From: a virus
Length of the DNA stretch: 35,461 nucleotides
Virus record (IMG/VR): IMGVR_UViG_3300043640_000196
Coordinates: 1 to 35,461 of that record
Direction: 5' to 3' (one strand)
Both the position numbers and the translations under genes were made by a program. Shown in pieces: positions 1-35,461 of this stretch. The first letter of the stretch is position 1. Each line of letters starts with the position of its first letter. The notes below the pieces were generated by a model. It was given only the letters and a program-made list of their open reading frames with translations, had not been told where the DNA came from and made no database searches.

Positions 1-114
1 GGGCATCGAGCCGAGCTCGCCGTCCCGGGTGCTGATGACGGCGCGGCCGTCGCGGTCGTCGAGGCCGATGGTCATCTCGACGCGGATCGTGCGGGTGCGG
101 GTCGGGTCAGCCAC
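1..114 (-). CDS. Partial early-operon gene, unknown function
   Basis: The 5' part of a leftward gene cut by the window edge; 38 codons are visible. It begins with GTG at 114-112, preceded by AGGAGG about 8 nt upstream, and overlaps the stop of the previous gene by 8 bp. The visible peptide starts VADPTRTRTIRVEMTIGLDD and is hydrophilic. The strong ribosome site and tight overlap show the early operon continues beyond the window. No function can be assigned. Confidence 0.6.
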   Translation of the reverse strand, partial: MADPTRTRTIRVEMTIGLDDRDGRAVISTRDGELGSMP

Positions 115-961
115 GGTCGGCCTCCTGCGCGTCGACGAGCTCGTCGAGAAGCAGCGCGCCATCCTCGGTCAGGCTGATTGCGAAGCGCCCCAGTGCCTGC
201 GGCGTGACGAAGGTCCGTTCGGCCTCACGGTTGACCGGGCAGTCGAACAGCGCCGGGCGGCAGGTCAGCGGGTGCTTGATCGTCCAGCCGTCCTCCCGGA
301 ACTCGACGACGTGGTGGGGTGTGTCGTCCAGCGCGGCGATGGCGGTGCGGATCCGGTCGAGCAGCTCGGCGGCCTCGGCGGCGTACGCGTCGACCTCGGC
401 CTGGCCAGCATGCTCGGCGCCGACCTCCGCATTGGCCCGGGCGTCGCCGTACCGGGTGACGAGCGCGATCAGGCCGGCGGGGTCGGCCGGCGGCCCGTCG
501 ACGGGCGGGGTCAGCTCGGCCAGCGCGACGGCCACCGACGTGATCGCGCCGGTGTAGGCCAGGGCGGCCTGGAACAGCTCCCGGCGCTCGTGGGCGGTGC
601 GGACCTTGCCGAGCTCGGCGGTGACCCGGGCGGCCAGGTCGGTGGCGCCACGACGGTACGCGGCATCGGGCGCCGGGGTCGCGACGGTGAGCTCCACACC
701 GCCGGGGGCGGCAGCGAGGGTGAGTTCGTTGGCGGCATCGGCGACGCGGTCGCGCTCGTCGTCGGAGAGCTCGGCCAGGAGTACCCCGGCGCCGGGTTCG
801 TCGGCGCTGGCCATCAGCAGCATCAGGGCGGCGGCGGCGAGGCCGGCCGCCCAGTTGCCGGGGTCGTCTTCGTCGATCGCGTCGAACCGGGCGATGGCGG
901 CCACGAACTCGGGGGACGGCTCGCGCTCGGCCGCCGGGGCGGTGGTCTCTTCGGGTGTCAC
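107..961 (-). CDS. Alanine-rich hypothetical early protein (284 aa)
   Basis: Starts at GTG 961-959 with a GGAG motif 5 nt upstream; encodes 284 aa. The protein is acidic, Ala-rich and mostly predicted helical, with no membrane segment. The last ~80 residues look more globular and contain two cysteines (around CRPALFDCPV). I do not recognise a family. It is the penultimate visible gene of the leftward early operon, downstream of the HNH gene with a 58-bp gap. Third-codon positions are strongly G+C, as in its neighbours, which supports a real gene. Confidence 0.7.
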   Translation of the reverse strand: MTPEETTAPAAEREPSPEFVAAIARFDAIDEDDPGNWAAGLAAAALMLLMASADEPGAGVLLAELSDDERDRVADAANELTLAAAPGGVELTVATPAPDAAYRRGATDLAARVTAELGKVRTAHERRELFQAALAYTGAITSVAVALAELTPPVDGPPADPAGLIALVTRYGDARANAEVGAEHAGQAEVDAYAAEAAELLDRIRTAIAALDDTPHHVVEFREDGWTIKHPLTCRPALFDCPVNREAERTFVTPQALGRFAISLTEDGALLLDELVDAQEADRG

Positions 962-1019
962 GGGTGCTCCAGTCAGGCGTCAGGGTCGGCGAGCCGGTCG
1001 GCTCGGCAGCCGCGGTTGG

Positions 1020-1439
1020 TCACAGGAGGTATCGCTCATTGCTGACCCACGAAGTGAGCCCGCACTGGCCGCAGTAGGCCTTGATCTGTCGGCCGTCTTC
1101 GCTCGGCCGGCGCTGTGCGCACCAGTCGCACCAGTCGACGACGGGCACGATTCGCGCCGGGATGGGGTCGCGTCGGTTGGATCGTTCGCCGTTGCACAGC
1201 TCGCACAGCGTGCGCAGGTTGTCGCTGCGGTCGCTTCCCATCGCCGACCACGGGATCACGTGGTCCAGCTGGAGGTCGTACGTGCTCCCGCAGTAGACGC
1301 ACCGGCGGCCATCGCGTTCGTACACGAGCCGGCGAACCTTGCCCGAGATGCGGTCGCGCTCACCGGTGCGTAGCCGCGGCCAACGCTCCCGCTCCGAGAG
1401 GGGCGTCAACACATCGACGATGGCAGGTTCGCTGAGCAC
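1020..1439 (-). CDS. HNH endonuclease with a second zinc ribbon
   Basis: Encodes 139 aa from GTG 1439. It carries an HNH core: CVYC, then LDHVIP (the catalytic His), a downstream Asn in DNLRTLC, and a closing CELC pair. This is the usual metal- and zinc-binding layout of phage HNH nucleases. The C-terminus adds a four-Cys zinc ribbon (CDWC then CGQC). The same frame is open to a GTG at 1637 that overlaps the previous stop. I prefer 1439 because AGGGAG lies 9 nt upstream and because GC3 is only about 50% between 1440 and 1637 but high after 1439. HNH genes near the ends of actinophage genomes often assist packaging; here it sits beside replication genes, so the role is open. Confidence 0.75.
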   Translation of the reverse strand: MLSEPAIVDVLTPLSERERWPRLRTGERDRISGKVRRLVYERDGRRCVYCGSTYDLQLDHVIPWSAMGSDRSDNLRTLCELCNGERSNRRDPIPARIVPVVDWCDWCAQRRPSEDGRQIKAYCGQCGLTSWVSNERYLL

Positions 1440-1512
1440 TTCGATTCGCTCCCTGGTCGGTCTGTCCACAGGCGACGGTGGACGGGGGTGAGTTGCGGTC
1501 AGAGCGTAAGAA

Positions 1513-1541
1513 CTTCTTTCTCTTCTCTTCTCTTCTCTTCT
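1513..1541 (+). repeat. 29-nt pyrimidine tract of TCTTC/TTCTC units
   Basis: Uninterrupted pyrimidines on the plus strand (purines on minus) made of tandem TTCTC pentamers, about 40% G+C in a roughly 70% G+C genome. It lies next to the GGAATCC repeats. An easily opened or triplex-forming element beside iterons is typical of replication origins; that role is inferred. Confidence 0.75.
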
Positions 1542-1547
1542 AAGAAG

Positions 1548-1633
1548 GGAATCCGTATCCACAGGCGAACGGAATCCCTCTGGAATCCGTTCGGAACCGT
1601 GCACCCATTCCGCTCGGAATCCGGCCGGAATCC
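1548..1633 (-). repeat. Iteron-like GGAATCC (GGATTCC) repeats, candidate origin
   Basis: Exact GGAATCC occurs on the plus strand at 1548-1554, 1571-1577, 1582-1588, 1616-1622 and 1627-1633, with a degenerate GGAACC at 1593-1598. Starts are 11 or 22-23 bp apart, so the sites sit on one face of the helix. Because 11 is not a multiple of three, the copies fall in different reading frames and cannot be a peptide repeat. They lie directly downstream of the winged-helix replication-type gene, much as lambda ori lies with gene O. Confidence 0.7.
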
Positions 1634-2005
1634 TCACGGAACCTTGCCCGCCTCGGCCGCCTTCCGTGCCTCCTCGGCCTTCCGCTTCCGGTCGGCGGCG
1701 CGGCGTTCCTCGATCGCGCTCATGGCCTCGTTGTGGCTGAACCACGCGGCCACCACATAGAAGCTGCGCTCCACGTCCCAGAGCACCGCCTCCAGCTCGA
1801 CGAGCCGCGCGAGCTCCTTCTTCCACTTCGGCCGGCCCAGCCGGCTGATCTGCGCCTCGGACAACAGGCCGTCGACCGCGAGTTGCTTGCACCGCAAGCA
1901 GATCGCCAGGTACAGCAGCGTCGGACCGTCGCCCGCGGCGATGATCCGGTCGTCGTCGAAGAAGCTCACGTCGAGCGGTAGGTAGAGCCTTCCCCGCCGT
2001 GCCAA
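1634..2005 (-). CDS. Winged-helix phage replication-type protein
   Basis: Encodes 123 aa from TTG 2005, with GGGGAGG 5 nt upstream. An in-frame ATG at 2074 exists, but the stretch between is a 12-bp hairpin. The protein opens with RGRLYLPLDVSFFDDDRI, a pattern common in the N-terminal helix-turn-helix domain of phage replisome organisers. It continues with a helical domain (LLYLAICLRCKQ, ISRLGRPKWKKELARLVEL) and ends in a basic, highly charged tail (EERRAADRKRKAEE). Iteron-like repeats begin at its stop codon. Binding to those sites is inferred. No helicase or helicase loader is visible, so host replication proteins may be recruited. Confidence 0.65.
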   Translation of the reverse strand: MARRGRLYLPLDVSFFDDDRIIAAGDGPTLLYLAICLRCKQLAVDGLLSEAQISRLGRPKWKKELARLVELEAVLWDVERSFYVVAAWFSHNEAMSAIEERRAADRKRKAEEARKAAEAGKVP

Positions 2006-2036
2006 TTGACCCTCCCCAGTGATGTTGTGGTGCGCC

Positions 2037-2068
2037 CCGGCCGCCGCGGTGCACTGCGCGGCGGCCGG
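2037..2068 (-). other. 12-bp perfect hairpin in the gap before the replication gene
   Basis: CCGGCCGCCGCG pairs with CGCGGCGGCCGG around an 8-nt loop, in the 77-bp gap between 2083 and 2005. No U-run follows on either strand, so it is not a standard intrinsic terminator. It could be an RNA processing or attenuation element. It also argues that this stretch is not coding. Confidence 0.6.
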
Positions 2069-2082
2069 GACCATGGCTCGTC

Positions 2083-2592
2083 TCAGCTCTCGACCGTGAT
2101 GGCCTCGGGCCGCACGAGTGCCCTGAGCGCGTCGGTGATGGTGGTCAGTTCCTGCCGCAGGTCGCTGGCGGTCAGCGTCTCGTTGCGCAGCACCTGGCGG
2201 CCGTAGCCGCCCCACTGTTCGATGCCGATGTGGAGCCGCGCGGCCTCGATGGCGTTGATCTGCCCGCCGCACTCGGCGAGGGTGCGCTCCGAGAGCTCGA
2301 CGTCGCCCTCTTCGGTGAGCTTTCCGAAGGCCGTGCGTTGGGTGTAGAGCGCGCGCAGCGCCTGGCGGATGGCGTCCTCGTGGGCGGGGCCGGCGATTTC
2401 CATGTGCTTGATCTGGAGCCCGACGGACGGCTCCTTGTCCTCGTCCGGCGCGCCCTCGGTGCGCTCGACCGAGGCGACCTCGACGATCCCGAGGACCCGC
2501 TTGCCGAGCTTGGCGTAGAGCAGCGGCACGTGCGGTTCCAGCGCCGCACTGGCGTTGGCGGCGAGCTTGCTGTTGAGCTTTACGACGGTCAT
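2083..2592 (-). CDS. Conserved-looking hypothetical protein of the recombination/replication module (169 aa)
   Basis: Starts at ATG 2592, overlapping the preceding stop by ATGA. A soluble, mixed alpha/beta protein of 169 aa. The first third contains a beta-rich segment (HVPLLYAKLGKRVLGIVEV) followed by charged segments, and the C-terminal half is helical. I recall similar proteins in actinophage replication modules but cannot name a domain. Its place between RusA and the replication-type gene suggests a DNA-metabolism role, which is inference only. Confidence 0.7.
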   Translation of the reverse strand: MTVVKLNSKLAANASAALEPHVPLLYAKLGKRVLGIVEVASVERTEGAPDEDKEPSVGLQIKHMEIAGPAHEDAIRQALRALYTQRTAFGKLTEEGDVELSERTLAECGGQINAIEAARLHIGIEQWGGYGRQVLRNETLTASDLRQELTTITDALRALVRPEAITVES

Positions 2593-2783
2593 TCGTCTCC
2601 CTCGTGTTCGCCGAGAATCGCGCGGTCGCGTGCCCGCGCCTCGGGGCTGGCGGGTTTGAGCGGGCGAGCCTCGGTCTTGACCTTGTGGATTTTGTTGGCC
2701 TTGAGCAGGGGGCATTCGACGCACGGCCGCTGGCTCTCGGTGAGCACCCGCGCGGTCTCGTCGGGCTGGTAGCGGTGGGTCAC
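2589..2783 (-). CDS. Small CxxC protein (64 aa)
   Basis: Starts at GTG 2783 with a GTGA overlap on the RusA stop and ends with an ATGA overlap on the next start. It has a single CVEC pair followed by a Lys-rich stretch (PLLKANKIHKVK). Its size, charge and Cys pair suggest a small nucleic-acid-binding or metal-binding protein. No family recognised. Confidence 0.65.
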   Translation of the reverse strand: MTHRYQPDETARVLTESQRPCVECPLLKANKIHKVKTEARPLKPASPEARARDRAILGEHEGDE

Positions 2784-3241
2784 TCCGCCTCCGACCCGAC
2801 GTAGACGCGCAGGATGACGCCGGGTACGTGCAGGGTGTGGGCACCCTCGCCCGGGTATCCCTTGCCGCTGAACGTTTCGATCACCTGCGAGTCGTCCTTC
2901 CATGCGCCCGACGCGGTCAGCGCGTCCTCGACGGCGCGCACCAGGTGGGACAGGTCCGGCCGGGTGATCGGCCAGGTGGGCCTGCGCTTCGGCGCGCTCT
3001 TGGGCTTCGGCATGGTGAAGTGCGCGTGCAGCGAGATCGGCCCGGTCAGTGGGAAGCCCTGCCACGTCGTGGCTTCGATGGCGGCCTCTGCTGCGTGCTG
3101 CACGTGCTCGCGCCAGGGCCGCAATACCTTCGCGTTGGAGTGCACGGACCGGCCCCGGCCGTAGGTGGTGATGGCGCCCTGGGGCGCGGGCAGGCCGAGT
3201 ACCTGGAAGGTCAGCGCGGGGCCGTGCCAGGCGATGGTCAT
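2780..3241 (-). CDS. rusA: RusA-like Holliday junction resolvase
   Basis: Encodes 153 aa from ATG 3241, overlapped ATGA with the previous stop. The C-terminal half matches the RusA core: RPDLSHLVRAVEDALT, then WKDDSQVIETFSGK. RusA dimers bind four-way junctions and cut them with three conserved aspartates. Asp96 and the Asp116/117 pair are present, but the second Asp of the usual DLD motif is Ser98 and the following Asn is His99. The enzyme may therefore have altered catalysis or be mainly a binding protein. It is co-translated with the Erf/YqaJ recombination genes, which fits recombination-dependent replication or concatemer resolution. Confidence 0.85.
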   Translation of the reverse strand: MTIAWHGPALTFQVLGLPAPQGAITTYGRGRSVHSNAKVLRPWREHVQHAAEAAIEATTWQGFPLTGPISLHAHFTMPKPKSAPKRRPTWPITRPDLSHLVRAVEDALTASGAWKDDSQVIETFSGKGYPGEGAHTLHVPGVILRVYVGSEAE

Positions 3242-3507
3242 GGCATGACCTGCCCGCCCCGGCGGCGCCACTGGGCGGCCTGCGGGCACATCGCGAAGTG
3301 CGACTTGCGCAGGTCCGTGCGCCCGAACCGCTTGGCGACGGGGAGCACCCGCGCGAGCGGTGCTAGCTCGCCGTGCTGTAGCTCCAGCACGATCGTGCCG
3401 TCCTCGTAGGTGGCGGCGTCGACGAGCATCTTGCGGCCCCGGGTGGTGGTGGCCCAGATGACCTCGGCCTGGCAGGACCCGCACAGCGTCGTGATCCAGG
3501 CGCTCAT
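3238..3507 (-). CDS. Small zinc-ribbon-like protein (89 aa)
   Basis: Starts at ATG 3507 with ATGA overlap. An N-terminal CGSC is followed by a beta-hairpin-like segment (EVIWATTTRGRKMLVDA) and a later lone Cys near a His (SHFAMCPQA), a plausible metal-binding set. No named family. Translationally coupled to rusA downstream. Confidence 0.65.
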   Translation of the reverse strand: MSAWITTLCGSCQAEVIWATTTRGRKMLVDAATYEDGTIVLELQHGELAPLARVLPVAKRFGRTDLRKSHFAMCPQAAQWRRRGGQVMP

Positions 3508-3776
3508 GAGGCACCCCGTGCCTTTTCCTCGCGGTACAGCTCCCGGTATCGCTCGCGGTACTCCCGACCGAGGCGCGTGAGCGCGCGCGACCGGGCGGCG
3601 ACGCAGGCCGTGACCATTGCCCGGTGCTTTTCAGCCGTCTCGGGATCGCGCTGCCGCCACGCTTGCTGGTAGGCGTTCCAGGCGACCGCGCACGGGTCGC
3701 ACGGCTTCTCGCCAGCCTTCTGGTGGCGCCCACGGCCGCGCGCGGTCCCGACCGCGTCGCCGCATGCCGCGCTCAC
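3504..3776 (-). CDS. Small Cys-motif protein with long helix (90 aa)
   Basis: Starts at GTG 3776 (GTGA overlap). The N-terminus, ACGDAVGTARGRGRHQ then EKPCDPC, is a motif I associate with small actinobacterial and actinophage proteins that probably bind zinc. The remainder is a charged helix ending EYRERYRELYREEKARG. Probably nucleic-acid-binding; function unknown. Confidence 0.65.
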   Translation of the reverse strand: MSAACGDAVGTARGRGRHQKAGEKPCDPCAVAWNAYQQAWRQRDPETAEKHRAMVTACVAARSRALTRLGREYRERYRELYREEKARGAS

Positions 3777-3946
3777 CCGCGCACCGCCGCCCTGCCCTGT
3801 ACCGGCCAGTGGCGCCGGCAGTCGACGGGGTCGATGCACAGCGGCAGGACGATCCGGCCGTGCCCATCGTTGACGGTGCGCGTCTCGGTGCGGGTGCCGA
3901 GCCGGGCGCACGCCACGCACGGCTCCGGCGGGGCCAGCGCGGTCAT
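3773..3946 (-). CDS. Mini zinc-finger-like protein (57 aa)
   Basis: A short gene from ATG 3946 to TGA 3773, overlapping the erf stop (ATGA) and the next start (GTGA). It encodes 57 aa with CVAC near residue 10, then LCIDPVDCRRHW, giving a CxxC ... CxxxxxC-x2-H layout that could hold one zinc. The double overlap and high GC3 support it as real despite its size. Confidence 0.65.
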   Translation of the reverse strand: MTALAPPEPCVACARLGTRTETRTVNDGHGRIVLPLCIDPVDCRRHWPVQGRAAVRG

Positions 3947-4734
3947 GACGGCTCACCGCCCGCCGTCTGCTGGCGCTCGCGGCCGATGCGGTTCAGCAGC
4001 ACGCCGAGCTGCTCGTCGTCGCCGACCTCGTTGGTCACCAGCGTCGAGCCCAGGCCGTGGGTCGCGATCTCGCCGCGCATCTGCCTGAGCCGGCCCAGCG
4101 ACGTGCGCGGCGACGTGATTTCGTCGCGGTAGTCGGTCGCCTTGGGCATCGGCTGCTCGCCGCGCTCGATGAGCACCGAGTCCGGGTCCGGGTCGCCGGT
4201 GGGGATGGCCAGCATCTGCAACAGGCACGTGCGCAGCGCCACGCTCTGCGCCTTGCTGGTGGCCTTGTCGGAGGTGTCGAGGTTCTCGCCCGCGACGGTG
4301 GCCACGATCTCGTCGCCGGCCGGACCGACCCAGTGATACCGGACGGTGACGAGGCACTCATGGGACCGGCCGCCTTCCTTGCGCGGCACGTCGCGGTACT
4401 CGGCGGTGAGGACCTCGGGCACGATGACGACGCCGTGCTTGCGCAGGACCGGGCCGACCGCGTTGAGCACCTGGTCGATGCCGCGGAAGTTGTAGCGGGT
4501 ACCTCCGCCGTTGAACAGTTGCGTCTTGCGGATGATGCCGATGTCGCGCATGATCCGGGCGACCAGCACCCTGATCGGCGCGTCGGGCGGGTCGGCGTCC
4601 TGACCCTCGGGCGCGTCGACGGGCTCCAACCCGTCCGACTCCAGGTCGGGCTCGGGCGCCGCGGTCGGCAGCGCGGTGGTGGTGGATTCGCCGGCCGCAA
4701 CCGCGGCCGCGCGCTGGCGCAGTGCGCTACTCAT
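3943..4734 (-). CDS. erf: Erf-family single-strand annealing protein
   Basis: Encodes 263 aa from ATG 4734. After a disordered acidic N-terminus (~50 aa) comes the Erf signature YNFRGIDQVLNAVGPVLRKHG (about residues 81-101), then beta strands and the conserved helical part with DTSDKATSKAQSVALR. Erf proteins form rings that anneal single strands during phage recombination and circularisation. The gene overlaps the upstream YqaJ exonuclease by 8 bp, forming the usual exonuclease plus annealase pair. The C-terminal ~60 residues are variable and hydrophilic. Initiation is probably coupled to exonuclease translation. Confidence 0.88.
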   Translation of the reverse strand: MSSALRQRAAAVAAGESTTTALPTAAPEPDLESDGLEPVDAPEGQDADPPDAPIRVLVARIMRDIGIIRKTQLFNGGGTRYNFRGIDQVLNAVGPVLRKHGVVIVPEVLTAEYRDVPRKEGGRSHECLVTVRYHWVGPAGDEIVATVAGENLDTSDKATSKAQSVALRTCLLQMLAIPTGDPDPDSVLIERGEQPMPKATDYRDEITSPRTSLGRLRQMRGEIATHGLGSTLVTNEVGDDEQLGVLLNRIGRERQQTAGGEPS

Positions 4735-5740
4735 CTTCGTTGCTCCCGTTGAGTCGGTACGCCGGGGCGATCCGGATCTGGTAGTAGTGGGTCGCGCCGA
4801 CGCAATCCGCGTACGCCAGCGGCCATTGCTCGGCCAGCCGCGCGAGGTCGACCTTCGGCTTCGTGACCGGGTTGAACTCGAACGCCATCTCGCCGTCGAA
4901 CGTGACGGCCTGGTGGCCGCTGGCGAGGCGTCCGAGCTCGGCGCGGGACCGCTTCAGCGCCCGGCCGGCGGCGCCGTGGCGACCGGACAGCGCGGCGTAC
5001 TCCATCACCGCGCCGATGTCCTCCACGGACAGCTCCCGGGTGCCGGACCGGTCCGGGTGCATCAGGTTGTCGAGCTCGATGAGCGCGCCGGCCTTGTCGA
5101 GGTCCCACGGCGGTTCGACTCCGGCGATCAGGTGCGCCTCGCGCCAGGCGGTGACGTCGCCGGTGATGTAGTCGGCGATGGCCTGGTCCCACCTGACGAC
5201 CGTCTGGCGGTAGTCGTTGCCGCCGATGAGCACCGCGACGTGGATGTGGTCGTATCCGGTGACCGCCATCTGCCACACGGTCTGCGCGAGCACGTCGTCG
5301 GGCACGTCACCGCGCCAGCGTGACGGCGCGGTGTAGGCGTTGCGGCACTTGACCTCCAGCGCGCACGCGGTGCGCACCGACCGGTCAAGCGGGCATTCGG
5401 CGACCCGGCGGTCCAGCGTGCTGGTGCGCCACGGGTGGTCGACGTTCGCGATCAGGCCGACGCGCTGGATGACGGACCGGTTGCGGCGCGCCCACTCCCG
5501 GGCCACCGGGTCCTCCAGCAGCTTGCCCCACAGGGCGGCCTCACCGGCGTTGTCGGCGACCTCACCGCGCTTGTCGCGGTAGACGTGCAGCGCGGTGCGC
5601 TTGTCGGCTACGCCGAGGATCGCGGCGACGTCGGACGAGCCGATGCGGTTGTCCGCCTGCCGGGCGGCGAGCCACTCGGCGTTGTCCGCGTCGGCCGGCA
5701 GCAGCCGCACCGCGGTAGGCGTGATTCGGCGCGTCATCAC
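4727..5740 (-). CDS. YqaJ-like phage recombinase exonuclease
   Basis: Encodes about 337 aa. The start is GTG 5740 (GTGA overlap) or ATG 5737. The order of motifs fits the lambda-exonuclease/YqaJ fold: GSSDVAAILGV near residue 34, ALWGKLLEDPVAREW near 69, an Asp in TSTLDRRV (~110), and the LEVKCRN motif (Glu129, Lys131), followed by QTVWQMAVTGYDHIHVAVLIGG. Such enzymes resect double-stranded ends 5' to 3' and hand the 3' tail to the annealase, here the adjacent Erf protein. Length is typical. All expected metal-binding residues appear present. Confidence 0.88.
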   Translation of the reverse strand: MMTRRITPTAVRLLPADADNAEWLAARQADNRIGSSDVAAILGVADKRTALHVYRDKRGEVADNAGEAALWGKLLEDPVAREWARRNRSVIQRVGLIANVDHPWRTSTLDRRVAECPLDRSVRTACALEVKCRNAYTAPSRWRGDVPDDVLAQTVWQMAVTGYDHIHVAVLIGGNDYRQTVVRWDQAIADYITGDVTAWREAHLIAGVEPPWDLDKAGALIELDNLMHPDRSGTRELSVEDIGAVMEYAALSGRHGAAGRALKRSRAELGRLASGHQAVTFDGEMAFEFNPVTKPKVDLARLAEQWPLAYADCVGATHYYQIRIAPAYRLNGSNEDE

Positions 5741-5955
5741 TCGGCCACCTCACCGCTCGGCGGCGAGCACCGGGGGAGCGCGCTGTTACGTGCGGCCACG
5801 CGCCGACCGAGCCCGATGTAGGCGGTCCAGCACGCGAGGTCCAGCTGGATCTCGGTCCGGAACTCGCCTGCCGTAGCGGCACCGGCTGGGTGGCGGTAGA
5901 TCGAGGCGCCGAGGCCGAGGCACCAGCCGACGTAGCGGATCTCGACGCGCCTCAT
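5737..5955 (-). CDS. Small hypothetical protein, paralogue of the next upstream gene (72 aa)
   Basis: Starts at ATG 5955 (ATGA overlap). The pattern RVEIRYVGWCLGLG ... GEFRTEIQLDL ... YIGLGRRV parallels the adjacent upstream protein (RVEVERVAGIGLV ... GEFPAEVQIAV ... VVGLGRR), so the two are a tandem duplicate. Predicted compact beta-rich fold. Function unknown. Confidence 0.65.
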   Translation of the reverse strand: MRRVEIRYVGWCLGLGASIYRHPAGAATAGEFRTEIQLDLACWTAYIGLGRRVAARNSALPRCSPPSGEVAE

Positions 5956-6137
5956 GCCGAGCACCTCCGCCCGAGCCCGACGACCAGTGCCCGGCGCCCG
6001 ACCGCGATCTGCACCTCGGCGGGGAACTCGCCGGGGAGTAGTCGCTCGCCGCTCCAGCAGATGACCAGGCCGATGCCCGCCACCCGCTCGACCTCGACGC
6101 GCGGCTGCCGCACGTACCCAACGGGTGGCCCGATCAC
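5952..6137 (-). CDS. Small hypothetical protein, tandem paralogue (61 aa)
   Basis: Starts at GTG 6137 (GTGA overlap) and ends with an ATGA overlap on its paralogue. The core ERLLPGEFPAEVQIAVG aligns with the GEFRTEIQLDLA core of the downstream gene. It lacks the extra loop (YRHPAGAATA) that the paralogue carries. Predicted beta-rich; no family name. Confidence 0.6.
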   Translation of the reverse strand: MIGPPVGYVRQPRVEVERVAGIGLVICWSGERLLPGEFPAEVQIAVGRRALVVGLGRRCSA

Positions 6138-6406
6138 AGCCGCCCCCAGATCCTGCGCCAGGTCTGGCGGGTGCGGCACCAGCGCATGTTGCAGCGGAGG
6201 TTGGCGTCGGCGAGCTCACCGCAGCGGACGCACTCCGGCGTCGGGTCGTCGGGCCCGGCGAAGGCTTCCGCCGCGATGTCCTTGCCGCACAGCGCCAGGT
6301 CGCGGTCGCAGCAGTAGAGGTGCACTGGGTCGAGCTCGGGCGGCCCGGAGCGGAACAGCCGCTCCATCCAGTCGAAGCCTGAGCCTGGGGTCTCGGTGGT
6401 CGTCAC
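6134..6406 (-). CDS. Cys-rich zinc-binding-like protein (90 aa)
   Basis: Starts at GTG 6406 with GTGA overlaps at both ends. Eight cysteines fall in the second half: LYCCDRDLALCG, CVRCGEL, LRCNMRWC. Spacing suggests one or two zinc sites of the kind common in small actinobacterial proteins. Probably cytosolic; role unknown. Confidence 0.65.
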   Translation of the reverse strand: MTTTETPGSGFDWMERLFRSGPPELDPVHLYCCDRDLALCGKDIAAEAFAGPDDPTPECVRCGELADANLRCNMRWCRTRQTWRRIWGRL

Positions 6407-6618
6407 GGTGTGCTCTCCGGGGTGGTCTCGATGGGCGCGACGTAGTCGCCGCGCTTGAGCTGTGCGATGTCCGCCCGTGCGGCGGCGACCCGCTCGGCCA
6501 CCTCCGGCGGGATCGGCGCCCCCCGTTGCTGCAACCTGGCCATGCGCCGGGCGAGCTGGCGCAAGTCGTCCTTCGCCCGCCAGAGCTTGATGGCACCCGT
6601 TTCGGGCGACGTGCTCAT
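6403..6618 (-). CDS. Small helical protein (71 aa)
   Basis: Starts at ATG 6618 (ATGA overlap). The middle is one long charged helix with coiled-coil-like heptads (AKDDLRQLARRMARLQQRG, then PPEVAERVAAARADIAQL). Function unknown; could act as an adaptor or anti-host protein. Confidence 0.6.
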   Translation of the reverse strand: MSTSPETGAIKLWRAKDDLRQLARRMARLQQRGAPIPPEVAERVAAARADIAQLKRGDYVAPIETTPESTP

Positions 6619-7043
6619 GCGCTCACCCCGGCGAGCTCTCGCACCTGGTCGAAGGTCGTGGGCACCACCCGGTGCTCGCCGGTGCGCCAGTCGTCGCCGG
6701 CCAGCTTCGCCAACCGCGCCTCGATGCGCCGGTCGAACCCGGCGATGCGCTCATCCAGCAGAGCGCGCATCTCCAGCAGCTCGGCGCGCGCCGCACGGAA
6801 CTCCGCCCGCAGCTCGGCGGTGTGCGGCGCGACCGGGCGCGGTGGGCGCGGCGCGGCGAGCTCGGCCAGTGCCGCCGCGCGCTCAACCTCGGTGTGCCGT
6901 ACGGGCTCAGCGATCGGTCCGCTGGCCGGGCCGGACGACCGCTGGCGGGTGGACAGCTTGCCCACCAGGCCGCAGAACAGGCCTACCGCCACCGCTGCCG
7001 AGATGACGTACGCGAAGAGGTGCGCGGTTTGCGAGAGGGTCAT
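6615..7043 (-). CDS. Membrane-anchored coiled-coil protein (142 aa)
   Basis: Starts at ATG 7043 (ATGA overlap). One N-terminal membrane segment (LFAYVISAAVAVGLFCGLVG), a Pro/Ala linker, then a ~60-residue coiled coil (ELRAEFRAARAELLEMRALL onward) ending in a small basic domain. The likely topology is a membrane anchor with a cytoplasmic coil. It is one of several small membrane proteins in this operon. Function not known. Confidence 0.65.
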   Translation of the reverse strand: MTLSQTAHLFAYVISAAVAVGLFCGLVGKLSTRQRSSGPASGPIAEPVRHTEVERAAALAELAAPRPPRPVAPHTAELRAEFRAARAELLEMRALLDERIAGFDRRIEARLAKLAGDDWRTGEHRVVPTTFDQVRELAGVSA

Positions 7044-7294
7044 CGCGAGTCTCCGTCCACTGTGGTGCTCGCCAGGTGATGTGCCGGGCGCACCACCCGC
7101 ACGGGCATATGCCGGCGGGGGTGAGTGGTGCTCGGCGCCGGATGGGGTGGCTCCGATGTGACCGCCTCGCGGGCGGTGGCGCGGCGGTAGGCGGCCCGCA
7201 TGTCGCTCAGGGCGCGCACGGTCAGGATGCCGAACCCCGCCGCCAGACCCGCGATGAGCGCGATGACGGCGATGGTCAGGATGGTGTGGGTCAT
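7040..7294 (-). CDS. Small single-pass membrane protein (84 aa)
   Basis: Starts at ATG 7294 (ATGA overlaps at both ends). Membrane segment ILTIAVIALIAGLAAGFGIL at residues 5-24, then a basic, Pro/His-rich cytoplasmic tail. No family recognised. Confidence 0.6.
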   Translation of the reverse strand: MTHTILTIAVIALIAGLAAGFGILTVRALSDMRAAYRRATAREAVTSEPPHPAPSTTHPRRHMPVRVVRPAHHLASTTVDGDSR

Positions 7295-7620
7295 TCGGTC
7301 GTCCGATCCGGCGCGACGGAGTACTCCGCGAGCGCCGCTTCAAGGCCGGTGATCCGGCCGGGCTTGTAGAGCCGGGTCAAGCCGCGCGGCGCGCCGGTGA
7401 CGGTGCCGTCGGCGTCGCAGTGGAAGTAGGCGTAGTTCACGGTGCGGTTGCCCCCACGGCGCGTTTCGCCGGCCAGCACACGGATCTGGTAACCGCCCTC
7501 GGGGCGGGTGGCGACGGCACCGCACCACCGCTCACCCCACCAGTAGCCGGCGAGGGTGAACCGGTTGACGATCAGGGCGAAGGGGATCTCGCGCAGGGCC
7601 TTGGCCTTGGCCGTGGTCAT
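7291..7620 (-). CDS. Hypothetical soluble protein (109 aa)
   Basis: Starts at ATG 7620 (ATGA overlap). Aromatic-rich N-terminal half (FTLAGYWWGERWCGAVATR), then beta-like segments (GYQIRVLAGE, TVNYAYFHCDADG) and a C-terminal helix. Soluble, no membrane segment. No domain identified. Confidence 0.65.
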   Translation of the reverse strand: MTTAKAKALREIPFALIVNRFTLAGYWWGERWCGAVATRPEGGYQIRVLAGETRRGGNRTVNYAYFHCDADGTVTGAPRGLTRLYKPGRITGLEAALAEYSVAPDRTTE

Positions 7621-7856
7621 CGAGCACTCTCCAGTGCGGGGTAGTAGGGGGCGAGCGGCTTGAACGCGGCGTCCAGCTCGGCGTCCAGCGCCAGCCACGA
7701 CGGGTCGTCCCGGGTGGTGAGCTCGCACGCGTCGTCGCCGAACGGGTCGCGCTCGGCGGTGTCCGGGCCGTCCTTGAAGATCAGCCAGGCCAGGATGCCC
7801 AGCGCACCGAGGACCACGGCGACGGCGAGGATCGCGGCGAGCAGTAGCTGGCTCAC
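7617..7856 (-). CDS. Small membrane protein with acidic tail (79 aa)
   Basis: Starts at GTG 7856 (GTGA overlap). N-terminal membrane segment LLLAAILAVAVVLGALGILA, then an acidic tail with one Cys (GDDACELTTRDD). Unknown function. Confidence 0.6.
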   Translation of the reverse strand: MSQLLLAAILAVAVVLGALGILAWLIFKDGPDTAERDPFGDDACELTTRDDPSWLALDAELDAAFKPLAPYYPALESAR

Positions 7857-8137
7857 GACGCGCCGCCGACCTTGGCCAGGATCCGGTCGGCCTCGGCGAT
7901 AGCGCGGGGCTCCAACAGCAGCACGATGGCGAGCAGTCGCTGCTCGCCGTCGAGCACGTCGCGCAGGCCGTCCCACAGCCGATCGAGCCACGCCTCGCAC
8001 ACGGTCGGCGGCTCGTCCAGTGCCTCGGCGACGTTCCAGGAAACGAGATCCCGGTGCGCCTGCTCCAGCACCTTGGCGACGGCGGCCCGGGCGGCGTCGT
8101 TCGCCCGGTCCTCTTCCGGCGTGCGCTCAGTGCTCAT
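7853..8137 (-). CDS. Hypothetical helical protein (94 aa)
   Basis: Starts at ATG 8137 (ATGA overlap). All-helical, acidic, containing EAWLDRLWDGLRDVLDG and a hydrophobic LLAIVLLLEP stretch too short and charged in context to be a clear membrane span. No family recognised. Confidence 0.6.
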   Translation of the reverse strand: MSTERTPEEDRANDAARAAVAKVLEQAHRDLVSWNVAEALDEPPTVCEAWLDRLWDGLRDVLDGEQRLLAIVLLLEPRAIAEADRILAKVGGAS

Positions 8138-8550
8138 GACGCCCGCTCCGACCGCTCAAGGCTGGCCGCGATCCGCTCCAGCGCCGAGGCGATGCGGGCA
8201 GGCACGGCCGGTGCTGCCTCCCCGCCATCACCCGTATGAATCTGTTCTTGGCCAATGAGCCAACGCATCGCGGATGCCGCGTCCAACTCCAATTCCCCGC
8301 CGATCTCCACCGGCTCGCCCGTTCGGATTGGCAACAGGAGCATGACGGGGGGCACCCCGAGTACCAGCGCAAGCGTGAAGACCTCGTGGATCGTCACCGA
8401 TGTGCGCCGTTTGGATTCGACATTGGCCACCACTGAGCGATCCCACTTCAGCCCCGCCGCCTTACACCGCTCGGCGAGCTCGGACTGTGTCCAGCGCCGC
8501 TCCACTCGGTAGTGCTTGACCTGGGAGGCGAACCACTCAGTAGGGCTCAT
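8134..8550 (-). CDS. XRE-family helix-turn-helix regulator
   Basis: Encodes 138 aa from ATG 8550 (ATGA overlap). Residues ~5-75 form a Cro/CI-type domain: VKHYRVERRWTQSELAERC is helix 1-2 and the recognition region includes WDRSVVANVES, followed by VFTLALVLGVPPVMLLLP. The C-terminal part is Ala-rich and helical and may mediate oligomerisation. It lies mid-operon rather than in the immunity region, so it is more likely an early-to-late or Cro-like regulator than the lysogeny repressor. Targets unknown. Confidence 0.82.
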   Translation of the reverse strand: MSPTEWFASQVKHYRVERRWTQSELAERCKAAGLKWDRSVVANVESKRRTSVTIHEVFTLALVLGVPPVMLLLPIRTGEPVEIGGELELDAASAMRWLIGQEQIHTGDGGEAAPAVPARIASALERIAASLERSERAS

Positions 8551-8873
8551 GACGCTCGCCGTCCCGGGCCGGCGCCGATCGCGAGCGGCTTGCAGTCGTC
8601 CACATCGGACGCCCGGTCGCGCGCCTCCTCAGCCAGCAGCGCGGTCGCCGCGATGCCGTAGGTCTGCACCCGCTGGTGCGCCAGAGCCCAGTCGCGCTCC
8701 GCTTGCTGCACCACGTCGAACGTCCGCGTACGGGCCTCGGCGGTAGCGGGGTGCATGCCCTGGTACCGCTCGCGGCCCTGCGCCAAGAGGCTGGCGCGCC
8801 GGGCCTCGGACTCGGCGAGCAGGTCGAGCGCGGTGCGCATCTTGGCCAGCATCCGATCGGCGGTGTGGGTCAT
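8547..8873 (-). CDS. Helical hypothetical protein (108 aa)
   Basis: Starts at ATG 8873 (ATGA overlap). Almost wholly helical and charged (LAKMRTALDLLAESEARRAS, then AERDWALAHQRVQTYG), coiled-coil-like. Function unknown. Confidence 0.6.
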   Translation of the reverse strand: MTHTADRMLAKMRTALDLLAESEARRASLLAQGRERYQGMHPATAEARTRTFDVVQQAERDWALAHQRVQTYGIAATALLAEEARDRASDVDDCKPLAIGAGPGRRAS

Positions 8874-8983
8874 CGCCCACCGCCGACGTACCGCTGGGCG
8901 AGCGCGGCCAGGCAGACGCCGAGGATCAGCGCCACGATCGTGACCAGCGCCGGGATGGCGTCGCGCCAGCTACCGCGCCGCAT
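8870..8983 (-). CDS. Tiny single-pass membrane protein (37 aa)
   Basis: ATG 8983 to TGA 8870. Nearly all of it is one membrane segment (AIPALVTIVALILGVCLAAL) flanked by basic ends. It overlaps the upstream gene by 14 bp and the downstream start by ATGA, matching the operon's packing. Confidence 0.55.
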   Translation of the reverse strand: MRRGSWRDAIPALVTIVALILGVCLAALAQRYVGGGR

Positions 8984-9167
8984 GGCTCACCGCCCCCCAC
9001 ACGGTCTCGTCGACGAGCGTGATGCGTGCCCCGTGGGGCAGGTCGCAGCACCGGCCGGTCACCAAGGCGTTGAAGCGGTGCAGCGCGGCGGCGGCCGGCA
9101 TGACCACGGTCGGCAGCAACTGCCCGGCGGCCGTGGTGATGACGACGCGGCACGGGTGGCGGGTCAC
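8970..9167 (-). CDS. Small hypothetical protein (65 aa)
   Basis: Start chosen at GTG 9167 because it forms a GTGA overlap with the previous stop; a GTG at 9185 is also in frame. Beta-like segments (CRVVITTAAGQLLPTVVM, ARITLVDETVWGAVS) and a CC pair. Unknown. Confidence 0.55.
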   Translation of the reverse strand: MTRHPCRVVITTAAGQLLPTVVMPAAAALHRFNALVTGRCCDLPHGARITLVDETVWGAVSHAAR

Positions 9168-9580
9168 CGGGTCGCCCCCGGGCACCGGCTGGCCGGGTGG
9201 CCCTGGCGGATCGTGCGGCTGGCCTCGTGCTGGTCACACACCGCCGGGATCGAGCTGTCCACCAGGCCGCACGCGGCCTTGACGCACCCGCAGGCGTCCT
9301 CGATGGCGCTCCCCGACCAGGAGCGGCCGATGTGCCACGCGCCGGTCGCCTCGGCCAGAGCGAGCGGGGCGAGCGGCGAGTCCTCCGCGCGGTGCCGGCC
9401 GGTGTACGGCGGGCGCAGGCCCACCCAGCCCTCCGCGTCCGTGACGATCGGCAAGGTGGTCAGCGGGCGGCCCTCTTCGTCGCGCTGCTGGTGGCGCTCG
9501 CGGTAGACCTTCGCGCCATCGCGCCAGGGGGACGGCATCGGCAGGCCGCCGAAGGGCTGGGTGAAGTCGAAGCCGCTCAT
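9164..9580 (-). CDS. Protein with C-terminal Cys/His metal-binding motif (138 aa)
   Basis: Starts at ATG 9580 (ATGA overlap). The C-terminal third has CGCVKAACGLV, AVCDQHEA, then HPASRCPG, a Cys/His pattern often seen in actinobacterial hypothetical proteins and likely zinc-binding. The N-terminal two thirds is polar and aromatic (GWVGLRPPYTGRHR). Function unknown. Confidence 0.65.
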   Translation of the reverse strand: MSGFDFTQPFGGLPMPSPWRDGAKVYRERHQQRDEEGRPLTTLPIVTDAEGWVGLRPPYTGRHRAEDSPLAPLALAEATGAWHIGRSWSGSAIEDACGCVKAACGLVDSSIPAVCDQHEASRTIRQGHPASRCPGATR

Positions 9581-10080
9581 GCCGTCACCGCGGCGGGCTG
9601 CTCGCGCTCGCGCTCGACGTTCAGCACCGGGTGGCAGCGCCACTCGACCTGCTCGACGACCTCGGTCACGGTGATCGTCGGGACGGCGGCCAGCGCCTCC
9701 GGGTCCTTGACCTCGGTGGTGACCTCGGTCGTGCCGGTGACCACCCGCGTGCAGACGTCGGCACGCTCGCAGATCAGCTTGACCCGGAGGCCCCGGAACG
9801 CGCCGATGAGGTAGTACTGGCCGTTGTCCGATGCCGCCTTGTCCTTCTTCCCGGGCATCGCGCTGGCCCACGCCGCGAGCTGCTGGCGCTGCTCGTCGGG
9901 GCCGTAGGGGATCACGGTCACGTAGCTGCCGGTGCCGGTGTGGGGCAGTTCCAGTTCGGGGTGTTGTTCCAGCGCGCGGGCGAGCGCCCGCAGGCCCTCG
10001 ATGTACTCGTTCCGCCGGTGGGCGTCCCGCTTGGCCGTCGCGATGTCCGTCACGCGGTTGTCGGGTAGCGTCTGGGTCAT
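9577..10080 (-). CDS. Hypothetical early protein (167 aa)
   Basis: Starts at ATG 10080, with a GAGAGG motif upstream. N-terminal helical segment (DAHRRNEYIEGLRALARALE), then a beta-rich domain (SYVTVIPYG, YYLIGAFRGLRVKLICERAD, TEVTTEVKDPEALAAV). The mixed fold looks like a compact accessory protein; I cannot name it. A 22-codon reading frame ends in an ATGA overlap with this start. Confidence 0.65.
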   Translation of the reverse strand: MTQTLPDNRVTDIATAKRDAHRRNEYIEGLRALARALEQHPELELPHTGTGSYVTVIPYGPDEQRQQLAAWASAMPGKKDKAASDNGQYYLIGAFRGLRVKLICERADVCTRVVTGTTEVTTEVKDPEALAAVPTITVTEVVEQVEWRCHPVLNVEREREQPAAVTA

Positions 10081-10145
10081 GGCTGGACCTCTCGTGTAGG
10101 TCTGGGTATCTGGGGGCCCCCGGTGCACGCCGGGGGCTTCTTCAT
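10077..10145 (-). CDS. Possible 22-aa leader peptide
   Basis: ATG 10145 to TGA 10077, ending in an ATGA overlap with the following start, as elsewhere in the operon. It begins MKKPPACTGG. There is no clear ribosome site, and the frame runs through the hairpin at 10116-10137, so it may be a chance frame. Confidence 0.25.
   Translation of the reverse strand: MKKPPACTGGPQIPRPTREVQP
10116..10137. terminator. GC hairpin in a non-coding gap
   Basis: GCCCCCGG pairs with CCGGGGGC around a 6-nt loop. TTCTTC follows on the plus strand; no U-run follows on the minus strand, the direction of transcription here. It may attenuate or process the early transcript. The surrounding gap (10081-10220) otherwise holds two GCCGGCCGG blocks. 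Confidence 0.45.
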
Positions 10146-10220
10146 GTCGTGGCCCGGCCGGCCGGCTGACTTGCGTCGAGCTACATGTGGGCGGCGTGGT
10201 CTTGCCGGCCGGCCGGGTGA

Positions 10221-10484
10221 TCAGGGGGAGGCGGCCGGCGGCGACCCCTCAGCGCCAGCCGGCCACCCCCCGACCCGGCCGGTGCTCAGGGCGACCGCTA
10301 GCGCCCTGCCTGGCGGGGCACCGGGGTTGCAGCCCCGGGAGCGACCGATCGGGAGCTTGTCCAGCGCGAGCAGCACCGAGGCGAGCGCGGCAACGGGGAG
10401 CATGCCGATGCGGGGGCGAGTCGGCTGGGTCGGACGGGGCCTCGGCGGGCGGGTCGGCGTAGGGCCGATCGGGCCGGGGCTCAT
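10221..10484 (-). CDS. Proline-rich small protein with one hydrophobic segment (87 aa)
   Basis: Starts at ATG 10484 with ATGA overlap on the methyltransferase stop. The N-terminus is Pro/Arg-rich (PTPTRPPRPRPTQPTRP), then a hydrophobic stretch (MLPVAALASVLLAL), then a Gly/Pro-rich tail. Low complexity; the overlap is the main support. Perhaps membrane-associated. Confidence 0.5.
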   Translation of the reverse strand: MSPGPIGPTPTRPPRPRPTQPTRPRIGMLPVAALASVLLALDKLPIGRSRGCNPGAPPGRALAVALSTGRVGGWPAGAEGSPPAASP

Positions 10485-11242
10485 GAGGCGTCCTGTTTGG
10501 TGAGCGGCAGGACGTCCTGAGACAGCCGATTGACGATGGCCTCGCAGTACCGCTCGTCCGCTTCGATCAGCACCGAGCGGCGGCCGGAGAGGCGGGCGGC
10601 AACCGCAGTCGATCCGCTGCCGGCGAACGGGTCGAGCACGATGCCGGCGGGCGGACAGGCGTACTCGATCAGCGGGCGCAAGAGCTTGACGGGTTTCTCC
10701 ACCGGGTGAATGGACGCTCGCCGCCGCATGCTCGCCGCGTCAATGACCGAGTGGACAAGCCGAGTGCCGTCGTCGATCCAGCGCCCATGGCTCTTCGTGC
10801 CGCCCCAGTGGGACGGCTTCGAGCCGCCCGGGCCGCGCGGTGCGGTACGGCGGGTCACGGTTTCACGAACCGCCTCGTGGTGGATATTTGACCAGCGCCC
10901 TTGGTACCAGTGGAGGGCCATTTCGTGGACGCGCCGAAACCGGTCAACGTGCATGCCCACGCCCCACGGTTTGCGCCAGACAACATCCTGCGAAAGCCGC
11001 CAGGCGGCGAACTCGTCGCGGCGGTCGAGGAACATGCGCATGGACCCGAAGCACCAGAGGCTGCCGGTCACCTCGGCCGCCACCGCTGGCCAACCGTCCG
11101 GCCAGCGATCCCACTGCAGGGACGTCTCGCCGTACGGCGGGTCAGCTACGGCAAGGTCGAACCGCTGGCCGAGCTCGGGCAGCACCTCCCTGCAGTCACC
11201 GAGGTAGAGAGCGGTGGCGTCGTCGGAGTAGTAGGGCGTCAC
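10481..11242 (-). CDS. DNA (adenine-N6 type) methyltransferase
   Basis: Encodes 253 aa from GTG 11242 (GTGA overlap). Motif IV DPPY lies at residues 34-37 and motif I DPFAGSGSTAV at ~204-214, with HPVEKP just before, so the order is the circularly permuted one of beta-class methyltransferases. DPPY favours N6-adenine methylation over N4-cytosine (usually SPPY). No restriction gene lies beside it, so it is an orphan that probably protects phage DNA from host restriction or marks regulatory sites. Length is normal and motifs intact. Confidence 0.88.
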   Translation of the reverse strand: MTPYYSDDATALYLGDCREVLPELGQRFDLAVADPPYGETSLQWDRWPDGWPAVAAEVTGSLWCFGSMRMFLDRRDEFAAWRLSQDVVWRKPWGVGMHVDRFRRVHEMALHWYQGRWSNIHHEAVRETVTRRTAPRGPGGSKPSHWGGTKSHGRWIDDGTRLVHSVIDAASMRRRASIHPVEKPVKLLRPLIEYACPPAGIVLDPFAGSGSTAVAARLSGRRSVLIEADERYCEAIVNRLSQDVLPLTKQDAS

Positions 11243-11442
11243 CGGGTACCCCTCACCCGGCGCGGCAGCAGCCGCGTGTGGGCCAGCGACAGCAGCAGCG
11301 CCGTGCCGCCGATCGCGGCCTCGGCGAACCCCGGGGGCAGGCGGTGGCCGGCCAGCACGGTCGACGCGGCGAGGATGGCGGAGGCTCCCACGGCGATCAG
11401 GGCCAGCAGCGCGTAGCAGACGACGCGGTCGCTGCGGGTCAT
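11239..11442 (-). CDS. Small two-pass membrane protein (67 aa)
   Basis: Starts at ATG 11442 (ATGA overlap). Two hydrophobic segments: VVCYALLALIAVGASAILAA and AAIGGTALLLSLA, with basic termini (RRVRGTR). Second gene of the early operon. Function unknown; early membrane proteins can act in superinfection exclusion. Confidence 0.6.
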   Translation of the reverse strand: MTRSDRVVCYALLALIAVGASAILAASTVLAGHRLPPGFAEAAIGGTALLLSLAHTRLLPRRVRGTR

Positions 11443-11672
11443 GAGGTCACGCTCGCGGCGGCCTCGGGGCGGACGGTGGCGCTGACCTCGATGCGACCGG
11501 CGAACCACCCGGCGAGGGTCGCCTTGCTGACCGGAATACCCGTCACGGACTCGATTTCGGCGGAGATCTTGCGCCAGCTCTTGCCCGGCCAGCGCGCGGT
11601 CACGAAGTCAGCCAAGGTCCCATCGAGCCGGACCTCAATCAACTGGTAGAGGAGGCTGGGAGACTGTTCCAT
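11439..11672 (-). CDS. First gene of early operon, small helix-turn-helix-like protein (77 aa)
   Basis: ATG 11672 to TGA 11439. The middle (SWRKISAEIESVTGIPVSKA then LAGWFAG) resembles a helix-turn-helix of phage Cro or excisionase-type proteins. There is no ribosome-binding site; a -35/-10 pair places the predicted transcript start at the ATG itself, so translation is probably leaderless. Its position opposite the repressor fits a Cro-like or early activator role. The exact family is not recognised. Confidence 0.65.
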   Translation of the reverse strand: MEQSPSLLYQLIEVRLDGTLADFVTARWPGKSWRKISAEIESVTGIPVSKATLAGWFAGRIEVSATVRPEAAASVTS

Positions 11673-11679
11673 GGCGAGT

Positions 11680-11709
11680 AGTGTGGGCGCTGACGCGTGA
11701 GCTTGTCAA
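11680..11709 (-). promoter_or_regulatory. Early leftward promoter, probably leaderless
   Basis: TTGACA at 11709-11704, 18-bp spacer, CACACT at 11685-11680. Seven bases separate the -10 from the ATG at 11672, so the transcript should begin at the start codon. The -35 is a perfect consensus; the -10 is weak (A2, A4, T6 match). Confidence 0.55.
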
Positions 11710-11732
11710 TGGCAAGTCCATCGGCCGTTTGG

Positions 11733-11756
11733 CTAGTCGCTCCGTCAGGTGACTAG
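11733..11756. promoter_or_regulatory. Inverted repeat, candidate operator
   Basis: CTAGTC (11733-11738) and GACTAG (11751-11756) with a 12-bp spacer, between the divergent promoters and just upstream of the leftward -35. Placement suits a repressor site; binding is inferred. Confidence 0.4.
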
Positions 11757-11798
11757 GAGTCTGGACACTTGCAAGGTCTCTGGCCACCGTCCAGACTC
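11757..11798. promoter_or_regulatory. 10-bp perfect inverted repeat over the repressor promoter
   Basis: GAGTCTGGAC (11757-11766) and GTCCAGACTC (11789-11798), centres 32 bp apart, about three helical turns. The right arm contains the predicted rightward -10 and the left arm ends just before its -35, so a bound dimer pair would block repressor transcription. Confidence 0.55.
11769..11797 (+). promoter_or_regulatory. Rightward repressor promoter, probably leaderless
   Basis: TTGCAA (11769-11774), 17-bp spacer, CAGACT (11792-11797), then seven bases to the ATG at 11805. The -10 type and 7-nt spacing match the divergent early promoter. Confidence 0.5.
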
Positions 11799-11804
11799 AT
11801 AGCC

Positions 11805-12287
11805 ATGACAATTACTGGGGAGGAACGCTCGACCACCGAGCGGCGGAACGTGCCCATGGACACGTTCGGGATGCGGCTCATGCTGGCCAGGGCGTACGCG
11901 GGGCACATATCGATCCGGGATGCCGCCGACCTCTGCGGCCTCGGACGGGGCGCGTGGACCAACTGGGAGAAGGAGGCGAAGCCCTCCGATAAGTGGGAGA
12001 CCTGCGAGATCATCAGCGAAAAGCTGGGCGTCGATTTCGAGTGGTTGTTCCACGGAGGCCCGCTTACGCCCGAGCCCAGGCGGCGCCGCGACCGGCACGG
12101 ACGGGGCGAGGGCGGCCAGCCTGGCGGCCGTGCCGTAACGTCGGCGTATCCCGGTCTGGCCGTTCGGCCATCGCACGGACCGCTGATCACCGGCCAGAAG
12201 CCAGGCATTCACCGACCGAACGGTGGACGTCCCGGCACGCCGCCACCCGCGGAGCTCAACCGTCCGCACATCCTGGCTCGGCCGTAA
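11805..12287 (+). CDS. Putative immunity repressor (HTH)
   Basis: ATG 11805 to TAA 12287, 160 aa. A Cro/CI-like helix-turn-helix covers residues ~20-80: MRLMLARAYAGHISIRDAA, LCGLGRGAWTNWEKEA, then ISEKLGVDFEWLFHGG. The distal ~75 residues are basic and Pro/Gly-rich without obvious fold. The only large rightward regulator, divergent from the early operon and just upstream of integrase, it is the best candidate for the lysogeny repressor. I chose this ATG because a promoter places the transcript start there; an ATG at 11856 is the alternative. No C-terminal peptidase domain is present, so RecA-driven self-cleavage is not expected. Confidence 0.75.
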   Translation: MTITGEERSTTERRNVPMDTFGMRLMLARAYAGHISIRDAADLCGLGRGAWTNWEKEAKPSDKWETCEIISEKLGVDFEWLFHGGPLTPEPRRRRDRHGRGEGGQPGGRAVTSAYPGLAVRPSHGPLITGQKPGIHRPNGGRPGTPPPAELNRPHILARP

Positions 12288-12294
12288 GGCGCGA

Positions 12295-13203
12295 ATGATG
12301 CTCGCATCCTTGGATCAACACGTAGGGCGAGATCACGATGACGCGATGGAGTCATCGACCATGATCGAAGCCCACATCACCACACTGATCTCTATCAACC
12401 GCGCGGACACGACGATCTTCTACGCCGAGCGTTGCCTCCGCCAGGCCGACCGCGAACTGAAGTACGGACTGCCGGTCGCCAGCCGGCAGGAGATCGAGAC
12501 CTGGCTGGCGCACCGGGTGCCCCGCGACGACCCGATCGCGGCCGCCAACTGGCAGCCCTGGTCGACATGGACGCGGATCAACTACTACGGCCACCTGCGC
12601 CGGTTCTTCACCTGGGCCACGGACCCCGATGATCCGTGGATCTCGATGGACCCGATGCGCGGGATCAAGCCGCCCTCGGCACCGAAGGGCATCCCGCACC
12701 CCATGCCCATCGACCTGGCCCACTGGGCGGTCACCGAGGCCGAGCAGCCCTTCCGCCGCGTCTGCATCCTCGCCGCCTACGCCGGCCTACGGCGCGCCGA
12801 GATCACCCGGCTACACAGGGAGCACATCACCCAGTCGATGATCAGGGTGATCAGCGGCAAGGGAGATAAGGACGCGCTCCTCCCGTGCCACCCCGCCATC
12901 TGGGCCGAGGTCTGCGACCTGCCGCCCGGCCCGCTGATCCACCGGCCCGCCTACCGGCGCGGCACCAGCGGCGAGCTCACCCCGGACTGGGTCGGGTCCA
13001 GCACGAACCGCTACCTCAAGCGCCACGGCATCCCGGACACGATCCACTCGCTGCGACACCTGTACGTCACCGAGGCGCACAGGCAGACGGGCGACCTCCT
13101 GAAGACCCAGAAGCTCGCCCGCCATGCCTCATCCGACACGACCGCGGGCTACGCCTTCATCGACGAAGACCTGAGCGCCATCGTGTTCGCCATCGCGATC
13201 TAG
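12295..13203 (+). CDS. int: Tyrosine integrase
   Basis: Encodes 302 aa from ATG 12295 (AAGG 5 nt upstream, 7 bp after the repressor stop); ATG 12346 is an alternative. An N-terminal SAM-like core-binding domain (YAERCLRQADRELKYG to INYYGHLRRFFTWAT) precedes the catalytic domain. From this start the active residues are Arg166 (AGLRRAEITRL), Lys189 (SGKGDK), His251 and Arg254 (HSLRHL), His277 and nucleophile Tyr286 (RHASSDTTAGY), all intact. It would recombine attP with a bacterial attB. It lacks a long arm-binding N-terminus. Its stop shares the palindrome CTAG with the opposing gene's stop. Probably co-transcribed with the repressor. Confidence 0.93.
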   Translation: MMLASLDQHVGRDHDDAMESSTMIEAHITTLISINRADTTIFYAERCLRQADRELKYGLPVASRQEIETWLAHRVPRDDPIAAANWQPWSTWTRINYYGHLRRFFTWATDPDDPWISMDPMRGIKPPSAPKGIPHPMPIDLAHWAVTEAEQPFRRVCILAAYAGLRRAEITRLHREHITQSMIRVISGKGDKDALLPCHPAIWAEVCDLPPGPLIHRPAYRRGTSGELTPDWVGSSTNRYLKRHGIPDTIHSLRHLYVTEAHRQTGDLLKTQKLARHASSDTTAGYAFIDEDLSAIVFAIAI

Positions 13204-13520
13204 GACTCACGCAGGATCCTGGGCCGGCGCTGTCGAGGCAGCGCCGGCCTCCGCGTGTCCGTCGCTACCTCCAGCTCCACGACCTCGACCCGGGGCACCC
13301 GGCGTGCCGGGGGGTGCCACTGCCGGGCCACGACCGCGACGTCCGCTTCGCCGGCCATGAGCATCGCGGTCACGCCGGCCCACCCGGCGCCGGTGCCGTC
13401 GTCCTCAACCAGGGCGCAGACGATGTAGCCGTGGGCCGCGCAGTACGCCAGGCACAGCTTTTCCCACCGGTCGCGCTCGCCGACCGGGACATAGATGATC
13501 GCTCTTTCGGGATCCGACAC
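13200..13520 (-). CDS. Serine-resolvase-like N-terminal domain without catalytic serine (106 aa)
   Basis: Starts at GTG 13520 with GGGAG 6 nt upstream. The layout RAIIYVPVGERDRWEKLC ... GYIVCALVEDDGTGAGWA ... AGEADVAVVAR follows the resolvase N-terminal fold (strand 1, helix, variable D-D-x-G-x-G, then the D-V-x-V-V strand). The YxRVS motif bearing the nucleophile is replaced by YVPVGER, so it should not cut DNA. A basic tail follows and the DNA-binding domain is missing. Such catalytically dead proteins occur in actinobacterial genomes; role unknown. It converges with integrase and might modulate recombination. Confidence 0.6.
   Translation of the reverse strand: MSDPERAIIYVPVGERDRWEKLCLAYCAAHGYIVCALVEDDGTGAGWAGVTAMLMAGEADVAVVARQWHPPARRVPRVEVVELEVATDTRRPALPRQRRPRILRES
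13222..13249 (+). terminator. Integrase terminator hairpin
   Basis: GGCCGGCGCTG pairs with CAGCGCCGGCC over a 6-nt loop, starting 19 bp after the integrase stop. No long U-tract follows. It lies inside the 3' end of the convergent gene. Confidence 0.6.
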
Positions 13521-13757
13521 TTGATCTCCCCCACAACGTGAAAATGATTCCGTGTTGGGAGGAACGATCAGTCTCGAAAGGGGTTACGGCCTAGATCAAA
13601 ATTGCTTTTCAGCGAGCACCCCCCCCCCGCTGTTTTACAAAAGCGCAGGTCAGGAGTGCCGGCCGTGCTGATTATGCTTAAAGATATTGGAGTTTCGGGG
13701 GGGTACTGGAGACGTCCGGCTGACCCCCGCACAGGGGTCGCCGATCGGGCGACCCGC
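13521..13757. other. Low-GC intergenic interval, no gene seen
   Basis: About 237 bp with clearly lower G+C than the flanks. It holds a 10-C run (13619-13628), an interrupted inverted repeat (GCTTTTCAGC near 13604 against GCTG...AAAAGC near 13630-13646) and AT-rich patches such as AAAGATATTGGAG. It is a possible attP or regulatory region because integrase lies nearby, but no tRNA-like core was recognised. Confidence 0.5.
13735..13755 (-). terminator. Hairpin after the anchored surface protein gene
   Basis: GGGTCGCC pairs with GGCGACCC over a 5-nt loop, 3 bp beyond the stop at 13758. An alternative hairpin (GACCCC...GGGGTC, 13722-13739) shares bases with it. No U-tract, so the terminator call is moderate. 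Confidence 0.45.
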
Positions 13758-14429
13758 TCAGACCTTCCAGTCGGTGACCGGGTCATCCTGCGGCCGGTAC
13801 TCCACAGCCGCCGGGCGCTTGTCGGACGGCACGGGGAACACGATCCACCCGCGCACGCACCTGCCCCACGCCAGGTCGTGATCGCCCCACGGATACTCCG
13901 GTAGAGGGAACTGCTGGTACCCGACGCTTGACGGCTCCGCCTCGGTCGAGTCGGCGTACGCCAGCACCCACGGGCCGTGCGACACACTGATGCCCGCCTG
14001 GTTGCCGACCGGCTCCTTGCTGGCGCAGACCTTCACGTCGGCCGCGCCCCAGGTGTAGCCGGCCTGCTCGGGTCGGGTCGCGCTGCGGGCTACCGGCTGC
14101 TTGTAGGCGTACACCGTGGCCGACGCCTGCGGGTCCGGCGTGGCGGTGCGGCCCATCGCCAGCAGCTGCTCGACCGGCGGGGTCGGCGACGGGGCGGCCG
14201 CGGTGGTCGCCGGTGCCGCGGCGCTGGAGGTGACGGCCGCGGCGACCGCGGGAGTCACCGCGGTCTTGGCGGTGACGGCGTACGCGGCGATGCTCGCGCC
14301 GACCACGAGCACGGCCGCCAGGCCGCCGGCCACCCACGGCCAGACGCGAGGTCTCGGTGGGGGCGGCGGCCCGTACGGCGGCTCGGTGACGTACGGGCCG
14401 GGCGGCTGGTACGGCTGGTGGCTGGTCAT
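13758..14429 (-). CDS. Membrane-anchored secreted protein, possible lysogenic conversion factor
   Basis: Encodes 223 aa from ATG 14429, with GGAGGG about 6 nt upstream. A Pro/Tyr-rich cytoplasmic N-terminus (HQPYQPPGPYVTEPPYG) leads to one membrane segment (VAGGLAAVLVVGASIAAYAV), an Ala/Thr/Pro linker, and an extracellular domain of ~110 aa with two Cys (DVKVCASKE, WGRCVRGW). The external part looks like a compact beta fold of the DUF4352 type, a tentative match. Located alone in the lysogeny region with its own hairpin, it is a candidate for expression from the prophage, for example to exclude other phages. Confidence 0.65.
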   Translation of the reverse strand: MTSHQPYQPPGPYVTEPPYGPPPPPRPRVWPWVAGGLAAVLVVGASIAAYAVTAKTAVTPAVAAAVTSSAAAPATTAAAPSPTPPVEQLLAMGRTATPDPQASATVYAYKQPVARSATRPEQAGYTWGAADVKVCASKEPVGNQAGISVSHGPWVLAYADSTEAEPSSVGYQQFPLPEYPWGDHDLAWGRCVRGWIVFPVPSDKRPAAVEYRPQDDPVTDWKV

Positions 14430-14515
14430 GGGCGGTCCCTCCGGTAGGCATCGACGGCGCCCAGTGTGACTCGCCGGGTCCACCCGGTCACCGGATGATC
14501 AGCTACTGGCGCGCG

Positions 14516-14740
14516 TCACTTCGGCGGCTTCTTCGAGACGAAACGACCTTCTCCGCCTCTGCCCTCGATCCATCCCTCACGCGTAAGGATGAGTAGAGCC
14601 GACCGCAGCGTGCCGTACCCGACGTCGTACTGCTCTTGCAGCTCAGGGCCGGTCGGAAGGCGGCTGCCGGGCGTGAGTGCGCCGGTCCGGATCAGGTGGC
14701 GGATCGCTTCCACCACCTGTTCATATTTGGGCGTGGCCAT
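14516..14740 (-). CDS. Small GntR-type regulator (single winged helix)
   Basis: Encodes 74 aa from ATG 14740; an in-frame ATG at 14785 preceded by GGGGGCGGGA would add 15 aa. The protein is a complete GntR winged helix: YEQVVEAIRHLIRTGAL, SRLPTGPELQEQYDVGYGTL, then LTREGWIEGRGGEGRFV. There is no effector-binding domain, as in compact regulators of actinobacterial plasmids and phages. An array of GTCGAC boxes lies over its promoter, implying autoregulation and perhaps control of the rightward gene pair at 15.0-15.5 kb. Confidence 0.82.
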   Translation of the reverse strand: MATPKYEQVVEAIRHLIRTGALTPGSRLPTGPELQEQYDVGYGTLRSALLILTREGWIEGRGGEGRFVSKKPPK

Positions 14741-14796
14741 GCTGGGTGTCCTCTCCTCGGGTCGCACACCCAGTAGATCAGCCATTCCCGCCCCCT

Positions 14797-14854
14797 GTCG
14801 ACACAGTCGATACAATCCGTGGTCCAGAGTGTCGACACTGTCGACACTGTCGAC
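14797..14854. promoter_or_regulatory. GTCGAC operator array
   Basis: GTCGAC at 14797-14802, 14831-14836, 14840-14845 and 14849-14854, and GTCGAT at 14806-14811. Within each group the spacing is 9 bp; AGTGTCGACACT (14828-14839) is a perfect palindrome. The groups flank and overlap the GntR promoter. Confidence 0.7.
14807..14835 (-). promoter_or_regulatory. GntR gene promoter
   Basis: TCGACA (14835-14830), 17-bp spacer, TATCGA (14812-14807) on the minus strand. Both boxes are embedded in GTCGAC/T repeats, so regulator binding would exclude polymerase. Confidence 0.45.
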
Positions 14855-15023
14855 TAGCATCCTAGCCGTCCCCTCGGGTCGCACTGACGGGACAACCCGG
14901 CCCGCGACTTCTCCCCCGAGGCGCGCGGGCCAGCGCCGGCCCCGAGGTCCGCCGTCAGGGGCCACGGGGCCGGCGCAGGGGACCGATCCACCCGAACCAC
15001 CCCTGGTACCGGGAGGGCAGCCC

Positions 15024-15191
15024 ATGCGCTGGGATGCGGAGTTAGAGGACGAGATGAACCGGCACCAGCCGGGGCACCGGCTGGGCGTGTACAAACAGCC
15101 GCTCATCTACCAGCCGACCTTGCGGGACCGATGGCGCTTGTGGCTGGCGGCCCGGGCCCAGCGGCGAGCGGTCGGCCGTGGGCGGCCGTAG
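15024..15191 (+). CDS. Small rightward protein (55 aa)
   Basis: ATG 15024 to TAG 15191, with GGGAGGG 6 nt upstream. Starts MRWDAELEDEMNRHQPG and ends in an Arg-rich helix (LRDRWRLWLAARAQRRAV). It is one of only four plus-strand genes in the window. Function unknown. The 14855-15023 stretch before it holds no other gene. Confidence 0.6.
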   Translation: MRWDAELEDEMNRHQPGHRLGVYKQPLIYQPTLRDRWRLWLAARAQRRAVGRGRP

Positions 15192-15492
15192 CCGGGCCAC
15201 CCCGGCCGAGGAGGCCGAGTACCGCGACGGCGCTACCCCTGGCTGGTGGCGCACGGTCGACCTCGACACGCTGCCGCCCGAGCTGGCCCTGATCGCCGCC
15301 GATCGCCGCAGCCAGCTGGTGTCCGACCCGCACACCCCTCGCGACCTGTGCCGGTGCGGGGTGGCGATCGTCCTGATGGGTACGCGCTGGGCGCATCTGG
15401 CCGCGCCGGGGGACCCGCCGGACCGGGCCATGGAAACGCCGATCGGCTCGTACCACGAGGCCGCGCCGACCGGCGCGTGGGCGGTCAAGTAG
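15178..15492 (+). CDS. Small rightward hypothetical protein (104 aa)
   Basis: GTG 15178 to TAG 15492, overlapping the previous gene by 14 bp. Contains PGWWRTVDLDTLPPELALIA and a CRCG pair (DLCRCGVAIVLMG), suggesting a small metal-binding or interaction protein. It forms a two-gene unit ended by the terminator at 15501. The pair could be prophage cargo. Confidence 0.6.
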   Translation: MGGRSRATPAEEAEYRDGATPGWWRTVDLDTLPPELALIAADRRSQLVSDPHTPRDLCRCGVAIVLMGTRWAHLAAPGDPPDRAMETPIGSYHEAAPTGAWAVK

Positions 15493-15500
15493 GACACGAC

Positions 15501-15536
15501 GAAACCGGCCCACCCCCGAAGGGATGGGCCGGTTTC
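15501..15536. terminator. Strong bidirectional terminator
   Basis: A 12-bp stem (GAAACCGGCCCA / TGGGCCGGTTTC) with an inner CCC-GAA-GGG hairpin, followed by TGTT on plus and TCGTC on minus after stem-end U residues. It separates the convergent rightward pair and the leftward late operon. Confidence 0.8.
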
Positions 15537-15595
15537 TGTTGCGCCCCGCAGGGTGCTTGTGGTCTGGCCGGACGCGCCGGCCAGCGAGAATGAGC

Positions 15596-15955
15596 CTACC
15601 GCACGGGTCCGACGTACTTCCCGGTCACGCCAGCGGGCGCGCGCGACGAGTTGGGCACCACGTACACCCCGGCGGCGACCAGCGCGGCCAGCGCCAGGTT
15701 GAGCCACTCCGCGCCGCTGATGCCGTCGGTCACGTAGCTGGTGAACAGCGACAGCACGGCGAGCACGATCGCGACCGCGGTCTTCGCCCAGGTGAACGTC
15801 GGCACGTTCGCCGCGATCCACACCCCGGCGCCGGTGGCGATGGAGATGCCGACCTGGGTCCACTCGGTGGCGGTGACGTGCCCGTCGGTCAGCACGCTGA
15901 TCAGGGTGACCAGCGCGGCACCGACCAGCGCGACCAGGAACTTCGCAGCCTTCAT
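15596..15955 (-). CDS. Holin-like membrane protein
   Basis: Encodes 119 aa from ATG 15955 with AAGGAG 6-7 nt upstream. Hydrophobic segments: FLVALVGAALVTLISVL, VGISIATGAGVWIAANV, TAVAIVLAVLSLFTSYV, and LALAALVAAGVYVVP. The TATEWTQVG and SGAEWLNLA repeats before two of the spans resemble actinophage holins. It is the last gene of the late operon, downstream of the endolysin. A holin would open the membrane so the muramidase reaches peptidoglycan. Confidence 0.7.
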   Translation of the reverse strand: MKAAKFLVALVGAALVTLISVLTDGHVTATEWTQVGISIATGAGVWIAANVPTFTWAKTAVAIVLAVLSLFTSYVTDGISGAEWLNLALAALVAAGVYVVPNSSRAPAGVTGKYVGPVR

Positions 15956-15965
15956 GATTCTCTCC

Positions 15966-16277
15966 TTAGGATCGGGGCGGCCAGGACCACGTGCCCGGCG
16001 GGATGTCGCCGGGCACGACCGCGCCGAACGGCACGTCGTACTCGGGGAAGCCACCCAGGGCGCCGGGCGTGAATACCCAGAGGTGGACGTGCATGTCGTC
16101 GGTGAGCGCCGGCACCTCGCCGGACTCCACGCCGCGCGGGTCGAGCGTGGTCACGTCGGCGGTGACGATCGCGGCCCGCATCGCGCACAGGCCCTGCTTG
16201 CCCCGGTAGCGCAGGATGCGGCCGGTGGTGGGCTTCGGCACGGCGGTCGGGCCTGCGGGCGGAGTCGAATCGGTCAA
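15966..16277 (-). CDS. Hypothetical late protein (103 aa)
   Basis: Start chosen at TTG 16277 because GGGAGG lies 7 nt upstream; the frame is open to an ATG at 16322 without a ribosome site. Soluble and beta-rich: AAIVTADVTTLD, MHVHLWVFTPGA, GDIPPGTWSWPP. Lies in the lysis region; no family recognised. Confidence 0.65.
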   Translation of the reverse strand: MTDSTPPAGPTAVPKPTTGRILRYRGKQGLCAMRAAIVTADVTTLDPRGVESGEVPALTDDMHVHLWVFTPGALGGFPEYDVPFGAVVPGDIPPGTWSWPPRS

Positions 16278-16373
16278 GGTGGTGCCTCCCGGGAGATCGG
16301 ATTTCAGGAACCGCGCCGGCATTGGCGCAGGTCAGAAGGCCCGAGAAATATTATTCGGGCGATTACTGCAGGC

Positions 16374-16613
16374 TCAGCAGCCCAGCCGGACGCGCAGCGC
16401 GTGGATCTCGGCCGCGACCTGTCGTCCGGTCGGCGTCGTCGGCGGCTGCTGGCGGTACGTGTCGTCCAGCGTGTTCACCAAGCTGCACCAGTTGCGGTTG
16501 GACTCCTGCGCAACCCGGTTGGCGTACCAGATCGAGTTCACGCCAGCGGCGAGAGCGCACAGCAGCGTCACCACGATGAGGTACAGCACCGTGCGGTTCA
16601 CCGGTCGGTCCAT
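16374..16613 (-). CDS. Small membrane protein of the lysis region (79 aa)
   Basis: ATG 16613. N-terminal membrane segment (VLYLIVVTLLCALAAGVNSI) followed by an external-type tail with NRNWCSLVNTLDDTY and a terminal RLGC. The pattern resembles small proteins near holins in other actinophages. Possibly a lysis accessory. Confidence 0.65.
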   Translation of the reverse strand: MDRPVNRTVLYLIVVTLLCALAAGVNSIWYANRVAQESNRNWCSLVNTLDDTYRQQPPTTPTGRQVAAEIHALRVRLGC

Positions 16614-16619
16614 CGCACA

Positions 16620-16739
16620 TCACCGCCTGACCAGCTCGGCGACCAACAGCGTGATCACTGCGGCGAGGAGTGCGAGGGAGATGGAGGCGACGGCTCGGGA
16701 GTAGCCGGTAGCTCCCCTCTGCCACGGGATAGATGCCAC
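16620..16739 (-). CDS. Possible 39-aa membrane peptide overlapping another gene
   Basis: GTG 16739 to TGA 16620. The last 23 residues form a clear membrane helix (ASISLALLAAVITLLVAELV). It overlaps the 16655-16894 gene out of frame for 85 bp and has no good ribosome site. Either a small membrane gene or a chance frame. Confidence 0.35.
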   Translation of the reverse strand: MASIPWQRGATGYSRAVASISLALLAAVITLLVAELVRR

Positions 16740-16894
16740 AGGGCCGCCGCGCTGGGCACCCCCAGCAGCCCCGCCGCCATGACCAGCAGCTCGGGGTGGA
16801 TCTGGCCGGTCAGCTCTTCGTGGAGCGCGATCCAGACCGCCAGCACCGTGCTGGCCGCGTCCCGGACGATCGCGATCATTGCCTGCGCGCGCAC
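16655..16894 (-). CDS. Small membrane protein, possible second holin (79 aa)
   Basis: GTG 16894 (ATG 16879 also possible). Hydrophobic N-terminus (MIAIVRDAASTVLAVWIALH) and a second segment (LLVMAAGLLGVPSAAALW), then a Pro/Ser-rich tail. Immediately downstream of the endolysin with a short gap. The two-segment shape suits a holin or antiholin; unproven. Confidence 0.6.
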   Translation of the reverse strand: MRAQAMIAIVRDAASTVLAVWIALHEELTGQIHPELLVMAAGLLGVPSAAALWHLSRGRGELPATPEPSPPSPSHSSPQ

Positions 16895-16911
16895 TCACGG
16901 GTACCGGCCCG

Positions 16912-17838
16912 TCAGCTCTGCAGGCGGGCGGCGAGCAGGTCGGCCACCTTGGCGGCCAGCGCGTCGACGTCCAGCGCCGGCACCTTGGCGGCCAGAGCCG
17001 CGACGATGGCGTCCCGGTCGGCCTGGGTCAGCACCAGCTGGGCCGGGGCCGGGGCTTCGCTCGCCGCGGCGAGAATGCGCGCCAGGTAGTTGGCCTCGGT
17101 CACGCTGGTCGACTCGTCCAGCTTGGTCGGGACCTTGTATGAAGCCAGCGGCGTCATCGCCGCGTTGATGCGCATCGCGGCCTGGAGCACGTTGAGCAAC
17201 TGGTTGTCGGTGAGCTGTGCCATCGGGTCGTCCTCCGTGAGTGTCGAGCCGGTCAGCAGCGCCCAGTAGTCCTCGACGCTGCCCCGGTAGGCGTTCCAGT
17301 CCAGACCGCCCGGACCGGCATCGGTGTATTGCCACTGCACCGGCGTGACTCCGCCGTACGCGTCCCAGCCGGCGCCGTCGTCGGTGTAGGCCCTGTAGTT
17401 GCTGGACACCAGGCCCACGCCCAGCGCCGTACACAGTGGACGGAGGTCCGGGCTGCCGAGCTGCTGCCAGTACCAGTGCGGCAGGTACACCAGGTGGACC
17501 AGGCCGCCGCGCTGGCGATAGCGATGCACGAACGCGATGGCATCCGCGACGCTGGCGCTGGCCTTGCGGTTGGTCTCCACGTCCAGCATCAGCGGCACGG
17601 TCGAGCCGCACACCGCGTACGCCAGGTCCGCCTGGCCGGCGGCGCTGACGCCCAACGACGGCGCGTTGAGGAAGTGGTAGCCCGCGAACTTGATGTGCGC
17701 GGCGGCGCAGTGGGACTTGAATTGCTCGAACTGGGCGTCCCTCGCGGCACCGATGCTGGAGCGCGCCAGCACCACCGGGGCGCCGGCAAGGGACGCACCG
17801 GTGTTGTACGCGGAGACGTCCGGGAAGTGAATCGTCAT
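16912..17838 (-). CDS. Endolysin, GH25 muramidase
   Basis: Encodes 308 aa from ATG 17838. A GH25 lysozyme domain spans residues 3-~190: FPDVSAYN (Asp7), LMLDVETN with the catalytic Asp86/Glu88 pair, and VQWQYTDAGPGGLDWNAYRG near the end. GH25 enzymes cut the MurNAc-GlcNAc bond. There is no signal peptide, so export needs a holin. The C-terminal ~100 residues are helical and Ala-rich (DAIVAALAAKVPALDVDALA), probably an oligomerisation or wall-binding tail and not a known LysM or PGRP domain. First gene of the lysis group. Confidence 0.9.
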   Translation of the reverse strand: MTIHFPDVSAYNTGASLAGAPVVLARSSIGAARDAQFEQFKSHCAAAHIKFAGYHFLNAPSLGVSAAGQADLAYAVCGSTVPLMLDVETNRKASASVADAIAFVHRYRQRGGLVHLVYLPHWYWQQLGSPDLRPLCTALGVGLVSSNYRAYTDDGAGWDAYGGVTPVQWQYTDAGPGGLDWNAYRGSVEDYWALLTGSTLTEDDPMAQLTDNQLLNVLQAAMRINAAMTPLASYKVPTKLDESTSVTEANYLARILAAASEAPAPAQLVLTQADRDAIVAALAAKVPALDVDALAAKVADLLAARLQS

Positions 17839-17849
17839 GCTGGCTCCCG

Positions 17850-18284
17850 TCACTCGATGTCGTAGAGGAGGACGGCCAGCGTGCTGCTGCCGCTCTTCGC
17901 CTGCGCCGTCGCGCCCGCGGCGTCCTTGCGCGCCTGCAACCTCGCCGAGTGGTTGCCGGCGGCAAGCGCCGAGGTCCACACCTGCGTGCCGGTGCGAAAG
18001 CCGTAGGTGGTGTTGGTGGTGTCGAGGATGCTGCCCGCGAGGTGGCTGCCATCCAGCAGCAGATCGCCGATCACGTTGCCGGCCGACGCACCGGTGCAGG
18101 CCCAGCAGATCGTCCCGATGAACAGCGCGTACGCGTGGGCGCCGGTGACCGTGAAGTTCTGCGTCGTGCCGGGGATGTCCTGGTCCGTCGTGGTCAGCGG
18201 GGACAGGTCGCCGCTCGCCACGATCAGACTGATCGACGGGGCAAGGTCGGATTCGAGCACGACGTCACCCGGGTTAACGCCCAC
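17850..18284 (-). CDS. Fibre- or tail-associated protein (144 aa)
   Basis: GTG 18284 with GGGAG upstream. Beta-rich throughout: SISLIVASGDLSPL, TTQNFTVTGAHAYALFIG, HSARLQARKDAAGAT, STLAVLLYDIE. This jelly-roll-like pattern and its position between minor tail and endolysin suggest a tail-tip or fibre component. No named domain. Confidence 0.6.
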   Translation of the reverse strand: MGVNPGDVVLESDLAPSISLIVASGDLSPLTTTDQDIPGTTQNFTVTGAHAYALFIGTICWACTGASAGNVIGDLLLDGSHLAGSILDTTNTTYGFRTGTQVWTSALAAGNHSARLQARKDAAGATAQAKSGSSTLAVLLYDIE

Positions 18285-18299
18285 AACTGTTGTCTCCCA

Positions 18300-20510
18300 T
18301 CAGAATGCGACGTAGCTGGGGTGCCAGATGCGCACCCGCGAGCCGGCCAGTAGCGGTCCGCTCAAGGCGCCGACGGTGAAGGTCTGCGGCGAAGAGGCGC
18401 CGGCGATCCCAGTCACGTGGATCTTCACGCCGTTCACGACCACGTAGTAATCCAGGCCAGCGCCAGGCGTCCACAGCTTGTGTCCCGAGTCGGTCATCAC
18501 CAGGAACGAGGTGGCCCCGGCGGCGACGTCGAACGCGGTGAACGAGTGCAGTGTGTCCACTCTGGACCGGCCCATGACGTTCACGTCCCAGGTGCGCCCG
18601 GTCGAGCAGGTCGCCGCTACCTTCCAGCCGAACGGGCTGAGCTGTTCGGAGTAGCCCTCCAGGATCAGCGGCACGTCGTCGACGGGATGCTGCGGCGCGA
18701 CCTGCGCCGGGTTGAGTACATCGATGCGACCGCTCAGCGGCGTGTCGGTCCAGTCGGCGGCCTTCTCGGGCGTGGCGGCCAGGTCGAGGTTCAGCGTCGG
18801 ATACCTGTAGCCCTCCATCGTGCCGGCGTGTACCGACCAGTGCGCGTAGTCGGACAGCACCGCGTCCCGGAAACTGTTGATCGTCGCGGCGTCGTCATAC
18901 GTTCCGATCCTGACGGTTCCCAGCGGGCCGTTCACGTCCTCGTAGGTGATGCCCTGCACCCCGTCTTTCCGGCTGTAGGACCAGAGGTTGCGGCTGCGCT
19001 GGTCGTCGTCGGCGGGGCTGAACGGCGGAGCGACCTGCCCGGCGGCCATGTCAACGGTCAGCGCGACCGCCGGGTCGTAGCGCGCGGCCCGGGTGATGAA
19101 GCCCACCTCGGGGCCGCGTCCGTCGTACAGCAACCCGAGCTCGACGGCCTCGCATTCGCGGTAGTGACCGAGCAGGGTATCGAGACCCTGCGGGCCCATC
19201 GCCGTCCTGCTGGTGCCGGTGATGTTGATCCGGGTGAGTTCTTCGGCGCTGAGCCGGTTCAGCCGGTCGATGACGTTCTCGCCGGGATAGCCGAGGATGG
19301 CAGCCGTCATGTCCGCCACCGGCTGGGCCGTGGTCCACACGCTGACGTAGCCCTGCGCCACCTGGCCCGACCCGCCGGAGGTAACCAGGGAGATCGCCGT
19401 GATCGGTGGCAGATCGAAGGAGTGGGCGGTCCCGGCGTTGTAGTCGACGCTGTCGATGTACACATGCCAGACGACGTCTCCGCCGGTCTGCGTGGCTGTC
19501 CACCGGACATGGTGAGCGAGGCCGTCGTACAGGCCGGGCGTGGCGGAGAAACTCTCGGGCGCGCCGTTGAACGTCACGGCCACCCGGCCGCTGCTCGGGA
19601 AGAACTCCAGCTGAGGCCAGGAACCGGCACCGCCGAGGTATGACGGATTGATGTCGATGACGCTGGCCGCGTCGTCCCCCGTGCTATCCGAGCCGCTGGC
19701 ATACGCGAGATCCACGGACCAGGTGGTGCTGAACCCAGGCATCGACACCTGGGCCCACAGCGCGGTGAGCCCTCCGCTGTTGGAGCGGCTGACGACCTGC
19801 GGGAGCCACGGCCCCAGGGTCCCGTTGCCCCACTGCGGGTAGGAAATCACCGCCCCGGAGGGATGAGTACCGACGAACGGCCTCAGGCTCTGCGTGCCGT
19901 ACAGGGCGTCGCCGCCGGAGATGAGCCGGCCGCCCTCCAGCGGCCACGCGGCTACCGGCTTGGTTCCGGTCAGCTTGGTGAGGTACCGGTACGGGGCGGA
20001 GCGCAGCTTGCGCTTGCCCTGCCCGAGCCGACGCAGCTCGCCCGACGCGCTGACCGACACGATCGCGAGTTTCCCGGACGTGTCCCAGGTGGGCGGCAAT
20101 CCGTTGAGGTAGCCCTGGAACCGGACGCTGGCACTGCCAGTGTTTGCGATCACCCGGACCGGGGTGTTACGCCACGACGAAGGGAAGCCGCCGCGCGCAG
20201 CGTTGTATGTGGAGTACTCGCCGCTGCTGTTGTCCAGCTGGAACGCGCACCCGGCCGGCTGCGCCTGGGTCGTCTCGTCGGACCGGCCCATCGGCGAGAT
20301 GACGATGCGCTGCCCGTCGGCCTGGCGCACGTTGTGGGTTTCGTCGTACCAGCGCCACGAGTCCGGGTCGGCCAGGTCGGCGCCCCACGCGAATTCGACG
20401 ACGATGCTGCCGTCCAGGATGCCCGGCAGATGGATGACGCCACACCACGGCGTGCCGTCCAGATCCGCCCACGTGGTGGCGTCCTGCTCGGCCCAGGCCA
20501 GCGTGGTCAC
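18300..20510 (-). CDS. Large minor tail protein with LamG-like insert
   Basis: Encodes 736 aa; start chosen at GTG 20510, a GTGA overlap with the tailspike stop and GGTGGGG just upstream (ATG 20525 also in frame). N-terminal residues ~1-175 look like a tail-tip domain (RFQGYLNGLPPTWDTSGK, VSVSASGELRRLGQG). A middle segment with AAWPLEGG, a YDGLAHHVRWTA-type strand and WHVYIDS resembles a concanavalin/LamG sugar-binding fold. The last third returns to a beta-rich tail domain. It is probably a distal tail or baseplate component that contacts the host envelope. Confidence 0.8.
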   Translation of the reverse strand: MTTLAWAEQDATTWADLDGTPWCGVIHLPGILDGSIVVEFAWGADLADPDSWRWYDETHNVRQADGQRIVISPMGRSDETTQAQPAGCAFQLDNSSGEYSTYNAARGGFPSSWRNTPVRVIANTGSASVRFQGYLNGLPPTWDTSGKLAIVSVSASGELRRLGQGKRKLRSAPYRYLTKLTGTKPVAAWPLEGGRLISGGDALYGTQSLRPFVGTHPSGAVISYPQWGNGTLGPWLPQVVSRSNSGGLTALWAQVSMPGFSTTWSVDLAYASGSDSTGDDAASVIDINPSYLGGAGSWPQLEFFPSSGRVAVTFNGAPESFSATPGLYDGLAHHVRWTATQTGGDVVWHVYIDSVDYNAGTAHSFDLPPITAISLVTSGGSGQVAQGYVSVWTTAQPVADMTAAILGYPGENVIDRLNRLSAEELTRINITGTSRTAMGPQGLDTLLGHYRECEAVELGLLYDGRGPEVGFITRAARYDPAVALTVDMAAGQVAPPFSPADDDQRSRNLWSYSRKDGVQGITYEDVNGPLGTVRIGTYDDAATINSFRDAVLSDYAHWSVHAGTMEGYRYPTLNLDLAATPEKAADWTDTPLSGRIDVLNPAQVAPQHPVDDVPLILEGYSEQLSPFGWKVAATCSTGRTWDVNVMGRSRVDTLHSFTAFDVAAGATSFLVMTDSGHKLWTPGAGLDYYVVVNGVKIHVTGIAGASSPQTFTVGALSGPLLAGSRVRIWHPSYVAF

Positions 20511-22225
20511 GACAACCCCACCCATGCTGCGTCGTTGGAGACTGTGTTGCTGGACAGCGTGAACGTGGTCGGCAGCGCGGTGGCACCGGTGCCGTTGGTG
20601 GCGAACCTTGCACCGGACCCGCCGAGCAGGCCGTTAGCAAACTGAGCAACGGCCGGGACACTGGTCCGGCCAAACTTCGCTGACGTGCCACCGACCGAGA
20701 GCAGCGCGACGATGTAGTCACCCGGCTGGATGGTCTGCGCGCCGCCGGCTAGCGCCATCGTCTTTGCGCCGGTGGATCCCCACGCGGTGGTCTGGTCGCC
20801 GGTGACGTCGAGCTTGGTCGCGGTGCCGCCGCTGATCGAGTACAGCCCGGCCAGGTTCTGGCTGCTGGTAAGGGTGGCGCCCAGGGTGCCGACGTAAACG
20901 TGGAGGTTCGTCACCAAGATGGCCTTGCGGACCTTCACCCGGACCAACAGGGGCACGCCGCTCGCCTGCCCGGAAACGCTGCCGGACACCAGGATCGGGT
21001 CATAGTTGAACGCCTTGTAGGACAGTTCTTCCGGCGTCCACTCGGGCCGCGGCCAGTTGTCCACCGCGATGGTGCCCGGCGCGCTGGTCGACCCGGTGCG
21101 CTCCGCGATACCCGGGCCCCGAGACACCACACTGGTCGAGTCCGCGCTGAACGCGGTCGTCTGGGCATGCAGGTAGCCGCCACCGTTGATGGCCACGAAG
21201 GTGGAGCTGGTGATGCTGATGCCGTACTGCGGGCTATTGGTGCCGGTGCCGGCGTCGTCGACCCCGGGGAAGACGGTGGGGCTGGTGATGAGTACGGGCA
21301 CGGTGGCGCTGGCAACCGCCAGTCCGGCGTAGGAGCCACCGCCGGTACCGCCGTTGCGGCCATCGCGGCGAAGCATCGGCGACTGGATGGCGATCGGGGC
21401 GGTGCCGGTCGCGTCGACCAGGATGCCGTGCTTGACGCTGCGGTCAGTCGAGCAGCCCATCAACAGCATGCCGCCGGCACCGGTCCCGATGTTCCAGCTG
21501 CCCGTGATGTGGAAGCCGTAGTTGGCCGATCCCTCGCTGCGGCAGGTGGTCACCACCGTGTTGGCGCAGCTCGTCGAGAAGGTGAAGCCGTCGCCGCCGG
21601 CGCCGAGGGAGTAGCAGTTGGTGACTTCCGAGTCCGTGTTGCCGCTGAAGCTGAAGCCCACCGATGCGCTGGTGTGCACGACGACCCGGTCCATGACCAG
21701 GTTGATGGTCTTGTAGGTGAGCGTGTCAACTCGGGTGTATTGCAAGAACCTGACGCCGCAGTTCGGCGGCTTGTAGATCGAGACTTTCTCGATGCGCAAT
21801 CCGTCGCACCGACCGTTGACCTGAATGCCGTCAATGGTGCCGGACGTCTTCGCCGAGCAGTCGATGTTCAGGTCGCGGATCGTCACCGATCCGTTCTCGG
21901 CCCCGTATCCGCCGACCTCCTTGTCCACAACGGACACACCGGCGTGACCGGCGAATGTGGACAGCAGCTTGACGCGCGCCTGAACGGCCGCACCGCTGGC
22001 GCCCAGATCGGTGCGTACGCCGGCCTGACCGGTCAGCGTCACACCCGGTGGCACGATGAGGTCCGAGCCGATGCCGTAGATGCCCGGCGGAAGCCACACC
22101 GTGCCGCCGGTGGCCTGCGCCATGGTCAGCGCAGCGTTGATCTGGCCGGCGTCGTCGGTCGTCCCATCAGCGAACGCCGAGAGGGTCTCAATGGTGTTCT
22201 TGGTGTACACGACGATGCCACTCAA
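20507..22225 (-). CDS. Tailspike-like right-handed beta-helix protein
   Basis: Encodes 572 aa from TTG 22225 (AAGGGG 6 nt upstream). Residues 15-60 carry the pectate-lyase-3 entry motif: DGTTDDAGQINAAL and GGTVWLPPGIYGIGS. Repeating short strands then follow (VTIRDLNIDC, LRIEKVSIY, MDRVVVHT, TNCYSLG), typical of a right-handed beta helix, to about residue 360. The C-terminal ~170 aa is a separate beta domain. Such proteins bind or depolymerise surface polysaccharide. No catalytic residues can be assigned by eye, so it could bind only. Confidence 0.8.
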   Translation of the reverse strand: MSGIVVYTKNTIETLSAFADGTTDDAGQINAALTMAQATGGTVWLPPGIYGIGSDLIVPPGVTLTGQAGVRTDLGASGAAVQARVKLLSTFAGHAGVSVVDKEVGGYGAENGSVTIRDLNIDCSAKTSGTIDGIQVNGRCDGLRIEKVSIYKPPNCGVRFLQYTRVDTLTYKTINLVMDRVVVHTSASVGFSFSGNTDSEVTNCYSLGAGGDGFTFSTSCANTVVTTCRSEGSANYGFHITGSWNIGTGAGGMLLMGCSTDRSVKHGILVDATGTAPIAIQSPMLRRDGRNGGTGGGSYAGLAVASATVPVLITSPTVFPGVDDAGTGTNSPQYGISITSSTFVAINGGGYLHAQTTAFSADSTSVVSRGPGIAERTGSTSAPGTIAVDNWPRPEWTPEELSYKAFNYDPILVSGSVSGQASGVPLLVRVKVRKAILVTNLHVYVGTLGATLTSSQNLAGLYSISGGTATKLDVTGDQTTAWGSTGAKTMALAGGAQTIQPGDYIVALLSVGGTSAKFGRTSVPAVAQFANGLLGGSGARFATNGTGATALPTTFTLSSNTVSNDAAWVGLS

Positions 22226-22236
22226 TGCCGACCCCT

Positions 22237-24513
22237 TCAGCTAATGGTGATCAGGCCCTCGCGGTGCATCCGCATGAACGCACTCGCAAAGGCGGAGTCG
22301 GTATTGCCGGCGAAGGTGACGGTGCGGTTGCCCATGTCGCGGTTGGCCCACGCGTTGCTGGTGCCGCCCTGCGCGGGCGTGGAACCAACCGGGCTGTTGT
22401 AGCCGCTGGGGACCTTCGGCAGGATCGCACCGTTCGCGTCGGGGACGAACAGCTCAGGAACCCCACCGTCTCCGACCACAACCGGCATGCCCTTTTTCAC
22501 CGGGCCACCGGCCGCGTACTTGGGAACCTGGCTGTTGTACGTCGTCTGGGTGTTGCCCTTCATCGCCTCGTTGACCACCACGTTGATCCGGCGCGGGATG
22601 TGGGCTATCTGGCGTTCCAGGTCAGCCAGGTTGTTGATCGCGTCGGTCAGACCTTCCGTGGCGATGGTGGTGTTGACGTCGTCCGGCACTTTCTTGTATT
22701 TGCCGATCAGCCCGTCGATCTCGGCCTTGGTCGCACCGGCCTTTGACAGTTGGCGCTCCAGCGCGCCGGTGTTTTTGTCATACGCCGCAGCCGCCTGGGT
22801 GGCCCCCATGCTGGACGCGATGTTCGTGTCGTACTGCTGAATGTTGGCCTGCACAACGGCCAGCACCGCTTCCCTGTTCGCCTGCCCCTTCTCCTTGGTG
22901 ATGTCGAACTGGAGGCCGTTCTCCTTCAACGAGTCGGCCAGCTTGCTCTCGGATTCGGCGAGCCCGAGGGTCGCCTGGTCCGCGCTCATCAGCGCGTTGA
23001 ACAGCTTGTCCGACATCTGGCCGGCCAGCGTGTCCGAGGTGATGGCGGTCTGCGAGATCTTGCCGGACAGGGTGTCCATGTCGTCGCCGGCCACAGCGGC
23101 GTGGTCGCCGAGGTCCTGGAGTTTCTTGTCCAGCTCCTCGGTGCCGCCCGCTGACCCGGCGAGTTTGCGGTCCAGGTCGCCGAAGTTCCCGGTGAGCGTG
23201 TCGAAGACGTCCTCGACCACCGAGAACGCCTTGCCCCCGGCTTCCAACACCCCGCCGAGCCCGACGGCCAGGACCTCGATCAGCCGGATCAGGTCGTGTA
23301 CCGCGTCGGCACCGCCGTTGGCACCGCCGGAGATCTCGTCGAACATCTTGCTGAACGACGCACCGAGTCCGGGCAGGTCGTCGCCGAGCCGGTCGAGGAC
23401 GTGACCGCCGGCGTCCATCGCCTTCTCAAACCCCGGCGCGGCTTTCTGGGCCATGACCACGAGGTTCGACAGGAGCTTGTCCGCGATCGGGGCGAGGTGG
23501 TCGAACGTCGACTTCAGGCCCGGTTCCAGCCCATCGAACGCGGCCTCGGCCTTGTGGGCCACATCGATCAGCACCGGGGCGAACGCCTTGGTCGCGTCGG
23601 TGAGCCCGGCGGACAGGCTTGCCTTGGTGTCGCTGATGGCCTTCATGACCCGCGGGTCGTGCAGCTGGCCCGCGATGCCCACGCCGATACCAGCACCGGC
23701 CACGCCGGCGAGCAGGGCGCCGGCGGTGGTCGCCGCGATGACGGGGGCGGCCGCGACGGCCGCGGCCACCAGGGCGACGGTGAGGATGGGCCCGACCATC
23801 GGCGAGGACAGGGCACCCTGCAGGCTGGCGGCCATCGTCCGGAAGCCTTCGTCGCCGGCGTTCTCGATGCTGCGGGCCAACACCTTGGCGCCTTCAATGC
23901 CGGCTTCTTCGAAGATCTTTCCGAGGCCAGCCAGGTCCTTAGCCGCGGAGCCGGTGTCGATCCGCAGCCGCGAACCCTTGCCGCCACCGAGGGCGGCCAG
24001 CGCGGCCTTGAGGCCGACGAGCTTCTCCAGCGCGCCCTTCTCGTCGATGTCGACGCCGATGCGCTGCCGGCTGAGGGTCTCCAGTTCTGCCCGCAGGAAC
24101 GCGACCTTCGCGTCGGCCTCGGTCAGGTCTGCCTTCGGGTTGATCGTCGGCAGGTGCCCGATCGCCGACTTGAGTGCGGCCTCCACCATGGCGTCGAACC
24201 GGCCGAGTTGCTGCTTGTTGTCCGAATCGGTGCCGATCAGCGAGGCGAGCAGGGTGCCCTTGGCCTTCTCGCCCCGGATCGCCTTGAGCAGCTTGGAATC
24301 GCCGGTCTGGTCGAACTCCTTGGTCAGGTCCGCCAGGCGACCCTTGGACTTCTCCAGCTCGGCGTTGAGCAGACCGGCCTCGACGGCGGTCTCGCGCATC
24401 TGGTCGCCGGTCTCATCGACCTGGTCGGCCAGCTTGTCGAACCCCCGGGCCGCGTCGTCGAGACCCTTCTTGTCGCTGGAGGTGACGATGTCCAGCTTCA
24501 ACGGGTTAGCCAC
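22237..24513 (-). CDS. Tape measure protein
   Basis: Encodes 758 aa from GTG 24513 (GGGGG upstream). Long N-terminal coiled coil (GFDKLADQVDETGDQMRETA onward), a Gly/Ala-rich hydrophobic stretch around residues 220-285 (ILTVALVAAAVAAAPVIAAT), further helices, and a C-terminal region with GGPVKKGMPVVVGDGGVPEL, a motif common near the end of tape measure proteins. It sets tail length and can help DNA entry. It is short for the family, implying a tail of roughly 110 nm by the usual proportionality. It follows the frameshifted chaperones as expected. Confidence 0.92.
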   Translation of the reverse strand: MANPLKLDIVTSSDKKGLDDAARGFDKLADQVDETGDQMRETAVEAGLLNAELEKSKGRLADLTKEFDQTGDSKLLKAIRGEKAKGTLLASLIGTDSDNKQQLGRFDAMVEAALKSAIGHLPTINPKADLTEADAKVAFLRAELETLSRQRIGVDIDEKGALEKLVGLKAALAALGGGKGSRLRIDTGSAAKDLAGLGKIFEEAGIEGAKVLARSIENAGDEGFRTMAASLQGALSSPMVGPILTVALVAAAVAAAPVIAATTAGALLAGVAGAGIGVGIAGQLHDPRVMKAISDTKASLSAGLTDATKAFAPVLIDVAHKAEAAFDGLEPGLKSTFDHLAPIADKLLSNLVVMAQKAAPGFEKAMDAGGHVLDRLGDDLPGLGASFSKMFDEISGGANGGADAVHDLIRLIEVLAVGLGGVLEAGGKAFSVVEDVFDTLTGNFGDLDRKLAGSAGGTEELDKKLQDLGDHAAVAGDDMDTLSGKISQTAITSDTLAGQMSDKLFNALMSADQATLGLAESESKLADSLKENGLQFDITKEKGQANREAVLAVVQANIQQYDTNIASSMGATQAAAAYDKNTGALERQLSKAGATKAEIDGLIGKYKKVPDDVNTTIATEGLTDAINNLADLERQIAHIPRRINVVVNEAMKGNTQTTYNSQVPKYAAGGPVKKGMPVVVGDGGVPELFVPDANGAILPKVPSGYNSPVGSTPAQGGTSNAWANRDMGNRTVTFAGNTDSAFASAFMRMHREGLITIS

Positions 24514-24517
24514 CCGG

Positions 24518-25047
24518 TCACCCCCGCGGTCTCAGTTCGCCGTTGCGCCACCGGTCGGCCAGTGCCTTGTAGCCGCGCCACTGCTCATAGCTGAGCCGCT
24601 CGATGTCCCACGGCTTGAGCCCGAACAGAAAGCCGAACAGCGGCTCGTACGCCTGCCTCACCCGTCGGAGGTCGCCACCTCCGGCTGGTCCGGGTCGTCT
24701 TTTCCCGGGTCATCCGGGGTGACCACGGACATGCCCCGGCGGTTGAAGTCCAGCTCGGCGAACGGCACCGTGATGCCGGCCCGGGCCAGGGCGCACCACA
24801 CGATCGCCTTGAGCCACTGCGGGTCGTGGCGCCGGACCGGCTTGCCGTCCTCGAGGACCGGCACGCCGTCCTTCACTACCGGCTCGCCGAGCAGGAACGC
24901 GAACCAGCGGTCCGGGTCGAAGCCCGGGATGTTCTCGGCCAGCACCTCGGCCTCGCGCTGCATGAGGACGTCCGAGTCCCACGGCAGCAGCTCGGCCGCG
25001 CCGAGGCGCTGCTGGTCCGCCGGGGACAGCTGGATGAACTGGCTCAT
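24518..25047 (-). CDS. Tail assembly chaperone, -1 frameshift GT-type fusion
   Basis: Join of 25047-24700 and 24700-24518 on the minus strand. Ribosomes reading the 129-aa chaperone meet G_GGA_AAA at 24706-24700 (codons Gly115-Lys116). A -1 slip continues in an open frame to TGA 24518, giving about 176 aa. The added 60 residues include AYEPLFGFLFGLKPWDIERL, a normal globular protein sequence. In lambda-like phages this G/GT pair coats the tape measure before tube assembly. The extension can also be read from GTG 24661 (GTGA overlap), so independent initiation remains possible. Confidence 0.82.
24658..25047 (-). CDS. Tail assembly chaperone (short form)
   Basis: 129 aa from ATG 25047. Acidic protein with IQLSPADQQRLGAAELLPWD, FDPDRWFAFLLGEP and a helical core (WLKAIVWCALARAGITVPFA), matching small chaperones that precede tape measure genes. 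It ends in an Asp/Pro-rich tail containing the slippery site. It overlaps the upstream gp10-like gene by ATGA. Confidence 0.8.
   Translation of the reverse strand: MSQFIQLSPADQQRLGAAELLPWDSDVLMQREAEVLAENIPGFDPDRWFAFLLGEPVVKDGVPVLEDGKPVRRHDPQWLKAIVWCALARAGITVPFAELDFNRRGMSVVTPDDPGKDDPDQPEVATSDG
24700..24706 (-). promoter_or_regulatory. -1 ribosomal frameshift site GGGAAAA
   Basis: G_GGA_AAA in the zero frame, a canonical X_XXY_YYZ heptamer 14 codons before the chaperone stop. The -1 frame stays open until 24518. Confidence 0.85.
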
Positions 25048-25577
25048 GTCGACCTCTCGATCTGCTCGCGCACGTGGTCGAGCGCGGTATCAACCTCGGC
25101 CCGGATGCCGGACAGGCGGGGCTCGATGGTCGGCCACCACCACCGCTTGCCTTGCTGCGCGACCCACACCTTCTTGTTGGCCATCACCGGGTGACGCCAG
25201 CCCCTGCGGGTGCTGGCGTCCAGGTAGCGGGGCAGCGACTGAATCGACGCGGGCAACCGGTCGGAGTCGACCTGGATCGTCAGCTTCGGCGAGCTGCCCG
25301 ACGTGGTCACCTGCGACTCGATGACCCGCGCGATCGTGACCCGCAGATGCTTCTCCGGGGTGCGCATCGTGAACGGCCGACGGCGCCTGGCCCCGCCGGC
25401 GACCGGGAAGCCCACGACCGGGACCTTCTCCACCGCGGCCTTCAGGTCCTTGACGACCGGCGCCGGCGCCCGCTTCAGCGCCGCGGTCAGCTCGCGGCGC
25501 AGGTCGGTGGCGCCGGCCTTGCGCAACGCCTGGGCGACGTCGCGCAACTTCCGGCCACCGGTGATGGTGCCGATCAT
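25044..25577 (-). CDS. HK97 gp10-like head-tail/tail completion protein
   Basis: Encodes 177 aa from ATG 25577 (TGATG junction with the previous stop). N-terminal amphipathic helices (RKLRDVAQALRKAGATDLRR, AALKRAPAPVVKDLK), a basic central part, and a C-terminal aromatic/helical section. The helix-rich start and position before the chaperones fit HK97 gp10-type tail completion proteins. The match is by pattern and context only. Confidence 0.55.
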   Translation of the reverse strand: MIGTITGGRKLRDVAQALRKAGATDLRRELTAALKRAPAPVVKDLKAAVEKVPVVGFPVAGGARRRRPFTMRTPEKHLRVTIARVIESQVTTSGSSPKLTIQVDSDRLPASIQSLPRYLDASTRRGWRHPVMANKKVWVAQQGKRWWWPTIEPRLSGIRAEVDTALDHVREQIERST

Positions 25578-25987
25578 CAGCTGGTGGCGCGGGCAATGAG
25601 GGCCGAGGACGACAGCGGCCAGGCGGTGCTCACGGTGGCGAGCTCGCCGACCTTGTTGCTGAACGGGTTGTACTTGGAGATCAGGTACGTCGCGGAGTAC
25701 TCCGGGTTGGTCGCGGAGATCGACGCGGACGTCGGCCGGACCTTGATCGTGACGACCGTGCCGAGTGCGGCCCAGATCGTGGCGTCGACCTCGCTGGCGG
25801 CGAAGGACTGGTTCCAGTCGATGCTGATGGTGGAGTCCTCCAGGCCGGCGATGCGGCTGTGCGCGTTGTCGCCGAAAGCGGTGTCCTCCAGCTCCTCGAA
25901 CTCGATGGGCAGCGTCACCGACGTCGCGAAGTCCGACACGTCGACGCTGTTGAAGGTGATGAGTGCGTCCTTGAATACGAGCGTCAC
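25577..25987 (-). CDS. Tail-tube-type protein 2 (136 aa)
   Basis: GTG 25987. Beta-rich, with FKDALITFNSVDVSDF, TLPIEFEELEDTAFGD, RIAGLEDSTISIDW and a long strand TVVTIKVRPTSAS. It shares the pattern IEFEELEDTxFxD...R.AGLED with the upstream tail protein (IEYAELGRTRFTD...RAAGLED), so both likely have the tail-tube fold. Which one builds the main tube is not decided by sequence. Confidence 0.7.
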   Translation of the reverse strand: MTLVFKDALITFNSVDVSDFATSVTLPIEFEELEDTAFGDNAHSRIAGLEDSTISIDWNQSFAASEVDATIWAALGTVVTIKVRPTSASISATNPEYSATYLISKYNPFSNKVGELATVSTAWPLSSSALIARATS

Positions 25988-26009
25988 GATGTCCTCCGGG
26001 CACGCGAAA

Positions 26010-26032
26010 GGGCCGTCCGATGTGGACGGCCC
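26010..26032 (-). terminator. Terminator/attenuator between the two tail-tube genes
   Basis: GGGCCGTCC and GGACGGCCC with a 5-nt loop; TTTCG follows on the minus strand. It would lower transcription beyond the abundant upstream tail gene. Confidence 0.65.
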
Positions 26033-26050
26033 CGAGGTGGGTTGCTGCTG

Positions 26051-26782
26051 TTACTTGATGCCGATGGTGCCGGCGATGGTGAAGCTGCCGGTGATGGCGC
26101 TCACGTTGAACCGGAAGTATGAGTCGGTCAGCGGGCCCGCCACCCGGGTCATCCAGGTGCCGCCGGCCACGGTCAGCGGGCCGATGGTGGCCACATCGGT
26201 GGCGGAGGTGAACCCGGTGTTGTCGTCGCTCTGCACCTTGACCGTGATGGTCGTCGCCGCGGAGAAGACGTGCAGCGCCGCGTAGAGGTACTGGCCGCTG
26301 GCCACCGCGCCGAGCAGCTGCCCGGTGCCGGTCGCCCCGGTCGCCGCGACGGCCGCCTTGGCCTTGGCGATCCGGCCACGCACCGCGCCGGCGGACAGCG
26401 AGCCGTTGCCCTTGGCGCCCTTCAGCGCCAGGGTGAACGGCAGCATCTCGCCGACCTTCGCGCCGATCTGGTACGTGGGCGTCATCGCCCGATACATGTA
26501 GCCGACGCTGCCGACCGCGCCGTCCAGCGAGTGCGTGGCCACCCACAGCCCGGAGCCCACCTGGCTGAACGCCTGCGGATCCACGGTGCCGGTGCCGGCG
26601 GCCCAGTAGCCATCCAGGGTGCCGGTCACGTCCTCCAGCCCGGCCGCCCGCAGCTGGGCCTTGTCGGTGAACCGCGTCCTGCCGAGCTCCGCGTACTCGA
26701 TGGCCAGGCCGAGCGAGTTCATGTCGGTGGTGAAGTCGTAACCGCCGACCCAGGTGGTGGCGTCGCGGAGCATGAAGCTCAT
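26051..26782 (-). CDS. Major tail tube-type protein (243 aa)
   Basis: ATG 26782. N-terminal domain (FMLRDATTWVGGYDFTTDMN, LAIEYAELGRTRFTDKAQ, AAGLEDVTGTLDGYW) is the tail-tube-like fold also seen in the next gene. A second, Ser/Thr/Ala-rich beta domain (residues ~130-243, VFSAATTITVKVQSDDNTGF, WMTRVAGPLTDSYFRF) looks Ig-like. A hairpin directly after it suggests high expression, consistent with the main tube subunit. Confidence 0.72.
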   Translation of the reverse strand: MSFMLRDATTWVGGYDFTTDMNSLGLAIEYAELGRTRFTDKAQLRAAGLEDVTGTLDGYWAAGTGTVDPQAFSQVGSGLWVATHSLDGAVGSVGYMYRAMTPTYQIGAKVGEMLPFTLALKGAKGNGSLSAGAVRGRIAKAKAAVAATGATGTGQLLGAVASGQYLYAALHVFSAATTITVKVQSDDNTGFTSATDVATIGPLTVAGGTWMTRVAGPLTDSYFRFNVSAITGSFTIAGTIGIK

Positions 26783-26785
26783 GGC

Positions 26786-26956
26786 TCAGCCCTTCTTCTT
26801 GGCTGCCGGCTCGGCCGGGGCCGCCGGGGCGGCGAGCTCGACATGGCCGGCGGCGATCAGCGCCTCGATGTTCGTGGCCACCGGGTCCAGCTCGACGACC
26901 CCACCCGGGGCAACGCCGTCGATCTTCAGGGTCCCGATCACTGTGTACTGGTCCAT
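26786..26956 (-). CDS. Small structural-module protein (56 aa)
   Basis: ATG 26956 (a GTG immediately before it at 26959 would give a GTGA overlap); GGGGA lies 7 nt upstream. TVIGTLKIDGVAPGGVVELD is a small beta unit, followed by an Ala/Pro/Lys tail (EPAAKKKG). Such proteins occur between head-tail connector and tail tube genes in actinophages. Function unknown. Confidence 0.65.
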   Translation of the reverse strand: MDQYTVIGTLKIDGVAPGGVVELDPVATNIEALIAAGHVELAAPAAPAEPAAKKKG

Positions 26957-27378
26957 CACGCTTTCCCCGATCCGGTCACGGTCAGCGTGAAAACGCCGCC
27001 GAAGTAGCCAATGACGCCGACCTCGTCGATGCCCAGCGGGCGGAACGAGGAGACGATGCAGTCGTCGCACGCGCCGCCCAGCGTCGGGTCGGCCATGATG
27101 GCGGCGACGATGGACAGGTCCCCGGACGGATCGGCGTAACCGGCCAGGGCCCGCTGCCCGATGCGGTCCACCGTCGCGGAGGTCAGCACGGTGATCGTCG
27201 GGTTGATGAGGGTCGTCCCGCGCTTCATCGCCGCGTAGAACTCCGGGATGTCCGGCACCCCGATGACGGCCTGCGGCGGGTTGATCTGGCCCGGCTTGAC
27301 GTCGGACACCCGCAGCCCGGCGATGGTCTTCAGCCGGACCTCCAGGCCGTCCATGACGGCGGTGATACTCATCGCCAC
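26956..27378 (-). CDS. Head-tail joining or tail terminator-type protein (140 aa)
   Basis: GTG 27378 with GGTGGG upstream; ATG 27372 also possible. N-terminal helix (ITAVMDGLEVRLKTIAGLRV), then strands (PQAVIGVPDIPEFYAAM, PTITVLTSATVD) and DPSGDLSIVAAIMADPTLGG, with a C-terminal strand pair. The helix-strand layout and position fit a tail terminator/connector. Assignment by context. Confidence 0.6.
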   Translation of the reverse strand: MAMSITAVMDGLEVRLKTIAGLRVSDVKPGQINPPQAVIGVPDIPEFYAAMKRGTTLINPTITVLTSATVDRIGQRALAGYADPSGDLSIVAAIMADPTLGGACDDCIVSSFRPLGIDEVGVIGYFGGVFTLTVTGSGKA

Positions 27379-27381
27379 GGT

Positions 27382-27999
27382 TCAGCCCACCAGGATCGCG
27401 TCACGCACGTACGGCTTCCACTTCGCCGCGATCATCGGGTTCTGCCGCACACGGATCGGCCCGTACTGGTCCATGTTGGCCACCCCGAACGGCGCGTCCT
27501 TCAGCTTGAGACACTCGCTGCCGGCGATCTTCGCGGACTGGATGATCGGCGCGGGCGCCGCGGCCCAGCCCCACCGGGCGGTGATCTGCGCGCTGGCCCG
27601 GCGGTTGCGGGTCGGGAAGCACCGACCGCCGACCGCGCGGATCCGCCAGAACGGCCAGCCTTTCTCCCCGTCGACCACACCGTTGAGCGGCTCCAGCTGG
27701 TAGTCGCCGGCCGACCAGACAGTCTCGAACACGCCGTCGTCGTCCTGGTCGACGGCGACCACCAGGCCCTGCGCGGTGGAGAAGTCGTCGACCTTCAGCA
27801 GTCCGGCGCCGGTCGGGTAGTAGACCCGGGCGCTGGTGGTGCCGGCGTCGTTGAACTGGCGGTGGCAGCACTTCTCCAGCTCGCGGGAAATGGACGCCAG
27901 CGCGGTGGTGATCTCGTCGTCGTCCTGGGTGTCGGCGTCGGGAATGCCGACGTAGTTCTTCAGGGCGGCGAGGGTGATGTACGGGTCACCGAGTGCCAT
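27382..27999 (-). CDS. Head-tail connector (gp6-like)
   Basis: Encodes 205 aa from ATG 27999 with GGAGG 6 nt upstream. YITLAALKNYVGIPDADTQD and ALASISRELEKCCHRQF are the typical first helices of gp6/gp15-type head-tail adaptors, which form a 12-mer ring below the portal. The remainder is beta-rich with RRASAQITARWGWAAAP, then a helix (AKIAGSECLKLKDAP). Confidence 0.75.
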   Translation of the reverse strand: MALGDPYITLAALKNYVGIPDADTQDDDEITTALASISRELEKCCHRQFNDAGTTSARVYYPTGAGLLKVDDFSTAQGLVVAVDQDDDGVFETVWSAGDYQLEPLNGVVDGEKGWPFWRIRAVGGRCFPTRNRRASAQITARWGWAAAPAPIIQSAKIAGSECLKLKDAPFGVANMDQYGPIRVRQNPMIAAKWKPYVRDAILVG

Positions 28000-28729
28000 C
28001 CGTCGCCTCCGGTTGCTCGCGTAGGGCCTGGACCTTCAGCACGTCGGCGGCGAACTGGCCGGACAGGTGGTAGCGGCCGTAGATGGTGGCGTCGTGCTCG
28101 TACACAGCCGGCCGGTTGGACAGGGTGTACGTCTCGTCGACGGGCGCCTTGCCGGCCAGCGGGTGTAGGTGCTCGACCACGACCTCTGGCATGTAGCGCA
28201 GGCACCCGGCGGCCCGGCCGAGGTCGCGCCAGAAGTCGTCGCAGAACATGTGCCACAGGTTCGGCGGGGCCATGAAGCTCAGCGTCCGGATGATGTCCGA
28301 GGTCATCGCTACCTGAGTCGGCAGGCACTCGCCCTGGAGTAGGTCGTCCCCGTACGCGATCCCGGTGCCCATGTCCCGCAGGGCATCGAGGTACATCCGG
28401 TCCCACCCGTAGGTGCGTGGCCGGTGGTCGTCGCCCATGAAGCCCACCGCGTACGGGCCGCCATCGGCGTTGGCCAGCCAGACGGCTACCGCGTTCAGCG
28501 CGTGGGTCATGGTGGACGGCCGGTCGACTGGCGGAACTGCTTGGATGGCCAGCCCGAAGCCGGTAGTCAGTACCGCCATCTGGCGGTACTCCGGCAGGGT
28601 CGGGTCATCCTCGGCAACCGCGAAGACCAACCCGGGCCGGGTTACCGCCGTGTGGTTGAACGCACGCGCCAGGGCGAGCGCCTGGGCCGGCCGCTCGCGC
28701 GAGGGGACCACCATCACCAGGTCAGTCAC
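27986..28729 (-). CDS. Glycosyltransferase-like protein A
   Basis: Encodes 247 aa from GTG 28729 (8-bp overlap with the previous gene). N-terminal nucleotide-sugar-type fold: TDLVMVVPSRERPAQALALA, GLVFAVAEDDPTLPEY, then GFMGDDHRPRTYGWD, where GDDH would be the metal/sugar-nucleotide motif. Later IAYGDDLLQGECL and WHMFCDDFWRDLG give further acidic motifs. This fits a GT-A glycosyltransferase of the GT2 type. It is embedded in the structural operon, overlapping the head-tail connector by 14 bp, so virion protein glycosylation is a reasonable inference. Confidence 0.7.
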   Translation of the reverse strand: MTDLVMVVPSRERPAQALALARAFNHTAVTRPGLVFAVAEDDPTLPEYRQMAVLTTGFGLAIQAVPPVDRPSTMTHALNAVAVWLANADGGPYAVGFMGDDHRPRTYGWDRMYLDALRDMGTGIAYGDDLLQGECLPTQVAMTSDIIRTLSFMAPPNLWHMFCDDFWRDLGRAAGCLRYMPEVVVEHLHPLAGKAPVDETYTLSNRPAVYEHDATIYGRYHLSGQFAADVLKVQALREQPEATDGTR

Positions 28730-29432
28730 TGGCCTGCTCCTGCATCTCCCGCTGGGCCAGATACCGGGCCGCGCCGAGCACGGTGGGCTTCACATGCCCG
28801 ATGCGCACACCGGTGTTGACGTGCACCCAGAAGCCGGCCAGACCGACCCGCAGGCAGAACGTCAGGTCCTCGCCGCACGGCTCGCCGCACAGTTCCGTCT
28901 CCTGGAACCACGGGAACGCCGCGTTGAAAGCCTTGTCCCGCACCGCTTCCAGCACCGAGCGGTGCATCATCAGGAACGCGCCGCCGGTCGCGGTGACCCG
29001 CTGCATGGTGTCCAGCTCGAACGTGGGCCGGCGGATCAGGTACGGACCGTCGTCGCCCTCGGTCAGGTCGTAGAGGGTGGGCCACAGTTCGCCGTCGGTC
29101 GCGCCGAAGCACAGCCCGCCGACCACCGGGGCGGACACCGGGTCCGCTGCGGCGAGCAGCTTCTCCACCGAGTCCGGGGCGAACAGCATGTCTACATCGA
29201 TCTGAAGCAGCCAGTCGCCCCACTCCGGCCGGGCCAGGAACTCCCGGACCACGCCGTTGCGGGGGCCCGCGATGTTCACGCCGGCGTGGAAGCCGCGCAT
29301 CCCGGTGAGCTGGCGGGGCAGGTCGCGTTCGGTCTGGCGCAGGAAGTCCCACGCGAGCATCCCGGACAGGGACTCTGCGAACGCCGAGCTGACGTCGCCG
29401 GGGTGCAGCCACGCCACGAATACCTCGGACAA
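28722..29432 (-). CDS. Glycosyltransferase-like protein B (DxD)
   Basis: Encodes 236 aa; start chosen at TTG 29432 with GGAGAGG upstream. FVAWLHPGDVSSAFAESL begins the fold; LLQIDVDMLFAPDS provides the DxD metal-binding motif (Asp79, Asp81); RVTATGGAFLMMHRSVLEAV and CGEDLTFCLRVGLAGF match the acceptor and E-D regions of GT2/GT-A enzymes. It lies directly after the hairpins that follow the capsid gene and overlaps glycosyltransferase A by 8 bp. The two share fold type but are not close copies. Confidence 0.78.
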   Translation of the reverse strand: MSEVFVAWLHPGDVSSAFAESLSGMLAWDFLRQTERDLPRQLTGMRGFHAGVNIAGPRNGVVREFLARPEWGDWLLQIDVDMLFAPDSVEKLLAAADPVSAPVVGGLCFGATDGELWPTLYDLTEGDDGPYLIRRPTFELDTMQRVTATGGAFLMMHRSVLEAVRDKAFNAAFPWFQETELCGEPCGEDLTFCLRVGLAGFWVHVNTGVRIGHVKPTVLGAARYLAQREMQEQASD

Positions 29433-29454
29433 GGTGCCTCTCCTCTGGGTATGC

Positions 29455-29488
29455 GGAGACCCTCGGCACCCAGCAGCCGAGGGTCTCC
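29455..29488 (-). terminator. 13-bp hairpin downstream of the capsid gene
   Basis: GGAGACCCTCGGC pairs with GCCGAGGGTCTCC over an 8-nt loop. No U-run on the minus strand; probably partial termination or 3' end protection of capsid mRNA. Confidence 0.65.
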
Positions 29489-29490
29489 TT

Positions 29491-29511
29491 CCCACCGCCG
29501 CGAACGGTGGG
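29491..29511 (-). terminator. Second hairpin after the capsid gene
   Basis: CCCACCG and CGGTGGG with a 7-nt loop, 13 bp after the capsid stop and just before the 13-bp hairpin in the direction of transcription. Confidence 0.5.
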
Positions 29512-29523
29512 CGATTGGTGCGC

Positions 29524-30948
29524 CTAGACCCAGGCGCTGGTGGTGGTGAACTGGCGCAGCACCTTCGCCGAGCCGGCCGGGTCGATCAGGTCGCCGCCGG
29601 TGCGCCAGAACGCGGCCCAGCCCGCTTGCCCAACGGGAGTGCCGGTCGTGGTCGACATGATCATGTCGTTGTACTTCAGGGTCAGGCCGACCCGGTCGAC
29701 GACGTGATACGACTTCGGGTCCGCGAGGACCAGCAGCGTCGAGGTGGTGCCCGCCTTCAGGGGGTCCATCGAGGACTCCTTGTAGGCCCCGGCGCCGAGC
29801 AGGCTCGGCGGGGTTCCGACGCCCAGGTCCGCCCAGAACGCGCCACCCGAGGTGACCGTGCTGAACTGGCGGATCTGGTTGTACACCGACTTGTGGGCGA
29901 ACCACACGCTCTCGTCGCCGTGCCGCTCGCTGGTCGCGTTGACCAGGCTGAAGACGTCGGCCACAGCCATGCTCGCGCCGGCCGAAGCCACCCGGGAAGC
30001 GGTGGTCGCCACCGCGGCGGTCACCAGGCCCTTGGGCTGGGTGGTGCCGTTACCGGTCGCGAACGCCGCACCGTCGAGCCGGTCCTTCGCGTCGGCCACC
30101 AGCATGCCCAGCGAGGAGGCGAAGCCGCTGTCGGCCAGCGCCTCGTAGGAACCGACCACCCACGCGAACGCCTTGTATGCCGGGATACCGGGCCGGGCGA
30201 ACCCCGGGGTGTTGTCGCCGGAGGCCGTGTTTTCCGCCAGCCACCCGGCGGTCACGCCGTCGGAGGTGACACCGTTCCACGAGTTGGTCAGGGTCTGCTT
30301 GACCGTGGCCAGGTTGCGGATGCTCGACTTGATCCCGAGGTTGGTCAGGATGATCGTCGGGTCGAAGGTGAACGGCATCAGAGCGCCACCGGCGCTGTCC
30401 GGGGTCAGCGAGATGGCACGCCGCAGGCTCGGGCCCATGTACCGGCCGCCGGACTCGAAGAACTCCTCGAACTCGCGGTGGTACTCGGCCGACCCGGTGA
30501 GCAGAAGGTGCCGGGCCAGCAGTGCCGCCTGCTTGCCGTCCTGGTCCAGCATCGCCAGGATGTGCTCGCGGCCCTTGTCGTCGAGGTGCCGCGGCGCCTT
30601 CTCCACGGCCATCTGCGCGCGGGAGATGACGTCGGTCGGCTCGGCGAAACCGGACCGCAGCGCCTCCAGCCCCTCGTACGGGTCAACGGTCCGCGTGACC
30701 TCCGGGGCGCGCGGCGTGCCCGGCTCGACGTTGGCCGGGTCCAGCGCCTTGGACCGCACCAGGGCGATCTTCTCTTCGTAGGCCAGGGCCGCGGTGCGCT
30801 CGGTCTCCAGGACCTCGAACTCCTCCAGCGCCGCACCGGAGCGGGTGACCTGCTCGTCGGTGGGCTCCTCCAGCTCGTCGAGCTCGATCAGCTCGGCGCG
30901 CAGGACTTCCTGCTCGGCGGCGATGACCGCCGCCTTCCGCTTAGGCAT
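29524..30948 (-). CDS. Major capsid protein, HK97 fold
   Basis: Encodes 474 aa from ATG 30948. Residues ~1-110 are a charged coiled-coil delta domain (VLRAELIELDELEEPTDEQV) that acts as internal scaffold and is normally cut off by the protease. The HK97 fold follows: GGALMPFTFDPTIILTNLG, IRNLATVKQTLTNSWNGV, the AENTASGDNTPGF E-loop region, YKAFAWVVGSYEALADSGF and the A-domain near NATSERHGDESVWF. Overlaps the protease by 8 bp. Two hairpins after it probably raise its relative expression. Confidence 0.93.
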   Translation of the reverse strand: MPKRKAAVIAAEQEVLRAELIELDELEEPTDEQVTRSGAALEEFEVLETERTAALAYEEKIALVRSKALDPANVEPGTPRAPEVTRTVDPYEGLEALRSGFAEPTDVISRAQMAVEKAPRHLDDKGREHILAMLDQDGKQAALLARHLLLTGSAEYHREFEEFFESGGRYMGPSLRRAISLTPDSAGGALMPFTFDPTIILTNLGIKSSIRNLATVKQTLTNSWNGVTSDGVTAGWLAENTASGDNTPGFARPGIPAYKAFAWVVGSYEALADSGFASSLGMLVADAKDRLDGAAFATGNGTTQPKGLVTAAVATTASRVASAGASMAVADVFSLVNATSERHGDESVWFAHKSVYNQIRQFSTVTSGGAFWADLGVGTPPSLLGAGAYKESSMDPLKAGTTSTLLVLADPKSYHVVDRVGLTLKYNDMIMSTTTGTPVGQAGWAAFWRTGGDLIDPAGSAKVLRQFTTTSAWV

Positions 30949-31720
30949 TGCGTACTCCGTTTCGGATCATGTCCATGCGCAGCCGCGCACGGGCGATAGC
31001 CAGCCGACCGGAGTGCGCGTCGCGCGAGTCCTCGGCGCCGGGCCCCGACTCTTCGGGGGTGGCAGATGTCTCCGTGCCCGCCGGTACCGGCGGGGTGGTG
31101 GACAGGGCGCGGATCAACTCCGCACGCTCGGCCTCGGTGAGACCAGCGATGTCGTCGGCGATCTCTACCGCCGAGCGGACGGCCATGATCTGGGCCTCCG
31201 GGTAGTAGGCGATCGGGGTTGGCCCGTAGTCGGACAGGCCGAGTTCCAGGCGGGTCACCGTCGGCAGCGCCGCGCCGGGACGCGTCCGGGGTACCCGGGC
31301 AGGGTCGGAGCGGTAGACCGGGCCACGGAAGGACTGGGCGGTGATCTCGTCGTTCTTGATGGACTCCAGCACCCGGTCCGCGAACTCGCTGAAGTTGTAG
31401 CGCGTCCGGGTGAGCAGTCCCCGCGCGTCGGGCTTGATCTCCAGCGGCAGCCCGAGGGGCACCTGGGCCAGCGCCATCGGCTTGCCGGCCAGGTCCAGTC
31501 CGTGGTTGTAGAGGCACATCGCCTTGGCGCCGCGGCCGTTGAGGGTCCGGTTGAACGACGACCGGTGGATGTCCTCGATGTAGTGGCCGTGCTGGTCGGT
31601 GATCTCCTTCGGCACCCCGAAGACGGCCGCATAGGCTTCGACGGTTCTGCCGTCGCCGCCCTTCGCCCGGGACACGATCTCGATGCCCTCCAGGGGCCAG
31701 ATGCGGTGGTAGGTCTCCAC
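30941..31720 (-). CDS. HK97-type prohead protease
   Basis: Encodes 259 aa from GTG 31720 with AGGAGG 5 nt upstream. Family pattern: TVEAYAAVFGVPKEITDQHG, catalytic His73 in LYNHGLD, and catalytic Ser130 in ITAQSFRG. The acidic C-terminal ~80 residues form a flexible tail. It cleaves the capsid delta domain and itself during maturation. It sits between portal and capsid as usual. Confidence 0.92.
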   Translation of the reverse strand: METYHRIWPLEGIEIVSRAKGGDGRTVEAYAAVFGVPKEITDQHGHYIEDIHRSSFNRTLNGRGAKAMCLYNHGLDLAGKPMALAQVPLGLPLEIKPDARGLLTRTRYNFSEFADRVLESIKNDEITAQSFRGPVYRSDPARVPRTRPGAALPTVTRLELGLSDYGPTPIAYYPEAQIMAVRSAVEIADDIAGLTEAERAELIRALSTTPPVPAGTETSATPEESGPGAEDSRDAHSGRLAIARARLRMDMIRNGVRNA

Positions 31721-31729
31721 TGTCGCCTC

Positions 31730-33139
31730 CTATTCGCCGTCGAGGGTGGGGGTGGGGTCCACTTCGGTCGCCGGCGCCGGCGGTGGGTTGGCCTCCGCGG
31801 CTGGACTTCCGGGCGCGGCGACCTTGCCCGGGGGCTGCAACTGCACCGAGTAGAGGCCGGAGTGGACCAACAGCGACTCATCGCCGGCCAACACCGACTT
31901 GACCACCGACTCCGGTTCGAAGCCGGCATCGGTGAGTTGGCGTATCGTCTCGGCCTTCTTGAACGCGATGTTGGCCGCGTCGGCCTGGTCCTCACGAAGG
32001 AACGCGATATCCCGGTCGTCGTACCACAAACGCAGCGTGCCTTCGACGGTGCCGGCCGGCACGTCGATGATGCTGGCCAGCGCCGCGCACGCCGAACGCC
32101 ACTGCGGCCGGGCCCAGCCGTCACCGAACGCCCGGCGGGCCTGCGCATAGTTCGAGTAGGTCGACGCCTGCAAACCCTCGGACAGGCCAACGATGATCGG
32201 CGGCACGTGACCGGCCGCGCAGATCCGGGTTTCCCCGGCGCCCTGCGTGCCCTTGAAATCGAGCTGGCGCATGTCCGCCGTAGCCAGGGTGACGTCCGCA
32301 CCGCCGCCGACGTACATCGGCTTGTAGGCGTTCTCCACACCCTGGTGGGCCGCCTTCGTCTCGGCGATGAACTCGCGGAACTGCTCGGCCGTCACGGTCT
32401 CCTTGACGGAGATGACAGGACCCAACGTCGCGCCGTTCTCGAAGAACCGAAGCTTGTGCTCGGTCGCTGCCCGGTCCGCCTGGATCTCCCGGACGACCGG
32501 AGTCAGCCAGGACATGCCGCGGTACTGCGCGTCCGGATCCGGGATCGGCGACCAGTGGCAGGTCTCCTCCGGCAGGAACAGCTCATCGGTCGAGGTGGGT
32601 TCCAGCCCAGCCATGACCCGGCCCGGGTGATACCAGTAGCCGATCACGTCGGACTGGGTCGCCTCGGCCGGCGGTGCCGACAGAACGATCGTCACCCAGT
32701 CCGGGCGCAGTCGGCGGATCCTCTGCAACTCGCGCACCGCGTAGAAGTTGCCGGCCAGGCTCGCGTCCTGTTCCATGCGGGCCAGCAGTTCCCCGGTGGT
32801 GCCGTTGGGCCAGGGGTTCTCCAGCAGCGCCAGATCAGCGGTGCCGAACAAATCACCCGGCCGGCCCTTGTTGAATCTCTGCCACTGGAAGCGCATCTCG
32901 GAGAACAGCAACAGCCTGGTCAGGATGACCGCGAACACGACGCCGTTGGACTTGTAGGCCGCCTGGGTGTACCCGGCGAAGCTGTTCTCGATGTCCTCGG
33001 TCTTCTGGTAGGGCGAGGTGCCCGACCCGTACAGCCCGAAGTTCCCGTACGCGGAGGTCAGGTCCCGGCCATAGTCGTCAAGGCTGTACCGGGCCACCGT
33101 GTTACCGCCGCGCAGAAGGTCCCACAGCTTCACGGTCAC
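31730..33139 (-). CDS. Portal protein, HK97 family
   Basis: Encodes 469 aa from GTG 33139 (GTG 33133 also possible). Contains NGVVFAVILTRLLLFSEMRF near the start, ENPWPNGTTGELLARMEQDA, GNFYAVREL, LTPVVREIQADRAATEHKLR, and HVPPIIVGLSEGLQASTYSN, all typical of HK97-like portals. The 12-mer forms the DNA channel at the capsid vertex. The Pro-rich C-terminus (~60 aa) is probably disordered. Overlaps the small membrane protein gene upstream by ~38 bp. Confidence 0.92.
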   Translation of the reverse strand: MTVKLWDLLRGGNTVARYSLDDYGRDLTSAYGNFGLYGSGTSPYQKTEDIENSFAGYTQAAYKSNGVVFAVILTRLLLFSEMRFQWQRFNKGRPGDLFGTADLALLENPWPNGTTGELLARMEQDASLAGNFYAVRELQRIRRLRPDWVTIVLSAPPAEATQSDVIGYWYHPGRVMAGLEPTSTDELFLPEETCHWSPIPDPDAQYRGMSWLTPVVREIQADRAATEHKLRFFENGATLGPVISVKETVTAEQFREFIAETKAAHQGVENAYKPMYVGGGADVTLATADMRQLDFKGTQGAGETRICAAGHVPPIIVGLSEGLQASTYSNYAQARRAFGDGWARPQWRSACAALASIIDVPAGTVEGTLRLWYDDRDIAFLREDQADAANIAFKKAETIRQLTDAGFEPESVVKSVLAGDESLLVHSGLYSVQLQPPGKVAAPGSPAAEANPPPAPATEVDPTPTLDGE

Positions 33140-33287
33140 CGTCCTTGACGTCGATGGCGAACAGGGTGACCACGATCAGCGCCAAGCCGGCACCGAGCAG
33201 CCCGTACGGGCCGAACAACCACGTCAGACCGGCAACCGCCAGCAGCAACGCGAACGCGAGCAGGCAGACAGCCTCGATACGTCTCAC
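33102..33287 (-). CDS. Small two-pass membrane protein between terminase and portal (61 aa)
   Basis: GTG 33287, GTGA overlap with the terminase stop. Two membrane segments (AVCLLAFALLLAVAGLTWLF and GLLGAGLALIVVTLFAI), then a charged tail. Function unknown. The overlap with both neighbours ties it to the packaging operon. Confidence 0.6.
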   Translation of the reverse strand: MRRIEAVCLLAFALLLAVAGLTWLFGPYGLLGAGLALIVVTLFAIDVKDGDREAVGPSARR

Positions 33288-34918
33288 CCGTACATCACCC
33301 ACGGCTTCGGCAGAGGGGCCGCGGGCACCTCGTGCAGGATCCACAGGCCCATGCACAGGGCGACCGCGGCATCGATGTGCCGCTTACTCTTGCCCTTCGA
33401 CAAGGTGAAGCCCCGCTCCTGCTCGCGCTTCACCGCGGCGTTGATGTGCGTGGTCAGCTCCGGGTCACCGTCGTGCACGATGTGCTTGCCGGTAATCAGG
33501 TCGAAGGCCAGCCCGCACGCCGGCGCCATCCGGATCGGAGACTGGTCGAACTCGATCGCCAGAACGCCGGAGTCCTCCAGCATCCGGGCCGGCAGTTCGA
33601 AGAACCGCGGGTCGTACACCACACCGCGGAACCCGCTACCGGTCGCCAATCCCTTGGCGTGGTTGAACACGTCGAGGTGGTCGATCGGGCCGCCGGTCGG
33701 TTCCCAGATCCGGGAGGTCACCGCGAAGCGGCCGTCGGGCAGCTGCTCGATGCGGTCCACCGCGACGCTGTCCCGCTTCAGGGCCATGTCGACCGCGACC
33801 ACGAACGGGTTCGCCGGGTCGGACTTCCATTTGCCCGTGCAGGCCGTCCAGGCGCCCGAGTGGTCGCGCATCCACGAGTCTTCGGCGACGTCGACCCACC
33901 TGTTCGCGAAGTAGCGGATCCACTCGTTCGGCGGGTAGTCGGGGTTACCCCAGCTGTTGACCCGGTCTCTGACGTGCCACAGCACACCGGCCGCGCCGGA
34001 TGCGGCGATGACCGCCTTCTCCCTGTTCTTCGCGACCTTGTAGTTCAGGCCGTCGGGCGCCTCGCGCCAGTCGAACAAGAACCGCGGCGCGACGCGCGGG
34101 TTCCGCTCGACCCGCTTGCCCAGCTTGTACAGGTCGCCCAGGATCGAGTGGTCCTTGTCGAACCCGGCGGTCGACAGCGAGATGATCCGCCCCGAGCCGT
34201 GCACCGTCTTGCGCTTGCGGGTGGACTTGCCGACCACCGTGGATACGCGGGCCTTGCGCGAGCCGGCCTCGCCCCACTCGTGGTACTCGTCCTTCACGAA
34301 CAGGGTCGGCAACCCGCCCTCGTTCGTGCCGGCCACCGCGGCGATCCGGAAGATGCGGCCCGGGCGCCCATCGGCGAACTTTATCTCCGTGTCGTAGACG
34401 TTGAAGAACCCGACCAGCGGGGACTCCTTCGCCATCTGGTCCCGGCCGCCGCACATCGTGGCCACCACGGAGAACAGCAGATCGGCCTGCTCGAACGACG
34501 CCGCGGCGATCGGGATGTTCGGGCTCGACACCGCGATCGGCGGCGGCCCGGCGAACTCGAGTACCACCAGCGCCGCGATGAACGTCGTCTTGCCGCCGCC
34601 GGTCGCCTCGCCCCGCAGGGCTTCGTCGTAGCGCCACTGATCGCACTCCGGGCAGTACTCGTACCAGCGCCAGAGGAACAGCCGCTGGTCCGGCCGGAGC
34701 TTGATCCGCTGGCCGTAGAAGTCGCCCTCGCCGCAGATGCAGTTGTCCTCGATCCATTGCACCGCGATGCCGCCATGCGTCGGCCACAGCTCGCCGGCGG
34801 CGGGCTTCCACCCGCAGGCCTGGCAGCCCGGGTCAGCGGGAGGAGATGTTGACGACGCGCGGGTCGCTCTGCGGCGAGGCGGCGCCTTCGACGGACTGCG
34901 GACCGGCACCCTGGCCAC
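33284..34918 (-). CDS. terL: Terminase large subunit
   Basis: Encodes about 544 aa from GTG 34918 (GTG 34909 equally possible), overlapping the small subunit by ~80 bp; no later start precedes the conserved part. ATPase: EATGGGKT Walker-A-like at ~104-111 and LFVKDEYHEW Walker B (Asp210, Glu211). Nuclease: VVAVDMALKRDS (Asp377), then VVYDPRFF and the KRHIDAAVALCMG end. Cys pairs (CQACG, CICGEG, CPECD) near the N-terminus suggest a zinc-binding insert. It translocates DNA into the prohead and cuts concatemers. Confidence 0.92.
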   Translation of the reverse strand: MARVPVRSPSKAPPRRRATRASSTSPPADPGCQACGWKPAAGELWPTHGGIAVQWIEDNCICGEGDFYGQRIKLRPDQRLFLWRWYEYCPECDQWRYDEALRGEATGGGKTTFIAALVVLEFAGPPPIAVSSPNIPIAAASFEQADLLFSVVATMCGGRDQMAKESPLVGFFNVYDTEIKFADGRPGRIFRIAAVAGTNEGGLPTLFVKDEYHEWGEAGSRKARVSTVVGKSTRKRKTVHGSGRIISLSTAGFDKDHSILGDLYKLGKRVERNPRVAPRFLFDWREAPDGLNYKVAKNREKAVIAASGAAGVLWHVRDRVNSWGNPDYPPNEWIRYFANRWVDVAEDSWMRDHSGAWTACTGKWKSDPANPFVVAVDMALKRDSVAVDRIEQLPDGRFAVTSRIWEPTGGPIDHLDVFNHAKGLATGSGFRGVVYDPRFFELPARMLEDSGVLAIEFDQSPIRMAPACGLAFDLITGKHIVHDGDPELTTHINAAVKREQERGFTLSKGKSKRHIDAAVALCMGLWILHEVPAAPLPKPWVMYG

Positions 34919-35357
34919 CCCCGTATCCGTCGTTCAGTTCGTCGAGGGACCGCTTCTCGGCGATGACCGCGATGCCCAGCGCGCTGCGGTGCAACGGGCC
35001 GATGCCCAACTGCTTCTCGCAGTACTGCACCGCGGCGAGCGAGCGGTGAGCCGTGCCGTACGCCGGGTTCTCCACCGGCTGGCCCTGGCTGCCCGTGACG
35101 ATCGGCTGCTGGTCGGCGACGGCCAGCAGTTTGAAGTAGCGGTCCAGCTCGGTGATCCAGCGGACCAGGATCACCTTGTCGACGGGCGTGTGCACCTGGG
35201 CGACCCGGTCGTCCCAGTAGGTCTCCCAGTAGGGCAGCGCCACATCGGACACGGACTCGGGCGGATCGAAGCGCGTACCGGCCACAACCGCCAGGTCAGC
35301 CCGGCGCCCGTTGCGCGAGTCGACCGCGGTGCCGGCGGGCTTCTTCGTGCGTGGCAT
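34833..35357 (-). CDS. terS: Terminase small subunit (P27-like)
   Basis: Encodes 174 aa from ATG 35357 with GAGG 4 nt upstream. Starts with a basic segment (PRTKKPAGTAVDSRNGRR), then the helical core LPYWETYWDDRVAQVHTPVD and VRWITELDRYFKLLAVAD, and GTAHRSLAAVQYCEKQLGIG, the typical P27-family pattern. It recognises the packaging site and recruits the large subunit. First gene of the late operon in the window. Confidence 0.82.
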   Translation of the reverse strand: MPRTKKPAGTAVDSRNGRRADLAVVAGTRFDPPESVSDVALPYWETYWDDRVAQVHTPVDKVILVRWITELDRYFKLLAVADQQPIVTGSQGQPVENPAYGTAHRSLAAVQYCEKQLGIGPLHRSALGIAVIAEKRSLDELNDGYGGGQGAGPQSVEGAASPQSDPRVVNISSR

Positions 35358-35461
35358 GTCGCCTCACAAAAAAGCTGGTCGGGGACAAAACGGACGGCCT
35401 TGGTACCACGGATAAAGATCGGGGGGTTATGGGTCAGGCCCCTATTCGGACATTTTCACGA
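35358..35461. other. Leader upstream of terminase, candidate cos/packaging region
   Basis: 104 bp without a gene, lower in G+C than the coding flanks, holding ATCGGGGGGTTATGGG and GGGGCCTGACCC (minus-strand sense). In cos-type actinophages the cohesive end lies just upstream of terminase. No cut site can be fixed by eye, and no convincing promoter was found. Confidence 0.4.

Follow-up and report, generated by a model that had tools for sequence, protein, structure and literature searches.

In lambdoid phages, the origin of replication is formed by iterons that bind the O protein together with an AT-rich tract, both of them within gene O, and the number of iterons in lambda and Stx phage origins varies among close relatives (PMC7466680). 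A helix-turn-helix initiator with a cis site in or next to its own gene is a feature that the locus described here shares with RepA-type iteron plasmids and with the prophages of RepA mycobacteriophages, phages whose RepA proteins are 320-350 aa long and in which no repeated motif was identified by the authors (PMC7157519); the RepA mycobacteriophages were set side by side with our locus from the published description.

The stretch of DNA analysed here (the window) is a virus record of 35,461 bp with a GC content of 69.7%. Its positions 1513-1644, with flanks reaching to about 1462, very probably form a phage replication origin served by an adjacent 123-aa initiator, which would bind the iterons so that the neighbouring tract opens and the helicase is loaded there. 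The features of the locus are the following:

1634-2005, minus strand: gene of the replication initiator (123 aa from an assumed TTG start), comprising only a predicted winged-helix DNA-binding domain
1634-1637, minus strand: GTGA overlap between the initiator stop (TGA, 1636-1634) and a possible GTG start (1637-1635) of the downstream frame
1548-1644, minus strand (GGATTCC on the initiator's strand): iteron array in 11-bp register
1555-1563, plus strand: DnaA-box-like GTATCCACA, one mismatch to TTRTCCACA, within the array
1513-1541, plus strand (purine on the initiator's strand): pure pyrimidine tract of 29 nt with TCTTC units, presumed DNA unwinding element
1462-1470, plus strand: DnaA-box-like CTGTCCACA, beyond the tract
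1020-1440, minus strand: HNH endonuclease gene (PF01844, E 5e-12), likely start GTG at 1440

As in the lambdoid origins in gene O (lambda, Stx phages), direct-repeat initiator sites and a melting-prone tract are found in or beside the initiator gene, and the AT-rich tract flanking the lambda iterons is likewise present in the window. On the other hand, the iterons of the window are shorter, follow an 11-bp step and break the reading frame, and DnaA-box-like sites stand next to the tract. Moreover, the lambda O iterons lie inside the initiator frame, whereas the array comes after the stop codon in the window and in the relatives L007 and L113-L115, and is inside the frame only in longer cousins. 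The 123-aa protein matched no O family in PHROGs or Pfam, no P-type helicase loader was recognised downstream in PHROGs/Pfam scans of the larger ORFs, and the genes scanned included no recognisable helicase or helicase loader. The likeness to lambda O and its iterons proposed in the initial annotation is retained for the layout and abandoned for family membership, in view of the lack of detected homology, the shorter iterons and the array outside the frame. Taken as a single locus, this would be an origin of a known type, the layout of which would by analogy work like lambda ori outside the lambda O family.

Iteron array, pyrimidine tract and DnaA-box-like sites

Exact copies of GGAATCC are located at 1548, 1571, 1582, 1616 and 1627 (plus strand), all within 86 bp (1548-1633), and no further copy was found outside this segment on either strand of the 35.5-kb window. 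The five exact copies and one variant originally described in these 86 bp are all present, the variant being GGAACCG at 1593, and the helical phasing then proposed holds for the 11-bp steps and is completed by two further degenerate copies, CCATTCC at 1605 and GGAACCT at 1638, which fill nearly the same register; the steps including all degenerate copies are 23, 11, 11, 12, 11, 11 and 11 bp. A count over the whole window does not support enrichment of GGAATCC in total (5 copies versus 3.6 expected) and does support its clustering, since all copies fall into the one 86-bp segment. No other non-simple 7-mer reaches five copies per 120 bp in the window, the maximum being 4 copies of a 7-mer per 120 bp in 300 dinucleotide shuffles and 2 copies in 20,000 local shuffles; the locus thus has the direct-repeat cluster above chance expectation that is looked for in iteron-type origins. 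The exact doublet GGATTCC-N4-GGATTCC occurs twice in the 35-kb window as compared with eight times in 101 whole genomes of one actinobacterial order, where two of the eight sites fall at an initiator locus. The copies of the window array being degenerate, its lag-11 score (25/40) does no more than equal the local control maximum. The hairpin potential of the DNA strand (z -3.3) was rejected as a structural signal, as near-palindromic GGAWTCC copies pair trivially together. No published description of a GGAWTCC iteron was found in a literature search that reached few subscription papers.

The pyrimidine tract next to the iterons, initially annotated at exactly its length of 29 nt, exceeds every other purine/pyrimidine run of the contig, and 300 simulated (Markov) genomes gave runs of at most 20 nt. 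Both the lowest-GC 60 bp of the contig (40%, at 1499) and its least stable 40 bp (at 1507) coincide with this tract, a melting-prone element adjoining the repeats as expected for an iteron-type origin, and similar simple tracts are also found beside the arrays of relatives.

Sites matching TTRTCCACA with at most one mismatch number nine in the window, including those at 1462 and 1555. In the sister phages L113, L114 and L115, an exact TTATCCACA or TTGTCCACA is present at the position matching the 1462 site, at a nearly equal distance from the initiator start and on the same strand, while no DnaA-box-like sites were found in the cousins outside this subclade. CCT represents only 4% of the proline codons of the window, and the DnaA-box-like sites nevertheless read CCTGTGGA, so that coding alone is unlikely to account for them. 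Their occurrence weakly suggests a role of host DnaA at the origin of this subclade.

The initiator and its phage

Residues 12-117 of the 123-aa protein match phrog_1882 (E 6e-7) and phrog_2447, annotated as 'replication initiation protein' (E 1e-6), the latter match spanning just positions 27-114 of 295. A cognate initiator gene, as judged by these matches, is therefore adjacent to the repeats, and this adjacency is conserved. As first annotated, the array begins at the stop of a winged-helix replication-type gene (TGA, 1636-1634), with the correction that this stop overlaps a possible GTG start; the same ATGA/GTGA overlap is seen in L007, L113, L114 and L115. Like the phrog_2447 and phrog_1882 proteins, whose N-terminal 115 residues or so it matches and at the end of whose domain the relatives' array is found, the protein has the predicted DNA-binding part of the family; unlike them, it ends before the array and is devoid of the C-terminal half (the families having 295 and 259 positions respectively).

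The AlphaFold model of the 123-aa protein (pLDDT 85.7, pTM 0.75) displays the helix/strand order of a winged helix, and this fold is predicted from the model and from family membership. A fold search against the PDB with this model returned nothing significant (best E 0.14, with winged-helix entries among the weak matches), no PDB relative of the protein was found, and no named phage matched it by tblastn. The sole match of the first protein scan, made with the 123-aa query alone, was L005, which was discarded as spurious and of low complexity; an alignment of eight sequences was too divergent for scanning.

Elsewhere in the window, the following genes were recognised:

minus strand: terminase pair, portal, major head and tail proteins (gene scan), the terminases at the other contig end from the array
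in the window: repressor gene (gene scan)
in the window: integrase-like gene (below Pfam's cut-off)
in the window: RecE- and Erf-like recombination genes (profile match)
in the window: RusA-like resolvase (gene scan)

The best relatives and main groups of the terminase are actinophages. On the basis of the repressor, integrase-like, recombination and structural genes together with these terminase relatives, the source phage is probably temperate and its host probably an actinobacterium. A second repeat cluster, with four or more copies of TGTCGAC, was noted at 14797-14855; it adjoins a small gene (14516-14741, minus strand) reading like a GntR-type regulator and looks like the operator of that gene.

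Conserved layout and pairing of initiator with iterons

Protein searches blind to the motif led to L113, L114, L115, L116, L117, L118, L119 and L120, five of which are new, the contigs of L115, L116 and L119 having been retrieved earlier by motif. L113-L115 are 41-44% identical to the 123-aa protein of the window. GGAWTCC arrays with 11-bp steps, located right after the DNA-binding domain and followed by a simple tract, are present in all eight of these loci (five new and three known), L121 having been left out of the tally because its sequence is incomplete. In L117-L120, the frame of the initiator continues through the array; in L007, L113-L115 and the window, the initiator ends just ahead of it. 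In the other direction, a search for a triple-iteron pattern matched 45 viral contigs. Out of 42 motif-found viral contigs tested, 17 had a phrog_2447 match, and in 17 of 17 the array was inside this match or at most 10 bp away, about 16 of the 17 being independent since L042 and L047 are near-duplicates.

At least eight further motif-found arrays lie in proteins matching 'DnaD-like helicase loader' families, such as those of L014, L019 and L037. These phrog_8489/phrog_5708 phages resemble the present family in having arrays with an 11-bp step at residues 125-135 or so, followed by a simple repeat, and a remote sequence match to the family of the window was obtained (hhalign E 6e-5, probability 66). 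They differ from it in that the proteins belong to other families and the iteron core is often another one (GGCAACC, GGAAACA).

The motif was also matched in the chromosomes of bacteria such as Nocardia and Competibacter; most of these matches have no relation to initiators, and none was counted as support. In the Nocardia chromosomes L053, L083, L084, L088, L095, L099, L103 and L106, arrays of GGATTCCTCGAGGATTCCACAGGGATTCC with TGTGGA boxes were observed; several have a similar downstream gene end, and these loci do not seem to belong to phage initiators. The Competibacter contigs L076, L080 and L104 also have long GGATTCC arrays stepping by 11 bp (L104 with six triplet matches), and no initiator was seen on them. 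In the metagenomic viral contigs L013, L022, L030, L031, L033, L039 and L040, GGATTCC arrays stand beside short ORFs that start with MGTNVPISETG or MSPLGIPVEST and are not obviously initiators.

The use of GGAWTCC tracks the initiator tree, with 10 changes as compared with 17.5 in shuffles and none of 500 shuffles as low, the loci being partly selected by motif. A fixed GGAWTCC motif as a rule for the whole family was nevertheless rejected, many protein-found relatives using other iterons. In the pair L171 and L172, the C-terminal part of the initiator is 89% identical and the N-terminal domains are without detectable similarity; their iterons, both of 11 bp, differ as well (GGATTCC versus ACTCGCGAGAC), and the switch is at the simple tract. 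As read from these two sequences, a natural domain swap has replaced the DNA-binding domain of the initiator and the iterons together, which would lend indirect support to binding of the initiator to the repeats.

With regard to spacing, 11 bp was the best step in 16 of the 26 loci having a clear short-period repeat near the domain end, as against 9 of 192 control stretches, in which multiples of three dominate (the control tally being made without a threshold). By this short-period measure, 22 of 48 loci, the window with its degenerate copies included, gave no clear array. It seems from these comparisons that the 11-bp step is kept family-wide more than the iteron sequence. A broader reading, to which we give an even chance, is that of a large superfamily of phage initiators, highly diverged and not confined to actinobacterial phages, whose origin would be a cassette of DNA-binding domain, 11-bp iterons and simple tract, the step being kept over the sequence. 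GGAWTCC would then be one of several interchangeable 'origin addresses' (also GGCAACC, GGAAACA, TCGCGAG and AACGCGTT) swapped with the domain by recombination at the tract, and the subclade of the window a variant with the array outside the frame and with DnaA boxes. Such swappable 11-bp origin cassettes are more interesting and less certain than the single locus.

The locus provides a concrete and testable pair of origin and initiator for a phage without close cultured relatives. The rule by which it is read, an array at the end of the DNA-binding domain with an 11-bp step and then a simple tract, may locate unannotated origins in many actinobacterial and other phages. Matched pairs of initiator domain and iteron, including the natural swap, would let the code of protein-DNA recognition be worked out and would allow small compatible replicons for actinobacteria.

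Proposed mode of action and alternative readings

By analogy with lambdoid origins, the 123-aa initiator would bind the GGAWTCC iterons as monomers or dimers. With the iterons spaced by about one helical turn (11 bp), the bound proteins would all lie on the same side of the helix and assemble into a nucleoprotein complex. The resulting strain would melt the purine/pyrimidine tract next to the array, where the genome is least stable, and the replicative helicase would be loaded at the opened tract. In this subclade, host DnaA may contribute to helicase loading, because the subclade's initiator is without the C-terminal domain of its longer relatives and the tract has DnaA-box-like sites on either side.

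A candidate phage origin with an adjacent winged-helix initiator, as initially proposed, remains the best reading, being in line with the initiator family, with the melting-prone tract and with where the array lies in the motif-blind relatives. The iterons of replication initiators often double as operators, and the array does stand between two co-directional genes, so that an operator in place of an origin was weighed, at which the initiator, or a different regulator, would control operon transcription, either by autoregulation or by acting on the HNH gene. This appears unlikely: no sigma-70-like promoter or terminator was found in 1350-1750 (actinobacterial promoters may escape detection), the array of the cousins lies in the middle of the coding frame of the initiator, an unusual site for an operator, and the adjoining melting-prone tract is left unexplained. 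Direct repeats in clusters are found at centromere-like and packaging sites as well. A partition (parS-like), packaging or recombination site is nonetheless a very improbable alternative to an origin here, given that the scanned genes include no recognised partition gene, that the terminase genes lie at the opposite contig end and that the array goes with the initiator family from phage to phage even where the flanks are unrelated.

The least probable of these alternatives is that the array is kept for the amino acids it encodes, as a linker of repeats in either the HNH protein or the initiator. It draws on the HNH reading frame, which is open up to 1637, right through the iterons, from the GTG that overlaps the initiator stop, and on the longer cousins, which translate their arrays. 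However, the 11-bp step rotates the frame, as stated in the initial annotation, which took the pattern to act at the DNA level. L113 and L114 have a nearly identical initiator through the array and differ by exactly one 11-bp iteron, GGATTCCGTCT, and by a single 5-bp unit of the tract, a difference that puts a stop into the L114 frame overlapping the array; the exact 11-bp indel shows that a DNA unit is kept and not a peptide. In addition, the drop in GC3 noticed earlier in the interval was confirmed (46-59% depending on the frame versus 78-97% in the window's genes). The first 40 codons counted from the GTG at 1637 have a GC3 of 0.475 (about 0.48), whereas the HNH part reaches 0.84 and other genes about 0.9; the GTG at 1440 is the more likely HNH start.

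These data support the view that the interval in the window is not ordinary coding sequence. The earlier description as probably non-coding thus agrees with the low GC3 and has to be qualified by the open HNH frame. As to the refuting case named in the initial annotation, an interval conserved as protein among related phages, the iterons do lie in a coding frame in the longer-initiator cousins. There, however, the 7-mer stays unchanged as the reading frame shifts, and the array of these cousins would be both coding and cis-acting.

The HNH gene was also considered as part of the initiator and rejected, the closest relatives L113-L115 showing no HNH there. In the prophages L132, L143, L152 and L154, a winged-helix domain of the initiator type is fused in frame to an HNH domain; these fusions, along with the HNH gene directly after the initiator of the window, raise a possible functional link between HNH and origin. 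Finally, the initiator-origin module of L113 and L114 (about 2420-3782) is near-identical between flanks that are unrelated, as if the replication module had been exchanged as a unit.
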